From: Cryptosporangium aurantiacum
GTDB taxonomy: Bacteria; Actinomycetota; Actinomycetes; Mycobacteriales; Cryptosporangiaceae
Assembly (NCBI RefSeq): GCF_900143005.1
Contig: NZ_FRCS01000001.1
Coordinates: 930,001-994,000 of the forward strand
Direction: 5' to 3'
DNA: 64,000 nucleotides
Part shown: in pieces, positions 1 to 64,000 of the stretch
How the letters are laid out: every line of letters begins with the position of its first letter
How positions within the stretch are numbered: the first letter of the stretch is position 1
Made by a program: the position numbers and the translations under genes
Notes under the pieces: generated by a model
Seen by the model: only the letters and a program-made list of their open reading frames with translations
The model's database searches: none
Told to the model about the DNA's origin: nothing

Positions 1-30
1 CGTGCTGAGGTGACCTGCCCTCCGGAGCAT
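1..30 (-). CDS. Start of the second sugar ABC permease (partial, runs off left edge)
   Basis: An ATG at 30-28 on the minus strand overlaps the TGA of the upstream permease (ATGA) and follows a strong AAGGAGG ribosome site five bases away. Only ten codons (MLRRAGHLST) lie in the window. In carbohydrate uptake ABC operons the order binding protein, MalF-type permease, MalG-type permease is standard, so this is inferred to be the MalG-type permease. The sequence shown does not identify it by itself. Confidence 0.6.
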   Translation of the reverse strand, partial: MLRRAGHLST

Positions 31-956
31 CAGTTGTCCTCCTTCCGTCGTAGCAGCCGCAGCTGTGCGCCGTTGATCACGATCAGCACCACCAGCAGCG
101 CCACCGAGATCGCGGCGGCCCGGCCGAGGTCCTGGGAGAGGAACGCCTCGCGATAGATGTCGATCGCCACCGTGGCCGTGTCGTGCCGCCCACCGGTGAG
201 GATGAAGAACTGGTCGAACGCGAGCAGCGAGCCGGTGACCGAGAGCACCATCATCAGCGCGAGCGTCGGCCGGAGCAGCGGCAGCGTGACGTGCCGCATC
301 GTCTGCCAGCGGGTCGCGCCGTCGGTGCGCGCCGCCTCGTAGAGCACCGGATCGATGCTCTGCAGGCCGGTCAGCAGGATGAGCATGTAGAACCCGGCGA
401 AGCGCCAGGTGATCATGCCGACCGTGGACGACAGCGCGCTGCTGTTCGTCCCCAGCCAGTCGACCGAGTCGATCCCGACCCACCGCAGGACCGCGTTCAA
501 CGGCGAGGACTCGGTGTTGAACAGGCCGTAGAACAGCAGGCTCGCCGAGGCGAGCCCGACCGCGGCGGGCAGGAAGTAGACGGTCCGGAAGAAGCCGACG
601 CCGCGCCGGGCCTCCTGCACCAGCAGCGCCATGCCGAACGCGACCAGGCTCAGGACGACGGTCGTCACCAGCGTGTACTTCAGCGTGAACCACAGTGCGC
701 GGACGAACAGCGGGTCGGAGAGCGCCCGGTAGTTCTCCACGCCGTTCGGGCGGGACGCGCCGAGCAGCGGCCAGTGGTTGACCGACATCCAGACCATCAG
801 CACCAGCGGCAGGACGAAGAACACCAGCACGAGAACGGCCATCGGCGCCGAGTAGATCAACCCCAGCCGGGCCCGGCGGCGGCCGAGCCCGGCCGGCGCG
901 GCCCGGCGGGAGGACCGCCGAGCCGCGTCGGTGGGGCGGGAGAGCGTCGAAACCAT
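30..956 (-). CDS. Carbohydrate ABC transporter permease (MalF/UgpA type)
   Basis: This 308-residue protein has about six hydrophobic segments, the first near residues 33-57. The cytoplasmic EAA loop (EAAR...G, residues 207-213, followed by LPLLRP) is the contact site for the ATPase and marks the binding-protein-dependent permease family. The N-terminal 30 residues are Arg-rich and cytoplasmic. The gene starts three bases after the stop of the binding-protein gene and overlaps the next gene by ATGA, so the three are one operon. It should form half of the membrane channel of a CUT1-type sugar importer. No ATPase is seen here; many actinobacterial CUT1 systems share an MsiK-like ATPase encoded elsewhere. 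The substrate cannot be read from the sequence. Confidence 0.9.
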   Translation of the reverse strand: MVSTLSRPTDAARRSSRRAAPAGLGRRRARLGLIYSAPMAVLVLVFFVLPLVLMVWMSVNHWPLLGASRPNGVENYRALSDPLFVRALWFTLKYTLVTTVVLSLVAFGMALLVQEARRGVGFFRTVYFLPAAVGLASASLLFYGLFNTESSPLNAVLRWVGIDSVDWLGTNSSALSSTVGMITWRFAGFYMLILLTGLQSIDPVLYEAARTDGATRWQTMRHVTLPLLRPTLALMMVLSVTGSLLAFDQFFILTGGRHDTATVAIDIYREAFLSQDLGRAAAISVALLVVLIVINGAQLRLLRRKEDN

Positions 957-959
957 GCG

Positions 960-2258
960 CTAGCCGCCCGTGGACAGCGACTCGGTGATGCTCGGGTTGT
1001 GCTTCGCGAGCGCGTCCGCCGAGCTACCGGTGCCGAAGACCGCGTCGATGATCGTGGCGGTCCACGGTCCGTTCGGGTCGTTGTACGTCTTGCCGAAGTT
1101 GACCGAGATCGGCGTCTGGCCCTTGGACGCGAGGTCGTTGAACGTGCCGAGCCGCGGGTCCTGCTGGGCGTACTTGTTGTCGGCCAGGTCGCTGCGCACC
1201 GTGATGTTCTTGTTCTTGGCGATGACCTCGACCTGCGCCTCCTCGGACAGCGTCCAGGAGATGAAGTCCCACGCCTGCGCGGCCTTCTTGCTGTTCGAGC
1301 TGATGCCGAGCACGTCACCGCCGACGAACGAGTTGCTGCCGCCGGTCAGGCCGGGGATCGGGGCGACGCCGATCTCGAGCGCCGGACCTTCCTTCATCGT
1401 CTGGAGTGCGGTGGCGCCGAGCGGCTGGATACCGATCTTGCCTTCGGTGAACGCCTGGACCCAGGTCGGGCCGCCCTCGTTCTTCGCCGCGGTGGGTACG
1501 AGACCTTCCTTGTACATCTTCTTGTAGAGCTCGTAGACCTCCGCCGCGGCCGGGTTGTCGACCGTCGACTCGGTGCCCTTCTCGTTGAGCACGGTTTCGC
1601 CGGAGGCCCAGATCATCGGCCAGGTCGTGAACAGCGTGCAGCCGGGGCAGGCACCGCCGAAGAAGTACCCGTCGACGCCACCGCCGAGCGCGTCGATCTT
1701 CTTCACCTGCGTGTAGAGCTCGGCCAGTGTGGTCGGTGGCTTCTCCGGGTCGAGGCCGGCCTTGCGGAACAGCACCTTGTTGTAGAAGACCGCGGACAGG
1801 TCGATGTCGTGCGGGACGCCGTAGACCTTGCCGTCGTAGGTGGCGGTCTTCATGTGGGCCGGGGCCAGCGTGTCCTTGAACGACAGCGTGTCCACCCGGT
1901 CGGTGAGGTCCTGGAACACGCCCTTGGAGGCGTAGTTCGGCGCGTACACCACGTCGGCGGCCAGGATGTCCGGCAGCTGCTTCGCGCCGCTCGCCGAGCC
2001 GACCTTCTGCTGGTACGTGTCGGCCGGGATGACGGTCAGCTTGACCTTGTTCTTGTGGCTCTTGTTGTACGCGTCGATCAGCGTCTGGCTGAACGTGGCC
2101 GTGGGGGACCGCGTCCACATCGTGATCGTGGAGCCGTCGTCCTTCGCGTCGGTGCCACCCGAGGCGGCGGTGTCGCCCGCGCTCTGGCAGGCGGCGGCGA
2201 GAAGTAAGACGGTGGCGGCGAGCAGTGCTCGCCCGCGGCGGAATCGGGGCTGGCCCAT
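960..2258 (-). CDS. Sugar ABC transporter substrate-binding lipoprotein
   Basis: The protein is an extracellular solute-binding protein family 1 member of 432 residues. An Arg-rich signal peptide is followed by a lipobox LAAAC with the lipidated Cys at residue 24, so it is tethered to the outer face of the membrane. The start was placed at the ATG at 2258 because AAGGAGG lies five bases upstream and the signal peptide begins there; an in-frame Met 19 codons further upstream has no ribosome site and would spoil the signal. It is the first gene of the operon, divergent from the LacI regulator. It should deliver a sugar or oligosaccharide to the permeases that follow. Confidence 0.92.
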   Translation of the reverse strand: MGQPRFRRGRALLAATVLLLAAACQSAGDTAASGGTDAKDDGSTITMWTRSPTATFSQTLIDAYNKSHKNKVKLTVIPADTYQQKVGSASGAKQLPDILAADVVYAPNYASKGVFQDLTDRVDTLSFKDTLAPAHMKTATYDGKVYGVPHDIDLSAVFYNKVLFRKAGLDPEKPPTTLAELYTQVKKIDALGGGVDGYFFGGACPGCTLFTTWPMIWASGETVLNEKGTESTVDNPAAAEVYELYKKMYKEGLVPTAAKNEGGPTWVQAFTEGKIGIQPLGATALQTMKEGPALEIGVAPIPGLTGGSNSFVGGDVLGISSNSKKAAQAWDFISWTLSEEAQVEVIAKNKNITVRSDLADNKYAQQDPRLGTFNDLASKGQTPISVNFGKTYNDPNGPWTATIIDAVFGTGSSADALAKHNPSITESLSTGG

Positions 2259-2364
2259 CGTGCCTCCTTGGACGTGGGGGCCGGGACGTGCGCGGGAGGA
2301 TGTGAGCGTTAACAAACAGCGCCGAGGCGCAGTATCGGGAAACTTCGGAAACCGATTGCCGCCG

Positions 2365-2394
2365 AGAATAGGAACGCCGCTCGGAGCGTGTCAA
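2365..2394 (-). promoter_or_regulatory. Promoter of the sugar ABC operon with a palindrome in its spacer
   Basis: On the minus strand TTGACA (2394-2389) is followed after 18 bases by TATTCT (2370-2365), a good housekeeping promoter about 107 bases before the binding-protein start. The spacer holds the palindrome CGCTCGGAGCG (2378-2388). A LacI-type repressor bound there would block polymerase. The operator role is inferred from position and from the divergent LacI gene. Confidence 0.55.
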
Positions 2395-2418
2395 CCGGCA
2401 GCTTCCCAAGGTTATAGA
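2389..2418 (+). promoter_or_regulatory. Possible promoter of the LacI-family gene
   Basis: TGTCAA (2389-2394) and TATAGA (2413-2418) are separated by 18 bases and precede the GTG start by about 50 bases. The -35 element is the reverse complement of the TTGACA used by the opposite promoter, so the two promoters would overlap back to back. Only a weak consensus match supports it. Confidence 0.35.
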
Positions 2419-2469
2419 CGTGTGAGGTAGCCTCTGGTCGGTTTCACGGCCACGGCACGGAGGAAACGA

Positions 2470-3480
2470 GTGCGGAAAACGGATCGACTCGCGACCATTC
2501 GCGATGTGGCCGCGCTGGCCGGTGTGTCGGTGGGCACCGCGTCCAAGGCGCTGAACGACCGCGGCTCCCTGCGCGCGGAGACCCGCAGACGGGTGCAGGA
2601 GGCCGCCGAACGGCTGGGGTTCCAGGCGAACGCGGCCGCCCGGACGCTGAACACCGGCCGCACCTACACGGTCGGCATGATCACCACCGACAGCATCGGC
2701 CGGTTCAGCATCCCGCTGATGCTCGGCGCCGAGGACGCGCTCGGCGCGGGCCAGATGTCGGTGCTGCTCTGCGACGCGCGGGACGATCCGATCCGCGAGC
2801 AGTACTACCTCCGGGCGCTGCTCACCCGGCGGGTCGACGGGATCATCGTCACCGGCCGCCGAGCCCAGGCCAGGGCTCCGCTCGCCGTCGATCTGCCGGT
2901 GCCGGTCGTCTACGCGTTCGTCAGCTCGACCGATCCGGCCGACTGCTCGGTGGTGCCGGACGAGGCGGGTGGCGCGGTGAAGGCGGTCGAGCACCTGCGG
3001 GCGACCGGGCGTCGCCGGATCGCGCACGTGACCGGGCCGGACCACCACACCTCGGCGCGGGTGCGCGCGGAGGCGGCGGGGCCGGGGCTGGTGCGTCCTC
3101 CGCTGTTCGGCGAGTGGAGCGAGGCGTGGGGCAGGCAGGCCGCCGGGATGCTGCTCGCCGAGAAGACCGACTTCGACGCGGTGTTCGCGGGCAGCGACCA
3201 GATCGCCCGCGGTGTCGTCGACACGCTGCGTGCGGCCGGACGGCGGGTCCCCGAGGACGTCGCGGTGATCGGCTTCGACAACTGGGACGTCATGGTCTCG
3301 GCGTCCCAACCGCCGCTGAGCAGCGTCGACATGGACCTGGACGGGCTAGGACGCACGGCGGCGAACCTGTTGCTGGCCGCGATCAACGGGGAGCCGGCGC
3401 CCGGGCGGCACGTGCGACCGTGCAGGCTGGTCCTGCGGGAGTCGACGGCCGTGGGGGTCGGTGGTGGTGATCGAGTGTGA
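2470..3480 (+). CDS. LacI family transcriptional regulator
   Basis: This 336-residue protein starts at a GTG after GGAGG. The N-terminal LacI helix-turn-helix (TIRDVAALAGVSVGTASKAL, about residues 8-27) includes the hinge-helix region ending near residue 60. A periplasmic-binding-protein-like ligand domain follows, with the typical FAGSDQIARG and VIGFDNWD motifs. The segment after HHTSARVRAEA is a few residues shorter than usual, which may reflect a small loop deletion but does not disturb the frame. The gene is divergent from the sugar ABC operon and very likely represses it until its sugar binds. Its end overlaps the start of the FhuF-like gene by 20 bases. Confidence 0.93.
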   Translation: MRKTDRLATIRDVAALAGVSVGTASKALNDRGSLRAETRRRVQEAAERLGFQANAAARTLNTGRTYTVGMITTDSIGRFSIPLMLGAEDALGAGQMSVLLCDARDDPIREQYYLRALLTRRVDGIIVTGRRAQARAPLAVDLPVPVVYAFVSSTDPADCSVVPDEAGGAVKAVEHLRATGRRRIAHVTGPDHHTSARVRAEAAGPGLVRPPLFGEWSEAWGRQAAGMLLAEKTDFDAVFAGSDQIARGVVDTLRAAGRRVPEDVAVIGFDNWDVMVSASQPPLSSVDMDLDGLGRTAANLLLAAINGEPAPGRHVRPCRLVLRESTAVGVGGGDRV

Positions 3481-4171
3481 CGAGCTGTACCGGCGGGTGG
3501 CGCTGTCCGTGCCGTCGCTGGCCTACACGGTCTCGCCGGCCGGCGGGGCACGCCTGCCCGGAGCCCTGCTGACCGACCCGGGCTGGCTGGCGGCGCAGGT
3601 GGACGCGTCCACCCGGCAGTGGGGCGGGGTGCCGCGCCGGGTCGCCGGGACGCTCTGGTGGTACTCGACCAGCTCGACGCTCGTCGCAGGGCCGGTCATC
3701 GCGCTGCTGGTCACCGGGTGGGTGCCGGCGCTCGCCGTCGACGAGGTGACGTTCGAGCTGTCACACGGGTCGGTCGCCGGAGTGCGGGCGGCGCGCGTGC
3801 TGGGGCGTGGTCCGGACGCCCTGGCGGCGGCGCTCGGTCCGGCGCTCGCAGCGGTGATCGAGCCGCTCGCCCGGGTGAGCGGGGTGGGTGCGCCGTCGCT
3901 GCGCGCGGTGCTCGGCGACTCGGTGGCCAACCGCGCGCTGGACGTCGCCCGCGGCCCGGCGGGGGAGGCGCTCGCGGAACGGGTCGCTGCCGGTGGCGGG
4001 TTGCCCGCGCCGCGGTTCCTCGACGTGCCCGGCGCCGGACCGTACCTGCGCCGGTCGTCGTGCTGCTTGATCTACGAGGTGCCCGGGACCGCGAAGTGCG
4101 CGAGCTGCCCGCGGCAGCGGCCGGAGGTACGGGAACGGCGGATGTCAGCGGTCGCGATGGGCCAGCGCTGA
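3461..4171 (+). CDS. FhuF-like (2Fe-2S) ferric-siderophore reductase family protein
   Basis: The 236-residue protein ends with the FhuF-type iron-sulfur motif CC-x10-C-x2-C (Cys 201, 202, 213 and 216; last part CASCP). In FhuF the four cysteines hold a 2Fe-2S cluster used to reduce ferric siderophores in the cytoplasm. The rest of the protein is Ala/Val-rich without clear membrane segments, as expected. The GTG start lies inside the end of the LacI gene, with three GTG codons in a row leaving the exact start open. The 3' end overlaps the convergent recombinase remnant by 27 bases. No siderophore transporter is near, so the link to iron rests on the motif alone. Confidence 0.75.
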   Translation: MVVIECDELYRRVALSVPSLAYTVSPAGGARLPGALLTDPGWLAAQVDASTRQWGGVPRRVAGTLWWYSTSSTLVAGPVIALLVTGWVPALAVDEVTFELSHGSVAGVRAARVLGRGPDALAAALGPALAAVIEPLARVSGVGAPSLRAVLGDSVANRALDVARGPAGEALAERVAAGGGLPAPRFLDVPGAGPYLRRSSCCLIYEVPGTAKCASCPRQRPEVRERRMSAVAMGQR

Positions 4172-4897
4172 CAGCCGCAGCTGGCGCAGGTCCCAGCCCG
4201 GCCCGCCGTCAGGCGTCCGGGTGTGCTGGTCGAGCAGGATCCGGGCGCGGTCGTAGCCGAGCCGGGCGCGCCCGGTGTACGGGCACAGGTCCGACCGCGG
4301 GGGACGCCGGGCAGGTGGCGGCCGCCGTTCGGACAGGAACAGCGGACCGCGCGACCGGCCCGCGATCAGCCGGGGGAGCAGGTACGCGCTGCCGTCGTCC
4401 CAGCGCAGGTCACCCGCCCGGCGTCGGCGGAGGTTGAGGTCCTCGACGTCGAGCGCCAGGACGTCGGCGGTCCGTCCGGCGGTCTCGTAGAGCAGACGCC
4501 AGAGCGTCCGCTCCCGCAGCGGGAGGTCCGGCCGCAGCAGCAGGCGCTCGATCGCTTCCCGGGGCAGGATGGCGGTCGGATCGGTTTCGTCCGGCCGCCG
4601 CTCGACGGCGTCCGGCATCGTGGGGGCGTCCTCGCCGCGCGCGCGGCACCAGGCCAGCCACCCGGCGACCGCCGCGCGATTCCGGTTCCAGGTCGCGGCC
4701 GCCGCGCTGCCCCACAGGCCGCGGAGCGCCGTAGTCAGCTCCTCCTCGCCGATCTCGGTCAGCGGGCGGTGGCCGCCCAGCCAGCCCGCCAGCCGGTCGA
4801 GGACGCTGCGGTAAGCGCGGTGAGTGTTCTGGTTCGCACACTGGGGCGACGAGAGGTACGACTCGACTGCGGAGTCGACGGTGACCGCGTCGCTCAT
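4145..4897 (-). CDS. Truncated, probably inactive tyrosine recombinase/integrase
   Basis: The 250-residue product has an N-terminal SAM-like core-binding domain (residues 5-90) and the start of a phage-integrase catalytic domain. The first catalytic Arg is present (ETAGRTADVLAL, R142). The second catalytic box reads LRQLRLSALAH at 237-247. Relative to the usual LHQLRHSALTH the motif's His is Arg and the following His is Leu, while R241 is kept. The frame stops three residues later, before the His/Trp and nucleophilic Tyr. It therefore lacks the residue that cuts DNA and looks like an integrase remnant, or a relative kept only for DNA binding. A 15-bp direct repeat lies just upstream. The reading frame itself is open and uses normal codons. 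Confidence 0.7.
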   Translation of the reverse strand: MSDAVTVDSAVESYLSSPQCANQNTHRAYRSVLDRLAGWLGGHRPLTEIGEEELTTALRGLWGSAAAATWNRNRAAVAGWLAWCRARGEDAPTMPDAVERRPDETDPTAILPREAIERLLLRPDLPLRERTLWRLLYETAGRTADVLALDVEDLNLRRRRAGDLRWDDGSAYLLPRLIAGRSRGPLFLSERRPPPARRPPRSDLCPYTGRARLGYDRARILLDQHTRTPDGGPGWDLRQLRLSALAHRDR

Positions 4898-4916
4898 CGC
4901 CGGACACCCCGGAGCG

Positions 4917-4998
4917 GATGTACCGGATAACGTATTGGCGGTGAACCCGGCGTTATCGAGGTCACAGCGGTACCCTACGCCAAGATGTACCGGATAAC
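4917..4998. repeat. 15-bp direct repeat pair (GATGTACCGGATAAC)
   Basis: GATGTACCGGATAAC occurs at 4917-4931 and again at 4984-4998, 67 bases apart. A partial inverted copy (CGTTATC) sits between them at 4951-4957. Both lie between the recombinase start and the STAS gene start. They may be operators, recombinase arm sites or a local duplication; the sequence does not decide among these. Confidence 0.6.
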
Positions 4999-5023
4999 AG
5001 CCGTCGCGCTCAGGAGGCCAGCA

Positions 5024-5419
5024 GTGGGTTCAGTCGCGCGGTCGGGCGCCGGAGGCGGCGTGGCTCCCGAACCGGCCTCCGGGGTGCGTCGTGCCACCCC
5101 GCCGGCCGAGCGTCCCGGTGTAGTTCAGGTCGAGAACGGTGGCGGCCTGTTGCGGATCCGGCTGACCGGTGCGGTGGACGCCGTCCTCGCGCCCCGGCTC
5201 GACACCGTAGTGGCCGACGTGGTCGCTGCCCAGCCGATCGACGTCCGGCTCGATCTGGCCGAGGTGGACTTCCTCGGCTCCCACGGGATGGCGTTCCTGG
5301 TGCGGATCCAGCACGCCGTGCGGGCGGCGGGGCGGGTCGCCGCCGTCGACGCCGCATCCCGGCACGCGCGGGTCGCGCTGCGCATCGCGGGATTGGAGCA
5401 CTTCCTCAACCTGAGCTGA
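5024..5419 (+). CDS. STAS-domain anti-sigma factor antagonist
   Basis: The 131-residue protein is a SpoIIAA/RsbV-like STAS domain (about residues 33-131) with a disordered 30-residue N-terminal extension. The phosphorylatable Ser is S86 in VDFLGSHGMAFL. In this family an unphosphorylated STAS protein binds a serine-kinase anti-sigma factor and frees its sigma factor. The GTG at 5024 is preferred because AGGAGG lies seven bases before it; the ATG at 4985 is inside the upstream repeat and has no ribosome site. No partner kinase or sigma gene is adjacent, so its target is unknown. Confidence 0.85.
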   Translation: MGSVARSGAGGGVAPEPASGVRRATPPAERPGVVQVENGGGLLRIRLTGAVDAVLAPRLDTVVADVVAAQPIDVRLDLAEVDFLGSHGMAFLVRIQHAVRAAGRVAAVDAASRHARVALRIAGLEHFLNLS

Positions 5420-5553
5420 TGCGCCTCGCAGTATGTGGTCAGGGCGTCTCTCAGCGTGAGACGGATCCGACACCTGACGACCTGCGTTCAGCAGCGCATT
5501 AGGGTATTACGCGCCGCCCCCGCTGATCACCGCAGAAAGAAGAGCCGACCCCC

Positions 5554-6309
5554 ATGCCGGCAGAACTGCCGCTCCCACCCGCCGAGCCGACCCCGGTGGC
5601 CCCCGAACAGGCCCCGGTCGACCGGAGCGGTTACCTGTACTGGGTTTTCAAGGTCCTCCTGACGTTGCCGATGACCCTGTACTTCCGGCCCCGGATCGAG
5701 GGCATCGAGCACGTGCCCAAGCACGGTCCGGTGATCCTCGCCTGCAACCATGTCTCGTACCTGGACTGGCTGTTCCTGCCGCTGGTCGTGCGGTGGCGCC
5801 GGATCAGCTTCCTGGCCAAGCACGAGTACTTCACCGAGCCGGGGCTGCGTGGCCGGTGGAAGCGGTATTTCTTCACCGCGACCGGCCAGGTGCCGGTCAT
5901 TCGTGGTGGCGCGTCGGCGGGTGACGCCGCGCTGAACACCGCGAGCAGGCTGCTCGCCGAGGGCCGCGTCGTCGGGATCTTCCCGGAGGGCACCCGCACC
6001 CGCGACGGGCGCCTCTACCGAGGCCGTACCGGGCTGGCCCGGATCGCGGCCGCGACCGGCGCGCCGGTGGTTCCGTGCGCGACGATCGGTGTGTTCGAGA
6101 TCGCACCGCCCGGCGCCAAGTTCCCGCGCCCCGGCCGGGTCACCGTGCGGTTCGCGCCGCCGATGACCTGGCCGAAGGACGAGACCCCGCCCACCCGCGA
6201 AGTGCTGCGGGAGCGCACCGACGAGCTGGTCGCGGTGATCCAGTCGCTCTCCGGCCAGGAGTACGCCGGCGTCGACGCGCAGCTCCCCGGCCGGGAAGCT
6301 GCGCCCTAG
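5554..6309 (+). CDS. 1-acyl-sn-glycerol-3-phosphate acyltransferase (PlsC family)
   Basis: The 251-residue protein carries the acyltransferase signature NHVSYLD (His 66, Asp 71 of the HX4D motif) and the glycerophosphate-binding FPEGTR at 143-148. This family transfers an acyl chain to lysophosphatidate to make phosphatidate at the inner face of the membrane. A hydrophobic stretch at 28-45 probably attaches it to the membrane. The Pro-rich first 22 residues are not conserved in the family. The gene stands alone and overlaps the convergent PhoX-like gene by four bases. Confidence 0.92.
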   Translation: MPAELPLPPAEPTPVAPEQAPVDRSGYLYWVFKVLLTLPMTLYFRPRIEGIEHVPKHGPVILACNHVSYLDWLFLPLVVRWRRISFLAKHEYFTEPGLRGRWKRYFFTATGQVPVIRGGASAGDAALNTASRLLAEGRVVGIFPEGTRTRDGRLYRGRTGLARIAAATGAPVVPCATIGVFEIAPPGAKFPRPGRVTVRFAPPMTWPKDETPPTREVLRERTDELVAVIQSLSGQEYAGVDAQLPGREAAP

Positions 6310-7475
6310 CGGAACGGGCCGCGGACCTCGTAGGTGATGCCGCCGCTGGACTGTCCGGTCGTGCCGCGCTGGGACGAGAAATAGAACCGGTCGCCGGCCG
6401 GGTTGAACGCCGGGCCGGTCAGCTCGGAGCCGGACTGGCCGGTGACCCTGGCGAACGGTGCGACCACACCGGACGGGGTGATCAGGTTGATCTCCATGTT
6501 GCCGCCGTCCTCGGCGACGAACAGGTCGCCGGAGGAGGCGCCGGTGATGTTGTCGACGCCGGTGAGCGGCGCGGCACCACCGGGGATCAGCGAGTCGTCG
6601 TAGGCCAGCGAGAGCCGCTGAGCGGCCGCGTCGTAGGCCCAGACGCGGTTGTCGCCCTTCGTCGTGAAGTAGCAGACGCCGTTCGCGTAGTAGCAGCCCT
6701 CGCCGCCGTTGAAGTGTTTCGCGGCGCTGACCTGGAGCCGGGTCGGGATCGGGAGGCCGTCGCGGTCCGGGATCGGCCGCCAGGTCACCGGGCCGTCGGT
6801 CAGGTCGGCGGCGCCGCACAGCACCTCGACCCGGCCGGTGTCGAGGTTGCCCCAGGTGTCCGGCGTGAAGCGGTAGAAGCAGCCGTCGGTCTCGTCCTCG
6901 GTGAGGTAGACGACCTTCCGCACGGGGTCGCAGGCCGCGGCCTCGTGCTTGAACCGGCCCATCCGGGTGCGTTCGACGCCGGCCCGCCCGCCGCCCGGCC
7001 AGGTCTCGAACACCCGGCCCCACGGCACCTCCTCGCAGGACAGCCAGGTGCCCCACGGCGTGGCACCGCCCGCACAGTTGACGTTCGTCCCGGACAGGAT
7101 CCGGTACGCGCCGGAGATCGTCCCGTCCGCCGTGAACTTCACCGCGGACGCGCCGCCGACCAGCGGAACCTCCGAGTTCGAGACGTAGATCCACCCCGAG
7201 CCGTCCGGGAAACACGCACCACCGTCCGGGGCGTCGTGCCACACGTACCCGGTGGCGCCGACCCGCTGCCGGGACCGTCCGATCACCCGGCTGGTGAAGC
7301 CGGCCGGCAGCTGGACGCCGTTCGCGTCGGCCGCGAGCAGCTCGCCGTACGGGCTCGGGCCGGGCTGGGCCACCGCCGCGAACGCCTCCTGCCAGAGCGC
7401 GCCGGAGAACGCCGCGGCGCCGCCACCGACGACCGCGACGCGGAACAGCGCACGACGGTCCAAAATGCGGTCCAT
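6306..7475 (-). CDS. Secreted PhoX/DUF839-family protein (probable Tat substrate)
   Basis: The 389-residue protein begins with DRRALFRVAVVGGG followed by a hydrophobic stretch, a twin-arginine export signal. The start at 7475 was chosen because GGAGGT lies eight bases before it and the signal begins there. The body is a DUF839/PhoX-type beta-propeller with repeated short motifs (GGACFPDGSGWIYVSNSE, CAGGATPWGTWLSCEE, GGEGCYYANGVCYFTTKGDN). PhoX enzymes are secreted calcium/iron phosphatases, but many DUF839 members have no proven activity, so the phosphatase call is by family only. It is divergent from the CorA gene with an 83-base gap. Confidence 0.85.
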   Translation of the reverse strand: MDRILDRRALFRVAVVGGGAAAFSGALWQEAFAAVAQPGPSPYGELLAADANGVQLPAGFTSRVIGRSRQRVGATGYVWHDAPDGGACFPDGSGWIYVSNSEVPLVGGASAVKFTADGTISGAYRILSGTNVNCAGGATPWGTWLSCEEVPWGRVFETWPGGGRAGVERTRMGRFKHEAAACDPVRKVVYLTEDETDGCFYRFTPDTWGNLDTGRVEVLCGAADLTDGPVTWRPIPDRDGLPIPTRLQVSAAKHFNGGEGCYYANGVCYFTTKGDNRVWAYDAAAQRLSLAYDDSLIPGGAAPLTGVDNITGASSGDLFVAEDGGNMEINLITPSGVVAPFARVTGQSGSELTGPAFNPAGDRFYFSSQRGTTGQSSGGITYEVRGPFR

Positions 7476-7558
7476 ACCTACCTCCATCGGCATAGATCGG
7501 GCCTGCCACTCTAGGGTGCGGAGGCGTCGCAGGCGTGAATTCCCGACGGCTCTAGGCT

Positions 7559-8647
7559 GTGCGGGTGCGTGCGTCTGCGTTCCGTCGGCTAGCGCGGTTG
7601 CTGGATTCCGACCCGGCACCGGTCAGTCCGCCGTCCCCGCCACCGGATCGGCCTGCCGAGCACGCGGTCGTCGACTGCGGCCGGTACGTCGACGGCGTCC
7701 GGCGGTCGGGCCGGATCCCGCTCGCCGACGCGCCACGGGTGCTCCGCGAGCGCCATGGCTTCGTCTGGATCGGACTGAAGGAGCCGACTCGCGAGCAGTT
7801 CGCCGAGGTCGCCGAGCGGTTCGCGCTACCGCCGCTGGCGGTGGCCGACGCCGTTCGCGCGCACCAGCGTCCGAAGCTGGAACGGTACGGGGACATCCTG
7901 TTCGCGATCGTCAAACCCGTGCGGTACGTCGACGCCGACGAGGTGGTGGACGTCGCCGAGCTCGCGCTGTTCGTCGGCCCCCGGTTCGTGGTGATCGTCC
8001 GGCACGGCGAGACCGACGTCCCGGCCCGGGTGCGGGCGATCGCCGACAGCGACCCGGCGCTGAGCCGCAAGGGTCCGCTCGGGGTCCTGCATCAGGTGAT
8101 GGACCTCGCGGTCGACGGTTACGCCGACGCGATCGGCGGCATCGACGCGGACATCGAGGAAATCGAGTCGCAGGTGTTCGGCGGCGACGAGAACGATCAC
8201 GCGGAGCGGATCTACAAGCTCAAGCGCGAGGTGCTGGAGTTCCGCCGCGCGGTGAAACCGCTGGTCGGCGCCGTGCAGAAGCTGTCCGATTCGACCGATC
8301 CGCACGCGCTGGGCCCGCACTTCCGGGACGTGCACGACCACCTGATGCGGGTGGCGGACTCGATCGAGAACTACGACAACCTGCTCACCGACGTTCTCCA
8401 GGCCGACCTGGCGCAGGTCAGCGTCCGGCAGAACCGCACCGCGATGCGGCAGAACGAGGACATGCGGAAGATCTCGTCGTGGGCCGCGATCGCGCTGGTG
8501 CCGACCGCGATCGCCGGCCTCTACGGGATGAACTTCGAGCGCATCCCGGGCGCAGGCGTCCCGTACGGCTTCTGGGGTGTCTGCGTCGTCATCCTGGCGC
8601 TGTGCGGAATGCTGTGGGTGCTGTTCCGGAGGAACAAGTGGCTCTAA
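7559..8647 (+). CDS. corA: CorA-family magnesium/cobalt transporter
   Basis: The 362-residue protein has the large cytoplasmic N-terminal domain of CorA, the long stalk helix (about 240-300) and two C-terminal membrane segments. The selectivity motif GMN is at 323-325 (LYGMNF). The tail is basic (FRRNKW), as in active channels. Members form homopentamers that let Mg2+ enter. The N-terminal 40 residues are Pro-rich and atypical. The start is a GTG; another GTG two codons on is equally possible. The 3' end overlaps the convergent membrane-protein gene by four bases. Confidence 0.93.
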   Translation: MRVRASAFRRLARLLDSDPAPVSPPSPPPDRPAEHAVVDCGRYVDGVRRSGRIPLADAPRVLRERHGFVWIGLKEPTREQFAEVAERFALPPLAVADAVRAHQRPKLERYGDILFAIVKPVRYVDADEVVDVAELALFVGPRFVVIVRHGETDVPARVRAIADSDPALSRKGPLGVLHQVMDLAVDGYADAIGGIDADIEEIESQVFGGDENDHAERIYKLKREVLEFRRAVKPLVGAVQKLSDSTDPHALGPHFRDVHDHLMRVADSIENYDNLLTDVLQADLAQVSVRQNRTAMRQNEDMRKISSWAAIALVPTAIAGLYGMNFERIPGAGVPYGFWGVCVVILALCGMLWVLFRRNKWL

Positions 8648-9744
8648 GGCGTCGTGCCGGGCATCGGTAGCTCCGCCGTGCGGTTCGCGCGGTTCGGCAG
8701 GATGTTCGTGACCAGCACCGCGAGCGCACCCAGCCCGGCGTAGAGCCCGAGGATGAGCAGCGGGCCACCCAGCGGCGCGTCCGGGAAGTACAGGCTGTCG
8801 CGGACGTACTGGGTGCCGGCGCCGGTCGGGAGGGCCTGCCCCAGGATCCGGCCCCAGGTCGGGAGGAACTCCGGCGGGATGCTGGCGCCGGAGATCACGG
8901 TGCCGATCGTGAAGTAGAGGAACCCGGCGGCCGCACCCGCCGGACCGATCAGCGCGACCAACCCCGCGGTGGAGCCGGTGATCGCCAGCGAGACCAGGCT
9001 GAACCCCCAGAACAGCGTCGCGGAATCGGCGTCGGCGCCGACGCCGAACCAGCTCATCGACCAGAGCACGATCGCCGCCGACGCGAGCGCGTAGACGACC
9101 AGCGTGGTGAGGTGCCCGACGCCGCGCCGCCATGATCGGCGCGCGCGGGGGATGAGCCTGCCCAGCCCGAGCGACGCCACGGTGCCGCCCAGCGCGAGGG
9201 CCTGGACGAGCATGCCCAGCGAACCGCCGTTCCGGTCGTCGGCGGGGAGCGGGACGACGTCGGTGATCGTGCCGGGGTTGGTGAGCGTCTCGACGGTGGC
9301 GAGCGGGACCGTGTCGCCGGCCGCGGCGAGCTTCGCGACGGCCGCGGCGGTCTGCTTCTGCAGGACGGCCGTGTACGTGGTCTTGAGCGTGGTGGCGGCG
9401 GAGGGCCCTGCTGCGGTGGCGAGATAGAGGTGCGGTGTCGCGCCGCTCAGGTCCAGGCCGCCGTAGACGTCCCGCCGCTCGGTCGCGGTGATCAGGTCCG
9501 CGGCCGCGTCGTACCGTGTCACCCGGTAGCTGCCGCCCCCGTTGAGTTCCTGCTGCAGTTCGGCGGCCTGCGCGTCGGTGGCGATCAGCCCGACCGGCAG
9601 GTGGTGGGGCTTCGGAGCGTGGGCCATGCCCAGGTAGTAGCTGGTGAGGACCAGTTGGACGACGACGCCGACCAGCGCGACCGCCGCCGCGATCCGGCGG
9701 AATTGCCGCGCCGAGGTGATCATTTGTCCACCGTCAGGCTGCAT
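8644..9744 (-). CDS. ABC-2/YhgE-like (DUF3533-type) membrane protein
   Basis: The 367-residue protein has one N-terminal membrane segment, a roughly 150-residue extracellular region and about five C-terminal membrane segments. This is the topology of YhgE/Pip and ABC-2 permease-like proteins. The outer region contains Thr/Ala-rich helices (LKTTYTAVLQKQTAAAVAKL). The start at 9744 was chosen for the AGGAG seven bases upstream; a second Met seven codons later has a weaker site. No ATPase gene is adjacent. It is divergent from the large LuxR-type regulator, which may control it. The exported substrate, if any, is unknown. Confidence 0.75.
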   Translation of the reverse strand: MQPDGGQMITSARQFRRIAAAVALVGVVVQLVLTSYYLGMAHAPKPHHLPVGLIATDAQAAELQQELNGGGSYRVTRYDAAADLITATERRDVYGGLDLSGATPHLYLATAAGPSAATTLKTTYTAVLQKQTAAAVAKLAAAGDTVPLATVETLTNPGTITDVVPLPADDRNGGSLGMLVQALALGGTVASLGLGRLIPRARRSWRRGVGHLTTLVVYALASAAIVLWSMSWFGVGADADSATLFWGFSLVSLAITGSTAGLVALIGPAGAAAGFLYFTIGTVISGASIPPEFLPTWGRILGQALPTGAGTQYVRDSLYFPDAPLGGPLLILGLYAGLGALAVLVTNILPNRANRTAELPMPGTTP

Positions 9745-9848
9745 TCCACGCTCCTGCCCGTTATATGGCGTATTGCTCGCACTGTAATCGGACCGAGTTG
9801 TGGCGAAGTCGGGGACGAGGGCTTTACCGCGAGGTAACAATCCCTCTT

Positions 9849-12644
9849 ATGTTTCCGGTCGCCGCGGTTGCGCAGACTCGTGCCCTCCCGGGGCGGGCGT
9901 CCGAACTGCGTCGGCTCGAGACGCTGATCGACCGCCTCCGGCGCGGTGAGGGCGGCGGGTCGCTGCTCGTCCACGGCGCGCCGGGCACCGGCAAGACCGC
10001 GCTCCTGCAGCACGCGGCAGCCCTGGCGACCGCGGACCTCACCGTGCTCGGGACCACCGGGGTCGAAGCCGAGTCCGGCATGCCGTTCGCCGCGCTCCAG
10101 CAGGTGCTGATGCCGCTCGCCGCCGACCTCGACGAGCTCCCGGAACCGCAGTCCGCGCTGCTGCGCCGGGTGCTGGAGACCGGGGTCGACGACGCCCGCA
10201 CCCGGTTCGCGCTCTGCGTCGCGGTGCTGAACCTGTTCGTGCTGGCGGGCAAGCGCCGCGCGGTCGTGTGCTGCGTGGACGACGTCGACGTGGTGGACCC
10301 GGCGTCCCGGGACGTGCTCGCGTTCGTGGCGCGCCGGGTGGCGACCGAGAACGTCGTGCTGCTCGCGGCGGCCACCGATCGGGTCCCGGTCGACACACTG
10401 CTGCCCGGCGTCGAACGCCTGCCGCTCGCCGGGTTGGACGTGGCGGCGGGGCAGGAGCTGCTGGCCCGGTTCGCGCCGTCCGGGCTGACGCCGGAGGTCG
10501 CGATCGAGCTGGTGCAGCTCTGCGCGGGCGCTCCGCTCGCGCTGCGCGAGGTGGCCGGAGCGCTCTCGGTCGAGCAGGCGCGCGGCCGGGCGTCGCTGCC
10601 GGTCGAGTTCCCGCGGGGCAGCCGCAGCCGCCGGGTCTACGACGCGCGGGTGGGCGCTCTGCCCGCCGAGACCCGTGAGCTGCTGCTGGTCCTCGCCGCC
10701 GACCCCGACGGCCTCGACCTCGACGTCCTCGCGCTGGTGGCGGACGGTGCGGGCCTCGGCGCGCTGGAGCCGGCCGAGGCGGCGGGGCTGATCCACGTCG
10801 TCGACGGCCGGATGCGCTTCCGCACGCCACTGGTCGGGGGCGGGGTCTACCGCAGCGTCCCGCCGGACGCGCGGCGCGCGGTGCACCGCCGGATCGCCGA
10901 AGCGCTGGACACCGGCGAACCCGAGTTCCGCCTCCGCCGGCTCTGGCACGTGGCCGCGGCCGCCGACGCGCCCCCCGAGTTGCTCGCCGTCGAGCTGGCC
11001 GAGGCCGCCGCGGACGTCCGTGAGCGCGGCGACCACGCCGGCGCGTCGCTGGCGGCGGAGCGGGCCGCCGACCTCAGCACGCACGCCGGTGCCCGCGCGG
11101 ACCACCTGCTCGCGGCGGCCAGGGACGCCTGGCTGGCCGGGCGCCCGCACCGGGCAGGCGTCCTGCTGACCCGGCTCCGCCCGGCACCCGCCGCGGCAGG
11201 CGGATCAGCCACCGGGGGGATGAGGGACGCGCTGCGCGGTGAGATCGAACTGCGCGCCGGGTCACCGGCCGCCGCCCACGAGACGCTGATCGCGGCCGCC
11301 ACCCGGCTCGCCGCCCGCGACCGCACCGCCGCCGTAGTGGCGCTCCTGCACGCCGGGGAGGCCAGCTTCCTCACCGGTGACCTGCGCCGCTACGTGGACA
11401 TCTCGCTGCGCGCGCTGGCGCTCCGGGAGGGCGGTGAGCCCCCGGACCGCGAGCTGATGTTCGAGTACGCGGCCGGGATGATGGCGCTGTTCCGCGGACG
11501 GCACCACGAGGCCGTGCGGCGGCTGCGTGGCGTCCTCGAACTGGTGCCGCGCACCGACGACCCGACCGCGATGACCTGGGCGACGCTCGCCGCGCTGATG
11601 CTCGGCGAGGAGGCCCGCGCGTACAGCCTGACCGAACGCGCCGGCGCCGCCGCCCGGGCCCGCGGCGAGGTCGCACTGGTGCCCCGCGCGTTGGAGCTGG
11701 CCACGTTCGCCCAGCTCTGGCTCGGCCGGTACCACGGCGCGCTGGCGTCGGCGCAGGAAGGCTTGCGGCTGGCGCAGGACGCCGGGCTGGAGAACTCGGT
11801 CGCGTTCCACCGGTCGATGCTGGCGCTGTTCTCGATGTTCCAGGGCGACGACGACACCGGGCTGCTGCACGCGAACGCCGCGGCGGCGACCGCGTCCGAG
11901 CGTGGGCTGGCGATGCCGCACTCGCTGGCGTCCTGGGCGCTGGCCCACCGCGACCTGGCCGGTGGACGGGCCGCGGACGCCGCCGGCCGGCTGCGCGCGC
12001 TCGCCACCGCGGGCGGCGGGCCGGGGTACGTGACCGGGCGGGTGCTCACCGCGCCGCACTTCGTCGAGGCCGCGGTGCGCTGCGGCGACCGAGTGGGCGC
12101 CGTCGAAGCCACGGACCTGTTCGGCCGGTGGGCGACGAACACCGGCAGCGCTGCCGCCCGCGCGCTGCTGGCCCGCTGCCAGGCGCTGGTGGCCGCCGAC
12201 CCGGCGGACGCCGAGGACGCGTACCGGGAAGCGCTCCGGCTGCACCTGCTCGCCGACTCCGAGTTCGAACGCGCCCGCACCGAGCTGCTCTACGGCCGCG
12301 AGCTCCGACGCCGCCGCGGCCCGTCGGCGGCGCGCACGCACTTGCGTAACGCTTACGACACGTTCGACCGGCTCGGTGCCGCCTCCTGGGCCGAGCAGTC
12401 CCGCAGCGAACTGCGGGCGACCGGCGAGTCCGTCCGCCCGACCGCTCCGGCGCTGGAGAGCCGTCTCACCGCCCAGCAGCTCACGATCGCCCGGATCGTC
12501 GCCCAGGGCGCCACGAACCGCGAGGTGGCGTCCCAGCTGTACCTGAGCCCGCGGACCGTGGACCACCACATGCGGAACATCTTCGTGAAACTCGGTGTGC
12601 GCTCCCGGGTGGAGCTCGTGCGCCTGCTCTCCGCCGAGGTCTGA
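9849..12644 (+). CDS. Large LuxR-type transcriptional regulator with AAA/STAND ATPase domain
   Basis: The 931-residue protein has a Walker A GAPGTGKT at 43-50 and a Walker B-like CCVDDVD near 140. A long helical TPR-like middle follows, and the C-terminal LuxR helix-turn-helix lies at about 870-925 (QGATNREVASQLYLSPRTVDHHMRNIF, quoted in two parts: QGATNREVASQLYLS and PRTVDHHMRNIF). This is the LAL/MalT-like architecture, in which ligand and ATP binding control oligomerisation on DNA. The start at 9849 begins the conserved ATPase region; an upstream in-frame ATG at 9765 lacks a ribosome site. It is followed by the branched-chain-type ABC operon and is divergent from the YhgE-like gene, both plausible targets. 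Confidence 0.9.
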   Translation: MFPVAAVAQTRALPGRASELRRLETLIDRLRRGEGGGSLLVHGAPGTGKTALLQHAAALATADLTVLGTTGVEAESGMPFAALQQVLMPLAADLDELPEPQSALLRRVLETGVDDARTRFALCVAVLNLFVLAGKRRAVVCCVDDVDVVDPASRDVLAFVARRVATENVVLLAAATDRVPVDTLLPGVERLPLAGLDVAAGQELLARFAPSGLTPEVAIELVQLCAGAPLALREVAGALSVEQARGRASLPVEFPRGSRSRRVYDARVGALPAETRELLLVLAADPDGLDLDVLALVADGAGLGALEPAEAAGLIHVVDGRMRFRTPLVGGGVYRSVPPDARRAVHRRIAEALDTGEPEFRLRRLWHVAAAADAPPELLAVELAEAAADVRERGDHAGASLAAERAADLSTHAGARADHLLAAARDAWLAGRPHRAGVLLTRLRPAPAAAGGSATGGMRDALRGEIELRAGSPAAAHETLIAAATRLAARDRTAAVVALLHAGEASFLTGDLRRYVDISLRALALREGGEPPDRELMFEYAAGMMALFRGRHHEAVRRLRGVLELVPRTDDPTAMTWATLAALMLGEEARAYSLTERAGAAARARGEVALVPRALELATFAQLWLGRYHGALASAQEGLRLAQDAGLENSVAFHRSMLALFSMFQGDDDTGLLHANAAAATASERGLAMPHSLASWALAHRDLAGGRAADAAGRLRALATAGGGPGYVTGRVLTAPHFVEAAVRCGDRVGAVEATDLFGRWATNTGSAAARALLARCQALVAADPADAEDAYREALRLHLLADSEFERARTELLYGRELRRRRGPSAARTHLRNAYDTFDRLGAASWAEQSRSELRATGESVRPTAPALESRLTAQQLTIARIVAQGATNREVASQLYLSPRTVDHHMRNIFVKLGVRSRVELVRLLSAEV

Positions 12645-12831
12645 CCGGCACCCGGCAGCACCTCCGCGGGCAAGAACGCGCGAATCGGTCAATACCTACA
12701 CCGGCAATATCGCCGATGCGGCCAGATGCGCTGGTCACCGAGTATTTCGTTCGTCGCTGTGGACGTTGACCGCCGGTGGGCGGTCCCCGCTGCGTCAGCT
12801 CTTTTCGACGCCGAGGGGGAGGGCCGCCGCG

Positions 12832-13638
12832 ATGAAGCCCGTGGGTCGCACCGCCGCCCTGGTCAACGGAGCCGGTTCGACGGTGGGGCGCGCGATCACC
12901 GGCCTGCTGCTCGCCGAGGGGTACCGGGTGTGCGCGACCGACGCCGACGCGATCGCGCTCCGCACCACGCTGCGCACCGCGGACCGGCGGCGGGTCGCCG
13001 CCCTGGTCGGCGAGCCCGACGACGTCGACCACCAGGACGACGCGATCGAGCGGACGCTGAGCGCGTTCGGCCGGATCGACGTCCTGGTCACGGTCGTCGA
13101 CGCCGCGACCGTCCGGACGCTCGTCGAGCGTCCCGAGACCGCCGACCACCCCACCGGCTGGATCCGCAAGGTCGACCTGGCGTGGACCGGCGACCACGGC
13201 GGTACCGCGGTCACGCTGTTCCAACCGCTGCTCACCCGCGACGGCACCTGGCCCGCTTCGGTCGCCGTCCGGCTGAGCCGCTACACCGCCCGGCTGCAGG
13301 ACGAGTTCGGCCCGAGCACCCGGCTGATCTCGGTGCTCCCGCCCCCGGCGCTGCTCGGCGAAGCCCCGGTGGCCGCCACCGCCCGGCCGGCCCCGCGCCG
13401 CAGCGCGGTGATGCCGCTCCGCTCGGCGGCGACCGTGCCCGAACTCGTCGGTTACCTGCTGTCGCGGCGCGGCCAGGGTCTGGCCGGCCGCACCGTCCTC
13501 GCGAACCGCGCCGGGGTGCCCTGGTCGGTGGTCGACGCGCCGCTCCCGGCGCCGTCCACCGGCAGCCTCGCGCGGACCCCCTGGTTCGAACCCGACCTCG
13601 CCCCGGCGGTCGGCTGGCATGTGAAAGGAGCACAGTGA
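12832..13638 (+). CDS. SDR-like Rossmann protein without the catalytic Tyr-Lys pair
   Basis: The 268-residue protein has an N-terminal nucleotide-binding fold (ALVNGAGSTVG, about residues 9-19, replacing TGxxxGxG) and an SDR-like middle (GRIDVLVTVVDAATV). The usual YxxxK catalytic pair is not found: the nearest candidate, SRYTARLQDEF, has no Lys at the required place. It may bind NAD(P) without being a normal dehydrogenase. A GA-rich ribosome site (GAGGGGGAGGG) precedes the ATG. Its stop overlaps the start of the next ABC ATPase gene (GTGA), so it is the first gene of the transport operon. Its role there is unknown. Confidence 0.75.
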   Translation: MKPVGRTAALVNGAGSTVGRAITGLLLAEGYRVCATDADAIALRTTLRTADRRRVAALVGEPDDVDHQDDAIERTLSAFGRIDVLVTVVDAATVRTLVERPETADHPTGWIRKVDLAWTGDHGGTAVTLFQPLLTRDGTWPASVAVRLSRYTARLQDEFGPSTRLISVLPPPALLGEAPVAATARPAPRRSAVMPLRSAATVPELVGYLLSRRGQGLAGRTVLANRAGVPWSVVDAPLPAPSTGSLARTPWFEPDLAPAVGWHVKGAQ

Positions 13639-14420
13639 CTGACGCGAACGGATTGACCGTGGACGGCGTCGGCGTCCGCTTCGGCGGGCTCGTCGCGCTG
13701 GACGACGTCTCGGTCGAAGTACCGCCTGGGACGGTGGTCGGGGTCATCGGCCCCAACGGCGCGGGCAAGACGACGCTGTTCAACGTCGTCTGCGGGTTCG
13801 TGCGGCCGACCACCGGCTCGATGCGGTGGGACGGACGTCCGTTCGCGCCCCGCCCGGACCGGCTCGCCGCGGCCGGCATCGCCCGCACGCTGCAGGGGCT
13901 CGGACTGTTCGCCGGCCTGACCGTGCTGGAGAACGTGATGGTCGGCGCCCACCGCCGGTCCCGGGCCGGCTTCACGTCCGCGCTGTTCGGCCTGCCGCCC
14001 AGCGACCGCGACGAGCGTCGGCTGCGCGAGGCCGCGCTGGCCACCCTGGACAGTCTGGAGATCGCCGCTCTGGCCGGTGCCCACCCCGGCGCACTGCCGT
14101 ACGCGGTGCAGAAGAAGGTCGCGCTGGCCAGGGCGCTGGTGTCGCAGCCGCGACTGCTGCTGCTCGACGAACCGGCCGGTGGTCTCGGCGCCGAGGAGGT
14201 CGAGGAGCTCGCCGACCTGATCCGGACGCTGCCGAAACGGTCCGAGCAGCCGTGTGCGGTGATGCTCGTCGAGCACCACATGGACCTGGTGATGTCGGTG
14301 TGCGACCGGATCTTCGTCCTCGACTTCGGGAAGCGGATCGCGGTGGGCAGCCCGGCCGAGGTGCAGGACGACCCGGCGGTGACCGAGGCCTACCTCGGTG
14401 CCGAGGCGGTGGCCTCCTGA
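13635..14420 (+). CDS. livG: Branched-chain amino-acid-type ABC transporter ATPase (LivG)
   Basis: The 261-residue ATPase has Walker A GPNGAGKT at 39-46 and Walker B LLLLDEP. The LivG-type signature region LPYAVQKKVALARAL stands in place of LSGGQ, which is normal for this subfamily. The switch His is present (VEHHMDLV). It starts at a GTG overlapping the stop of the SDR-like gene and ends in a TGATG overlap with livF. The pair powers the LivH/LivM channel. Family members import branched-chain amino acids, amides, urea or aromatic acids, so the substrate is open. Confidence 0.93.
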   Translation: MTDANGLTVDGVGVRFGGLVALDDVSVEVPPGTVVGVIGPNGAGKTTLFNVVCGFVRPTTGSMRWDGRPFAPRPDRLAAAGIARTLQGLGLFAGLTVLENVMVGAHRRSRAGFTSALFGLPPSDRDERRLREAALATLDSLEIAALAGAHPGALPYAVQKKVALARALVSQPRLLLLDEPAGGLGAEEVEELADLIRTLPKRSEQPCAVMLVEHHMDLVMSVCDRIFVLDFGKRIAVGSPAEVQDDPAVTEAYLGAEAVAS

Positions 14421-15136
14421 TGCCCGCTCTGCTCGAGGTCGAGGGCTTGACCTGCGGCTACGGTCCGGTCGGCGTCTTGAAGGACGTGACGCTGACGGTC
14501 GAGCGCGGATCGATCGTCGCGGTGCTCGGCGCCAACGGCGCGGGCAAGACCACGCTGCTCCGCACGCTGTCCGGCCTGCTCCGGCCGACCGAGGGCCGGG
14601 TCGTGTTCGACGGCACCGACCTGCGGAGCGTCCCGGTGGAGCAGGTGGTGCGGCGCGGGCTCGCACACGTGCCCGAGGGCCGCGGTGTCGTCGCCGAGCT
14701 GACCGTTGACGAGAACCTCCGGCTCGGTGGCCTGTGGCGTCGCGATCAAGCCGACGCGCGCAAGGCGCTGACCGAGGTCTACGAGCTGTTCGAACCGCTG
14801 GCCCGGCGGAAACGCAGCGTGGGCCACCAGCTCTCGGGCGGCGAGCGGCAGATGCTCGCGCTCGGCCGGGCACTGGTCGCCCGGCCGAACCTGCTGCTGC
14901 TCGACGAGCCCTCGCTGGGCCTGGCGCCGCGGGTGACCGCCCAGATCATGGCGCTGCTCGCACAGCTCCGCGAGCGGACCGGGCTGACCGTCCTGCTGGT
15001 CGAGCAGAACGTCCGCAGCGCGCTCTCGGTCGCCGACCACGGCGTCGTCCTCTCGGTGGGACAGGTCGTGATGTCCGCACCGGCGGCCCGGCTCCGGGAC
15101 GACGACGACCTCCGCCACGCCTACCTGGGGTTTTGA
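14420..15136 (+). CDS. livF: Branched-chain amino-acid-type ABC transporter ATPase (LivF)
   Basis: The 238-residue ATPase has Walker A GANGAGKT at 37-44, the signature LSGGERQ and Walker B LLLLDEPSLGLAP, all typical of LivF. The ATG overlaps the livG stop (TGATG), giving translational coupling. The permease gene livH begins four bases after its stop. With LivG it forms the ATPase heterodimer on the inner face of the membrane. Confidence 0.94.
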   Translation: MPALLEVEGLTCGYGPVGVLKDVTLTVERGSIVAVLGANGAGKTTLLRTLSGLLRPTEGRVVFDGTDLRSVPVEQVVRRGLAHVPEGRGVVAELTVDENLRLGGLWRRDQADARKALTEVYELFEPLARRKRSVGHQLSGGERQMLALGRALVARPNLLLLDEPSLGLAPRVTAQIMALLAQLRERTGLTVLLVEQNVRSALSVADHGVVLSVGQVVMSAPAARLRDDDDLRHAYLGF

Positions 15137-15140
15137 GCAA

Positions 15141-16019
15141 ATGGATCGTTTTGTATTCCTCACCTTGGACGGCTTGTCCAAGGGCGCTGTCTACGCGGCG
15201 TTCGCGCTCGCGCTGGTACTGATCTGGCGGGGCACCCGGGTGGTCAACTTCGCCCAGGGCGCGATGGCGGTCGCGACCGTCTACGTCGCCTACTCGGTGT
15301 CGGACGCGACCGGCTCGTACTGGCTGGGCTTCGCCGCCGCGATCGTCAGCGCCGCCCTGCTCGGTGCGGTGATCGAGATCGTGGTGGCCCGGCGGGTACA
15401 CGACGCTCCGCCGCTCAACGCGATCGTCGTCGCGATCGGCCTGGTGCTGCTGCTGCAGGCGGTGCTGGGCATGATCTACACGAACGAGTACCTCGCGTTC
15501 CCGGCTCCGTTCAGCGAGACCGCGATCACCGCGGGCGGTCTCACGCTGCTCTCGGCGTACGACCTGTTCGTCTTCGCGGTCGTCACCGGGCTGCTCGTGC
15601 TCCTGACCGTCCTGTTCACGCGGACGCCGCTGGGGCTGCGGATGCGTGCGTCGGCGTTCGCGCCCGAGGTCTCCCGCCTGCTCGGCGTCGACGTCGCTCT
15701 GATGCGGACGCTCGGCTGGGTGCTGGCGGCGGTGGTCGGCTCGCTCGCCGGGCTGCTCGTCATCCCCACCGAGCTCGGCCTGCACCCGACCGCGATGGAC
15801 GACATCTTCGTGGCGGCGTTCACCGCGGCGGTCGTCGGTGGGCTGGACAGCCCGGCGGGCGCGGTGATCGGCGGGTTGATCGTCGGTGTGCTGCTCTCCT
15901 ACGTCGGCGGTTACATCCGCAGCGACGCGACGCCGCTGGCCGTGCTCGCGCTGCTGGTCGTCGTCCTGCTGGTTCGTCCCGGCGGTCTGTTCGCCGTTCC
16001 CCAAGCGAGGCGCGTGTGA
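15141..16019 (+). CDS. livH: Branched-chain amino-acid-type ABC permease (LivH)
   Basis: The 292-residue protein has about eight membrane segments and the LivH family N-terminus (LTLDGLSKGAVYAAFALALVLI, split as LTLDGLSKGA and VYAAFALALVLI). The WRGTRVVNFAQGAMA motif and the C-terminal GGLDSPAGAVIGGLIVG loop are also typical. It pairs with LivM to form the channel. The start ATG lies four bases after livF, and its stop overlaps the GTG of livM (GTGA). Confidence 0.93.
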   Translation: MDRFVFLTLDGLSKGAVYAAFALALVLIWRGTRVVNFAQGAMAVATVYVAYSVSDATGSYWLGFAAAIVSAALLGAVIEIVVARRVHDAPPLNAIVVAIGLVLLLQAVLGMIYTNEYLAFPAPFSETAITAGGLTLLSAYDLFVFAVVTGLLVLLTVLFTRTPLGLRMRASAFAPEVSRLLGVDVALMRTLGWVLAAVVGSLAGLLVIPTELGLHPTAMDDIFVAAFTAAVVGGLDSPAGAVIGGLIVGVLLSYVGGYIRSDATPLAVLALLVVVLLVRPGGLFAVPQARRV

Positions 16020-17179
16020 GCACTTCCCCGAAGACCACGGAAGGAACTTCCCCGGAGAGCACGGAAGGAACTTCGCCGGAGAGCACCGAAGCGTCCCGGC
16101 CGGCGGCCTCGACCATGCCGGGGCTGGTGCGCCGGGCGGGTGGGGCCGGCGCTCCGCCTGTCCGGCGCGGCAACACGCTCCTGCGGCACCTGGCGATCGC
16201 GATCGTGATCGGCGTCGTCGTGGTGATCGGCACGTACCAGATCGAGCCGTTCCGCAACTACCAGCTCGCCACGATCGGCGTGTACCTCTGCGTCCTGCCC
16301 GGTCTGATCCTGCTCACCGGGTTCAACGGACAGATCTCGCTCGGCCACGGCGCGCTGATGGCGGCCGGGGCGTACACGGTCGCGCTGGTGCAGGACGCGC
16401 TCGGCGGTGAGGCGCAGTGGCACCTGCTGGTCTCGGTGCTGAGCGGCGTGGTCACCGCGACCGTGCTCGGCGCGATCATCGGCGTCGCCGCCGCCCGGCT
16501 GCACGGGCCCTACCTGGCCGGTGCGACGCTCGCGGTCGCGGCCGCCGTACCGGCGGTCACCACGACGTTCGACGGGCTCTTCGGCGGTGACGCCGGTCTG
16601 TCGTTCGCGATGGCTCCGGCGCCGGAGTCGCTCGGCGTGTACTTCCCGTTCGAGCGCTGGCAGGCCTGGCTGACGCTGCTCGGCGCCGCGATCACCCTGC
16701 TGCTGCTCGCCAACCTGGTGCGCAGCCGGTTCGGCCGGACGCTCCGCGCGGTCCGCGACGACGAGGTGGCGGCATCGCTCGCCGGGATCCACGTCGCCCG
16801 CGTACAGGTGCTGGCGTTCGTGGTCAGCGCCGCCGGCGCGGGGCTCGGCGGCGCGCTGTTCGCCGTGCTCGCACAGAGCGTCTCACCGGGTGCGTACGGG
16901 CTGACGCTCTCGCTCAACCTGATGCTCGCGATTGTCCTCGGTGGCCTCGGCGGGTTGCGCGGAGCGCTCTGGGGCGCGATCGCCCTGGTCGCCCTGCAAC
17001 CGCTCGCGGACGCGGCGACCCGCGGTTTCTCGTTCTCGCCCGAGGTGCAGCAGCGCCTCGACGGGACGTTGCCGCTCGCCGTGTTCGGCCTCGCGCTGAT
17101 CGTCGTGATGACCACCGCTCCGGGCGGAGTCGACGGGCTAGTCAGCCGAGCCACCCGCCGTCTTCGCCGCTCTCGTTAA
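16016..17179 (+). CDS. livM: Branched-chain amino-acid-type ABC permease (LivM) with a repeat-bearing N-terminus
   Basis: The 387-residue protein has about ten membrane segments and LivM landmarks (LTGFNGQISLGHGALMAAGAY given as LTGFNGQISLGHGA; RAVRDDEVAASLAGI; GGLGGLRGALWG). The first 50 residues are an extra Ser/Thr/Glu-rich cytoplasmic tail containing two copies of TEGTSPES encoded by a 24-bp tandem repeat. That extension is not part of the conserved family. The GTG start overlaps the livH stop. The binding-protein gene follows after 21 bases. Confidence 0.92.
   Translation: MSTSPKTTEGTSPESTEGTSPESTEASRPAASTMPGLVRRAGGAGAPPVRRGNTLLRHLAIAIVIGVVVVIGTYQIEPFRNYQLATIGVYLCVLPGLILLTGFNGQISLGHGALMAAGAYTVALVQDALGGEAQWHLLVSVLSGVVTATVLGAIIGVAAARLHGPYLAGATLAVAAAVPAVTTTFDGLFGGDAGLSFAMAPAPESLGVYFPFERWQAWLTLLGAAITLLLLANLVRSRFGRTLRAVRDDEVAASLAGIHVARVQVLAFVVSAAGAGLGGALFAVLAQSVSPGAYGLTLSLNLMLAIVLGGLGGLRGALWGAIALVALQPLADAATRGFSFSPEVQQRLDGTLPLAVFGLALIVVMTTAPGGVDGLVSRATRRLRRSR
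16037..16084 (+). repeat. Two 24-bp tandem repeats inside livM
   Basis: The 24-bp unit at 16037-16060 recurs at 16061-16084 with one mismatch. Each copy contains the inverted repeat GGAAG-GAA-CTTCC and encodes TEGTSPES in frame, so copy number can change without shifting the frame. Confidence 0.8.
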
Positions 17180-17200
17180 CCCCCACACAGAAGGGTCGTC

Positions 17201-18478
17201 ATGATCCGTTCCCTACGGCGCGGCATCGCCGTTGCCGCCGCGCTAGCACTCGCCGCCTCCGTTGCCGCCTGCACCGAGGACTCGCCGTCGTCGAACGGGG
17301 CGTCGGTGCCCGGCGTCACCGACACCACGATCCTGGTCGGCACCCACCAGCCGCTGACCGGGCGGGCCGCCGCCGGCTACTCGAAGATCGCGTCCGCGAC
17401 CAAGGCCTACTTCGAGTACGTCAACGCGAACGGCGGCGTCCACGGGCGCAAGATCGAGTACAAGATCGTCGACGACGCGTACAACCCGGCCAAGACCCAG
17501 GAGGTCGTCCGGCAGCTGGTGCTGCAGGACAAGGTGTTCGCGGTCCTCAACGGCCTGGGCACCCCGACACACGGCGGCGTCCTGGACTTCCTGAAGACCA
17601 ACAAGGTGCCGGACCTGTTCGTCTCGTCCGGCAGTGCGCTGTTCAACCAGCCGGAGAAGTACCCGAGCACGTTCGGGTTCAACGTCGACTACGTGACCGA
17701 GGCCAAGGTCCTCGCGAACTACGTCAAGAAGAACTTCCCCGGCAAGAAGGTCTGCTTCTTCGGGCAGAACGACGACTTCGGCCAGGACGCGCTCAAGGGT
17801 GTCGAGACCGTGCTCGGCTCGGTCACCGCGAAGCAGAACTACGTGCCGACGAACACCAACGTCGCACCGCAGGTCGGCGCGCTGAAGGCGGCCGGCTGCG
17901 AGGTGAACATGCTCGCGACGATCACGCCGTTCACCGCGCTGACGATCGGCACCGCGGCGAAGCTCGGCTACCGGGCACAGTGGGTCGGCAGCAGTGTCGG
18001 CGGTGACTACGTGGGTCTCTCGACGCTGCTCGGCAAGGTCGCGCCGGTGCTGCTCGAGGGTTACGTGACGTCCGGCTACCTGCCCAGCCCGCTGGACGCC
18101 ACGAACCCGTGGACGAAGCTGTTCAAGGACGTCAACGCCAAGTACAACGGCAACACGACGTTCGAGGTCAACACGCTGTTCGGGATGGCCGTCGGTTACA
18201 CGTTCGTGCAGGCGCTGCAGGCGGCGGGCAAGGACCTGACCCGCGAGGGCCTGATCGAGGCGGTCGAGAAGGGTGGCTTCGAGGGGCCGTCGCTGGTGCC
18301 GATGCGGTACTCGAAGGACGACCACTCCGGGTTCAGCGGTACCCAGATCTCGGTGATCAAGGGTGGCAAGCAGGCGCTCGTCGACACGCCCTACGTCACC
18401 GACACGGGTGACGGACCGGTCGAGCCCTACACCGAGGGTGCGTCCGCTCCGCCGGCGAACGGAATCCCGACGGCCTGA
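17201..18478 (+). CDS. ABC transporter substrate-binding lipoprotein (LivJ/K-like)
   Basis: The 425-residue protein has a lipoprotein signal ending in SVAAC, so it is anchored outside the cell. It belongs to the type I periplasmic-binding family of branched-chain amino acid receptors (TTILVGTHQPLTGRAAAGYS, KIEYKIVDDAYNPAKTQE, CFFGQNDDFGQD). GAAGGG lies about eight bases before the ATG. It is the last gene of the SDR-livG-livF-livH-livM operon and is followed by a strong hairpin. Placing the receptor last is common in actinobacteria. The ligand cannot be read from sequence. Confidence 0.92.
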   Translation: MIRSLRRGIAVAAALALAASVAACTEDSPSSNGASVPGVTDTTILVGTHQPLTGRAAAGYSKIASATKAYFEYVNANGGVHGRKIEYKIVDDAYNPAKTQEVVRQLVLQDKVFAVLNGLGTPTHGGVLDFLKTNKVPDLFVSSGSALFNQPEKYPSTFGFNVDYVTEAKVLANYVKKNFPGKKVCFFGQNDDFGQDALKGVETVLGSVTAKQNYVPTNTNVAPQVGALKAAGCEVNMLATITPFTALTIGTAAKLGYRAQWVGSSVGGDYVGLSTLLGKVAPVLLEGYVTSGYLPSPLDATNPWTKLFKDVNAKYNGNTTFEVNTLFGMAVGYTFVQALQAAGKDLTREGLIEAVEKGGFEGPSLVPMRYSKDDHSGFSGTQISVIKGGKQALVDTPYVTDTGDGPVEPYTEGASAPPANGIPTA

Positions 18479-18496
18479 CGTCGGGCCGCCTGAACC

Positions 18497-18538
18497 ACCG
18501 GCCGCGCTAGGGGATCGGCTGCCCCTAGCGCGGTCGGT
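18497..18538. terminator. Strong hairpin terminator after the Liv operon
   Basis: A 17-bp stem (16 Watson-Crick pairs plus one G-U) runs from 18497-18513 to 18522-18538 around an eight-base loop. The core is CCGCGCTAGGGG / CCCCTAGCGCGG. It lies between convergent genes (binding protein and HxlR) and can work both ways. There is no clear U-tract, as is usual in GC-rich actinomycetes. Confidence 0.7.
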
Positions 18539-18602
18539 CTGCGTCTGCCACCGGGCAGGGTGTCTAGGGGATCGGCTGCCCCTAGCGCGGCCGGTCTGCG
18601 TC
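18507..18602. repeat. 39-bp direct repeat carrying CTAGGGG hairpins
   Basis: The 39 bases at 18507-18545 recur at 18564-18602 with one difference. Each copy contains CTAGGGG-N8-CCCCTAG. The second copy includes the last codons and stop of the HxlR gene, so the first looks like a duplication of that gene's 3' end. Confidence 0.8.
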
Positions 18603-18971
18603 GTAGGCCGCCTGGGCCTCGACCACCTGGGGCACCCGGGACTCCAGTAGTTCCACCAGCGCGAACAGCTGGTCGGCGATCTCGGCGCCCAGCGGCGTCA
18701 GCGTGTACTCGACCCGGGCCGGGATCGTGGCCAGCACCTCGCGGTGCACCATCCCGTCGCGCTCGAGCGTCTGCAGCGTCTGAGCGAGCATCTTCTCGCT
18801 CACCCCGTCGACCCGGCGACGCAGCGCGTTGAACCGGTACGCCCCTTCCCGCAACGCGACCAGCGCGAGTACCCCCCACTTGCCGGTGATGCTCTCCAGC
18901 GTCCGCCGCGAGGTGCACCCGCGCGCGAACACGTCGGCGACCAGCGTCTCCAGGTCCGGCTCGGCACTCAC
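18582..18971 (-). CDS. HxlR family transcriptional regulator
   Basis: The 129-residue winged-helix protein has the HxlR hallmarks: an N-terminal Cys (RGCTSRRTLESITGKWGVLAL, i.e. C19 before the first helix), RFNALRRRVDGVSEKMLAQTL and the wing VEYTLTPLG. Members sense electrophiles or oxidants, often through the conserved Cys, and repress a neighbouring reductase gene. Translation starts at a GTG with only a weak ribosome site. It is divergent from the NmrA-like reductase, its likely target. Confidence 0.9.
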   Translation of the reverse strand: MSAEPDLETLVADVFARGCTSRRTLESITGKWGVLALVALREGAYRFNALRRRVDGVSEKMLAQTLQTLERDGMVHREVLATIPARVEYTLTPLGAEIADQLFALVELLESRVPQVVEAQAAYDADRPR

Positions 18972-19013
18972 AGATCCAGCGTACCTCGGTGACTGTACTC
19001 ACTCGCAGTTTGC

Positions 19014-19026
19014 ACTTTCAAAAAGT
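19014..19026. promoter_or_regulatory. Candidate HxlR operator between the divergent pair
   Basis: ACTTT-CAA-AAAGT is a 13-base inverted repeat in an AT-rich patch of the 100-base gap. TGTACT (about 18994-18999) and AGTACA (about 19028-19033) flank it symmetrically. HxlR proteins bind such short palindromes; binding here is inferred. Confidence 0.4.
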
Positions 19027-19071
19027 TAGTACAAACTCGGAGGCGACCACTCGTCCGACCGAGGAGTACCC

Positions 19072-19917
19072 GTGATCACCGTTACCGGCGCCACCGGCCA
19101 GTTCGGCCGCCTCGTCATCGCCGACCTGCTCGCCCGGGGAGTCCCGGCCGGCGACATCACCGCCGCCGTGCGGAGCCCCGAGAAGGCCGCCGGCCTCGGC
19201 GTCCGCGTCGTCGAGGCCGACTACGACCGGCCGGAGACGCTGGTGCCTGCTTTCGCAGGCACCGACCGATTGCTGTTCATCTCCGGCAGCGAGGTCGGTC
19301 GACGCATCCGTCAGCACCAGAACGTGGTGGACGCCGCCCGCGAGGCCGGCGTCGGGCTGATCGTCTACACCAGCGCACCGAAGGCCACCACGAGCAGCTT
19401 GCAGCTGGCGGCCGAGCACAAGGCCACCGAGGAGGCGATCGCCGCGTCCGGCCTGCCGTCGGTGATCCTGCGCAACGGTTGGTACTTCGAGAACTACACC
19501 GGGACGCTCGCCCAGACGCTCGAGCGCGGCGTGATCGTCGGCAGCGCGGGCGACGGCCGCGTCTCCGCCGCGAGCCGCGCCGACCTGGCCGCGGCCGCGG
19601 CGGCCGTGCTCGTCGACCCGGTACCGGGCAGCGTCTACGAGCTCGGCGGCGACGAGGCGTTCACGCTGTCCGAACTGGCCGCCGAGGTCAGCGCGCAGAG
19701 CGGCACCCCGGTGAGCTACCGCGACCTGCCGGTGGACGAGTACACGCAGGTGCTGGTCGGCGCCGGTCTGCCGCAGCCGGTCGCCGCGGTGTTCGCCGAC
19801 TCCGACCGTGGGCTGTCCGTCGGTGACCTGTTCATCGACAGCGGTGACCTCCGCCGCCTGATCGGTCGTCCGCCGACGTCGCTGGCCGACGCGGTGGCCG
19901 ACGCGCTGAAGCCATGA
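19072..19917 (+). CDS. NmrA-like NAD(P)-binding reductase (QorB/YtfG type)
   Basis: The 281-residue protein has the NAD(P) motif GATGQFG at residues 6-12 and the NmrA/QorB fold (LRNGWYFENYTGTL; AASRADLAAAAAAVL). Relatives include NADPH-quinone reductases. GAGGAG lies seven bases before the GTG start. Divergent HxlR control fits a role in handling quinones or other reactive electrophiles. The classical Tyr-Lys pair of SDRs is not needed in this subfamily and is not obvious here. Confidence 0.9.
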   Translation: MITVTGATGQFGRLVIADLLARGVPAGDITAAVRSPEKAAGLGVRVVEADYDRPETLVPAFAGTDRLLFISGSEVGRRIRQHQNVVDAAREAGVGLIVYTSAPKATTSSLQLAAEHKATEEAIAASGLPSVILRNGWYFENYTGTLAQTLERGVIVGSAGDGRVSAASRADLAAAAAAVLVDPVPGSVYELGGDEAFTLSELAAEVSAQSGTPVSYRDLPVDEYTQVLVGAGLPQPVAAVFADSDRGLSVGDLFIDSGDLRRLIGRPPTSLADAVADALKP

Positions 19918-19945
19918 GTGTGCTTTTGGGGGTTCCGCGATAGAA

Positions 19946-20478
19946 GTGGAGCATCGGCAGGGGGACGTCAGCCGCCGTCGGGCGCTCGCGCTCGGGGGCT
20001 GGGTGCTGCGGCGGTCGGCCTCGCCGGATGCGGTGACGACGAGGACTCGACCAGCAGCTCGGCCACCGCGGCGGCCACCACGTCGGCGGCCGCGACCAGC
20101 ACGTCCACCGGGGTCTGCGCGCTGCAGCCGGAGGTCACCCAGGGTCCGTACTACCTTGGACGGCAGCCAGAAGCGCGCCGACATCACCGAGGGCAAGTCC
20201 GGGCTCCCGCTGAGCCTGACGCTCAGCGGCGTCGACGTGAAGGATTGACCTACCTGCGCGGCTATCAGGTCACCGACGCGTCGGGCAAGGTCACGTTCAC
20301 GACGATCGTCCCCGGCTGGTACAGCCCGCGGGTGGCGCACATCCACCTGAAGGTGCACCAGGGCGGGAGCGCGGGCAAGACGGCGGACGGCTACGACGGC
20401 ACGATCGGCATCGACCCGAGCGCGACCTCGTCGACCGGCGCGGGTGCGCCGCCGTCGGGAGCGCCGAGCCCGCCCTGA
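19946..20478 (+). pseudogene. Decayed secreted intradiol ring-cleavage dioxygenase
   Basis: Pieces of one protein occur in alternating frames. These are a twin-arginine start (VSRRRALALGG), then GAAAVGLAGCGDDEDSTS and LQPEVTQGPYYL in a second frame. DGSQKRADITEGKSGLPLSL follows back in the first frame, and then the conserved core YLRGYQVTDASGKVTFTTIV...PGWYSPRVAHIHLKV. The segment that normally carries the WHCDA..G.YS motif is missing between VDVKD and TYLRGY, and a second stretch is missing before the C-terminal GYDGTIGIDPS. Two frameshifts and two deletions make an active enzyme impossible. A long open frame through most of it is fortuitous. Confidence 0.8.
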
Positions 20479-20490
20479 GGTTCGTTCGCC

Positions 20491-21276
20491 TCACGCCGTG
20501 AGGAAGCTGTTCCGGAACCGGGTGAGGTCGGCGTCCGCGAAGCCATGGGCGAGCAACCACCCGGCGCCACCACCGAACACCGTCGTCAGCTGGTCGAGGA
20601 ACGCGGCCATCGTCTCGGGACGCGCCCGCCGCGCCTCGTCCGGCAGCGTGTTCGCCTGGGACGGGATCTCGGCCCCCGCCGCCCGCATGCGCCGGATGAC
20701 TCGTTCGATCACCCCGTCCATGTTCGCGTCGGTCAGCGCGTAGTCCGCGACGATCTCGTCCCGGCGGACGCCGGCCGCGTCGAGCAGGATCGCGACCAGC
20801 GTGCCGGTGCGATCCTTGCCCGCCGCGCAGTGCACGAGGGCCGGCTGCCGCTCCGGGTCGGTGAGCAGGCGGGCGGCGGCGACCACTCGTTCCGCGCCCG
20901 ACCCCAGGTAACCCAGGTAGTGGCCGGTGAGGTTGCCGCGGAGGATCTCCGGGACGACCTGACCGACTCCCGGATCGCTGCTCATCGAATGGTTCGCCCA
21001 GCCCGCGACCGCCTCGCGCAGCGCGCTCCGGCCGTCCCGCGTGACCTCCTCGAGCGAGCGCAGGTCGACCACCTGCCGCAGGCCGCGCTCGGTGACCAGC
21101 GTCCGGACGTCGGCCGCGGTCAGTTCGCTCGGGGCGTCCGCCCGGTAGAGCAGGCCGAACCGGGTCTGCCTGCCGTCGGTGGTGGTGAGCCCGCCGAGGT
21201 CGCGGACGTTGCTCGCGCCCTCCAGCCGCACGACTCGTTCGGTACGGGTATCGGGCTCCAGCCGGCCCTCGGTCAT
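20491..21276 (-). CDS. Protein-tyrosine/lipid phosphatase (PtpB-like, HCxxGKDRTG)
   Basis: The 261-residue protein has the phosphatase loop HCAAGKDRTG with nucleophile C150 and Arg 156. The N-terminal ASNVRDLGGL and YRADAPSELTAAD motifs are typical of the Y_phosphatase3 family that includes mycobacterial PtpB. Members remove phosphate from Tyr, Ser/Thr or phosphoinositides. The ATG at 21276 was chosen because GAGAGG precedes it by seven bases. No export signal is visible. It is convergent with the dioxygenase remnant. Confidence 0.9.
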   Translation of the reverse strand: MTEGRLEPDTRTERVVRLEGASNVRDLGGLTTTDGRQTRFGLLYRADAPSELTAADVRTLVTERGLRQVVDLRSLEEVTRDGRSALREAVAGWANHSMSSDPGVGQVVPEILRGNLTGHYLGYLGSGAERVVAAARLLTDPERQPALVHCAAGKDRTGTLVAILLDAAGVRRDEIVADYALTDANMDGVIERVIRRMRAAGAEIPSQANTLPDEARRARPETMAAFLDQLTTVFGGGAGWLLAHGFADADLTRFRNSFLTA

Positions 21277-21527
21277 CGGCGATCCTCTCGTCGGCCCTCC
21301 CCACCGTACGAACTCGGCCGGGTTGGGGGTAGGCACGGTGGTGCCATTGGTCCGTTCAGAGCATCGTTGGTCACTCTCCGGACCACACGCCGCTCACGTC
21401 GGGCGACCGCGGCGGTACCTCCGGGCAGAGTGATCCGACTTTCCGGGTCGATCGACCGAGTTGCCAGTCGCTACCGGGCAGGGTCGTCGTTAGGCCGGTA
21501 GTAGGGCCGAACTCGAGGGGGTACGCG

Positions 21528-21767
21528 ATGGACGACGAGAGCCGCGAGACCACGGTGGTGGTGGAGTTCGTCAGGGCGCCGTCGGGTTTGGACGGTCCGG
21601 CTAGGGTGACGCGCCGGCACGGAATCCTCGGCCGGACGCAGATCGTCGACGCCGCGGAGCTGGACGCCGTGGGGCTGGACGCCGTCGTCGGCCCACCCGG
21701 GGGAGATCTGAAGTGGCTGGTGAAGCTGGTACCCGCGCTGCTCGTGGCCATGGCGCCGCGACACTGA
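21528..21767 (+). CDS. Small hypothetical protein (79 aa)
   Basis: GAGGGGG precedes the ATG. The product is acidic at the N-terminus (MDDESRETTVVVEFVRAP) and ends with a hydrophobic helix (LKWLVKLVPALLVAM), possibly a C-terminal membrane anchor. Codon use matches the neighbours. I do not recognise a family. The perfect palindrome GGTCGATCGACC at 21446-21457 lies upstream and could be an operator. Confidence 0.5.
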   Translation: MDDESRETTVVVEFVRAPSGLDGPARVTRRHGILGRTQIVDAAELDAVGLDAVVGPPGGDLKWLVKLVPALLVAMAPRH

Positions 21768-21786
21768 GCGGGCGGCCGACGGCGTG

Positions 21787-21969
21787 ATGACCAGTCCGGT
21801 GGGGCCCGGCTGGGACGACGATCTCGACGCGGACCTGACCCCCGAGCAGCGCGCGGCCGAGCGCGCCGCCGCGCGGGAGACGCTGCGGCGCCTCCACGTC
21901 CCGTTCGGCGGGGTGTGCGAGTGGTGCCGGCAGCCGTACCCCTGTCCGGACTCGATGCCGGAGGCCTGA
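21787..21969 (+). CDS. Small Cys-containing hypothetical protein (60 aa)
   Basis: The acidic helix-forming N-terminus (LTPEQRAAERAAARETLRRL) is followed by CEWCRQPYPCPDS. The C-x2-C...C pattern near the C-terminus is common in very small actinobacterial proteins and may bind a metal. A GTG directly before the ATG is an alternative start. It follows the 79-residue gene by 19 bases and may be cotranscribed. Function unknown. Confidence 0.5.
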   Translation: MTSPVGPGWDDDLDADLTPEQRAAERAAARETLRRLHVPFGGVCEWCRQPYPCPDSMPEA

Positions 21970-22082
21970 ACCGGTCACGGTTCGCTAACGGCTGCACTGG
22001 TGTGCAGGTGGTGACCGGATGGGACGCATGTTCCCCGACGTGTCATCTCGGGTTCGCCTACCGCGGTACCTCCGATATGGCC

Positions 22083-22116
22083 TAATAATCCCCGATGACG
22101 TCCGATGATCGGGGAA
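22083..22116 (+). promoter_or_regulatory. Promoter -10 and 5' hairpin covering the ribosome site of the nuclease gene
   Basis: TAATAAT (22083-22089) resembles a -10 element. It is followed by CCCCGAT (22090-22096), an 11-base loop and ATCGGGG (22108-22114). The right arm overlaps the GGGGAA ribosome site of the gene starting at 22121, so the fold would hide it. No clear -35 was found. Confidence 0.35.
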
Positions 22117-22120
22117 CCTC

Positions 22121-23917
22121 ATGGTGCGACGGGTAACCGTGGCAGCGACCGGCCTCCTGCTGGTCGGCGGTGTGTTGGCCAGTACTCCCGCGCAAGCCGC
22201 CACCGCGGCACGCATCCACGACGTGCAGGGCGCCGCCCACGTCTCGCCGCTGCGCGGCCAGGTGGTGAGCGTTCCCGGGATCGTGACCGCACGAGCGTCC
22301 AACGGGTTCTACCTGCAGGACCCGCAACCGGACCGGGACCCGCGCACCTCCGAGGCGATCCTCGTTTTCACCGGGTCGGCCCCGTCCGTCGCGGTCGGCG
22401 ACGCGGTGACCGTCGAGGGCACGGTCACCGAGTTCCGGCCGGGCGGCGCCGACGGCACCGCGAACCTGACCGCGACCCAGCTCACGACGCCGACCGTGAC
22501 CGTCACCTCGTCCGGCAACGCGCTGCCCGCCACCACGGTGCTCGGTGCCGGTGGCCGCCGTCCGCCGACGAGCGTGGTCGAGAACGACGCGAACGGCGAC
22601 GTCGAGGCGGGCGGCGCGTTCGACCCGGCCTCCGACGGCCTGGACTTCTACGAGTCGCTCGAGGCGATGCGCGTCCAGGTGAACAGCGCGGTGGCGGCCG
22701 GGCCGACGAATTCGTTCAACGAGCTTCCGGTGCTCGGCGACCGCGGACGCTCTGCCGGCCCGCGCAGCGTCCGCGGTGGCGTCGTGCTGCGGCCCGGTGA
22801 CGCCAACCCGGAGCGGATCATCCTCGACGACGGCCTCGGCTTCGCACCGCCCAAGGTGGACGTGGGTGCCACCGCGACCGGGCCGGCCGTCGGCGTCGTC
22901 AGCTACAGCTTCGGGAACGTGAAGGTCATCCTGACCGCTGCCACGGCGTTTTCGGGGACGCCTGCGCCGGAGACCACGCGCGCCGACGCCGGGAACGAGC
23001 TCTCGGTGGCCACGTTCAACGTGGAAAACCTGGACCCGAGCGACCCGCCGGCGAAGTTCGCGCGGCTGGCGTCGATCATCGTGCGCAACCTCCGCGCGCC
23101 GGACGTCGTCGCCCTGGAAGAGGTGCAGGACAACAACGGCGCGACGAACGACGGGACCGTCGCCGCCGACCGCACGTACGCCACGCTGATCGCGGCGATC
23201 ACCGCCGCAGGCGGCCCGGTGTACGCCTACCGGCAGATCGACCCGGTGAACAACGCGGACGGCGGCGAGCCGGGCGGCAACATCCGGGTCGGTTTCCTCT
23301 ACGCGGCCGACCGCGGCGTGTCGTTCGCGAGCGCACCGGCCGGGGACGCCACCACTCCGGTCGCCGTGACCACCCGCGGGGGCAAGCCGCACCTCTCGGT
23401 CAACCCGGGCCGGATCGCACCGGCCGAGGCCGCCTGGGCGGACAGCCGGAAGCCGCTGGTCGGCGAGTTCACCTACCGCGGCCGGTCGGTGTTCGTGGTG
23501 GCCAACCACTTCGTCTCGAAGAGCGGTGACCAGCCGCTGTTCGGCCGGTTCCAGCCACCGGCCCAGCCGTCGGCGGCGAAGCGAGTGCAGCAGGCGACGC
23601 TGGTGAACGCGTTCGTGCGGCAGCTGCTCGCCGTCGATCGGCAGGCGCTCGTGGCGGTCGTCGGGGACCTCAACGACTTCGAGTTCTCCGAGACCGTGAA
23701 GACCGTGGCCGGGACCCAGCTGATCGATCTGCCCGCGACGCTGCCGGTGCCGGAGCGCTACACGTACGTCTTCGACGGCAACTCGCAGGTGCTCGACCAC
23801 ATCCTGATCAGCCGGTCGGTGCGGTCGTACTCGTACGACATCGTCCACGTCAACGCCGAGTACACCGACCAGGCCAGCGATCACGACCCGCAGCTGGTCC
23901 GGCTCCGGCTGCCCTAG
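22121..23917 (+). CDS. Secreted nuclease/phosphatase of the endonuclease-exonuclease-phosphatase family
   Basis: The 598-residue protein has a cleavable signal peptide ending ASTPAQA near residue 26. An OB-like region (about 32-150: VSVPGIVTARASNGFYLQD, VAVGDAVTVEGTV) comes next, and then an EEP catalytic domain (about 285-598). Catalytic motifs seen are VATFNVENL, ALEEVQDN, VVGDLNDFE and SDHDPQ. This matches extracellular ExeM/YhcR-like DNases. Such enzymes digest external DNA for nutrients or remodel biofilm. The 3' end overlaps the convergent reductase gene by four bases. Confidence 0.9.
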   Translation: MVRRVTVAATGLLLVGGVLASTPAQAATAARIHDVQGAAHVSPLRGQVVSVPGIVTARASNGFYLQDPQPDRDPRTSEAILVFTGSAPSVAVGDAVTVEGTVTEFRPGGADGTANLTATQLTTPTVTVTSSGNALPATTVLGAGGRRPPTSVVENDANGDVEAGGAFDPASDGLDFYESLEAMRVQVNSAVAAGPTNSFNELPVLGDRGRSAGPRSVRGGVVLRPGDANPERIILDDGLGFAPPKVDVGATATGPAVGVVSYSFGNVKVILTAATAFSGTPAPETTRADAGNELSVATFNVENLDPSDPPAKFARLASIIVRNLRAPDVVALEEVQDNNGATNDGTVAADRTYATLIAAITAAGGPVYAYRQIDPVNNADGGEPGGNIRVGFLYAADRGVSFASAPAGDATTPVAVTTRGGKPHLSVNPGRIAPAEAAWADSRKPLVGEFTYRGRSVFVVANHFVSKSGDQPLFGRFQPPAQPSAAKRVQQATLVNAFVRQLLAVDRQALVAVVGDLNDFEFSETVKTVAGTQLIDLPATLPVPERYTYVFDGNSQVLDHILISRSVRSYSYDIVHVNAEYTDQASDHDPQLVRLRLP

Positions 23918-24960
23918 GTCGTCAGCACGAACGCACCGAGCTCCTCCAGACGACGGAGGAACGGCTCGGCCCCGAATGCCTCGGCGGGACTGCGGACGCC
24001 GGGCTTGGGGCCGGGCCGTACGCCGGTGCCGCGCCCGTCCAGCGCGAGGTCGAGCGCGGCCTCCACCGACGCGACCGCACCGGCCCACCAGATGTCGTGG
24101 CCGGTAAGGTGCGCCGAGCGGTGGCCACCGCCGCCGGTGCGGACGTCGACAGCGACCGTGAACGCGGTCTGCGCGCGCTCAGTGGCGTCGACGTGCTCGC
24201 TGGTGAAGACCTGGGGCTCGGCGAACGTGCTGGCGGTGAGCAGGACCTCGACGTCGCGCGTCGGGACGTGCCGGGGGATCGTGACCGCGTCGCCGGTCGG
24301 GAACGGGCCGATCATCTCGCGGTCGCCCAGCGGGGCGGGGAACCGGAACGTGGTCGGGTAACTCGGTAGTGGCCCGACCCGCTGCGCGCCGTCGGTGAAC
24401 GTGATCCGCTCAACCTCGTTGAGCAGCTGCTCGGCGGTGGCGCGGGCGCCGGTCGTCATGCGCCAGCCGCTCACCGCGTACCCGACCGTCACCGTCTCGA
24501 CCGCGGGCAGGCCGTCGGTGGCGGCCGCGGCCAGGAAGTCGCCGAAGCCGCCGTAGAAGCTCAGCCCCGGGCACACCAGGACACCCGCGCGTTCCGCGGG
24601 CGCGGCGAACGTGTCGAACAGATTCTTGACGTGGTGCGCCTCCACCGCGTGGTCGACGTAGTGGGTGCCCGCGTCGATCGCCGCGGCCACCACCGGCGCA
24701 CCGGTGCACGAGTACGGCCCGGCGCAGTGGATCAGGGCCGGTGCCCCGGCGGCGAACGTGCGTAAGGCGTCCGGATCGTCGAGGGAAGCGGGCCGCACCG
24801 TCACCCGGTCGCCCTCCCCGAGATCGGCGGCGAGTGCGATCAGCCCGGTCGCGTCGCGGCCCCCGAGGACGACCGGGTGGCCACGAGCCAGGATCTCGGT
24901 GGCGACGAGCCGGCCGGTGTGGCCGGTGGCGCCGTAGACGGCGATCGGTGCTGCGGACAT
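23914..24960 (-). CDS. Saccharopine dehydrogenase-like NAD(P)-binding oxidoreductase
   Basis: The 348-residue protein starts with a Rossmann motif GATGHTG (10-16) and continues with HCAGPYSCTGAPVVAAAIDA and HYVDHAVEAHHV. These are landmarks of the saccharopine dehydrogenase/trans-acting enoyl reductase group found widely in actinobacteria. Lysine metabolism is unlikely because no other such gene is near. The substrate is unknown. A palindrome CGAAC-GTGT-GTTCG lies 20 bases upstream of its start. Confidence 0.85.
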   Translation of the reverse strand: MSAAPIAVYGATGHTGRLVATEILARGHPVVLGGRDATGLIALAADLGEGDRVTVRPASLDDPDALRTFAAGAPALIHCAGPYSCTGAPVVAAAIDAGTHYVDHAVEAHHVKNLFDTFAAPAERAGVLVCPGLSFYGGFGDFLAAAATDGLPAVETVTVGYAVSGWRMTTGARATAEQLLNEVERITFTDGAQRVGPLPSYPTTFRFPAPLGDREMIGPFPTGDAVTIPRHVPTRDVEVLLTASTFAEPQVFTSEHVDATERAQTAFTVAVDVRTGGGGHRSAHLTGHDIWWAGAVASVEAALDLALDGRGTGVRPGPKPGVRSPAEAFGAEPFLRRLEELGAFVLTT

Positions 24961-24979
24961 TGGGCACTCCTAGCCGCTT

Positions 24980-25030
24980 CGAACGTGTGTTCGGATTAAC
25001 GCTACGCCGATCCAGCGACTTCGAGAAGTC
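24980..25030. promoter_or_regulatory. Two palindromes upstream of the saccharopine-reductase-like gene
   Basis: CGAAC-GTGT-GTTCG (24980-24993) and GACTTC-GA-GAAGTC (25017-25030) are clean inverted repeats in the gap between the divergent reductase and GGDEF-EAL genes. The first resembles TetR-family operators. No regulator gene is adjacent, so the binder is unknown. Confidence 0.4.
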
Positions 25031-25144
25031 ACTGTTTACCTCACGGGACGCGCGCCGTGGTCGATCAGCTCAGATCCGCGGCGATCCGGACGAAGCCTGA
25101 GGGGAGGGGGCCACCCCGGTTCCCGAGGCGGACGGAGAGCAGAC

Positions 25145-27448
25145 GTGGCCGATCGCGCCGCCGTCTCGGCGGTTGCCCGGGTCGTTCTGCTGGGCTGCGG
25201 CCTGCTCGCACTGGCCCTCGGGGTGCACGTCTGCTGGGTCTGGTCGGGCCACGGCGCGACGTCCCCGCTGCGGCTCTGGTCACCCTGGGCGTTGATCGAG
25301 ATCTCGATTCTCGTCGGCACCGCCATGGTCGTGCTGCGCTGCGTCCTGGTGCCTGCCCAGCGGGTGGCGTGGGTGCTGGTCGCCGTCGCCTCCGCCGCCT
25401 ACGGCGTCGGCTACGTGGTCTGGGACCGCCTGATCGCCGCGGGCAACCCGCTCCCGAGTTTCTCGCTCGCCGACGCGTTCTGGCTGCCCGGACTGCCGCT
25501 GGTGGCGGTCGCGGTGTGGCTGCTCTCCCGGCCGCTGGTCGGCGGCGTCGGCGTCGTCGGGATCTGGGACGCGGTCGTCGCCGGGACGCTGGGCGCGGCG
25601 GTGATGGCGCTGATGCTCGGCCGCGAGGTGCTCACCTGGGCCGACGGGAGCCCGCTCGACGCGGTGGTCACGCTCGGCTATCCGGCGCTGACGATCGTGG
25701 TGGTCGGGATGCTCGGTTCGGTGCTCGCGCTCGCCCACTGGCGCCTCGATCCGGCCTGGCTCCTGCTCAGCACCAGCGTGCTCCTGATGGCGATCGCCAA
25801 CGCGCTGGTCAGCCGTCTGCTCGCGACCGGCTCGGAGGGCGTCGAGCTGGTGGACCAGGTGTACGGCTTCGCCGCTGTGGCGCTGGCCGCCGCGGCGTGG
25901 CAGCGGCCCCGGCGGATGTCCGCCCGCTCGCTCGACCGGTGGACGATCCTCGCGCCGCTGCTCTGTGCCGGGGTCGCGGTGCTGATCCTGGTGGTCGTGA
26001 CGGCGACCGCGCAGCCGGCGGTGGCCGCCGTGTTCGCCGCGATCTCGGTGCTCGCCGCGCTGGCTCGCATCGGGTTCGGCGTCCGGCAGTTGCTGGACGC
26101 GGGCGAGCAGCACCGCCTGGCGATCACCGACGAACTGACCGGGCTCTACAACCGACGCGGGTTCCTGCGCGGCGTCGAGGAGGCACTGGCGTCGGACAAC
26201 CGCCGGACCCGGGCGCTCCTGCTGCTCGACCTCGATCGCTTCAAGGAGGTCAACGACGGGCTCGGGCACCAGATCGGAGACCAGCTGCTCGCCGTGCTCG
26301 CACCGCGGCTCGCCGGGGCGCTGAACTCGGACGATCTGCTCGCGCGCCTGGGCGGCGACGAGTTCGCGGTGCTCACCAGCGCGCCGACGGCCGTCGACGC
26401 GGACCGGGCCGTGCAAGGGCTGGCCGAGCGATTGCTGGCCGCCGTGCGGATGCCGCTCCCGATCGGCGGGATCGCGGTGCCGATGGACGTCAGCATCGGG
26501 GTCGCGGTGGAGGGGGATGCGCCGCCCACCGGCACCGTCGGCGAGCGGACCCTCGAGCTGCTCCGGTGCGCGGACACCGCGATGTACCGGGCGAAGGGTG
26601 AGCGGCTCGGGTGGGTCCGGTACGACTCGATCGGGCCGGACCTGCAGCGCGACTCGCTGCAGCGAGCCGCCGAACTGCGAAGCCTGCTGATCGGGGCTGG
26701 CACGGGGGCGTACGGGCAGCTGGAGATGCACTACCAGGCGCTGGTGGCGACCGCGGCGACCGCGCCGGCCCGGGTGGAGGCGCTCGTGCGGTGGCGCCAT
26801 CCGGTGCACGGGATGATCGCGCCGGACCACTTCCTCGGGCTCGCCGAGCGGACCGGGTTGACGCCGTACCTCACCCGGCGGGTGCTGGGCATGGCGCTGG
26901 ACCAGGTCGCGCGGTGGCGGCAGGGCGGCGCGGACGTCGAGGTCTCGGTCAACCTCTCGGCCTCCGACCTGTGTCACCCGGCGATGGTCGACGAGGTCCT
27001 GGAGGGCCTCGCCGTGCGTGGTCTGCCGTCGTCCGCGCTGACCGTCGAGATCACCGAGCAGGTCGCGATCGGTGACCTGGACACCGGCCGCGACTTCCTG
27101 GCGCTGCTGCGGAGCGCCGGGGTCGGCGTCGCGATCGACGACTTCGGCACCGGGTACTCGGCCCTCTCGTACCTGCAGCGGCTGCCGGCGACCGAGCTGA
27201 AGCTCGACCGGTCGCTGACCGCGAAGCTGGTCGACGACCCGGCCGCCGCCGCGATCGTCCGGGCGTGCATCGACCTGGCGCACACGCTCGGGCTGGAGGT
27301 CGTCGCCGAGGGCGTCGAGACCCCGGAGCAGGCCCGGCAGCTGGTGTCGGCCGGGGCCGACCGGCTGCAGGGGTGGCTCTTCGGCAAGCCGCAGCCCGGC
27401 GGTGCGGAGCCGCCGGTCGTGCTTCCGCTGGCAGCCGCGCAGCTCTGA
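25145..27448 (+). CDS. Membrane-bound GGDEF-EAL protein (diguanylate cyclase/phosphodiesterase)
   Basis: The 767-residue protein begins with about nine to ten membrane segments (1-310), probably a sensor region. A GGDEF domain follows with an intact GGDEF (about 403-407) and NDGLGHQIGDQLL, then an EAL domain. The EAL domain has EALVRW (about 544), NLSASDL, VEITEQ, DDFGTGYS (about 664) and AEGVETPEQ. Both catalytic signatures are complete, so it could make and degrade cyclic di-GMP. Which activity dominates cannot be read. The start is GTG. It stands alone between two intergenic regions. Confidence 0.93.
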   Translation: MADRAAVSAVARVVLLGCGLLALALGVHVCWVWSGHGATSPLRLWSPWALIEISILVGTAMVVLRCVLVPAQRVAWVLVAVASAAYGVGYVVWDRLIAAGNPLPSFSLADAFWLPGLPLVAVAVWLLSRPLVGGVGVVGIWDAVVAGTLGAAVMALMLGREVLTWADGSPLDAVVTLGYPALTIVVVGMLGSVLALAHWRLDPAWLLLSTSVLLMAIANALVSRLLATGSEGVELVDQVYGFAAVALAAAAWQRPRRMSARSLDRWTILAPLLCAGVAVLILVVVTATAQPAVAAVFAAISVLAALARIGFGVRQLLDAGEQHRLAITDELTGLYNRRGFLRGVEEALASDNRRTRALLLLDLDRFKEVNDGLGHQIGDQLLAVLAPRLAGALNSDDLLARLGGDEFAVLTSAPTAVDADRAVQGLAERLLAAVRMPLPIGGIAVPMDVSIGVAVEGDAPPTGTVGERTLELLRCADTAMYRAKGERLGWVRYDSIGPDLQRDSLQRAAELRSLLIGAGTGAYGQLEMHYQALVATAATAPARVEALVRWRHPVHGMIAPDHFLGLAERTGLTPYLTRRVLGMALDQVARWRQGGADVEVSVNLSASDLCHPAMVDEVLEGLAVRGLPSSALTVEITEQVAIGDLDTGRDFLALLRSAGVGVAIDDFGTGYSALSYLQRLPATELKLDRSLTAKLVDDPAAAAIVRACIDLAHTLGLEVVAEGVETPEQARQLVSAGADRLQGWLFGKPQPGGAEPPVVLPLAAAQL

Positions 27449-27462
27449 CATCACCCATGGGG

Positions 27463-27521
27463 TTGACAGCGCACCATCGCGCCACCATTCTTAACCCATC
27501 GGTTCTAGAACTAGGTGGTTA
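27463..27521 (+). promoter_or_regulatory. Promoter and likely ArsR operator
   Basis: TTGACA (27463-27468) and CATTCT (27486-27491) are 17 bases apart. A 30-base imperfect palindrome (27492-27521, outer arms TAACC/GGTTA, core GTTCTAGAAC) covers the predicted transcription start and ends three bases before the ArsR ATG. This is the expected layout for autorepression. Confidence 0.6.
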
Positions 27522-27524
27522 TGA

Positions 27525-27878
27525 ATGGCGGTCGACCAGCTCAGTCTTGTGTTCAGCGCGTTGGCCGATCCGACGCGCCGGGCGATCCTCGCGCGCCTCG
27601 CCGCGCACGGTGACGCCACCGTCGCCGAGCTGACCGGCCCGTTCGCGATGTCCCAGCCGGCGATCTCCAAACACCTCAAGGTGCTGGAGAACGCCGGGCT
27701 GATCTCCCGTGCCAGGCGGGCGACCGCCCGCCTGAGCCACCTGGAGGCGAAGCCGATGCGCGAAGCGACCGACTGGCTGGCCGAGTACCGCCGGTTCTGG
27801 GAGACCAGCCACGAACGACTCGACGAACTCCTCGCCGAGCTGCAGCAATCCCCGACGAACGGAGCGAACGATGGCTAA
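27525..27878 (+). CDS. ArsR-family transcriptional regulator
   Basis: The 117-residue winged-helix protein (FSALADPTRRAILARLAAHG; MSQPAISKHLKVLENAGLI) is of the type paired with AHSA1-domain proteins. There are no Cys metal ligands, so it is not a classical arsenic sensor. It overlaps the following AHSA1 gene by eight bases, and the pair forms one operon under the promoter just upstream. Confidence 0.93.
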   Translation: MAVDQLSLVFSALADPTRRAILARLAAHGDATVAELTGPFAMSQPAISKHLKVLENAGLISRARRATARLSHLEAKPMREATDWLAEYRRFWETSHERLDELLAELQQSPTNGANDG

Positions 27879-28347
27879 GACCGAGATCATCGCCGAGCCC
27901 GGCACCTCCCAGATCGTCGTGACGCGGGAGTTCCAGGCCCCGCGTGACCTGGTGTTCCGGGCCTACACCGATCCGGACCTCATCCCGCGTTGGCTCGGCC
28001 CGCGCGAGCTGACGACGAAGGTCACCGACTACGACGTCCGGGACGGTGGCCGGTACCGGTACGTCCACGCGGACCCCGACGGCAATGAGTACGCGTTCCG
28101 CGGCGTCTTCCACGGCACGCCGACGCCCGACCTCACGACGCAGACGTTCGAGTACGAGGGCATGCCGGGCCACGTCGCGCTGGAGGCCGTGACGATGACC
28201 GAGGTGGACGGCCGCACGGTCGTCCGCACGCTCTCCAGCTTCCAGTCGGTCGAGGACCGCGACGGCATCGTCGAGTCCGGAATGGAGACCGGGATTCGCG
28301 ACTCCGACGAGCGGCTCGAGGCGCTGCTCGCCGAACTACAGCCGTAA
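27871..28347 (+). CDS. SRPBCC/AHSA1-domain protein
   Basis: The 158-residue protein has the START/AHSA1 fold: REFQAPRDLVFRAYTDPDLI, RWLGPRELT, YDVRDGGRYRYVHADPDG and the C-terminal helix SDERLEALLAEL. This fold forms a hydrophobic pocket. Actinobacterial ArsR-AHSA1 pairs are very common but their ligands are mostly unknown. The LLM oxidoreductase gene starts ten bases after its stop and may be cotranscribed. Confidence 0.92.
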   Translation: MAKTEIIAEPGTSQIVVTREFQAPRDLVFRAYTDPDLIPRWLGPRELTTKVTDYDVRDGGRYRYVHADPDGNEYAFRGVFHGTPTPDLTTQTFEYEGMPGHVALEAVTMTEVDGRTVVRTLSSFQSVEDRDGIVESGMETGIRDSDERLEALLAELQP

Positions 28348-28357
28348 TCTCGGGGGC

Positions 28358-29218
28358 ATGGCACAACGACTCGTGAGCGTGTGGCAACCCTTCTTCATCG
28401 CCAACAAAGACCGGGACGCCGTCCTCGACGCCGCCACCGAACTGGAAGAGCTGGGATATCACCGGCTCTGGTTCTCGGCGGGCTTCAAGGAGGGCGTCCC
28501 GGCCCGTTTCCGGGAGATCCTCGACGGCACGAAGCGGATCGGCGTCGCGCCCGGAATCGTCAGCATCTGGCACGCGTCCCCAGCGGACGCGGCCGCGTTC
28601 ACCGCGGACGCCGAGGCCGCGCACCCCGGCCGCTTCCTCCTCGGGCTCGGCGCGAGCCACGCCGTCCTCGTCGAGAGCGGCGGTGAGCAGTACCGCAAGC
28701 CGTACTCGAAGATGGTCGAGTACCTCGACGCGCTCGACGCCGCCGGAAGCCCGCCCGAGCAGCGCGTGCTCGCCGCGCTCGGGCCGCGGATGCTCGAGCT
28801 CTCGCGTGAACGGGCGTGCGGAGCGCACCCGTACTTCGTCCCCGCCGAACACACCGAACAGGCCCGTGCGGTGCTGGGGCCCGAGGCGCTGCTCGCGCCC
28901 GAGGTGGCGGTCGTCCTCGAGCCGGACGCCGAGCGGGCGCGCGCCGTAGCCAGGGAGTACACCACCGGGTACCTCACGCTGCCGAACTACACCCAGAACC
29001 TCCGGCGCCTCGGCTGGACCGACGCGGACCTGGCCGGCGGCGGCAGCGACCGGCTCGTTGACGCGCTGATCCCGTGGGGCACCGCCGAGCAGGTCGCGGC
29101 CGGGATCGAGAAGCACTACACGGCCGGTGCCGACGAGGTGACGATCCAGGTCCTGGGCGTCGGCGCGAAAGACTTCCCCGGTGACGCGTTCCGCGCGCTG
29201 GCGGCCGCGCTGATCTGA
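28358..29218 (+). CDS. F420-dependent LLM-class oxidoreductase
   Basis: The 286-residue luciferase-like monooxygenase family protein shows VSVWQPFF, IGVAPGIVSIWH, GRFLLGLGASHA and LAALGPRMLELSRERACGAH. These match the actinobacterial F420 subgroup rather than flavin luciferases. Members transfer hydride between F420 and diverse substrates. The ATG follows the AHSA1 gene by ten bases, so regulation by the ArsR protein is plausible. The substrate is unknown. Confidence 0.88.
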   Translation: MAQRLVSVWQPFFIANKDRDAVLDAATELEELGYHRLWFSAGFKEGVPARFREILDGTKRIGVAPGIVSIWHASPADAAAFTADAEAAHPGRFLLGLGASHAVLVESGGEQYRKPYSKMVEYLDALDAAGSPPEQRVLAALGPRMLELSRERACGAHPYFVPAEHTEQARAVLGPEALLAPEVAVVLEPDAERARAVAREYTTGYLTLPNYTQNLRRLGWTDADLAGGGSDRLVDALIPWGTAEQVAAGIEKHYTAGADEVTIQVLGVGAKDFPGDAFRALAAALI

Positions 29219-29322
29219 CCGCGCCATCGGCGGTTTCGCCGGTTCCGCACAACTCGCGGGTGTTCGGCGTCGGGGTCGGCCAGACTGGGTCGGAGCGACC
29301 CCGACGCCGAGGAGCGCCCTCC

Positions 29323-31533
29323 ATGAGCACTCGAACCGCCTACCGGACCTGCCCGCTCTGCGAAGCCGTCTGCGGCCTCGAGATCACGCTCTCCGGCCGG
29401 GACGTCGTCCGGGTCCGTGGTGACCGGGACGACGTCTTCAGCCGTGGTTTCATCTGCCCGAAGGGCGCGACGCTCGGCGACCTCGACCAGGACCCCGATC
29501 GGCTGACCGGGCCGCTCGTCCGCCGCGACGGCGTCCTGACCCCGGCCACCTGGGACGAGGCGTTCGCCGCCGTGGAGGCCGGGCTGGGCCGGGTCGCCGC
29601 GGAGCACGGCCGGGAGTCGGTCGCGCTGTACTTCGGCAACCCGAACGCGCACACGCTCGGTGGCGGGCTCTACCTAGGTGCGCTGCGCAAGGCGATCGGC
29701 ACCCGCAACGTCTACAGCGCGGCCAGCGTCGACCAGCTCCCCAAGCACGTCTCGGCCGGGCTGATGTTCGGCGACCCGACCGCGATCCCGGTGCCCGACC
29801 TGGACCGCACCGACTACCTGCTGATGCTCGGCGCCAACCCGGTCGAGTCCAACGGCAGCCTGTGCACAGCCCCCGACTTCCCCGGCCGCCTCAAGGCGCT
29901 GCGGGCGCGCGGCGGGCGACTCGTCGTCGTCGACCCGCGCCGCACCCGGACCGCCGCGCTCGCCGACCGGCACCTGTTCATCCGCCCCGGCACCGACCCG
30001 TACCTGCTGCTCGGCATCGTGCACACGCTGTTCGCCGAGAACCTGGTGGCCGCGCTGGACGACCGCTTCGCGGGTGTCGAGGAACTGCGCGTGCTGGCCA
30101 AGGAGTTCACGCCGTCCGCGATGGCCGACGTGTGCGGCGTCCCGGCCGAGGAGATCGAGACGCTGGCCCGTGAGCTCGCGGCGGCCGAGACCGCCGTGGT
30201 GTACGGCCGGATCGGCACGTCGACCGCCGAGTTCGGGACGCTGACCAGCTGGCTCGTCGACGTCGTCACCACGCTGACCGGCAACCTCGACCGGCCGGGC
30301 GGCGGCATGTTCGGCGCACCACCGCACGGCCGCACGCGCTGGCGCAAGCCGTTCCGGACCGGCCGCTGGAGCAGCCGGGTCCGGGGCCTGCCGGAGGTCA
30401 TCGGCGAGCTCCCGGTCGCGACCCTCGCCGACGAGATCCGGACGCCCGGCGACGGCCAGGTCCGCGCGCTGGTCACGGTGGCGGGCAACCCGGTGCTGTC
30501 CACCCCGGACGGACCCGGCCTGGACGCGGCGCTGGAGACGCTCGACTTCATGGTCAGCGTCGACCCGTACTTGAACGCGACCACCCGGCGCGCGGACGTG
30601 ATCCTCCCGCCGCCCCGGATCCTGGAAGCCGGCCACTACGACGTCGCGCTGCTCGGGTTCGCGGTCCGGCGGGTGGCGCGCTACTCCCCGCCGGTGCTCG
30701 CCCCTCTCGACGGCAGGCCGAACGAGGCGCAGATCCTCGCGAAGCTCGCGCTGATCGCCGCCGGGCAGGGCGTGGACGCCGATCCGGCGCTGCTCGACGA
30801 GGGCTTGATCGGCGCGGCGCTGGCGCACGCCGTGGCCGACCCGACGTCCCCGGTGCACGGACGCGACGCCGGTGAGCTCGCGGCGGAGCTGACCGGTGCG
30901 GACGGCACCGAACGACGGCTGGACCTGATGCTGCGGCTCGGCAGCTACGGTGACGCGTTCGGCGCCCGTCCCGGCGGGCTCTCGCTGCGACGGCTGCTGG
31001 ACGCTCCGCACGGCCTCGACCTCGGTCCGCTGGAGCCCGCGCTCGACGCGCTGGTGGCCACCGCGTCCGGGAAGGTCGAGCTGGCACCCGCGCCGATCGT
31101 CGCCGACCTGGCCCGGCTCCGCTCCGGCGCAGGCGCCCGGCGCGACGGGTTCGTGCTGGTCGGGCGGCGGAACCTGCGGACGAACAACAGCTGGTCACAC
31201 AACGTCCGCGCGCTGGCGGGCGGGTCGAACCGGTGCACGCTGCAGATGAACACCGACGACGCCGCCCGGCTCGGGCTCGCGGCCGGGCAGGAGGTGTGGG
31301 TCCGCTCGCGGGTCGGCGCGGTGGCGACCGTGCTGGAGCCGAGCGAGACGATCATGCCCGGCGTCGTCAGCCTGCCGCACGGCTTCGGGCACGGCCTGCC
31401 CGGCACCCGGCAGCGGGTCGCGGAGCAGACCTCAGGCGTCAACGCGAACACGCTCACCGACCCCGACCTGCTCGACGCGCTGAGCGGCACCGCCGTCCTC
31501 AACGGAATCCCGGTGGAGGTCGGCGCTAACTGA
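29323..31533 (+). CDS. Molybdopterin oxidoreductase (formate dehydrogenase/nitrate reductase-like)
   Basis: The 736-residue protein binds a 4Fe-4S cluster through C10, C13, C17 and C45 (CPLCEAVC ... FICPKG) and then shows the bis-MGD fold. Landmarks are NPNAHTLGGGLYLGALRKAI, MLGANPVESNGS, VVDPRRT, GNLDRPGGGMF, NTDDAARLGL and NANTLTDPDLLD. The place where formate dehydrogenases have Cys or selenocysteine reads SVDQLPKHVSAGLMFG, with no Cys, so the Mo ligand differs. The ATG at 29323 follows GAGGAG; a longer in-frame start lacks a ribosome site. No export signal or partner subunit gene is present, so it is probably cytoplasmic. Its 3' end overlaps the convergent kinase gene by eight bases. Confidence 0.88.
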   Translation: MSTRTAYRTCPLCEAVCGLEITLSGRDVVRVRGDRDDVFSRGFICPKGATLGDLDQDPDRLTGPLVRRDGVLTPATWDEAFAAVEAGLGRVAAEHGRESVALYFGNPNAHTLGGGLYLGALRKAIGTRNVYSAASVDQLPKHVSAGLMFGDPTAIPVPDLDRTDYLLMLGANPVESNGSLCTAPDFPGRLKALRARGGRLVVVDPRRTRTAALADRHLFIRPGTDPYLLLGIVHTLFAENLVAALDDRFAGVEELRVLAKEFTPSAMADVCGVPAEEIETLARELAAAETAVVYGRIGTSTAEFGTLTSWLVDVVTTLTGNLDRPGGGMFGAPPHGRTRWRKPFRTGRWSSRVRGLPEVIGELPVATLADEIRTPGDGQVRALVTVAGNPVLSTPDGPGLDAALETLDFMVSVDPYLNATTRRADVILPPPRILEAGHYDVALLGFAVRRVARYSPPVLAPLDGRPNEAQILAKLALIAAGQGVDADPALLDEGLIGAALAHAVADPTSPVHGRDAGELAAELTGADGTERRLDLMLRLGSYGDAFGARPGGLSLRRLLDAPHGLDLGPLEPALDALVATASGKVELAPAPIVADLARLRSGAGARRDGFVLVGRRNLRTNNSWSHNVRALAGGSNRCTLQMNTDDAARLGLAAGQEVWVRSRVGAVATVLEPSETIMPGVVSLPHGFGHGLPGTRQRVAEQTSGVNANTLTDPDLLDALSGTAVLNGIPVEVGAN

Positions 31534-34500
31534 CGTGCACGCGGTTCCGGCCGGCGTGCTTCGCCAGGTACAGGCAGCGGTCCGCGCGCCCCAGTAGCGT
31601 GCTGACCAGCGTGTCCGCGTCCGGATCCGCGTCCAGGTCGGCGTCGCGCAGGTAGGTGACGCCGAGGCTGATCGTCACCCGCAGCGGCCCGGCCGACGTC
31701 GGCACCGGGTCCTCGGCCACCGCGGCCCGCAGCTGCTCCGCGACCCGCGCCGCCTCCACCGGCCCGGCGCGGAGCAGCAGCGCGAACTCCTCACCGCCGT
31801 ACCGGCCGAGCAGCCCGAGCCCGCGGCCGTTCTGCCGGAGCCGCCCGGCGACCACCTGGATCACCTCGTCGCCGACCTGGTGGCCGTGCTCGTCGTTGAC
31901 CTGCTTGAAGTGGTCGATGTCGATCATCATCGCGGCGATCGGCCAGCTCGCCGCCCGGTCCCGCCTGCTGACCGCGACGTCCTGGGTGGCCAGCTCGAAG
32001 AAGTGGCGGCGGTTGGCGACGCCGGTCAGCCCGTCGATCGTCGCGAGCCGCCGGACCTCGGCGAACAGCCGGGCGTTCTCGTAGGCGACCATGCCCTGCC
32101 CGACCAGCGCACCGGCGATCTCGGCCACGCCGTCGTCGTAGTCGTCCGGTGAGCCGGTCGCGAACAGCAGGACGCCGAGCCGCTCGTCGCGCGCCACCAG
32201 CGGCAGCGCCAGCCAGCACCGGGCGTCCGGCAGCGCGTCGGTGACCAGGCGCGGCGCGTCGGACCGGCTCACCGCCGGTTCGGCCGTCTCGAGCAGGTGC
32301 AGCAGCCGGGCGTCGGCCTCCATCGCGACCGGGTGCGATCCGGTCGGGATGTTCAGGCCGTCGCCGGGGTCGTCCAGCCCGTCCGCCGCCGCGACCGCGG
32401 CGAAGATGCCGGCCAGGTCGTCGGTGCGGTGGTGCCGTCCGGTACGCGACGCGGCCCGTACCCAGACCAGCGGCGGCTCCGGCCCGGCCTGGATCAGCCA
32501 GCCGCTGTCGCCCCCGACGACACCGAACACGACCGTGAGCAGCCGCCGCAGCACCTGCTCGGGCGTCGGTTCGAGGATTCCGGTGATCGCGGCCAGCGCG
32601 TCCCGCAGCGTCTCGGCGAGGTCGCGCTGGCGGTTCGCGGCACCGACCGCCACCTCTAGCTGCGCGGCTCGCGCGGTCTCCAGCGCCACCGCGACGTGGC
32701 TGGTGATCGCGGTGAGCACGCCGACGTCGTCCGCGGTGAAGATGCCCTTCGCGACCCGGCTGTCCAGGTAGACGACGCCGAGCAGCCGGCCGTCGAGCAG
32801 GATCGGCGCCGCCATGATGCTGCGCAGCCCGTGCAGGACGACGCTCTCCGCGCCGAGCGCTGCACCCTCCTCGGTGCCGGTGACGACCATCGCGGTGCGG
32901 CTCTGCCAGACCCGCTCGACCAGCGTCGCGCTGTAGCCGGTGAGCGTGCCGAGGTCGGTGCGCGCGGCGTCGCGTCCCCCGTGCGGGCGCAGCCGGCCGG
33001 TGTCGTCGACCAGGAACAGGTAGGCGCGTTCCGCGCCGAGGATCCGGATCGTCTCGTCCAGCGCGACCGCGGCCACCCGGGCCGGATCGAGCACGCGGGA
33101 CGCGGCGAGCCCGACCTGCTGGATCGCGTCCAGCCGCTGCCGGTACAGGCTGACCGCGACACCGTCGGAGGACCGGGCCTGGTGCAGCGTGACCCGGGAC
33201 GCGCTGTCCAGGCCGAACTCCGACGCGAGCTGGCGGGCCCGGTGCGGCCAGCGCTGCTCGACGGCGAGCGCCAGCGCGTACCGTGCCTGCCGGTCGCGTT
33301 CGCCGTCCGCGCCCAGACTCTGCAGGGCCCGAGCCCTGATCCGGGCCGTCTCGAACGCCACCAGCGGCGCGTCCACGGCGCGCAGCACCGGCTCGGCGGT
33401 GTTCAGCGCCCGCAGCGCACGGTCGGTGCGCCCCTCGCACAGCAGCAGCCCGGCGCGCGTCACCCGATGGTGTGCCCGCAGCATCGGGGTGTTGGCGACG
33501 AGGCCGAGCGCCCGCACCGCCGCGCGGGCCTGCGCCAGCCGCCGTGCCCGGTCGTCCTTGCTCGCGACGCGGACCTGCTCGAGCCGCCCGTACGCCTGGT
33601 AGACGTAGAGCCCCCGGTGGATCGGGATCAGCGCCCACCAGGGCACCGCGGCGTCCTCCAGGTCCGCGACGGCCTCGTCGAACGCCGGGCCGCAGTCGCC
33701 CTGCTCCACCTCGGACAGCATCGCCACGTAGCTCAGGTCGACGCGTTCCCAGCGCGCCCGTCCGCCGTCGGCTCGTGCCCTGGCCAGCTGCGCGGCGGCC
33801 TCCGCGGGCCGCCCCTGCAGCGCGAGCAGCCCGACGTTGCACGCGTGCACGGTCGAGTTCAGCGCGCCGTCGCTGGCCTCGACCAGCGCCTGGCGACGGG
33901 TGAACACCTCCTCGGCGCCCCCGACGTCGCCGCGCAGCAGCGTGTCCCAGCAGAGCACCGACAGCAGGTCGATCCGGCGGCCGGCGTCCAGCCACCGGGC
34001 GCGGTTGGCGAGCACCGCACGGACCCGCTCGCCCTGGTCGAAGCCGAAGAACTGCTCGTCCAGCGCCTCCAGCCAGTCGACGAACGCGGTCAGCTGCGGG
34101 TCGCCGACGTCCTCGGCCGTGCGGTGCGCCCGCCGGGTCAGCCACCGCCCGTACCGGCGCAGGCCGATGATGTAGACGAGGTGCGCCGCCGCCATCGCCA
34201 TCCGCGCGCTCTCCGGGCCGCGGCCGATCCGGGCGGTCAGGAAGACCCGCCGCAGTGTGAACGCCAGCGAGACGGTCGGCCGTAACTGCCGGGCGTACGC
34301 CAGCGCGCCGGCGTCGTAGAGCTCGGTGAGCAGGCAGTACAGGTCGCGCTGCGGTTCCCGGACGGTGCCGTAACCGATCCGGGTCAGCATGATCGCCAGC
34401 CCGGCCAGCACCTGCCAGAGCGTCGAGAAGACGAGCACGAACGGGTTGTCCGGCAGCGGCCTGCCGAGCTCCAGCAGCGCTTCGTCGACGGCCTGCGACT

Positions 34501-37177
34501 GCCGGTCGGTCGCCCACGTGCTGTCGTGGACCTGCGCGGTCAGCGCGAGCAGCCGGGCGCGCTCGAGCGGTTCGGCGGTGCGCGCCCGCGCGGCCTCGAG
34601 CGTGGCCAGCGCGTCGCGGAACCGGCCGGTGCGGTGCTGTGCGCGGCCCAGCGCCTGCAGGAACTGGGCGTCCGGAACGTGGCCCGACCGGGTCGCCGCC
34701 GCGGCCGCCTGCTCCAGGAAGCCGACCGCCTCGGCCGGTGCCTGCTCGGCGAGCGCGAGCCGTCCGGCGGCCGTGCAGGCCACGAACAGCGCGGGGTTCG
34801 GCCTGCCGTCGTCGGCCAGCTGCCGATGCCGGGCCAGCGCGTACACCGTGGCGGGCACGCTCTGGTCCTGCGCGGTGAGGACGTCGGCGATCCGGGCGTG
34901 CACGCTGCGCAGCGTCGCGGGGTCGAACTGGCCGAGCAGCGCTTCGCGGATCCGGTCGTGCAAGAACTGGAAGTTGTCGCCGTCCCGGCGCTCCAGCAGG
35001 TGGCGCCAGGCGGCGGCGCTGGCGACCTCGATCGCGCGGCGCCGGGCGATGCGGCCGACCTCGGCGACCATGCCGGGGTCGAAGTGCGGGCCGAGCGCGG
35101 CGGCGACCCCGAGCAACTGCCTGCTCTCGTCGTCCAGCCCGCGCAGCCGTTCGAGCACCAGCGCCACCGCGTCGACCGGCAGTTCGACGTCGTGCAGCAG
35201 GTCGGAGTCGATCTGCCAGGTGCCCCAGGACGGCCGGGCCAGGCCGGCGTCGACGATCGCGGTGAGGAACTGCAGCAGCGTGAACGGGTTGCCGTCGCTG
35301 CGGGCGGCCAGCGCGGCCGCGGCGGCAGCGCTGATCCGGATGCCGCCGGTGACGCCGCGGACCAGCTCCGCGACGGCGTCCGCGGGCAGGGGTTCGAGCC
35401 GGATCGTGAGGTCGAGCGCCGGGCCGAGCGCCGCCCGCACCGCGTCGAGTTCCGACTCGTGCCCCGGGCCGTCGCGCGCGGTGGCGAGCACCAGGACCGG
35501 GGCGTCCGGAAGTTCGTCGGCCAGCTGGCGGAGCACCCGACCGGTGGCGTCGTCCATCCAGTGCAAGTCGTCCAGGTGCAGCACCAGGCCGCCCGCGGAG
35601 CGGGCCAGCCCGGCGAGGAATCCGGCGACCGCACCCGGTAGCGGCTGGTCGCGGTCGTCGGCGACCAGCGGCGCTGCTTCCAGCAGCGCGCCCAGGCCGG
35701 GGGACAGGCCGTGTAACAGCGACGCCGCCGGACCGGCCGCGGCGGTCAGGTCGACGGCGGCGGCGACCCGGCGGGCCGGCGGCAGCTCCAGGACCTCGGC
35801 GACGTACCGGTCGAACGCTTCGCGCAGCGGCGCCAGCGGCACCGAGGAGTCCGCGTCGCACTTGCCGTAGAGGACCAGCCCTCGGTTGGCGGTGACCGCG
35901 ACCGTGAGTTCCTCGGTCAGCCGGCTCTTGCCGCTTCCCGGCGGCCCGGTGACCAGCGCGGCGCCCCCGGCGGCGGTGCCGTCGGCGGCGGCGTCCCGGA
36001 TCTTTTGCCAGCGTGCCGCCAGCGCGCCGAGCTCGGCGTCACGGCCGACCAGCGGGGCCTCGGTCTTCCCGGCGGTCGGCCGGTCGGCGGTGCCGAGCCG
36101 GAACGCCCCCTCGCCGGACGCCAGCCTGCGCAGGTCCGCGACCAGGCCGTCGCCGCTCTGGTAGCGGTCGTCCGGGTCCTTGGCCAGCAGCTTCGCGATC
36201 ACGCCCCCGAGCGCGGGCGGCAGGTCGCGGCGAGCCATCAGCGGATCCGGCGCAGGCACCGTCGCGTGCATCCGCAGCAGCGAGCCGACGTCGTCGGAGT
36301 CGAACGGCGGCGCGCCGGTCGCGCACTCGAACAGCACGGCGCCGAGCGCGTAGAGGTCGGCGCGGCCGTCGACCGGGCGGTTGAGCATGCCGGACTGCTC
36401 CGGCGCGCAGTAGAGCATCGTCCCGGCCACCGTGCCGTCGGGCGGTGCGCCCAGCCGGGAGGCCATCCCGAAGTCGATCACCCGCGCCTGCGGCGCGACG
36501 TGCCCGACGCCGGTTTGGACGATGATGTTCTCCGGCTTGATGTCGCGGTGCATCAGTCCGGCCCGGTGGGCCGCGGCCAGCGCGTCCGCGACGTCGATGC
36601 CGATCGCGAGCAGCGTGTCGATGCCGAGCGCCCCGTCGGCGAGGACGTCGGCTAGCCGATCTCCGTCGACCAGGTCCATCACCAGGTACGGACGCCCGTC
36701 GGCGGTGCCGACCTCGTGCACGCGCGCCAGGCCGGGGTGCGCGACGCAGGCGAGCAGCGCGGCCTCCCGGCGGAACGCGCGCTCGGCGGCCTCGGCCGTC
36801 GCCGCGTCGTCGTCGGGCCCGGTGACGCGGTCCCGCGCCACTTTCATCGCGTACACGCCGTCGCCGCGGCGGACCCGGTACGCGACGGTCCGGCTGCCCC
36901 GGCCGAGCTCGCCGAGGATCTCGTAGCCGGCCGAACCCTGTGCGGCCTTCGCCGCGGTGGCGGCCCGGACACCGGCCCCGTGGGTGCCGGTGGTGGACCG
37001 GAGCGGCGCCGCGTCGACCGGGCCGATCGGGCTGACCGGACGCGGGCGCGGCTGGCCGTCCGGACGGCTGCCGGACGCGGGAAGCGGCACGGCGGGCTCG
37101 CCGGCCGTTCCGGCGACCGCGCGGAGGCGTTCCAGCCCCAGGAGGACGCCTGCGTCGTCGTGGCGGTCGAGCGACAC
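31526..37177 (-). CDS. Giant Ser/Thr kinase - ATPase - GAF-GAF - diguanylate cyclase
   Basis: About 1,883 residues. In order: a Pro-rich leader, a Hanks-type kinase (about 85-350; AMKV Lys, HRDIKPEN, DFGMAS, APEQ), and an AAA/STAND ATPase (Walker A GPPGSGKSR near 410, LHLDDLHWMDD). A ~700-residue helical TPR-like region comes next, then two GAF domains (about 1350-1510 and 1525-1690) and a GGDEF domain with intact GGEEF near 1795. Similar kinase-ATPase-GAF proteins usually end in a histidine kinase; here a cyclase takes that place. No membrane segment is seen. The GTG at 37177 is preferred (GGGAG six bases before); a GTG seven codons upstream is possible. It is divergent from the VWA-protein gene. 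Confidence 0.9.
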   Translation of the reverse strand: MSLDRHDDAGVLLGLERLRAVAGTAGEPAVPLPASGSRPDGQPRPRPVSPIGPVDAAPLRSTTGTHGAGVRAATAAKAAQGSAGYEILGELGRGSRTVAYRVRRGDGVYAMKVARDRVTGPDDDAATAEAAERAFRREAALLACVAHPGLARVHEVGTADGRPYLVMDLVDGDRLADVLADGALGIDTLLAIGIDVADALAAAHRAGLMHRDIKPENIIVQTGVGHVAPQARVIDFGMASRLGAPPDGTVAGTMLYCAPEQSGMLNRPVDGRADLYALGAVLFECATGAPPFDSDDVGSLLRMHATVPAPDPLMARRDLPPALGGVIAKLLAKDPDDRYQSGDGLVADLRRLASGEGAFRLGTADRPTAGKTEAPLVGRDAELGALAARWQKIRDAAADGTAAGGAALVTGPPGSGKSRLTEELTVAVTANRGLVLYGKCDADSSVPLAPLREAFDRYVAEVLELPPARRVAAAVDLTAAAGPAASLLHGLSPGLGALLEAAPLVADDRDQPLPGAVAGFLAGLARSAGGLVLHLDDLHWMDDATGRVLRQLADELPDAPVLVLATARDGPGHESELDAVRAALGPALDLTIRLEPLPADAVAELVRGVTGGIRISAAAAAALAARSDGNPFTLLQFLTAIVDAGLARPSWGTWQIDSDLLHDVELPVDAVALVLERLRGLDDESRQLLGVAAALGPHFDPGMVAEVGRIARRRAIEVASAAAWRHLLERRDGDNFQFLHDRIREALLGQFDPATLRSVHARIADVLTAQDQSVPATVYALARHRQLADDGRPNPALFVACTAAGRLALAEQAPAEAVGFLEQAAAAATRSGHVPDAQFLQALGRAQHRTGRFRDALATLEAARARTAEPLERARLLALTAQVHDSTWATDRQSQAVDEALLELGRPLPDNPFVLVFSTLWQVLAGLAIMLTRIGYGTVREPQRDLYCLLTELYDAGALAYARQLRPTVSLAFTLRRVFLTARIGRGPESARMAMAAAHLVYIIGLRRYGRWLTRRAHRTAEDVGDPQLTAFVDWLEALDEQFFGFDQGERVRAVLANRARWLDAGRRIDLLSVLCWDTLLRGDVGGAEEVFTRRQALVEASDGALNSTVHACNVGLLALQGRPAEAAAQLARARADGGRARWERVDLSYVAMLSEVEQGDCGPAFDEAVADLEDAAVPWWALIPIHRGLYVYQAYGRLEQVRVASKDDRARRLAQARAAVRALGLVANTPMLRAHHRVTRAGLLLCEGRTDRALRALNTAEPVLRAVDAPLVAFETARIRARALQSLGADGERDRQARYALALAVEQRWPHRARQLASEFGLDSASRVTLHQARSSDGVAVSLYRQRLDAIQQVGLAASRVLDPARVAAVALDETIRILGAERAYLFLVDDTGRLRPHGGRDAARTDLGTLTGYSATLVERVWQSRTAMVVTGTEEGAALGAESVVLHGLRSIMAAPILLDGRLLGVVYLDSRVAKGIFTADDVGVLTAITSHVAVALETARAAQLEVAVGAANRQRDLAETLRDALAAITGILEPTPEQVLRRLLTVVFGVVGGDSGWLIQAGPEPPLVWVRAASRTGRHHRTDDLAGIFAAVAAADGLDDPGDGLNIPTGSHPVAMEADARLLHLLETAEPAVSRSDAPRLVTDALPDARCWLALPLVARDERLGVLLFATGSPDDYDDGVAEIAGALVGQGMVAYENARLFAEVRRLATIDGLTGVANRRHFFELATQDVAVSRRDRAASWPIAAMMIDIDHFKQVNDEHGHQVGDEVIQVVAGRLRQNGRGLGLLGRYGGEEFALLLRAGPVEAARVAEQLRAAVAEDPVPTSAGPLRVTISLGVTYLRDADLDADPDADTLVSTLLGRADRCLYLAKHAGRNRVHVS

Positions 37178-37369
37178 CCCACGCTCCCGTTTGCTCACTG
37201 TTGGCGGTCGGAGCCTACCGACTCCTTCGCGATCCAGGAGTTACAGACGATGAACTTGCCCCTGTTTCTTGCGCTGGTCGACCGCTGAGTCAGGGCAGAA
37301 CGGCTGGGGTGGGCACCCACCGGACGCACGCTGGTCGGGGCCGAGCAGCATCAGGTACCTTCCGTGCTC

Positions 37370-39184
37370 ATGGCGCGTGGTCGGCACCGCACTGCGGTGG
37401 TACTCCGCCAGCAGGCATCCGCCTCGGCGGCTTCGCGTCCGCGCGCCCGCCGCTGGTGGTTTCGACCATGGACTGCTGCGGTCGTCGTGGTCGTCTTGGT
37501 CGGTGGCGCGCTCACTGCCGGTTACCTCCTCCGTTCCGACGAGTGCACCGGCGAGCCGGTCGTGCTCTCCGTCGTCACCTCGCCCGATCAGCAGGACGTC
37601 GTCCGGGAGCTGGCCTACGCCTGGGAGGCCGGGGAACACCGGATCGACGGGAAGTGCGGTGCGATCCTGGTCCGCGGCCAGGAGTCGTCCGCCGTCGGCC
37701 AGTCGCTGACGCCGACCCAGAACGGCGCCGCGCCCGCGAACCGGGTCGATGTCTGGATGCCGGATTCGTCCACCTGGATCACCAGCACCGCCGCACGGCC
37801 GGGTGTCGCCCCGCTGTTCGCCTACGACCGCCCCAGCATCGCGACCTCGCCGATCGTGCTGGCGCTGCCTCGCCCGATGGCCGATGCGCTGGGCTGGCCG
37901 AACACGCCGGTGTCGTGGACGCAGCTCGGGCTGCAGCGGATCAACGGCCGGACCTGGAGCGACTACGGCCACCCGGAGTGGGGCGCGTTGCGGATCGGCG
38001 TCGGCGACCCGCGGCAGTCCACGACGGCGCTCGGCACGCTGCTGTCGGTGGTCGACGCCAACGGCGACAACAAGGTGGGCGAGACCGAGCTGCACAACGC
38101 GTTGCTGCTGGCCAGGGCCGCGACCGTGGACCAGCCGACGTCGGCGGCGTTCCTCGCCCGGCTGCGCGGCGCCACGGACGAGGCCGCGCTGCTCGCCGAG
38201 GCCGGTCCGTTCCCGGCGACCGAGCAGCAGGTGGCGGCGTACGACAACGGTGACCCGGTGGTGCCGCTGACCGCCGTGCACCCCACCGAGGGGACGATCT
38301 TCGCCGACTACCCGTACGTGACGCTCGCCGCGCCCTGGGTCGATCCGATCCGGCAGAAGATCGCGGCCAGCTTCCTCGACCTGATCCAGAGCGACGAGGG
38401 GCGGGAGGCGTACGGGCGGGCCGGATTCCGCGACCCGGAGCGCACCACCCGGTACGCGCGGGGTCTCCAGCCGGTGCTGGGGATGGGCGGTCCGGTCTCG
38501 GACGGTGCCAGGGGCCTGCCCACCGACGACGGGATCACCCGGACCGTGGTGTTCTGGACCGCGCTGCAGCGCCGGGCGAACGTGCTGGCCACGATCGACA
38601 CGTCCGGCTCGATGACGGATCGGGCGCCGGACGGCTCCGGCACCCGCATGCAGGTCGTGCAGGAGGCGTGCATCCGGGCGATCACGTTGTTCAGCCCGGA
38701 GTCCGGCGTCGGACTGTGGAAGTTCGCGACGGAACTCGACGGCGACAAGGACTACCGGCAGCTGGTCCCGCTCGGGCCGATCGGCGGCGCGCTGTCGGAC
38801 GGCACGCCGCGCCGGGCGGCGCTGGAGACCGCGATCCGGCGCGATCTGACGCCGAAGGGCGCGACCGGCCTGTACGACACGATGTACGCCGCGTTCCGCA
38901 ACGTCCAGGCGCACTGGCAGCCCGGCCGGTTGAACCTGCTGGTGCTGATGACCGACGGCAAGAACGAGGACGACGGCCTGACCCGTGCGCAGCTGGTCCA
39001 GCGGCTTCGTCAGATCGCTCAGCCGGACAAGCCGGTGCAGGTGATCGCGATCGGCTTCGGGAGCGACGCCGACCTGGCCGAGCTCAACGCGATCACGCAG
39101 GCCGTCGGTGGCAAGGCGTACCGCGCGAACAGCGGCCGCGACATCGATCGGATCTTCCTGCAGACGCTAGTCGGCGGCGAGTAG
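37370..39184 (+). CDS. Membrane-anchored binding-protein/VWA-domain protein with EF-hand-like loop
   Basis: The 604-residue protein has a basic N-terminus, one membrane segment (about 33-53) and an extracellular solute-binding-protein-like region (about 65-360). A VWA domain (about 400-600) follows, with a complete MIDAS start DTSGSM and LMTDGKNEDD. Within the binding region DANGDNKVGETEL (about 229-241) fits a calcium EF-hand loop. VWA domains bind protein partners through a metal ion, so this may be a surface adhesion or complex-assembly protein. A GTG two codons upstream is an alternative start. It is divergent from the kinase-cyclase gene, with GGTGGGCACCCACC (37308-37321) as a possible operator. 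Confidence 0.85.
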   Translation: MARGRHRTAVVLRQQASASAASRPRARRWWFRPWTAAVVVVVLVGGALTAGYLLRSDECTGEPVVLSVVTSPDQQDVVRELAYAWEAGEHRIDGKCGAILVRGQESSAVGQSLTPTQNGAAPANRVDVWMPDSSTWITSTAARPGVAPLFAYDRPSIATSPIVLALPRPMADALGWPNTPVSWTQLGLQRINGRTWSDYGHPEWGALRIGVGDPRQSTTALGTLLSVVDANGDNKVGETELHNALLLARAATVDQPTSAAFLARLRGATDEAALLAEAGPFPATEQQVAAYDNGDPVVPLTAVHPTEGTIFADYPYVTLAAPWVDPIRQKIAASFLDLIQSDEGREAYGRAGFRDPERTTRYARGLQPVLGMGGPVSDGARGLPTDDGITRTVVFWTALQRRANVLATIDTSGSMTDRAPDGSGTRMQVVQEACIRAITLFSPESGVGLWKFATELDGDKDYRQLVPLGPIGGALSDGTPRRAALETAIRRDLTPKGATGLYDTMYAAFRNVQAHWQPGRLNLLVLMTDGKNEDDGLTRAQLVQRLRQIAQPDKPVQVIAIGFGSDADLAELNAITQAVGGKAYRANSGRDIDRIFLQTLVGGE

Positions 39185-39190
39185 TTCGAC

Positions 39191-39325
39191 TCACCAGCCG
39201 GTGTAGTCCCAAGCGCTGTGGAGGCGCTTGCGGGAGCGACGGTGCCGGCGCGGCTTGTGGCACTCGTAGTCCCAGCTGTTGTTGTAGTCGTAGCCGCAGT
39301 CGCCGTGGTGTTCGTGGCAGCTCAT
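39191..39325 (-). CDS. 44-residue Cys/His/Tyr-rich peptide
   Basis: A 44-codon frame starts at the ATG at 39325 with AAGGAG eight bases upstream and ends with TGA at 39191. The peptide begins MSCHEHHGDCGYDYNNSWDY and continues ECHKPRRHRRSRKRLHSAWD before YTGW. It has three Cys, a cluster of His, a very basic middle (six Arg and two Lys in thirteen residues) and two WDY motifs. The strong ribosome site and the ordered composition argue for a real gene. It is convergent with the VWA gene, seven bases from its stop. No family is recognised; metal or nucleic-acid binding is a guess from composition. Confidence 0.6.
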   Translation of the reverse strand: MSCHEHHGDCGYDYNNSWDYECHKPRRHRRSRKRLHSAWDYTGW

Positions 39326-39463
39326 CGCAGTCTCCTTCCGGACTCATGGTCGAGTTCCAGGGTGGCGGCGATCGCTGTCGTGCACGGTCAGCGCCGTGAC
39401 GGGCGGATTGTTCGCGCGGCGACAGAGACGAGATTGTCGGTGGGGTGCTCTACCGTCTGCGGC

Positions 39464-40591
39464 ATGACTGGGCAGAGGCTCTCCAGGCGGGCGCTGAACC
39501 GCGCGACGCTCGCCAGGCAGTTCCTCCTGGAACGCGCCGACGTGCGGGTGGTGGACGCCGTCGAGCGGCTCGGTGGCCTCCAGGCTCAGACGCCGCACTC
39601 CTGGTACTTCGGGCTCGCCGCCCGGCTGGCCGGTGTCACGCCGGAGGCCGTCTCGGCGCTGCTGGTCGACCGCAGCCTGGTGCGGATCGCGCTGCAGCGG
39701 TCCACGATCCACCTCGTCTCGGCGCGCGACGGGCTGGCCTGGCGTCCGCTGCTGACGCCGGTGATCCTGCGGGCCACGCTGCAGACGTACCGGCGCTTCC
39801 TCGACGGCGTCGACCTGGACGAGTTGGCCGCGGTCGGCCGTGAGCTGCTGGCCGAGGCGCCGCTGACGTTCGCGGCGCTGGAGAAGGGCCTCGCCGAGCG
39901 CTGGCCGGCGAACGATCCGCACGCGCTGTCCTACACGGTGCGGGCGCTCCTGCCGCTCGTGCAGGTGCCGCCGCGGGGCTCCTGGGGTCCGTCCGGCCCG
40001 GTCAGCGGGCCGATCGCGCACATCCCGGCGGAGTTCTGGCTGGACGCCGGCCCTGTCGAGCCCGCGGTACCCGACGACCTCGTCCTGCGTTACCTGGGCG
40101 CGTTCGGCCCGGCCGGGGTGAAGGACGCGCAGACCTGGTCGGGGCTCACCCGGCTGGGCGAGGTGTTCGAGCGGCTGCGCCCCCGGTTGGTCACGTTCAC
40201 CGACGACGAGGGCCGGGAGTTGTTCGACCTGCCCGACGCGCCGCGCCCCGGCGAGGAGACGCCGTCGCCGGTCCGTTTCCTCTACGACTTCGACAACCTG
40301 CACCTGTCCTACGCCGAGCGGAATCGGTTCCAGGTGCCGGAGACCGCCGAGGCGCGCGCGCGGACGTTCACGAAGAACGGCCAGTTGCCCGGCACGATCC
40401 TCGTCGACGGCGACGTCCACGGCGTCTGGGTGCTGACCCGCGGGCGGGGCGGCGCCACGCTCACCGTGCGGCCGCTGTCCCGCTGGTCGGCCGCGCAGGC
40501 GTCCGCGATCGAGGCCGAGGGCGCGGCGCTGCTGGCGTTCGCGGCCCCGGCGTCGGCCCGGCAGGAACTGGTGGTCGGCGACCCGGTGTGA
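39464..40591 (+). CDS. AlkZ-like DNA glycosylase (HTH_42 / DUF1006 winged-helix family)
   Basis: The 375-residue protein starts MTGQRLSRRALNRATLARQ and has GLQAQTPHSWYFGLAARL near residue 38. The QAQ triplet (40-42) sits where the AlkZ family keeps its catalytic QxQ motif. C-terminal landmarks are RFLYDFDNLHLSYAERNR and PGTILVDGDVHGVW. Family members remove bulky or crosslinked alkylated bases from DNA, some as self-resistance to azinomycin-like drugs. No biosynthetic cluster is nearby, so a general repair role is more likely. The start lacks a clear ribosome site. Upstream in-frame sequence is not conserved. Confidence 0.85.
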   Translation: MTGQRLSRRALNRATLARQFLLERADVRVVDAVERLGGLQAQTPHSWYFGLAARLAGVTPEAVSALLVDRSLVRIALQRSTIHLVSARDGLAWRPLLTPVILRATLQTYRRFLDGVDLDELAAVGRELLAEAPLTFAALEKGLAERWPANDPHALSYTVRALLPLVQVPPRGSWGPSGPVSGPIAHIPAEFWLDAGPVEPAVPDDLVLRYLGAFGPAGVKDAQTWSGLTRLGEVFERLRPRLVTFTDDEGRELFDLPDAPRPGEETPSPVRFLYDFDNLHLSYAERNRFQVPETAEARARTFTKNGQLPGTILVDGDVHGVWVLTRGRGGATLTVRPLSRWSAAQASAIEAEGAALLAFAAPASARQELVVGDPV

Positions 40592-40608
40592 CCTGACGGT
40601 TCGCCGGG

Positions 40609-41547
40609 TCAGACCGCGACCGTGCGGGGCGTCCCGACCGCGTCGATCACCTCGGCGAGGACGCGTTCGGCGTCCTCGTGCGGCACCTGGCACGTCCCGG
40701 CGGCGACGTGACCGCCGCCGCCGTAGTGGAGCATCACCGCACCGACGTCGATCGGTGACGTGCGGTCGAAGATCGACTTGCCCACTGCGAGGACGGTGTT
40801 CTGCTTCTGGCGGCCCCACAGCACGTGCACCGAGACGCGGGCCTGCGGGTACAGGGCGTAGACCATGAACCGGTTGCCCGCGTAGATCGTCGCCTCGTTC
40901 CGCAGGTCGACGACGACCACGTCGCCGTGCAGCGTTCCGACCCGCTTGAGCTGGTCGACGAAGAACTTGTGGTGGGCGTTGTAGAGGTCGGCTCGCTCAG
41001 CGACGTCCGGCAGGTCGAGGATGTCCTCGACGTCCTGGTGCTCGATGCACGCGTCGATCAGCGCCAGCATCAGCTGGTAGTTCGAGATGCGGAACTGGCG
41101 GAACCGGCCGAGCCCGGTGCGGCTGTCCATCAGGAAGTTGAGCAGCGTCCAGCCGGTCGGGTCGAGGATCTCCCGGATGTCGTACTGCGCGGAGTCGGCG
41201 CGGTCGACGGCGTCCATGATCTCGTCGGAGACCGAGGGGAACCGCTCGCGCCCGCCGTAGTAGTCGTAGACGACCCTGGCCGCGGACGGTGCGTCCGGGA
41301 TGATGACGTGGTTCGGCGCGTCACCGCCGGTGCGCAGCGTCTCCGAGTGGTGGTGGTCGAAGACCAGGTGCGCGCGCGGCGCGTACGGCACGTTGGTGAG
41401 GATGTCCCGCTCGGTGACCTCGAACGTCCCGTCCTGGACGTCCTTGGGGTGGACGAACGTGATCTCGTCGACCAGGTCGAGCCGGCGCAGCAGTACGGCG
41501 CACACCAGCCCGTCGAAGTCGCTACGGGTCACCAGGCGGTACGACAT
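40609..41547 (-). CDS. DHH-family phosphoesterase
   Basis: The 312-residue protein has the N-terminal RSDFDGLVCA metal motif, the DHH box (FDHHHSE) and a DHHA1 C-terminus with the GGGH signature (HYGGGGHVAAGTCQ). DHH/DHHA1 enzymes cleave polyphosphate, nano-RNA or cyclic dinucleotides using Mn2+. Given two GGDEF proteins in the window, a link to nucleotide signalling is conceivable but not shown. The gene is convergent with the AlkZ-like gene, 17 bases apart. Confidence 0.88.
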   Translation of the reverse strand: MSYRLVTRSDFDGLVCAVLLRRLDLVDEITFVHPKDVQDGTFEVTERDILTNVPYAPRAHLVFDHHHSETLRTGGDAPNHVIIPDAPSAARVVYDYYGGRERFPSVSDEIMDAVDRADSAQYDIREILDPTGWTLLNFLMDSRTGLGRFRQFRISNYQLMLALIDACIEHQDVEDILDLPDVAERADLYNAHHKFFVDQLKRVGTLHGDVVVVDLRNEATIYAGNRFMVYALYPQARVSVHVLWGRQKQNTVLAVGKSIFDRTSPIDVGAVMLHYGGGGHVAAGTCQVPHEDAERVLAEVIDAVGTPRTVAV

Positions 41548-42014
41548 GAGAGTCCCTCGGGCGCGCCGACAGTTGTCTCCGGCCAGATCGGCAGCTCTCT
41601 CCGGCGTCTGAACATTCTGGGGACAATGATGTGCGCGTGAGCAGGAGAGATGTGTGCCCGAAATTGCGCACGGTAGTTGAATTTTATTAATGCTGTTTAT
41701 TCACGCGGCGAAATAAACCCCTATGTCTAGCGTGCGTGGGCGTTTTCGGGCGCGCTGATCGTCCGTATGGGCCGGTATTGAATCGCCGAACGGCGACGTC
41801 GGCCGCCGCCAGGGCGTTCGTAATTCCGCGCCGAACAGTGGAATGGATGGCGGGGCGGCGGCCGGTCGGGTCGCCATAAGCTGCCGCGGGTCGGCTCGGC
41901 AATTCCCTGGCCAGTCGGCCCACCTATTCGCTGTCCGTTTCGCCAACCCCTCGGGTGCTTCATTCATCGCGCGGTCGTCCGCGTGCGACCGCGCCTGCGC
42001 CGAACAGGTAACCC
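41548..42014. other. 467-base intergenic region with an AT-rich island
   Basis: No convincing gene is seen. The stretch about 41655-41745 is unusually AT-rich for this genome (TTGAATTTTATTAATGC and nearby). Three overlapping short frames on the minus strand look like chance. The AT island probably holds promoters for the divergent DHH and cutinase genes. Confidence 0.5.
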
Positions 42015-43814
42015 GTGATCTTCGCGTCTGTGTTCCACGCTCGGGCCTCGCGCTGGGTGGTCGCGGCTCTGCTCCTGCTGCCGGTCGTGGTGATCGTGGC
42101 CGGTGCGCCGGTGGCGCGCGGAGAGAACCCCGCGTGCGGCGACGTCACCGTGGTGTTCGCGCGGGGCTCCGGGCAGCGGCTGGCGCAGCGGGAGAGCGCG
42201 GTGTTCTTCGCCGCGCTGTCGGTTCGGCTCGGAACCGCGGTGCGGGCCACCGCGTACGAACTCGGTACGGCCACGTACGGTGGGACCCGCTACCCGGCCG
42301 TCGGCGTCGGCGTCGACAGCAGCGACGCGTTCGAGAACCTGCTGGACGCCGGGTCGTACTGGACCGGCAACGCCGGTGGCCGGTACCGGGCCAGCGTCAG
42401 GGCCGGCGCCATCGAGCTGCGTGCCTACCTGGAGCAGCGGCTGCGGGCCTGCCCGGACGAGCGGGTGATCCTCGGGGGGTACTCGCAGGGCGCCCAGGTC
42501 GTCGGCGACGCGCTCCCCACGGTGCCGCGCAGCCTCCGCGACCGCATCGTGTTCGTCGGCCTGTTCGGCGACCCGAAGCTCTCACTGCCGGAGGGGCGAG
42601 GGATCTTTCCCGCGGCGTGCCAGGGCCGATCGCTGTCGCCCTGGCGGCGCGGGAACGTCAGTTGTTACACCGATAACGGCGTGCTCGAGGCACGTTCGCC
42701 GTACGTCCCGGCGGACCTGGCGCGGCGGGTCGGCTCCTGGTGCGACCGGGACGACCCGATCTGCAACAACAACCTCGGCGACTTCGCGCACTCGACGCAC
42801 GGCCTTTACGCGAAGCCCGGCCGGGCGGTCGACCAGGCGGTCCGCGAGGCGGCGGCCGCGATACCGGGCACGCCCGAGTCGCCGCCAGTGAATTCTTTTC
42901 GACCGACCCCTGCGGACGACGCTCAGTCAGCGGAGACACGTGAGGTTGAAAAGAGTTCAGCTTCCGCGGCGTCGGTCGCGCTGGTCATCGACGAATACTG
43001 GACGCGGCCGGGCACGCCGGTGACGTTCGACGCCTCGGCCTCGGCGCTGCCGCCCTCGGCGGTGGCCGCGTACCGCTGGGACTTCGACGGCGACGGCACG
43101 ACCGACCGCACGACCCCCGTTCCGACCGTGGCGCACGTGTACCCGGAGCCGTTCCAGGGCCGCGTCCGGCTGCGCGTGAGCGCCGCCGACGGCGCCGAGC
43201 TCATGGCGGGCGCGGTCGTCCACGTCGACCGGGTCGGGCTCGCGCGTCAGCTCCCCGCCGATCCGACCGGCGTGACGGTGCGGGCCGCGCACGGGCCCGA
43301 CGGTGCGGTTGTGCGCTGGCGGCCGGGCACGGCTGTGGACGGGCAGCGGGGCGCCGTGGCCGACGGTCGGCGGGGCACCGTCGCCGGCGGTCCGGTGGAC
43401 GCGTGGCGCGTTCATGACGCGGCCGGGCGCCTGCTCGTGCACGTCCCGGGATCCGCGCGCCAGGCAGACCTCCCCGCGCTCCCCGATCGCACCACCGCAC
43501 TCACGGTCGAGGCCGTCAACGAGTACGGCAGCAGCGTCGCGCGGGTTGCGGTGCCGCACGGCACGGGCTCTTCCCGGTTCGCGGACGTCGTCCCGGCCGG
43601 CAACGTCACCGGCGCGGACGGCGGGGCGCTCGATGGCGTCCGCACGGTCGACGCGGGGGAGGCCGACGCCCGCGGTCTCTCGACCGCGCCGCTCGCGGCG
43701 GCGGTGGTGCTGTTGCTCGCCACGGTCGGGGCGCTCGGGGTCACGCTGGCGCGGGCCGGGTCGCTTCGCACCGGGGGCGCAGGACGGCATCGAAAACGTC
43801 GCTGCCCGTTCTGA
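42015..43814 (+). CDS. Secreted cutinase-like esterase with PKD domain and C-terminal membrane anchor
   Basis: The 599-residue protein has an N-terminal signal/membrane segment (14-33) and a cutinase-type alpha/beta hydrolase. The nucleophile is Ser 157 in GYSQG, with VVFARGSGQ near 46 and CDRDDPICNN near the catalytic Asp. A PKD domain (YRWDFDGDGT, VAHVYPEPF) and a fibronectin-like stretch follow, then a final membrane segment and basic tail (RHRKRRCPF). Cutinase-family esterases cut ester bonds of lipids or polyesters. The anchor suggests it stays on the cell surface. AGGTAA precedes the GTG. The next small membrane protein gene starts 66 bases later. Confidence 0.88.
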   Translation: MIFASVFHARASRWVVAALLLLPVVVIVAGAPVARGENPACGDVTVVFARGSGQRLAQRESAVFFAALSVRLGTAVRATAYELGTATYGGTRYPAVGVGVDSSDAFENLLDAGSYWTGNAGGRYRASVRAGAIELRAYLEQRLRACPDERVILGGYSQGAQVVGDALPTVPRSLRDRIVFVGLFGDPKLSLPEGRGIFPAACQGRSLSPWRRGNVSCYTDNGVLEARSPYVPADLARRVGSWCDRDDPICNNNLGDFAHSTHGLYAKPGRAVDQAVREAAAAIPGTPESPPVNSFRPTPADDAQSAETREVEKSSASAASVALVIDEYWTRPGTPVTFDASASALPPSAVAAYRWDFDGDGTTDRTTPVPTVAHVYPEPFQGRVRLRVSAADGAELMAGAVVHVDRVGLARQLPADPTGVTVRAAHGPDGAVVRWRPGTAVDGQRGAVADGRRGTVAGGPVDAWRVHDAAGRLLVHVPGSARQADLPALPDRTTALTVEAVNEYGSSVARVAVPHGTGSSRFADVVPAGNVTGADGGALDGVRTVDAGEADARGLSTAPLAAAVVLLLATVGALGVTLARAGSLRTGGAGRHRKRRCPF

Positions 43815-43880
43815 ACACACAACGCATCTGCGACGTAACTCATTGAAGAGGATGACTGCGGGGGACGCGAGGAGACAGGA

Positions 43881-44354
43881 ATGAGCCCGGCTCGACACGC
43901 GATCGAACAGAACCGGCGCCACCGCGCTTGGATGCTCGCGGCAGCGGTTGCTGTCGTCGTGGTGGTGATCGGCGCCCTGGGTGCGGTGGTCACGCTTCGG
44001 AGCGGTGGTGATCCGGACGTGGCGGCGGCGGCGAACCGTTTCCGTCCGCTCGCCGGCTGGTGGCAGGTGGAGAACGAAGACCGCTCCGGAGCCGGCTGCG
44101 TCGACACCGGCTGTCCGCTGTCGTTCCGGCGCTGGCAGGCGGACGCCGCGCCCAGCCCGTCCGACCTCCGGCGCTCGCTGGAGTCGGCCGGCTGGTCCGA
44201 ACCGAAGATCACCGGTACCTGCCGGCCGGTCGAGGGGCGCTCCGGTACGTTCCCGCTCTGCACCGTCCAGGCGTCCGGTGACGGCATGCAGCTCACCCTG
44301 ACGGTGACCGAGGTCGACTCGTACCAAATCCTGCTGACGGTCGAATCCGCGTGA
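43881..44354 (+). CDS. Membrane-anchored Cys-containing hypothetical protein (157 aa)
   Basis: One membrane segment (17-40) is followed by an outer domain with four Cys (two in SGAGCVDTGCPLSF, then TGTCRPVEG and PLCTVQ), likely two disulfides. The domain contains RSLESAGWSEPKITGTC and ends in a beta-rich LTLTVTEVDSYQILLTVES. GGAGACAGGA precedes the ATG. It follows the cutinase gene in the same direction and may be cotranscribed. No family recognised. Confidence 0.75.
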   Translation: MSPARHAIEQNRRHRAWMLAAAVAVVVVVIGALGAVVTLRSGGDPDVAAAANRFRPLAGWWQVENEDRSGAGCVDTGCPLSFRRWQADAAPSPSDLRRSLESAGWSEPKITGTCRPVEGRSGTFPLCTVQASGDGMQLTLTVTEVDSYQILLTVESA

Positions 44355-44444
44355 ACACCGAACCGGGCCGCCCTCGGGACCGTGAAGAGGTAGGGCAAGG
44401 CGGATGAATTCGTCTCGCCGTACCGCGTCCGTCAGGAGGCGATC

Positions 44445-44654
44445 ATGAGCTTCACGGGTACCGTCGCGCGCTCCGAAGCAACCGAGGAACGCTGCCGCTG
44501 CGTCGCCCTTCGGGTGACGTTCGGCCTCCGCGGTGCGGCGCCCGCACCGCGCCGCGCCCGCCGTCTACGCGGTGTTTTCCCAGCTCAGAGCCGTGATCAA
44601 TGGTTGGCGGAGCGGTTGCTGGCACCCGTGCCGCACCCGGCCCGCACCCTCTGA
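44445..44654 (+). CDS. Possible small Arg-rich protein (69 aa)
   Basis: AGGAGG lies six bases before the ATG, which is the main reason to call it. The product is basic and Arg/Pro-rich (APAPRRARRLRGVF) with a CRC motif near residue 17-19, and has no membrane segment. It ends 110 bases before the secreted hydrolase gene and could be a leader. Composition alone would not support it. Confidence 0.35.
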   Translation: MSFTGTVARSEATEERCRCVALRVTFGLRGAAPAPRRARRLRGVFPAQSRDQWLAERLLAPVPHPARTL

Positions 44655-44764
44655 CCAAGATCCGGAATCAGGCAACCGTCCTGCTCCCGTCCCGCTTCCG
44701 TTCCCGCTACCGACGCTGCCGAACTTGGTTGTCGAGAGGCAGACGAGAGAAGCGAGGGGCGAGG

Positions 44765-45982
44765 ATGAAGCGCAAGTTCCTGGTAGCCAGCGTGTTGGCC
44801 GTGTCGGGTCTGATCGGGGGCGCCGTCGGCGGCACCGCGCAGGCGGCGACCACGGCGCTGGTCACCAAGCCGACCGCTGACGCCTCGGCCAAGAAGAAGA
44901 AGAAGGCCGTGGGCGTGGCCGGCTCGGCGACGGCGCTGGCCGCCGGCACCGCCGCTGCTCCCGCCGTCCCGCAGCTGGGTGTGCAGATGCACGCGATGTG
45001 GGAGATGTACTGGAACGGCCAGACCCCGAACGCGATGTTCGACAAGCACCTCAACGCGCTGGCCGCCAACAAGGTGCAGATCGTCCGCGTCGACATGGGT
45101 TGGTCGGCCAGCCAGCCGACCTCGGCGGCGCCGACCACGACGTCCTGGCACAACCAGCGGCTGAACACGGTGATCAACCGGATCCGCGCCAAGGGCATGA
45201 AGGTCTTCCTGACCGCGCACCAGTCGCCGCTGTGGGCCCGTCCCGGCACCGGCAGCAACACGATGCAGTTCCCGGCCAACGCCGCGTCGATCAAGCCGTG
45301 GATGACGTTCCTGGCCAAGAACTACGGTTCGCGTCTGGCCGGCATCGAGGTCTGGAACGAGCCGAACCTGGCCGAGTTCACCGGCGTCAGCGACTCCGCC
45401 GCTCGGGTGAAGAAGTTCGTCGCCGTGCTCAAGGCCGCCTACGCCGGTATCAACGCTGGTAACGCCGCCCTGCCGGTGATCTTCGGTGGCCCCGCGCAGA
45501 CCGACGACGTCTTCATCAAGCAGGCCTACGCCGCCGGCGCCAAGGGCGCGTTCGACATCATGGCTCTGCACCCGTACCAGGGCAACCAGACCAAGGCTCC
45601 GGAGTCGACCGACATCACCGGCAAGGGCCGCATGACCAACCTGCCGGCCGTCGTCGCGGCGATGAAGGCCAACGGCGACAGCGCCAAGCCGATCTGGTGG
45701 ACCGAGTTCGGCACCTCCGTGCACTCGAACGCCGGCATCAACCAGGTGTGGCTCTACGGTGTCGCGAACGAGCAGATCAGCGGTGACTACATGGTCCGCT
45801 CGTTCAAGCTGGCCGCGAAGCAGTACCCGCAGGTCAAGGTCGGCACGATCTACACCGCGTACCGCCCGGCCGCCGGCATCTCGGTCCACCAGTACGGCTA
45901 CCGCCTGCTCGAGGCCGACGGCACCGTCAAGGGTCAGCTGAAGATGCTGAAGGCGATGCGCGACACCACCCCGTCGCGATGA
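44765..45982 (+). CDS. Secreted cellulase-like glycoside hydrolase (clan GH-A)
   Basis: The 405-residue protein has a signal peptide (MKRKFLVASVLAVSGLIGG, cleaved after TAQA) and a Lys tract (KKKKK) linker. The (beta/alpha)8 hydrolase carries the acid/base Glu in EVWNEPN (E199) and the nucleophile Glu in IWWTEFG (about 315). These two motifs are typical of GH5/GH39-like clan A enzymes, so it probably cuts a beta-linked polysaccharide outside the cell. A purine-rich ribosome site GAGGGGCGAGG precedes the ATG. Codon use is strongly optimised, suggesting high expression. A strong terminator follows. Confidence 0.85.
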   Translation: MKRKFLVASVLAVSGLIGGAVGGTAQAATTALVTKPTADASAKKKKKAVGVAGSATALAAGTAAAPAVPQLGVQMHAMWEMYWNGQTPNAMFDKHLNALAANKVQIVRVDMGWSASQPTSAAPTTTSWHNQRLNTVINRIRAKGMKVFLTAHQSPLWARPGTGSNTMQFPANAASIKPWMTFLAKNYGSRLAGIEVWNEPNLAEFTGVSDSAARVKKFVAVLKAAYAGINAGNAALPVIFGGPAQTDDVFIKQAYAAGAKGAFDIMALHPYQGNQTKAPESTDITGKGRMTNLPAVVAAMKANGDSAKPIWWTEFGTSVHSNAGINQVWLYGVANEQISGDYMVRSFKLAAKQYPQVKVGTIYTAYRPAAGISVHQYGYRLLEADGTVKGQLKMLKAMRDTTPSR

Positions 45983-46000
45983 ACCCCAGCTAGTTCCGGA

Positions 46001-46030
46001 AGCGGGCGTCTCCCAGTGGAGGCGCCCGCT
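46001..46030 (+). terminator. Rho-independent terminator of the glycoside hydrolase
   Basis: A 13-bp stem (AGCGGGCGTCTCC / GGAGGCGCCCGCT, one G-U pair) closes a CAGT loop and is followed by TTCGCTTGTTT. It lies 18 bases after the hydrolase stop. Confidence 0.85.
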
Positions 46031-46072
46031 TTCGCTTGTTTGGCCGGGCCCTCTTCGGGCCACTGTGGGGGT

Positions 46073-46291
46073 GTGGCAGACACCAGTGAATACGCGACCA
46101 CCTTCGGCCTGATCGACCTCGACAACGACGGGCTGATCTCCGCAGCGGAGCTGGTCCAGGTGACCGGCGTGCTCGGCGACCCGATCACCGAGGAAGCCGC
46201 GGTGGCCGCGGTCACCAGGGTCGACGCCGACGGGGACGGTCGGATCTCGTTGGAGGAGTTCACCGCTTACATGGGGTCACGGCCGGCTTGA
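46073..46291 (+). CDS. Small two-EF-hand calcium-binding protein
   Basis: The 72-residue protein holds two complete EF-hand loops, DLDNDGLISAAEL and DADGDGRISLEEF, with the acidic residues and Gly in the right places. It is a cytoplasmic calbindin-like domain, seen in several actinomycetes. The GTG at 46073 was chosen because upstream codons form part of the terminator of the previous gene. It stands alone, and its partner is unknown. Confidence 0.88.
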   Translation: MADTSEYATTFGLIDLDNDGLISAAELVQVTGVLGDPITEEAAVAAVTRVDADGDGRISLEEFTAYMGSRPA

Positions 46292-46395
46292 CGTTCTGTC
46301 AGCAATCGAACGTTCCGGTAGTCGTCACGCCGATCGAGTCCGGCGTCGATCGGCGCGATCCTCTAGGTACGAACGAACGCTCCACAGAACCGCGA

Positions 46396-46422
46396 GCCGG
46401 GGACGTCAAGGGACTCCCCGGC
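46396..46422. terminator. Hairpin between convergent EF-hand and APC genes
   Basis: GCCGGGGA (46396-46403) and TCCCCGGC (46415-46422) form an 8-bp stem around an 11-base loop. It sits between convergent genes and could end transcription from either side. Confidence 0.4.
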
Positions 46423-46450
46423 CCGCTGGCATTTCTGGGCCTTGAGACCT

Positions 46451-48052
46451 CTACACCGCGCCAGGGGTTGCCGGCTCGGTGAGCGGCTCCTCGTCGATCG
46501 TCCGCCGTGGGCCGGCGAACCACTTCCGGGCGGACGTGAACCACCAGACCGTGATCGCGAGCAGCACCGCGCCGGTCACGATCGGCGCGTAGTTCACGTC
46601 GAACCAGCTGAAGTCATCGGTGAACGGCACGCCGCCCGGCACGATTGGCATGCAGAAGTAGATGCTGATCACGACGATCTCCGCCGCCGCGACCACGTTC
46701 ATCCACCGGTAGTGCCGCCCGAGGCTCCACGGCCCCGGCTGGAACGCCGACCCGTGCCGTAGCCGGTAGTAGATCGGGATGAGGAACGCCAGGTACAGCC
46801 CGATGACGGCAACCGACACCACGGCGTAGAAGGCCACCGGGATGCCGGCCGGGCTCTTGTACAGCGCGGGCAGCGTGATCGCCACGCCCGCCACCGCGCC
46901 GCCGAGCACCGCGTTGACCGGGACGCCGGTCTTCGGCGACACCCGGCTCCACAGTCGACGCCCCGGCACCGCACCGTCCCGGCTGAACGCGTACCCCATC
47001 CGGGACAGGCTGGTCATCGCCGCGATCCCGCAGAACACCTGTCCGATCGTCGCGATCACCATCACGAGCTTGAACAGCGCAGGCGACAGCGCGGACGAGA
47101 AGATCGCGATCACACTGCCGACGCCGTACCCGTTGTCCGGCGAGTTGATGAACCCGACGTCCTTTGCGGCCCACAGGAACGCCAGCAGCAGCAGCCAGCC
47201 GCCGATCGCCGAGTAGAAAATCGACGTCCAGATGCCCCGCGCGACCGTCCGGGACGCCGCATGCGTCTCCTCCGAGAGGTGTGCCGAGGCATCGAACCCG
47301 GTGATCGTGTACTGCGTGAGCAGGAACCCGAGCGGCAGGACGTAGAACCAGAACGACCAGGCGCTGTCGGAGAACCCGGAGTTGTTGATCCGCTCGGTGA
47401 AAATGAAGTCCGCGCTCTGATGGCCGTCCGACGCGACGAGCAGCACGACGATGATCACCGCGGCGCCGAGCACGTGCCAGCCTGCGGAGACGTTGTTGAT
47501 CAGCGCCAGCAGGTGCGAGCTGAAAATATTCAGTACGCAGACCAGCGCCATAATGACGACGAACCAGAAGAACTGCTGGGTCAGCGCGTCGCCGCCGAAC
47601 GTGTCGCCCCAGCCGCTCCAGAACAGCGTCAGCGTGATGTTCCAGAAGCCCGCGCACGCATAGACGATGCTGGCGGTGACCGCGATCAACCCGACCAGGT
47701 TGAGCCACCCGGTGTAGAACCCGGCGGCCGGCCCACCGAGCCGCGCCGCCCACCAGTAGATGCCGCCCGCGGTCGGGTACGCCGAACCCATCTCGGCCAG
47801 GCACAGTCCGATGATCAGGATGAAGACGCTGATCAGCGGCCATCCGATGGAGATCGCGATCGGACCGCCGTTGTTCCACGCCTGGGCGAACGTGGTGAAG
47901 CAGCCGGCCAGGATCGAGATGATCGAGAAGCTGATCGCGAAGTTCGAGAAACCGGACCAGGTGCGATGCAACTCCTGGCGGTAGCCGAGTTCGGCGAGGC
48001 GTGCCTCGTCGGAGTCGGGCGCGGGTCGGTTCGTGTCGTCGGCGACTGCCAT
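46451..48052 (-). CDS. APC-superfamily amino acid permease
   Basis: The 533-residue protein has about twelve membrane segments. The N-terminal helix-1 motif SFSIISILAGCFTTFAQAW and the PTAGGIYWWAARLGGP loop belong to the amino acid/choline transporter (ACT) branch, which includes GABA and choline permeases. GAGGAGG precedes the ATG. No catabolic gene is adjacent, so the substrate is open. It should act as a single-component secondary transporter. Confidence 0.92.
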   Translation of the reverse strand: MAVADDTNRPAPDSDEARLAELGYRQELHRTWSGFSNFAISFSIISILAGCFTTFAQAWNNGGPIAISIGWPLISVFILIIGLCLAEMGSAYPTAGGIYWWAARLGGPAAGFYTGWLNLVGLIAVTASIVYACAGFWNITLTLFWSGWGDTFGGDALTQQFFWFVVIMALVCVLNIFSSHLLALINNVSAGWHVLGAAVIIVVLLVASDGHQSADFIFTERINNSGFSDSAWSFWFYVLPLGFLLTQYTITGFDASAHLSEETHAASRTVARGIWTSIFYSAIGGWLLLLAFLWAAKDVGFINSPDNGYGVGSVIAIFSSALSPALFKLVMVIATIGQVFCGIAAMTSLSRMGYAFSRDGAVPGRRLWSRVSPKTGVPVNAVLGGAVAGVAITLPALYKSPAGIPVAFYAVVSVAVIGLYLAFLIPIYYRLRHGSAFQPGPWSLGRHYRWMNVVAAAEIVVISIYFCMPIVPGGVPFTDDFSWFDVNYAPIVTGAVLLAITVWWFTSARKWFAGPRRTIDEEPLTEPATPGAV

Positions 48053-48404
48053 GAACGCCTCCTCGTACAGCGGGGGAACTGCGAGGGAGTAGTACGAACG
48101 TCGTTGTTCGGGCGCGCGAAGGGCCGGGACCGTGACGCGGCACCGTCCAACCAGTACTGACGGTCGAAACCGGACAGGCCGCTGGAAGGGTTATAGCCGC
48201 TCTCGGCGTTGCGCGGAAGCGCTCTGCCGGGCCGGGAGCGCTCGACGGGGCAGGCCGCCCCCGTCAGCCGGTACCCTCGACCGAGAAGTCTCGAACGTAC
48301 CGATTGCGGATGATGTTGAGGACTTGTACGGCGAATCCGGGCCGCCGTGCGAGATCTCGGTATCGGGGACGGTAGGCCCGTGACGCGAATGGACGTGGAC
48401 GGTC
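48053..48404. other. 352-base intergenic region
   Basis: The stretch carries the upstream region of the APC gene and of the first DUF397 gene. Short open frames here have no ribosome site and I do not call a gene. Codons from about 48290 read as an acidic peptide (ADDVEDLYGESG) without a start, possibly a fragment. Confidence 0.4.
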
Positions 48405-48599
48405 ATGGAATCGCAGCAAGGCGGAATCAAATGGCGCCGATCCAGCTATTGCGGCCACGCGAGCTGCTTAGAGATGTGCCGGGATGATCAACGAGTACTC
48501 GTCCGTAACAGTGCAGCGCCCCACGGTGCACAGCTCGAACTGTCCGCCGCGCTGTGGCGCGAATTTGTAGAAGCAGCCAAGGCGGGAGCTTTCGGCTAG
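48405..48599 (+). CDS. DUF397 domain protein (64 aa)
   Basis: The sequence KWRRSSYCGHASCLEMCRDD ... VLVRNSAAPHGAQLEL ... WREFVEAAKAGAF is a complete DUF397 domain. These small actinomycete proteins usually sit beside an XRE/DUF5753 regulator and act with it, several being linked to development. Here the XRE gene is on the opposite strand about 1.4 kb away, with a second DUF397 between. The ribosome site is weak. Confidence 0.9.
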   Translation: MESQQGGIKWRRSSYCGHASCLEMCRDDQRVLVRNSAAPHGAQLELSAALWREFVEAAKAGAFG

Positions 48600-48802
48600 T
48601 CCGGCGCGGCAGCGGCTGAACGTACCACTGCGATTGCCGTCTGGTTCACCATATCGGGCGGCATGTGGCTTGCTATTTCCCTAGAGTGGCGCGGTGACGT
48701 CCATCTTCCCCGCAAGGATCGGCCCGACCTATCCTGCCATCCCGTTGTCGTCGCTGTGGGCTCACCTGACGTGGGCGTGCCCCTGCAGCATTGGCGTTCC
48801 GT

Positions 48803-48840
48803 CCCCGTATGGTAAGACATCCGATGCAAATACGGGGGGA
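48803..48840 (+). promoter_or_regulatory. Hairpin that could hide the ribosome site of the second DUF397 gene
   Basis: CCCCGTAT (48803-48810) pairs perfectly with ATACGGGG (48830-48837) across a 19-base loop. The right arm is part of the GGGGGGA ribosome site six bases before the ATG at 48846. Confidence 0.4.
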
Positions 48841-48845
48841 ATTTG

Positions 48846-49064
48846 ATGCGTGAGATTGGTCCGCGCGGCGATGCGGCTTTGTGGCAGCGGTCAAGTCACT
48901 GCGGTCACACGAGCTGCGTCGAGGTTGCGCGACTCGGCGATGAATCGATCGCCCTCAGGGACAGCAAGGACGGCACTCGTGGACGGGTTCTGATCTACCC
49001 GGCGCGATCGTGGTCGGCGTTCGTCGACGCTGCGAAGCAGGGGTTTTTCGACGTACGGCGGTGA
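48846..49064 (+). CDS. DUF397 domain protein (72 aa)
   Basis: The conserved pattern ALWQRSSHCGHTSCVEVARL ... IALRDSKDG ... WSAFVDAAKQGFF identifies DUF397. GGGGGGA precedes the ATG. It is a diverged paralogue of the gene at 48405 and lies between that gene and the convergent XRE regulator. The upstream hairpin may regulate its translation. Confidence 0.9.
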   Translation: MREIGPRGDAALWQRSSHCGHTSCVEVARLGDESIALRDSKDGTRGRVLIYPARSWSAFVDAAKQGFFDVRR

Positions 49065-49129
49065 ACTTCGCTCGGTCGGCTCGGCGGCGCCGCTAGGTCG
49101 CCGCCCGAGCCGCGCCACGGGGATGTCCG

Positions 49130-49975
49130 TCACAGGGCGCGGGCGACCGACCCGATCAAGCGCTCCGACTCCTCCGGGTTCAGAGACAGCTCTTGGAGCT
49201 GACCGAAAAGACTGCGGTATCTCTGGAGATCCTCCATGGCGACCAGAAACGTGGATGGTAGTAGTCCGTCGACGTAGACCCGGTCACGAATAGCCTCGTC
49301 AAACGACATGATCGTGAATAGGCCGTCCATTCCGGGATGGGCGCCGACCGAAAAAGGTATGACCTGAAGTGTGAGCGGGCCTTCGGAGCTCAGTCGGGCC
49401 AGATGCTCGAGTTGTCCACGCATCGTGCTTCGTCCGCCTACCACCCGACGGATGGCGGCTTCGTCCATGACGAAATTCAGCCGCGGTGGATGCGGGCGGC
49501 GGAAAATGTCTTCCTGCCGCCGGCGGCGATCGTTGATAACTTTTTCCATGAGATCATTGGGGATGTTCGGCTGAAAGCGTCGAAAAAGGGCGACCGTGTA
49601 ATCTGGGGTTTGTAGCAACCCGGTGATAATTGTGGTCTTGTAATCGTCGATGGCGCTTGCGGCCAATTCCAAATCGGTATAGTCGGGGTTGTCGACAACG
49701 GGCTTTCGAGTGGTTCTGCGAGCCTCGCCCACTAGCTTCGTCAGACGTTCCTGCTCGTCGTTGTCGAGGCCGTACAGTTCGCAGAGGCGCACGAGGTCCG
49801 GGATCTGCACTCGGCGGTTGCCGGTCTCGATACGGCTGAGCTTGGAGGCCGAGAAGCCGGTCGCGTCGAGCACCTCCGCCGTGGTCAGCTCGAGGGCTTC
49901 CCGGTGGCGTTTGAGGGCGGCGGCCACCTCAAGTCGTCGGAGGGTGGGCGGGCTCAGGCTCGATGCCTCGGCCAC
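49130..49975 (-). CDS. XRE-family regulator with DUF5753 domain
   Basis: The 281-residue protein has an N-terminal helix-turn-helix (ALKRHREALELTTAEVLDAT, then SASKLSRIETGNRRV). The DUF5753 sensor region shows YKTTIITGLLQTPDYT, RRRQEDIFRRPHPPRLNFVM and LQVIPFSVGAHPGMDGLF. Such proteins are the partners of DUF397 proteins. The GTG at 49975 was chosen because AAGGGAG lies six bases upstream and the conserved domain follows; the frame stays open far upstream without similarity. Its codons are noticeably less GC-rich than flanking genes, suggesting acquisition. Confidence 0.9.
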   Translation of the reverse strand: MAEASSLSPPTLRRLEVAAALKRHREALELTTAEVLDATGFSASKLSRIETGNRRVQIPDLVRLCELYGLDNDEQERLTKLVGEARRTTRKPVVDNPDYTDLELAASAIDDYKTTIITGLLQTPDYTVALFRRFQPNIPNDLMEKVINDRRRRQEDIFRRPHPPRLNFVMDEAAIRRVVGGRSTMRGQLEHLARLSSEGPLTLQVIPFSVGAHPGMDGLFTIMSFDEAIRDRVYVDGLLPSTFLVAMEDLQRYRSLFGQLQELSLNPEESERLIGSVARAL

Positions 49976-50045
49976 AGTGGCTCCCTTGGTCGATGCACGC
50001 AGTGTTACTCGTTCTGCATGGAGCGAACCACTCAATGCGTACTGC

Positions 50046-50071
50046 AAATTGCAATTTCTTCGGCAATTGCC
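50046..50071. promoter_or_regulatory. Twin palindromes upstream of the XRE gene
   Basis: AAATTGCAATTT (50046-50057) and GGCAATTGCC (50062-50071) are perfect palindromes four bases apart and share CAATT. They lie about 70-95 bases upstream of the XRE start, a natural place for its operator. Binding is inferred. Confidence 0.45.
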
Positions 50072-50296
50072 AGTGATCTTGCCAGGTGCGAGCAAGCCCG
50101 TCACTATGAAGCTGAGTATTCCTACGGTTGTGTCATCCTTCGGGCGGGGGAGTGGCGTGACGACCGAGGCTGTTGTGGCGATCCCATACAGCTGTGGCGT
50201 AACACCGTAGGACACAGGGGGGTGGGCGACAGATATCCGCTGTCGGCGTAGAGCGACGCCCGAATTCGCTCCCACAGATGTTTGGTGAGCGCCTCG

Positions 50297-50334
50297 AAAA
50301 AACGGACTGGGTCGATGTTGCAGCATCGACCCAG
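50297..50334 (-). terminator. Intrinsic terminator on the minus strand
   Basis: Read on the minus strand, CTGGGTCGATG and CATCGACCCAG (50334-50307) form an 11-bp perfect stem with a six-base loop. TCCG and TTTTTT follow (to 50297), a textbook terminator. No minus-strand gene is visible upstream of it; it may insulate the XRE gene or end an antisense RNA. Confidence 0.7.
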
Positions 50335-50393
50335 CCCAAGGCGCACACCGTCCGCGCGAGCGCTCCAGCTCACTCAGTGACAGGTGATGCGCC

Positions 50394-50654
50394 GTGTCCA
50401 ACGGTACCCGTGCTTTCAATTTACTTCTAGGTCGTCTCAACCACAGAATGACCGTTCTCGGTGATCGATTGTTTCGGCGCGAGGACGACGCGGCGAGGGC
50501 CGCGGGGTGGGAAATCCACCGGACCTGGTGGGGATTGGGGCGGCGATACCGGGATCCGCGGATCGCGCGACGGGCGCGGAACCGCGGCGGGCCGCCCGGC
50601 GAGAGCGGACGCCACCGCGTCCTCGTCGGTGTGGCGGGGCGGCGAGTCCGATGA
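50394..50654 (+). CDS. Small protein with YRDPR motif (AICE-associated type)
   Basis: The product is up to 86 residues. DAARAAGWEIHRTWWGLGRRYRDPRIARRA (read as DAARAAGWEIHRT, WWGLGRRYRDPRIARRA) resembles short proteins with a YRDPRF motif encoded upstream of FtsK/TraB-like genes in actinomycete integrative elements. AGGTGA lies about eight bases before the GTG at 50394; an ATG at 50448 is the alternative start. Its TGA overlaps the ATG of the next gene (ATGA), so translation is coupled. Function unknown. Confidence 0.6.
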   Translation: MSNGTRAFNLLLGRLNHRMTVLGDRLFRREDDAARAAGWEIHRTWWGLGRRYRDPRIARRARNRGGPPGESGRHRVLVGVAGRRVR

Positions 50655-51169
50655 CGGTGTCGGCGCAGCTACCGCCGCCGCAGTATGGTCCGTTGCCGGG
50701 GCCGGTGAAGCGTCCGCTGCCGACGACGATCGTGTGGCGTTGGCGCTACGAAGTCCTCGTGTTTCTCGCCATTTCTCTGGCGGCTTCCGTGCTCATCCCG
50801 GCGTACGGGCTGGCCGAGACGTTACTGCCGACCGGCGTGAGCGTCGCATTGGTCGCGGCGGTCGGGCCGTTACGGCGGGCCGTCGTCCGGTGGGTGCTGT
50901 GCGTGGCGACCGAGCATCGCGTCCGGGCCGGGCTGGCGCAGGCGTGGGTGCACAACCGGCGCGGCCGGCTGCCCGCGATCGTTCGGACGCGGCGCACGCC
51001 GTACGGCGAGGCGGTGCTGCTGTGGTGTCCGGCGGGGATCTGCGCGCGACACGTCCGCGCCGCCGCGCCGGTGCTGCGGGCGGCGTGCTGGGCGCAGCAC
51101 GTTCACGTCACGGCGGACGTCCGGCGCGCGCACCTGGTCACCGTGCACGTGGTGCGCCGGAACGGCTGA
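50651..51169 (+). CDS. Membrane protein resembling the N-terminus of AICE TraB/FtsK translocases
   Basis: The 172-residue protein has two membrane segments (about 30-65). A soluble domain follows with GLAQAWVHNRRGRLPAIVRT, PYGEAVLLWCPAGI and LRAACWAQHVHVTADV. These motifs match the region before the motor domain of actinomycete FtsK/TraB DNA translocases, but the motor (Walker A) domain is absent. It is either a stand-alone adaptor or a remnant; its coupled start and intact codon use favour a working gene. The RES-domain gene starts nine bases after it. Confidence 0.65.
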   Translation: MTVSAQLPPPQYGPLPGPVKRPLPTTIVWRWRYEVLVFLAISLAASVLIPAYGLAETLLPTGVSVALVAAVGPLRRAVVRWVLCVATEHRVRAGLAQAWVHNRRGRLPAIVRTRRTPYGEAVLLWCPAGICARHVRAAAPVLRAACWAQHVHVTADVRRAHLVTVHVVRRNG

Positions 51170-51178
51170 GGCCTCGCC

Positions 51179-51796
51179 ATGCTTCTCTATCGAGTCATTC
51201 CGTATCGGGTGGACGCCCGGCCGGGGTCGCTGGGCCATCCGCTGTGCCTGACCGTTCGGCAGGGTGAGGGTCGCCTGGACAATCCGGCGCACTACACCGT
51301 GGCGTACTTCGCGTTGGAGCCGAGCGGCGCGGTCGGCGAGACGTTCGCCGACGTGCCGGACTGGACCGCGGAGATGTTTCGCTCGGCGGGCGCGGGCAGC
51401 GTGTGGGCGCTGGCCACGTACATGCTGGCCAACCGTGTGTCGTTGCTGGAGCTGGACAGCGCGTCGAACCTCGTCGACCGGGGTTTGCGGCCGACGCAGG
51501 TCATCGAACGCAACCGTTCGGCCAGCCAGGCGTGGGCTCGCAAGATCTACCGCGAGCGCAACGACTTCGGTGAACGGCTGTGGGACGGCGTCCGCTGGTG
51601 GAGTTACCACCGCCCGGGGTGGCGGATCGTCGGGTACTGGGGGAGCGAACTGCCGGCCGTGCTCAAGATCGAGGCGCTGGGTCTGGAGCATCCGGCGGTG
51701 GTGGACGCAGCGTACGAGCTCGGCCGGATGTTCGACCGGCCCGCTCCCTCGCCCCGCCCGGTGGACGGCGCCGGCCTCGGCGAGCGGTCGGCGTGA
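51179..51796 (+). CDS. RES-domain protein (possible NAD+-consuming toxin family)
   Basis: The 205-residue protein fits the RES fold. It opens YRVIPYRVDARPG, continues GRLDNPAHYTVAYFALEP with the conserved Arg, then SGAVGETFAD with the Glu, and later DGVRWWSYHRPGW with the conserved Ser. RES toxins such as MbcT and ParT degrade or use NAD+ and normally pair with an Xre/MbcA-type (DUF2384) antitoxin. None is adjacent; the upstream partner is the TraB-like membrane protein. A GAGG-containing ribosome site precedes the ATG. Its last codons and stop overlap the start of a 33-bp tandem repeat. Confidence 0.7.
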   Translation: MLLYRVIPYRVDARPGSLGHPLCLTVRQGEGRLDNPAHYTVAYFALEPSGAVGETFADVPDWTAEMFRSAGAGSVWALATYMLANRVSLLELDSASNLVDRGLRPTQVIERNRSASQAWARKIYRERNDFGERLWDGVRWWSYHRPGWRIVGYWGSELPAVLKIEALGLEHPAVVDAAYELGRMFDRPAPSPRPVDGAGLGERSA

Positions 51797-51900
51797 CCCG
51801 CCGGTCGGTGGCGCAAGCGGTCGGCGTGACCCGCCGGCCGGTGGCGCAAACGGTCGGCGTGACCCGCGGTCGGTGGGCGCGAGCGATCGGCGTGACCCGG
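51782..51900. repeat. 33-bp tandem repeat, about 3.5 copies
   Basis: GGTCGGCGTGACCCGC recurs at 51786, 51819, 51852 and (one change) 51885, exactly 33 bases apart. Each unit contains the small inverted repeat GGTC-GGCGT-GACC. The array covers the stop of the RES gene and fills the gap to the convergent sigma gene. Confidence 0.85.
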
Positions 51901-51902
51901 GC

Positions 51903-53099
51903 TCAGGCCAAGCGCCCCGCGCGCGTCGTGAGGTAGCGGCGTTCCGGCAGGCTCGCGGTGCGCCGGGCGGCCTCGCGGTACGCCTCGCGCGCCCCGGCGG
52001 TGTCGCCCTGCAGCTCCAGCAGGTGCGCCCGCACCGCGTGCCACCGGTGATGCCGTTCCAGCGAAGACCGCACCGACTCCAACACCGCGAGCCCGGCGGC
52101 AGGCCCGTTCACCTGCGCCACCGCGACCGCCCGGTTGAGCGTCACCACCGGACCCGGCTCGAAGCGCTCCAGCAGCGTGTAGAGCCCGACGATCTGCACC
52201 CAGTCGGTCTCGTCCGCGGACGGCGCCTCGGCGTGCACCGCGGCGATCGCGGCCTGCAGCTGGTACGGCCCAAGCGGCGCGACCGGCAGCGTCGCGCTGA
52301 TCAACGCCACGCCTTCCTCGATCATTTTCCCGTCCCACGACAGGCGATCCTGCGAGTCGAGCGGGATCAGCTCCCCACCGGAGCCGAGCCGGGCCGGGCG
52401 CCGCGCCTCGGTGAGCAGCATCAGCGCGAGCAGCCCGGCCACCTCGCCGTCGGACGGCATCAGCGAACGGATCGCCCTGGTCAGCCGGATCGCCTCCGTG
52501 GTCAGATCGGCGCGATGCAGAGCGTCCCCCGAGGTGACGACGTAGCCCTCGTTGAAGATCAAGTAGAGCACCCGCAGAACCACCGCGAGCCGCGAAGCCT
52601 GCTCGTCGGCCGGGGGCGGAACGAACTCCTCCGCGCGGAGCCGCGCCTTGGCGCGGCTGATCCGCTGCGCCATCGTCGACTCCGGCACCAGGAAGGCCGC
52701 GGCGATCTCGGCCGTGGTCAGGCCGCCGACGGCCCGGAGGGTCAGCGCGGCCTGCGTGGTCGGCGACAGCGCCGGATGGCAACACAGGAAGAACAGCGTC
52801 AGCGTGTCGTCCACCGCGGGTACGACCGGTGCCTCCGACGGCACGACGGCTACCTCCCGGCGACGCCGCGCGGCGTCGCTGCGCCACTGGTCGGTCAGCC
52901 GGCGGGTCGCCACCGACACCAGCCAGGCCCGCGGGTTGTCCGGCACCCCTTCGGACGGCCACTGCCGGAACGCCGCGAGCAACGCCTCCTGCACCGCGTC
53001 CTCGCACTGGTCGAACTGCCCGTAGCGGCGGACCAGGCTGCCGAGGACCTGCGGCGCGCACTCGCGCAGCAGGTCCTCCAGGCCAGGGACAGCAGTCAC
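51903..53099 (-). CDS. ECF42-type RNA polymerase sigma factor
   Basis: The 398-residue protein has sigma-70 regions 2 (LVRRYGQFDQCEDAVQEALL, RAWLVSVATRRLTDQWRSDA) and 4 (GLTTAEIAAAFLVPESTMAQ, RISRAKARLR). A ~200-residue TPR-like C-terminal extension (LTRAIRSLMPSDGEVAGLLA ...) follows. This layout, with a DGPF gene immediately upstream, defines the ECF42 group, which lacks an anti-sigma factor. The GTG start overlaps the DGPF stop (GTGA). It probably directs its own operon and a small regulon. Confidence 0.92.
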   Translation of the reverse strand: MTAVPGLEDLLRECAPQVLGSLVRRYGQFDQCEDAVQEALLAAFRQWPSEGVPDNPRAWLVSVATRRLTDQWRSDAARRRREVAVVPSEAPVVPAVDDTLTLFFLCCHPALSPTTQAALTLRAVGGLTTAEIAAAFLVPESTMAQRISRAKARLRAEEFVPPPADEQASRLAVVLRVLYLIFNEGYVVTSGDALHRADLTTEAIRLTRAIRSLMPSDGEVAGLLALMLLTEARRPARLGSGGELIPLDSQDRLSWDGKMIEEGVALISATLPVAPLGPYQLQAAIAAVHAEAPSADETDWVQIVGLYTLLERFEPGPVVTLNRAVAVAQVNGPAAGLAVLESVRSSLERHHRWHAVRAHLLELQGDTAGAREAYREAARRTASLPERRYLTTRAGRLA

Positions 53100-53458
53100 A
53101 TCTCCAGCCCGGCCTCGGCCATCACCGGCCGTACCTCGATCGCGTTGAACGACGCGTCCGGGATCTTCGCCGCGAGCTCCACCGCGCGCTCCGGTGTCTC
53201 GCAGTCGACCGCGTAGTACCCGGCGAGGAACTCCTTCGCCTCGACGTACGGGCCGTCGGTGGCGTCGACCGCGCCGTCGCGCACCCGCACGGTCGTCGAG
53301 GACGCCGGGTCGGCGAGCGCGACGAACCCGAGCATCTCGCCGGTCTCCTTCAGCTCGGCCGTGAACGCTTCGTGGCCGGCGAAGACCGCGTTCTTCTCCT
53401 CCTCGGAGAGCGTCTCGAACACCGTCGGGTTCATGTGGATCAGCAGCAGGTACTTCAT
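53096..53458 (-). CDS. DGPF/YCII-family protein, partner of ECF42 sigma
   Basis: The 120-residue protein begins MKYLLLIHMNPTVFETLSEE and carries the motif ATDGPYVEAKEFLAGYY, a DGPF variant of the YCII fold. AAGGAG precedes the ATG. It is the first gene of the pair with the sigma factor, the two being coupled by a GTGA overlap. DGPF proteins are the usual targets and companions of ECF42 factors; their biochemical function is unclear. Confidence 0.92.
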   Translation of the reverse strand: MKYLLLIHMNPTVFETLSEEEKNAVFAGHEAFTAELKETGEMLGFVALADPASSTTVRVRDGAVDATDGPYVEAKEFLAGYYAVDCETPERAVELAAKIPDASFNAIEVRPVMAEAGLEM

Positions 53459-53679
53459 CGCTTTTTGCTCCTTCGTCTCGCTGGTGCCTAGCACGGGGAG
53501 GTCGGAGCCGTCGGCCCCTCCTCGACACCCCGGCGATGTGACCCCCGTCACTAACCGACGACGTCGAGAGCCGAGCGTCCGCTGCGACGCCCTACCGAAC
53601 CGCACATCGCGAGAGGACGAGGGATGAGCATCGCGGAAGACGCACAACAGCGCGCGGGCCGGCGCGAGCAGCGTCGTCG

Positions 53680-53922
53680 GGGCACCGGGCGGCCGTCGCC
53701 GCACGCGACACGCTCACCGGCGCTGCCGAGGTTGCGGCCGGTCTGCCTGACAAGCTCGGGGCTGAGGTTCTCGCTGCCGCTGAGCAGGCGTTCACCGCCG
53801 GGATGCAGGCCGCGGCCGCCACCAGTGCCGCGCTGCTCGCCGGGCTCGCCGTGCTGGTCGTGGTGGCGCTACGGCACACCCCGCCGACCGGCGCGGAGCC
53901 GACCCGCGAAGGAGAGCACTGA
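53680..53922 (+). pseudogene. C-terminal remnant of a DHA2-family MFS drug pump
   Basis: In the frame ending at the TGA 53920-53922 the sequence reads AAVAARDTLTGAAEVAAGLP, then AEVLAAAEQAFTAGMQAAAA and LLAGLAVLVVVALRHTPP. This matches the last membrane segments of EmrB/QacA-type MFS pumps. The other twelve or so segments are absent. A start-like ATG at 53624 with a ribosome site lies in another frame. The stop still overlaps the hydrolase ATG (TGATG), a relic of the original operon. Confidence 0.65.
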
Positions 53923-54722
53923 TGGACACCGTCACCTCGGCCGACGGCACTCCGATCGCGTTCGACCGCTACGGCAGCGGTCCGGCGGTGATCCTGGTCG
54001 GCGGCGCCTTCCAGCACCGCGCGATCGATCCGGGCACCGCGGCGCTGGCCCGCCTGCTCGCCGAGGAGTTCACCGTCTACCACTACGACCGCCGCGGACG
54101 TGGGGACAGCGGCCACGGCGCCACCCGGTACTCGCCGGAGCGGGAGATCGAGGACATCGCCGCGCTGATCGTGCACGCCGGTGGCCATGCGGCGCTCTAC
54201 GGCATGTCGTCCGGGGCGGCGCTGGCCCTGGATGCGGCGGCCAGGCGTCCGGCGGTCACCCGCGTCGCGGTGTACGAGGCCCCGTTCATCGTCGACGCAA
54301 GCGCACCACCGCACTCCGACGATCTCCAACCCCGGCTGGAGCGCCTGGTGATGACCGACCAGCGCGACGGCGCCGTCGAGCTGTTCCTCACCGAAGCGGT
54401 CGGGGTGCCGCGGGACGTCGTCGCCGGGATGCAGCGCTCGCCGGGCTGGGCCGCGATGGAGGCGGTCGCGCACACGCTCGCGTACGACATCGCGCTGCTG
54501 GAGGGCACCACCACGGGCGAGCCGCTCTCACCGCAGCGCTGGGCGGCGGTGACGGTCCCGGTGCTGGTGATCGACGGCGGGGCGAGCCCGCCGTCGATGG
54601 CGAGCGCCGCGGACGCGCTGGCCGGCGTCCTGCTCGACGCCCAGCGCCGGACGTTGCCGAGGCAGACGCACGACGTCGACCCGGCCGTGCTCGCCCCGGT
54701 GCTGCGGGAGTTCTATCGCTAA
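53922..54722 (+). CDS. Alpha/beta hydrolase
   Basis: The 266-residue protein shows the alpha/beta hydrolase landmarks: oxyanion GGAF (27-30), YDRRGRGDSG, the nucleophile Ser 96 in GMSSG, and a C-terminal His in LPRQTHDVDP. Esterase or epoxide/lactone hydrolase activity is possible; the substrate is unknown. The ATG overlaps the stop of the MFS remnant, and the TetR gene with its operators follows, so the locus was a small drug-response operon. Confidence 0.88.
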   Translation: MDTVTSADGTPIAFDRYGSGPAVILVGGAFQHRAIDPGTAALARLLAEEFTVYHYDRRGRGDSGHGATRYSPEREIEDIAALIVHAGGHAALYGMSSGAALALDAAARRPAVTRVAVYEAPFIVDASAPPHSDDLQPRLERLVMTDQRDGAVELFLTEAVGVPRDVVAGMQRSPGWAAMEAVAHTLAYDIALLEGTTTGEPLSPQRWAAVTVPVLVIDGGASPPSMASAADALAGVLLDAQRRTLPRQTHDVDPAVLAPVLREFYR

Positions 54723-54723
54723 C

Positions 54724-54771
54724 TATTGCAGGCAATAAAGATTTGCAGCCCCTGCAAGATTCGCCTAGCGT
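54724..54771. promoter_or_regulatory. TetR promoter with two operator-like palindromes
   Basis: TATTGC-AG-GCAATA (54724-54737) and TTGCAG-CCC-CTGCAA (54743-54757) share the half-site TTGC. TTGCAG (54743-54748) and TAGCGT (54766-54771) are 17 bases apart and could be the promoter, which would make the GTG at 54779 nearly leaderless. Confidence 0.5.
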
Positions 54772-54778
54772 GGGGCGC

Positions 54779-55372
54779 GTGAACCCAGGGCTGCGTCTGC
54801 GGAAGAAGCAGCAGACCCGCGCGGCGCTCGCCGACGCGGCGCTCCGGCTGGTCGCCGAGCGGGGCCTCGACCACGTCACGGTCGAGGAGATCAGCGCTGC
54901 GGCCGACGTCTCGGCCCGCACGTTCTTCAACTACTTCGCGACGAAGGACGACGCGGTCTTCGGCACGATGCTCGAGGGCAGCGACCGGATCCGGGAGGCG
55001 CTCGTCGCGGCGCCGCCCGACCGGCCGCTCTGGGACGCGCTCTGGACGGCGTACCGCGACGAGGCGGAGGACCTGCAGGCCGACGCCGAGCGGCTGCGGC
55101 TCCGGATGACCGTCTGTAGCCAGAACCCCTCGATGCTGGCCCGGCTGGTCGAGGTCGGCGCCGCGGCGGAGCTGGCGCTGGCCGAGGCGATCGCCGCGCG
55201 GCTCGGCGTCGAACCCGGTAGCGACGGAACGCCGCTACTGATCGCCGTCACCGCCGGGGGAGCGCTCCGCGTCGCGATGATGCGCTGGGCCACCGGGAGC
55301 GGCGACCGTCTTCTCACCGAACTCGTCGACGAGGCGTTCGAGGCCCTCGCCGCCGGCTTCGCGGGGCGCTGA
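54779..55372 (+). CDS. TetR-family transcriptional regulator
   Basis: The 197-residue protein has the TetR helix-turn-helix (TRAALADAALRLVAERGLDH, VTVEEISAAADVSARTFFNY) and an all-helical ligand domain. No ribosome site precedes the GTG, consistent with a leaderless mRNA from the promoter just upstream; a GTG three codons earlier is an alternative. It is followed after 39 bases by an intact MFS pump gene, which it probably represses. Confidence 0.9.
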   Translation: MNPGLRLRKKQQTRAALADAALRLVAERGLDHVTVEEISAAADVSARTFFNYFATKDDAVFGTMLEGSDRIREALVAAPPDRPLWDALWTAYRDEAEDLQADAERLRLRMTVCSQNPSMLARLVEVGAAAELALAEAIAARLGVEPGSDGTPLLIAVTAGGALRVAMMRWATGSGDRLLTELVDEAFEALAAGFAGR

Positions 55373-55411
55373 CCCCGCCCCACCCCAACCTGGACGAGAG
55401 AGAACACACGC

Positions 55412-56995
55412 GTGACCGCACCCGATTTAGCCACGCCCGCACCCACGCCTGATCAGTCCGAACGCATGTCCCGGCGGGAGATCCTCCAGGCGCTGTCCGG
55501 CCTGATGATGGGCCTGTTCGTCTCGATCCTGGCGTCGACGATCGTCTCCAACGCGCTGCCGAGGATCATCGCCGACCTGAACGGCAGCCAGTCGGTCTAC
55601 ACCTGGATCGTCACCACCGAGTTGCTCGCGATGACCGCGACCGTGCCGCTCTGGGGAAAGCTCGCCGACCTCTACAGCAAGAAGCTGCTCATGCAGCTCT
55701 CGCTGGTGATGTTCGTGATCGGCTCGCTGGTCGCGGGGCTGACGCCCAACGTCGAGCTGCTGATCTTCAGCCGCGTGATCCAGGGCATCGGCGCCGGTGG
55801 TGTCACCGCGCTCGCGCTGATCGTGATGGCCGCGATGATCCCGCCGCGGGAGCTCGGCCGGTACTCCGGCATCTTCGGTGCGGTGTTCGGTGTCGGGACG
55901 ATTGCCGGCCCGCTGATCGGTGGCGTGCTCGTCGACACGTCCTGGCTCGGCTGGCGCTGGTGCTTCCTGATCGGCGTCCCGTTCACGCTGGTCGCGATCC
56001 TGCTGCTGCAGCGGACGCTGGACCTGCCGGTCGTGAAGAAGGCCGTGAAGATCGACTACCTCGGGGCGTTCCTGATCACCGCCGGTGTCTCGACGCTGCT
56101 GATCTGGTCGACGCTGGCCGGGGACAAGTTCGACTGGGCGTCCGCGTGGACGGCGGGCCTGGTCGGGCTCGCGGTCGTCCTGCTGGCGCTGTTCGTGCTG
56201 GTCGAGTCCCGGGCGGCCGAGCCGATCATCCCGCTGGGGATCTTCCGCAACCGTACGGTCTCGCTGACGACGCTCGCGAGCGCGCTGGTCGGTGTCGCGA
56301 TGTTCGGCGGCACCGTGTTCCTCTCCCAGTACTTCCAGATCTCGCTGGGCAAGTCGCCGACCGTCGCCGGCCTGATGAGCCTGCCGCTGATCTTCGGACT
56401 GCTCGGGTCGTCGACCGTCGCCGGTGCCCTGATCACCAAGTACGGGAAGTGGAAGATCTACCTGGTCGCCGGTGGCGTCGTGATGGTGATCGGGATGGCG
56501 CTGCTGGGCACGATCAGCGCGGACACCAGCGTCCTGATCCTGTCGCTGTACATGTTCGTGCTCGGCGTCGGCGTCGGCCTGCTCATGCAGAACCTCGTCC
56601 TGGCCGCACAGAACGACGTTCCGGCCCGTGACCTGGGTGCCACCACGTCCGTGTTGACGTTCTTCCGCAGCCTCGGCGGCGCGATCGGCGTCAGCGCCCT
56701 CGGCGCGGTGCTCGCCAACCGGGTGAGCACGCTGAGCGCGGAGAAGCTCGGCCCGGCGGCGTCCGGCGGCGACGGGGCCGCCGAGGTTCCCGACCTCTCC
56801 ACGCTGCCGCCCGCGGTGCTGAAGGTGATCCAGGACGTCTACGGCGAGGCCACCGCCGACATCTTCCTCGTCGGCGCGCCGATCGCGGCGTTGGCGCTGT
56901 TCGCCGTAGTGTTCGTTAAGGAGAAGTCGCTGGCCACGCTCAGCGGCGACGAGCGCCTCGCGCGGGAGCAAGCCGGCGTGGGTGCGGGGCACTGA
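55412..56995 (+). CDS. DHA2-family (EmrB/QacA) MFS drug transporter
   Basis: The 527-residue protein has about fourteen membrane segments. Signature motifs are TTELLAMTATVPLWGKLADLYSKK (seen as TVPLWGKLADLYSKK), RVIQGIGAGG, and the antiporter motif GAVFGVGTIAGPLIGGVLVD. It should export drugs or metabolites using the proton gradient. The C-terminal region is complete, unlike the remnant upstream of the hydrolase gene. The gene follows TetR and is probably under its control. Confidence 0.93.
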   Translation: MTAPDLATPAPTPDQSERMSRREILQALSGLMMGLFVSILASTIVSNALPRIIADLNGSQSVYTWIVTTELLAMTATVPLWGKLADLYSKKLLMQLSLVMFVIGSLVAGLTPNVELLIFSRVIQGIGAGGVTALALIVMAAMIPPRELGRYSGIFGAVFGVGTIAGPLIGGVLVDTSWLGWRWCFLIGVPFTLVAILLLQRTLDLPVVKKAVKIDYLGAFLITAGVSTLLIWSTLAGDKFDWASAWTAGLVGLAVVLLALFVLVESRAAEPIIPLGIFRNRTVSLTTLASALVGVAMFGGTVFLSQYFQISLGKSPTVAGLMSLPLIFGLLGSSTVAGALITKYGKWKIYLVAGGVVMVIGMALLGTISADTSVLILSLYMFVLGVGVGLLMQNLVLAAQNDVPARDLGATTSVLTFFRSLGGAIGVSALGAVLANRVSTLSAEKLGPAASGGDGAAEVPDLSTLPPAVLKVIQDVYGEATADIFLVGAPIAALALFAVVFVKEKSLATLSGDERLAREQAGVGAGH

Positions 56996-57069
56996 CCCGC
57001 TGACCCACAGTCTGTGGCTCGGCTGAGGAACGCTGCGCCCGCATCCGCGGGTTGTGGCTGACTACCGGT

Positions 57070-57110
57070 CGGATCCCATCGGCGTCCATTGCCGGACGCG
57101 GCGGGATCCG
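57070..57110 (+). other. Two-tier hairpin in the leader of the RND gene
   Basis: CGGATCCC (57070-57077) pairs with GGGATCCG (57103-57110), and inside it GCGTCC (57082-57087) pairs with GGACGC (57094-57099). The whole 41-base structure ends 68 bases before the RND start. It may be a terminator for the MFS gene or an attenuator. Confidence 0.5.
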
Positions 57111-57178
57111 ATACCCGGAGCAAGGCCCCGGCGTGTCCGGGATCCATCACCCTCGTGTGCCGATCGGAGAGCACCGAC

Positions 57179-60100
57179 ATGTCCTTCCTGGCCAGGTTCA
57201 GCCTCGCCAACCGGGCGCTGATCGCGTTGATCACGATCGCGGTCACCGCGTTCGGGCTGATCGCGATCCCGTCGCTGAAGCAGCAGCTACTGCCATCCCT
57301 GGAGATCCCCGCGGCGTTCATCACCGCGCAGTACTCCGGCGCCTCGCCGGACGTCGTGGAGAGCCAGGTCACCGAGCCGATCGAGGAGGCCGTCCGCGGC
57401 GTCGCCGGCGTTACCGGGACCACGTCGAGCTCGCTGGAGGGCTTCGCGACCGTTCAGGTGGAGCTGGAATACGGCACCGACCTCGGGGCGACCGTCAACA
57501 AGCTCCAGCAGGCGCTCGACCGGGCTCAGCTACCCGCGGACGTCGACCCGTCGATCCTGTCCGGCGGCACCGACGACTTCCTCCCCGCGGTCGCGCTCTC
57601 GGCGTCCGGCGGGGACACCGCCGCGCTGGCGCAGAAGCTGCAGAAGACCGTCCTGCCGGAGCTGAACAGCATCGAGGGGGTCCGCGAGGCCACGCTCACC
57701 GGCGCGCCGGACAAGACCGTCGTCATCCGCCCCGACCTGGCGAAGCTCAGCGCCGCCGGCCTGAGCCCGCAGTCGATCAGCACCGCGATCAGCAGCGGTG
57801 GGACGGCCGTTCCGGCCGGCCAGGTCGCCGACGGCACCCAGGCCCTGACCGTGCAGGTCGGCGGCGGGTACACGTCGCTCGACGACCTGAAGAACCTGTA
57901 CCTGACGCCGAGCTCGGGCGACACGACGCCGGTCAAGCTCGGTGACGTCGCCGGCGTGGAGTCGGTGCAGACGCCTGCCACGTCGGTGACCCGAACCAAC
58001 GGCAAGGACAGCCTCGGTATCAGCGTGACGATGACGCCGGACGGCAACGCCGTCGACATCTCGCACGCGATCAGCGACAAGCTCGACGAGTGGACCGAGG
58101 AGCTCGGCGAGGGCGCCGAGCTGACGATCGTCTTCGACCAGGCACCGTTCATCGAGAAGTCGATCAGCAGCCTGGCCACCGAGGGTGGTCTCGGCCTGGT
58201 GATGGCCGTGATCGTCATCCTGGTGTTCCTGCTCTCGGTGCGGTCGACGCTGGTCACCGCCGTGTCGATCCCGCTGTCGGTGCTGATCGCGCTGATCGTG
58301 ATGTGGGCCGACGGCCTCTCGCTCAACGTCTTGACGCTCGGCGCGCTGACGATCGCGATCGGCCGGGTGGTCGACGACTCGATCGTCGTCCTGGAGAACA
58401 TCAAGCGGCATCTCGGGTACGGCGAGGAGAAGATCACCGCGATCTTCAACGGCGTCCGCGAGGTGGCCGGCGCGGTCACCGCCTCGACGCTCACCACGGT
58501 CGCGGTGTTCGCCCCGATCGCGCTGGTCGGCGGGCTGGTCGGCGAGCTGTTCCGGCCGTTCGCGATCACCGTGACGGTCGCGCTGCTGGCCTCGCTCGTC
58601 GTCGCGCTGACGATCGTCCCCGTGCTGGCGTACTGGTTCTTGCGGCAGCCGAAGAACGTTGAAGACGCCGAGGAGATCCGCAGGATCGCCGAGGAGAAGG
58701 AGCGGAAGAGCTTCCTGCAGCGGGTCTACGTCCCGGTCATCGGGTTCGCGGTCCGGCGTCGGTGGACGACGATCGCGATCGCGATCGTCATCCTGATCGC
58801 GACGCTCGGCATGGTGCCGTTCCTGAAGACGAACTTCCTCGACCAGTCGGGGCAGAACACGCTCAGCCTGACCCAGACGATGCCGGTGGGCAGCAGCCTG
58901 GCCACCACCGACGCGGCGGCGAAGAAGGTCGAGGCGGTCCTCGCCGAGTTCCGCGAGGACGGTGACCTGGAGTCCTACCAGGTGACGATCGGCGGCGGCG
59001 TGTTCGGGCTCGGCGGCAACAGCAACTCCGCCACCTACCAGCTCACGGTGAACGAGGACGAGGACACCGCCGAGGTCCAGGAGGCGCTCGAGAAGAAGCT
59101 GGACGCGCTGTCGGACGCCGGGGAGATCGAGGTCGGCGCCGCGCAATCCGGGGTCAGCGGCACCGAGCAGCAGGTGATCGTCCAGGCTCCGGACGAGGCG
59201 ACGCTGCGCACCGCGACCGACGCCGTCACGAAGGCGATGGACTCCGTCGACGGGCTGGACGACGTCAGCAGCGACCTCGCGGAGAGCACGCCGCGGGTCG
59301 AGGTGTCGCTGAAGGACGAGGTCGCCGCGCAGTACGGGCTGACCGAGGGCACGCTCGGGCAGATCGTCGCGGCGGCGTTCCGCGGCGCTCCGGCCGGTCA
59401 GATCGTGCTCGACGGCGTCGAGCAGCCGATCACGGTGCTCGCCGCGACGCCGCCGGCCACGGTGGACGCGGTGAAGGCGCTGACGGTCCCCACCCCGACC
59501 GGCGTGGTGCCGCTGAGCCAGGTCGCGGACGTGAAGACCGAGCCGGGCCCGGTGGAGATCACCCGGATCGACGGTGCCCGCAGCGCGACGGTCAGCGGGA
59601 CGCCCAGTGGCGACAACCTCGGGACGATCACCGCGGACCTGCAGAAGAAGCTGGACGCGCTGGACCTGCCCGCCGGGGCGAGCTTCTCGCTCGGCGGCGC
59701 GTCGGAGGACCAGGCCGAGGCATTCCAGCAGCTCGGGCTCGCGGTGCTGGCCGCGATCGCGATCGTCTTCATCGTCATGGTGGCGACGTTCCGCAGCCTG
59801 ATCCAGCCGCTGATCCTGCTGGTGTCGATCCCGTTCGCGGCGACCGGCGCGCTGCTCCTGCTGCTGGTCAGCGGCACCGCGCTCGGCGTACCGGCGCTGA
59901 TCGGCATGCTGATGCTCGTCGGCATCGTGGTCACGAACGCGATCGTCCTGATGGACCTGGTCAACCAGTACCGGCGCGACGGCATGCCGGTCGTGCAGGC
60001 CGTGGTCGAAGGCGGACGGCACCGTCTGCGTCCGATCCTGATGACCGCGGCGGCGACGATCTTCGCGCTGATCCCGATGGCGCTCGGGCTCACCGGCGAG

Positions 60101-60289
60101 GGCGGGTTCATCTCGCAGCCGCTGGCCGTCGTCGTCATCGGTGGTCTGATCAGCTCGACGCTGCTGACGCTGGTGCTCGTGCCCGCGCTCTACACGCTGG
60201 TCGAGGGTCGCAAGGACCGGAAGGCCGAGAAGCGCCGCCGCAAGGCGGAGGCCGCGGCCACACCGGAGCCGGAGCCGGCGATCTCCTAA
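57179..60289 (+). CDS. RND efflux permease (HAE/SwrC-like, AcrB family)
   Basis: The 1,036-residue protein has the RND plan: a first membrane segment, a large outer loop, six more segments, and a second half that repeats this. It begins FSLANRALIALITIAV and carries QYSGASPDVVESQVTEPIEE. In membrane segment four the motif GRVVDDSIVVLENI keeps the two Asp of the proton relay. Gram-positive SwrC-type members export surfactants or drugs. GGAGAG precedes the chosen ATG; an upstream in-frame Met lies in non-conserved sequence. No membrane-fusion partner is adjacent. The C-terminal tail is Lys/Glu-rich. Confidence 0.93.
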   Translation: MSFLARFSLANRALIALITIAVTAFGLIAIPSLKQQLLPSLEIPAAFITAQYSGASPDVVESQVTEPIEEAVRGVAGVTGTTSSSLEGFATVQVELEYGTDLGATVNKLQQALDRAQLPADVDPSILSGGTDDFLPAVALSASGGDTAALAQKLQKTVLPELNSIEGVREATLTGAPDKTVVIRPDLAKLSAAGLSPQSISTAISSGGTAVPAGQVADGTQALTVQVGGGYTSLDDLKNLYLTPSSGDTTPVKLGDVAGVESVQTPATSVTRTNGKDSLGISVTMTPDGNAVDISHAISDKLDEWTEELGEGAELTIVFDQAPFIEKSISSLATEGGLGLVMAVIVILVFLLSVRSTLVTAVSIPLSVLIALIVMWADGLSLNVLTLGALTIAIGRVVDDSIVVLENIKRHLGYGEEKITAIFNGVREVAGAVTASTLTTVAVFAPIALVGGLVGELFRPFAITVTVALLASLVVALTIVPVLAYWFLRQPKNVEDAEEIRRIAEEKERKSFLQRVYVPVIGFAVRRRWTTIAIAIVILIATLGMVPFLKTNFLDQSGQNTLSLTQTMPVGSSLATTDAAAKKVEAVLAEFREDGDLESYQVTIGGGVFGLGGNSNSATYQLTVNEDEDTAEVQEALEKKLDALSDAGEIEVGAAQSGVSGTEQQVIVQAPDEATLRTATDAVTKAMDSVDGLDDVSSDLAESTPRVEVSLKDEVAAQYGLTEGTLGQIVAAAFRGAPAGQIVLDGVEQPITVLAATPPATVDAVKALTVPTPTGVVPLSQVADVKTEPGPVEITRIDGARSATVSGTPSGDNLGTITADLQKKLDALDLPAGASFSLGGASEDQAEAFQQLGLAVLAAIAIVFIVMVATFRSLIQPLILLVSIPFAATGALLLLLVSGTALGVPALIGMLMLVGIVVTNAIVLMDLVNQYRRDGMPVVQAVVEGGRHRLRPILMTAAATIFALIPMALGLTGEGGFISQPLAVVVIGGLISSTLLTLVLVPALYTLVEGRKDRKAEKRRRKAEAAATPEPEPAIS

Positions 60290-60300
60290 CTAGACGGGTT

Positions 60301-60334
60301 CCTACCAACTACGGACATGTCCGTAGTTGGTAGG
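60301..60334. promoter_or_regulatory. 34-bp perfect palindrome between the RND and TRAP genes
   Basis: Bases 60301-60334 read the same on both strands (half-site CCTACCAACTACGGACA, centre ACATGT). It starts 11 bases after the RND stop and ends nine bases before the TRAP ATG. It could be a TetR/GntR-type operator over the TRAP promoter, a terminator stem, or both. Confidence 0.75.
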
Positions 60335-60342
60335 GTCCCGGC

Positions 60343-62307
60343 ATGGCCGCCCCCGGGACCGTGGCGCCGGATCTCGTCGTCCGTGACGAGGAGCAACCGG
60401 CCCGGCGCCTGACGGGGCGGCTCGGCCTGGCGGTATCGATCGCGGCCGCCCTCATCGTGGTGTTCGCGGTCTACCAGGCACTCCGGCCACTGGCGCAGGG
60501 CGGCCAGTTCTACCTGATCCTGTTCCTCGCGGCCGTGCTGCCGCTGGTGTTCCTCTGCTACCGGGCGCGCCCCGGTGCCGACGCGACCCGACCGTCCGTG
60601 GTGGACTGGGTGCTGGCAGCGGTTGCGCTGATCGTCGCCGCGTATCCGGTGCTCGTCGGCTACAACGCGTTCCTCGACCGGCAGGGCCTGCTCGACCCGG
60701 CCGACGTCGTCGCCGGAGGCATCCTGCTCGTGCTGCTGCTCGAGGCCTGCCGCCGGACGACCGGCTGGGTGTTGCCCGTCGTCTGCCTGCTCGCGCTCGC
60801 GTACTGCTACTACGGCGGATACCTGCCGCAGTCGTGGTCGATCGCGCACGCCGGTCTGGACGTCGATCAGATCATCGACGCGCTCTACAACTCCGGCAGC
60901 GGTTTCTACGGCACCCCGCTGGACGTCGCCGCGACCTACATCGTGCTGTTCACGCTCTACGGCGCGGTGCTCAGCCACTCGGGGGCCGGGCAGTTCTTCG
61001 TGGACCTCTCGGTGGCCGCGTTTCGCCGGTCGCGTGGTGCGGCCGGCCGAACCGCTGTGGCCGCCGGGTTCCTGCTCGGCACGGTGTCCGGGAGCGGGAC
61101 CGCCACCGCGGTGAGCGTCGGCGCGGTCACCTGGCCGATCCTGCGCCGGGCCGGGTACCCGGCCACGAACGCCGGCGGCATGCTCGCCGCTGCCGGTGTG
61201 GGCGCGATCCTCTCCCCGCCGACGCTCGGCGCGGCGGCGTTCATCATCGCCGAGTACCTCGACGTCTCGTATCTGCAGGTGCTGGGCTGGGCCACGGTGC
61301 CGACGATCCTCTACTACCTCGGCATCCTGCTCGCGGTGGAGATCGACGCCCGCCGGTTCGGGGTCCGCCCGGTGGAGGTCGAGGCCCGGTCGCCGTGGCG
61401 CCTGCTGGCCCGGTTCGGCTACCACTTCTCGTCGCTGCTCGTCGTCCTACTGCTGTTGTTCTTGGGCCGGCCGGTGACCGAGGCCGTGCTGATCGCGACC
61501 GCGGTCGCGTTCGCGCTCTCGTTCCTCGACCGGTCGGCCAGGCTGACGCCCCGGCGGCTGTTCGCCGCGCTCGCCGAAGGCGGGCTGGGCGTGCTCACGG
61601 TGACCGTGGTCTGTGCCTCCGCCGGGATCATCACCGCGACGATGACGAAGACCGGCCTGGCGGCGCAGACCGCGTCGCTGCTCGTGGACGGCGCGCGGGC
61701 GATCGTCGACGATCCGGTGGCGACGCTCGCGCTCACCGCGGTGCTGGCGGCGGTCGCGCTTCTGCTGCTCGGGCTGGCGGTCCCGGTGACCGCGTCGTTC
61801 ATCATCGGCTGGGTCGTGATCGGACCGGCGCTGCTGGAACTGGGCGTCCCCGCCGCGGCGGCGGCGATGTTCGTCTTCTACTACTCGGTGCTCTCCGAGG
61901 TGACGCCGCCGACTGCGCTGGCGGCGGTCGGCGCGACCGCGGTGACCGGCGGGGCGGCGATCCCGACGATGTGGCAGGCGCTGAAGTACGCGCTGCCCGC
62001 GTTCCTGGTGCCGCTGTCGTTCGTCCTGACCGACGCGGGCGAGGGGCTGCTCGGACGCGGGGGCTGGGCAACGGTGCTGGTCGCCGCCGTGGTGGCCGCG
62101 CTCGGCGTCGCCGCGCTCGCGGTGGCGACCGGCGGCTGGGTGCTCGGGGTGGGCGCCGTCGGACGCGTCGGCCGGGTGCTCGCGGGGCTCGCCGCGCTGT
62201 TGCTGCTCTATCTGGAACCGGTGCCGGTCGTGGTCGGGCTCGTGTTGCTCGCAGCGGCGGCGGCCGTGGCGGTGGTGACCCGCAAACCCGAGGAGGGTGT
62301 GGCATGA
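60343..62307 (+). CDS. TRAP transporter fused permease (DctQM type)
   Basis: The 654-residue protein has about sixteen or more membrane segments. The small DctQ-like part lies at the N-terminus and the DctM-like part at the centre, with LDVAATYIVLFTLYGAVLSHSG, GTVSGSGTATAVSVGAVTWP and GVGAILSPPTLGAAAFIIAE (each a family signature). Fused TRAP permeases of this type work with TAXI binding proteins, and the next gene encodes one. Uptake is driven by an ion gradient, for dicarboxylates or related acids. There is little room for a ribosome site between the palindrome and the ATG. The stop overlaps the next ATG (ATGA). Confidence 0.93.
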   Translation: MAAPGTVAPDLVVRDEEQPARRLTGRLGLAVSIAAALIVVFAVYQALRPLAQGGQFYLILFLAAVLPLVFLCYRARPGADATRPSVVDWVLAAVALIVAAYPVLVGYNAFLDRQGLLDPADVVAGGILLVLLLEACRRTTGWVLPVVCLLALAYCYYGGYLPQSWSIAHAGLDVDQIIDALYNSGSGFYGTPLDVAATYIVLFTLYGAVLSHSGAGQFFVDLSVAAFRRSRGAAGRTAVAAGFLLGTVSGSGTATAVSVGAVTWPILRRAGYPATNAGGMLAAAGVGAILSPPTLGAAAFIIAEYLDVSYLQVLGWATVPTILYYLGILLAVEIDARRFGVRPVEVEARSPWRLLARFGYHFSSLLVVLLLLFLGRPVTEAVLIATAVAFALSFLDRSARLTPRRLFAALAEGGLGVLTVTVVCASAGIITATMTKTGLAAQTASLLVDGARAIVDDPVATLALTAVLAAVALLLLGLAVPVTASFIIGWVVIGPALLELGVPAAAAAMFVFYYSVLSEVTPPTALAAVGATAVTGGAAIPTMWQALKYALPAFLVPLSFVLTDAGEGLLGRGGWATVLVAAVVAALGVAALAVATGGWVLGVGAVGRVGRVLAGLAALLLLYLEPVPVVVGLVLLAAAAAVAVVTRKPEEGVA

Positions 62308-63320
62308 AGCGACGGTGGATTCGACTACTCGGTGGTGTGCTCGCGCTGGGCGTCGGAGCGACGAGCCTGGCCGGCTGCGGGGGTCGGCGGGACGACGCCA
62401 CGACCGACGACGCGGACGCCCCGGTGACCTGCGAAGTCGAGAAGGACACCCGGATCAGCATCGCGACCGGGAACGCGACCGGCGTGTACTTCGCGCTCGG
62501 CAACGCGTACGCGGCTCAGATCTCGACCGCGACCGACGGCCGGGTGAAGGCCACCGCGGCGGAGACCGGGGCATCGGTGCAGAACATCCAGCAGCTGGTT
62601 CGCGGTGACTACCAGGTCGCGTTCTCGCTCGCCGACAGCGCCGCCGACGCGGTCGCGGGCAAGGGCGCCTTCGACGGCGAGCCGCAGCCGATCCGTGCGC
62701 TGGCCCGCATCCACACGAACTACACCCAGGTCATCGCGCGGAACGGCACCGGCATCAGCCGGGTCGAGGATCTCCGTGGCAAGCGGGTGTCGACCGGTTC
62801 CCCGAAGTCCGGCACCGAGGTGATCGCCAACCGGCTGCTGGAGTCCGCCGGCCTGGACCCGGCGAAGGACGTGCAGGCCCAGCGGCTCGACCTCGCGAAG
62901 ACCGTCGACGCGATGAAGAGCGGGACGATCGACGCGATGGTCTGGTCCGGCGGGCTCCCGACGCCCGGCGTCACCGACCTGTTCACGACCGCGCGGAACC
63001 GGGTGACGTTCCTCGACATCACGCCGCTGCTCCCGGCGATGCGGACGATCAGCCCGGAGTACGAGCAGGCGTCGATCCCGGCCGCTACCTACGGCACTCC
63101 GGCCGCGGTGCCGACGATCGCGGTGCCGAACCTGCTGCTGGTGCCGGAGACGCTCGACGCGAACCTGGCGTGCGTGCTCACGAAGGCGCTGTTCGAGCAG
63201 TTGCCGGCGCTGGTGAAGGCGAACAAGGCGGCGGAGGACATCACGCTGGAGTCGGCGCCGGACACCGAGCCGGTGAAGCTCCACCGGGGCGCGGAGAAGG
63301 CGCTGGAAGAGTTGCGCTGA
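62304..63320 (+). CDS. TAXI-family TRAP transporter binding lipoprotein
   Basis: The 338-residue protein has a lipoprotein signal ending in SLAGC. The TAXI domain shows ISIATGNATGVYFALGNAYA (the TAXI motif position), SVQNIQQLVRGDYQVAFSLA, LRGKRVSTGSPKSGTEV and GTIDAMVWSGGLP. It captures the solute outside and hands it to the fused permease encoded upstream. The ATG overlaps that gene's stop, with AGGAGG about ten bases before. The ligand is unknown. Confidence 0.93.
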   Translation: MKRRWIRLLGGVLALGVGATSLAGCGGRRDDATTDDADAPVTCEVEKDTRISIATGNATGVYFALGNAYAAQISTATDGRVKATAAETGASVQNIQQLVRGDYQVAFSLADSAADAVAGKGAFDGEPQPIRALARIHTNYTQVIARNGTGISRVEDLRGKRVSTGSPKSGTEVIANRLLESAGLDPAKDVQAQRLDLAKTVDAMKSGTIDAMVWSGGLPTPGVTDLFTTARNRVTFLDITPLLPAMRTISPEYEQASIPAATYGTPAAVPTIAVPNLLLVPETLDANLACVLTKALFEQLPALVKANKAAEDITLESAPDTEPVKLHRGAEKALEELR

Positions 63321-63333
63321 CTAGGGTTGAGAC

Positions 63334-63747
63334 ATGCGGATCGCGTTCGCGGCGGATGACAGCAACGAGTGCGTGGAAGCCGTCCGGGCGTTCCTCGCGA
63401 AGGATCACGAGGTGACGGCCGTCGAGGGCGACTGGCCGGTGATGTCACGCCGGGTCGCCGAGGCGGTCGTCGCCGGTCGCGCGGACTACGGCGTCCTGAT
63501 GTGCTGGACCGGAACGGGTACCGCGATCGCTGCGAACAAGGTGCCGGGGGCGCGGGCCGCCACCGTCGCGGACGCCTGGACCGCGCGCGGGGCTCGGCTC
63601 TGGAACGACGCGAACGTCGTTGCGCTCAGCCTCAAACGGCTCGCGCCGGACGTCGCCGTGGAGTGCGTCGCGGCGTTCCTCGCCGTGCCGGAGCCGGACC
63701 CGGACGAGGCGGCGAACATCGCGCTGCTCGGAGATCCCCCCGGCTGA
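63334..63747 (+). CDS. RpiB/LacA/LacB-family sugar-phosphate isomerase-like protein
   Basis: The 137-residue protein matches the RpiB fold: IAFAADDSNECVEAVRAFLA, DYGVLMCWTGTGTAIAANKV with Cys 57 at the catalytic position, ADAWTARGARLWNDANVVAL. Members isomerise ribose-5-phosphate or related sugar phosphates. The sequence is diverged from true RpiB, so the substrate is uncertain. It starts 13 bases after the TAXI gene and may belong to its operon. The antisense strand carries the extended 3' end of the EamA gene. Confidence 0.85.
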   Translation: MRIAFAADDSNECVEAVRAFLAKDHEVTAVEGDWPVMSRRVAEAVVAGRADYGVLMCWTGTGTAIAANKVPGARAATVADAWTARGARLWNDANVVALSLKRLAPDVAVECVAAFLAVPEPDPDEAANIALLGDPPG

Positions 63748-63999
63748 GCCCGGGCGGTGTTCGGCGGCGGTGACGCCGACGCCGGCGAGCACGACCATGG
63801 CGATGGCCAGGGTCTGCACCGGCGTCAGCGCCTGCCCCAGCACCAGCCACCCGGCCAGCGCCGCCACCGCGGGGCCGAGGCTCATCAGCACGCCGAACAC
63901 CCGCGCCGACAGGCGGCGCAGCGCGAGCAGGTCCAGCGCGTAGGGCAGCGCGGACGAGAGCACCCCGACCAGGCACCCGAGCGCGAACGCCGCCGGATG
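63445..63999 (-). CDS. EamA/RhtA-like exporter, C-terminal part (runs off right edge)
   Basis: The visible part begins HPAAFALGCLVGVLSSALPY and continues ALDLLALRRLSARVFGVLMS, then LGPAVAALAGWLVLGQALTP. This is the last four membrane segments of the EamA/DMT family, closest in motif to RhtA threonine/homoserine exporters. The conserved part ends near 63750 (GVGVTAAEHRPG), but no stop occurs in frame until 63445. That gives an Arg-rich tail of about 100 residues antisense to the isomerase gene. The tail looks like loss of the original stop. Confidence 0.8.
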   Translation of the reverse strand, partial: HPAAFALGCLVGVLSSALPYALDLLALRRLSARVFGVLMSLGPAVAALAGWLVLGQALTPVQTLAIAMVVLAGVGVTAAEHRPGSAGGISEQRDVRRLVRVRLRHGEERRDALHGDVRREPFEAERNDVRVVPEPSPARGPGVRDGGGPRPRHLVRSDRGTRSGPAHQDAVVRATGDDRLGDPA

Positions 64000-64000
64000 G

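Follow-up and report, generated by a model that had tools for sequence, protein, structure and literature searches.

A protein of Cryptosporangium aurantiacum that joins a Hanks-type kinase, an AAA_16 ATPase and GAF domains to a diguanylate cyclase

The window analysed here, a stretch of 64,000 nucleotides from Cryptosporangium aurantiacum, carries on its reverse strand a gene for a fusion protein in which a Hanks-type Ser/Thr kinase is followed by an AAA_16 ATPase, a helical TPR-like solenoid, a GAF domain, a second GAF domain and a GGEEF cyclase (Table 1). The GTG at position 37177 is the likely start of this gene, since a GGGAG Shine-Dalgarno-like sequence precedes it and conservation among the genus orthologues begins at this codon (VSLDRHDDAG in the protein alignment). 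The G+C content of the gene is 76%, and 95% at third positions, as expected for coding sequence of a high-G+C actinomycete. Orthologues of the same layout, 81-88% identical, are present in all three of the other genus genomes examined; the fusion layout is thus not due to chance, and these intact copies rule out an assembly or frameshift artefact. At its stop codon the gene overlaps by 8 bp with the end of a convergent molybdopterin oxidoreductase gene (29260-31533, forward strand), and on its other side lies a divergent gene (37364-39184, forward strand) for a protein with an SBP_bac_11 solute-binding domain and a VWA domain, which is syntenic in the genus.

Table 1. Features of the fusion gene and of the neighbouring GGDEF-EAL gene, in window coordinates; aa, residues of the fusion protein.
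Feature	Position	Strand	Evidence
Whole fusion gene	31526..37177	-	ORF, 1883 codons + stop; GTG start 37177
Hanks Ser/Thr kinase, aa 85-340	36158..36925	-	Pfam PF00069, E 1.3e-33; motifs; PknB-like fold
AAA_16 P-loop ATPase, aa 375-564	35486..36055	-	Pfam PF13191, E 2.3e-24; Walker motifs
All-helical region ending in long TPR-like solenoid, aa about 565-1321	33215..35485	-	AlphaFold2; weak TPR matches
First GAF domain (Pfam GAF_2), aa 1364-1500	32678..33088	-	Pfam PF13185, E 2.2e-17
Second GAF-like domain, aa about 1539-1674	32156..32563	-	AlphaFold2 model; 4zmu alignment
Long helix from second GAF to cyclase, aa about 1682-1712	32042..32134	-	AlphaFold2, model residues 783-813
GGDEF diguanylate cyclase domain, aa 1712-1879	31541..32044	-	Pfam PF00990, E 5.2e-36; fold matches
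GGEEF active-site motif, aa 1794-1798	31784..31798	-	Homologue alignment
Degraded product-inhibition site RGLG (for RxxD), aa 1785-1788	31814..31825	-	Alignment
GGDEF-EAL protein with hydrophobic N-terminal segments	25145..27448	+	Pfam PF00990 + PF00563

The Pkinase, AAA_16, GAF_2 and GGDEF profiles of Pfam all score far above their curated cut-offs in the fusion protein. The kinase has all of its motifs (the GRGSRT loop, K112, E138, HRDIKPEN, DFG and APE), the ATPase has its Walker A (GPPGSGKS) and Walker B (LVLHLDD) sequences, and the cyclase retains MIDIDHFKQVND, GHQVGD, RYGGEEF and AKHAGRN together with the metal-binding Asp residues. All four catalytic signatures are intact and are kept in four orthologues as well as in more distant actinobacterial members; the GGEEF motif is invariant in the ten closest homologues and reads GGEEI in the distant member L059. 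The profile matches and intact motifs bear out the original prediction of a complete Hanks kinase, an ATPase and an intact GGEEF cyclase in one protein.

The product-inhibition site RxxD is common among diguanylate cyclases, but not universal. It reads RGLG in the fusion protein and its three genus orthologues and is altered in the paralogues too, and it is intact in the relatives L019, L020, L021, L099, L110, L111 and L112 and in the proteobacterial members. This loss of the site adds to the original prediction. In the alignment the activation-loop Thr of the kinase has no conserved counterpart in relatives, a point against the gated-cyclase reading proposed below. Of all domains the first GAF has the highest identity to distant actinobacterial relatives, at 58-67% and above both kinase and cyclase, and the second GAF ranks among the lowest in conservation.

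AlphaFold2 models built from 18 homologues (pLDDT 82 for the N-terminal part and 80 for the C-terminal part) resolve in turn into kinase, ATPase, helical region, a solenoid of about 20 helices, a pair of GAF-like folds, one long helix and, last, the cyclase. The kinase model lies nearest to Mycobacterium tuberculosis PknB (Z 29.8, rmsd 1.8 over 254 residues), and the cyclase model matches 3ign (Z 25.1, rmsd 1.3, 164 residues) and PleD (2wb4; Z 24.4, rmsd 1.5, 164 residues); the match lists of Foldseek and VIA-align were taken up by kinase and GGDEF matches, with the AAA and solenoid parts barely compared. The second GAF has no Pfam match in the fusion protein. Its model, which is partly of low confidence, has the same order of elements as the first GAF, and 4zmu, a cyclase with an N-terminal sensor domain, aligns over model residues 644-984, a range that spans it; the models thus support a second GAF at the position given in Table 1. 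Of the two predicted GAF domains, the first is thus borne out by Pfam and the second supported by the AlphaFold2 model. The long TPR-like region was also rightly foreseen, being an all-helical solenoid in the model, with weak TPR matches at E about 0.002 that are stronger in the homologues.

A P-loop ATPase with Walker A and B motifs, followed by a helical domain and a repeat array, is the hallmark of STAND (MalT-like) proteins, and the fusion protein has this succession. Its predicted ATPase and helical-repeat scaffold is, on motifs and models, a MalT/STAND-type arrangement; nSTAND profiles match only two to three of the 18 homologues. The top structural matches of the C-terminal GAF-helix-GGDEF part are two gated cyclases, Dcsbis (4zmu) and the phytochrome cyclase of Idiomarina (5llw), which share with the fusion protein one or more sensor domains, a long helix and a GGDEF domain, but are without the kinase, ATPase and TPR region. 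The likeness is meaningful for domain content only, because the multi-domain rmsd is large, and the relative placement of the domains differs.

The 9.58 Mb genome of C. aurantiacum itself holds one paralogue of the same layout at 43% identity (C8:354332-359683). Both the fusion gene and this paralogue are found in all four genus genomes examined, and the one further genome of the family that was examined has a single relative. Searches with a query shorter than the whole protein found a close relative in 4 of 60 genomes of the class sample and in 5 of 81 of the order sample, the latter all from the same family, and from these counts we conclude that close relatives are patchy in actinobacteria. 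A whole-protein query at E 1e-40 gave no match in the plasmid collection. Beyond the close relatives, a scan of one genome per species yielded 574 confirmed relatives, among the best 80 of which the same layout occurs in at least about 25 proteins; their hosts are Actinomycetota, Pseudomonadota, a Cyanobacteriota MAG and a 'Deltaproteobacteria' MAG, with Paractinoplanes, Virgisporangium, Kineosporia, Colwellia and Lysobacter among the named taxa. The true number of such proteins is higher than about 25. In all 18 same-layout proteins checked, Pfam finds the Pkinase, AAA_16, GAF and GGDEF domains. PF13191 was tried as a distribution marker and is uninformative, with 14 of 14 controls positive and 62 matches in the C. 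aurantiacum genome alone; the same genome has about 30 GGDEF places and dozens of Ser/Thr kinase places, and its signalling repertoire is large.

The rarity implied by the original prediction is not supported: the full domain order recurs across phyla, and a combination of kinase, TPR repeats and GGDEF was reported in 2005 (PMC1262709). That survey describes a Clostridium thermocellum protein of 1826 amino acids (gi 23020879) as 'Kinase + 6 TPR repeats + GGDEF', and reads from this a sharing of signalling components further downstream as well as a part in making cyclic diguanylate (PMC1262709). By description the two proteins share an N-terminal Ser/Thr kinase, helical repeats, a C-terminal GGDEF domain and a near-equal length, and at this level of domain description the fusion protein has the kinase, TPR-like repeats and GGDEF in one chain; the C. 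thermocellum protein, however, belongs to another phylum, and AAA and GAF domains are unmentioned for it in the survey. The architecture is thus neither new nor unique, having been known in the literature since 2005. As to whether it was already common and characterised, the first part stands, in that the layout is recurrent and described, and the second does not: the literature searched, which was thin on subscription journals, contained neither a biochemical study of any kinase-GGDEF fusion nor an experiment linking kinase activity to cyclase activity.

Other known systems share parts of this design. Cyanobacterial dual kinases of the HstK type, with a kinase-GAF-histidine kinase order (PMC1262709), are likewise giant proteins with an N-terminal Hanks kinase and GAF domains, but end in a histidine kinase where the fusion protein ends in a diguanylate cyclase. 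The same survey lists an M. tuberculosis kinase joined to a MalT-like protein (PMC1262709). In the PDB, the nearest kinase to that of the fusion protein, in sequence as well as in fold, is PknB. Neither PknB nor the MalT-like kinase of M. tuberculosis, which we take to be PknK, is known to carry GAF or GGDEF domains. The best NCBIfam match is the TOMM kinase/cyclase family TIGR03903, in which a kinase is also joined to an output of the nucleotide-cyclase type; membership is rejected at 198.5 bits against a curated cut-off of 705.75, and the best-matching stretch is the kinase region only. The cyclase of TIGR03903 is of the adenylate/guanylate type, not GGDEF.

A tree of 82 GGDEF domains supports the clade of the fusion protein, with 12 members, at 97/97. 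A second clade unites Virgisporangium aliadipatigenens and a Micromonosporaceae MAG with Lysobacter and Colwellia; it sits in a 99/92 group that also holds one Marinobacterium ORF, and L033 and L059 fall elsewhere. The kinase-domain tree, which is without L059 (a GGEEI locus missed by the motif filter), recovers the same two clades at 96/96 (14 members) and 100/99. Because both trees give the same clades, kinase and cyclase have been inherited together within each. The two clades may go back to one ancestral fusion or to separate ones: in the kinase tree, branches with good support call for two changes or more, some of which could be losses. Both clades recovered end in GGDEF and no relative retrieved ends in a histidine kinase; that a cyclase took the place of a histidine kinase in this lineage, as the original prediction supposed, is at most conjectural. 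In both trees the two Micromonosporaceae members of the second clade fall among proteobacteria, a placement that hints at transfer or ancient paralogy.

The second clade (L022-L028 and L030) keeps the kinase-AAA-GAF-GGDEF layout, but its kinase has lost the Gly-rich loop, has the Lys of HRDxKPxN replaced and mostly reads DFA, DFH or DFE for DFG, while its cyclase is intact. Of the two clades, the actinobacterial one with the fusion protein retains a canonical kinase, and both retain the cyclase. This contrast between a retained cyclase and a clade-limited canonical kinase is the most informative new point of the analysis: a layout in which the kinase decays and the cyclase does not suggests that the output under conservation is c-di-GMP synthesis, with the kinase in a modulating role.

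The same contrast bears on two other ways of reading the protein. One scaffold might serve two independent outputs, the kinase acting on other proteins and the cyclase making c-di-GMP in response to the same signal, with no control of one by the other. Both active sites are complete, and the genome, with its many further kinases and its roughly 30 GGDEF places, has separate networks; the second clade, however, retains the layout although its kinase has decayed, so that a kinase output of its own is no general requirement, and we regard this reading as possible but rather unlikely. The roles could also be reversed, with the GGDEF domain serving mainly as a GTP or c-di-GMP sensor that controls the kinase or ATPase and Ser/Thr phosphorylation as the real output. 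Some GGDEF domains elsewhere are GTP-binding regulators, and the kinase of the fusion protein is canonical, but the GGEEF motif and the residues that bind metal are intact and hardly vary, the kinase is the part that decays in the sister architecture, and the site lost is the very I-site that would bind c-di-GMP. A sensory GGDEF domain of this kind seems to us highly improbable.

We propose instead that the fusion protein is a diguanylate cyclase with several inputs, probably located in the cytosol, whose upstream domains gate c-di-GMP synthesis, a reading to which we give about an even chance of being correct. In this model the ATPase-solenoid and the GAF domains would bind a ligand or partner, and the strong conservation of the first GAF fits a conserved input. 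Assembly that depends on ATP, together with (auto)phosphorylation through the kinase, would then set the hold of the GAF pair and linking helix on two GGDEF domains, whose juxtaposition would switch c-di-GMP synthesis on or off; with the RxxD site lost, regulation would be expected from these domains and not from product feedback. On this view the output under conservation would be c-di-GMP, and the kinase would modulate its synthesis or act beside the cyclase, perhaps with additional substrates. We infer an interplay of kinase, ATPase and cyclase solely from their sharing one chain. The narrower proposal, that the Hanks kinase directly gates the cyclase of the same polypeptide through cis or trans autophosphorylation and STAND-like, ATP-driven assembly, is offered only tentatively, although a coupling of the kinase to c-di-GMP output within one chain, as in the original prediction, is plausible.

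Research mostly treats Ser/Thr kinase networks as one subject and c-di-GMP signalling as another, and the fusion protein carries the active sites of both. Gating by the kinase, if true, would mean that a single protein leads from Ser/Thr phosphorylation to c-di-GMP, and the decayed-kinase clade would then be a kinase-independent version of a kinase-gated cyclase. Natural versions with canonical and with decayed kinases, the cyclase being kept in both, offer a direct comparison for phosphorylation control of c-di-GMP synthesis. Because the architecture has been on record since 2005, the value lies in this test and not in discovery.

The second GGDEF-EAL protein that the original prediction had placed 4 kb away is indeed present, with intact GGDEF and EAL sites and at 4.1 kb from the fusion gene. 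This spacing, with intact motifs on both sides, raises the idea that the two proteins form one local circuit that makes and breaks c-di-GMP. The gene order is kept in two other members of the genus, the kinase-cyclase L112 (genome G059) also adjoins a GGDEF-EAL gene, and the chance expectation of a GGDEF place this close is about 0.03-0.04 (from about 30 places in 9.58 Mb), an estimate made after seeing the data and weakened by that. The whole block from the GGDEF-EAL gene to a glycosyl hydrolase is, however, syntenic in two congeners, as is the available part in a third, so that its order says little about functional linkage, and a GGDEF-EAL neighbour was not seen in the flanks of L019, L020 and L021. 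We judge such a circuit improbable.

Within the solenoid of the fusion protein lies a hydrophobic stretch of 19 residues (aa 913-931; 34385-34441, reverse strand) with a hydropathy of 2.15, by which a membrane contact is possible; it is present in the genus orthologues, partly present in L019 and L020, and absent from the paralogues.
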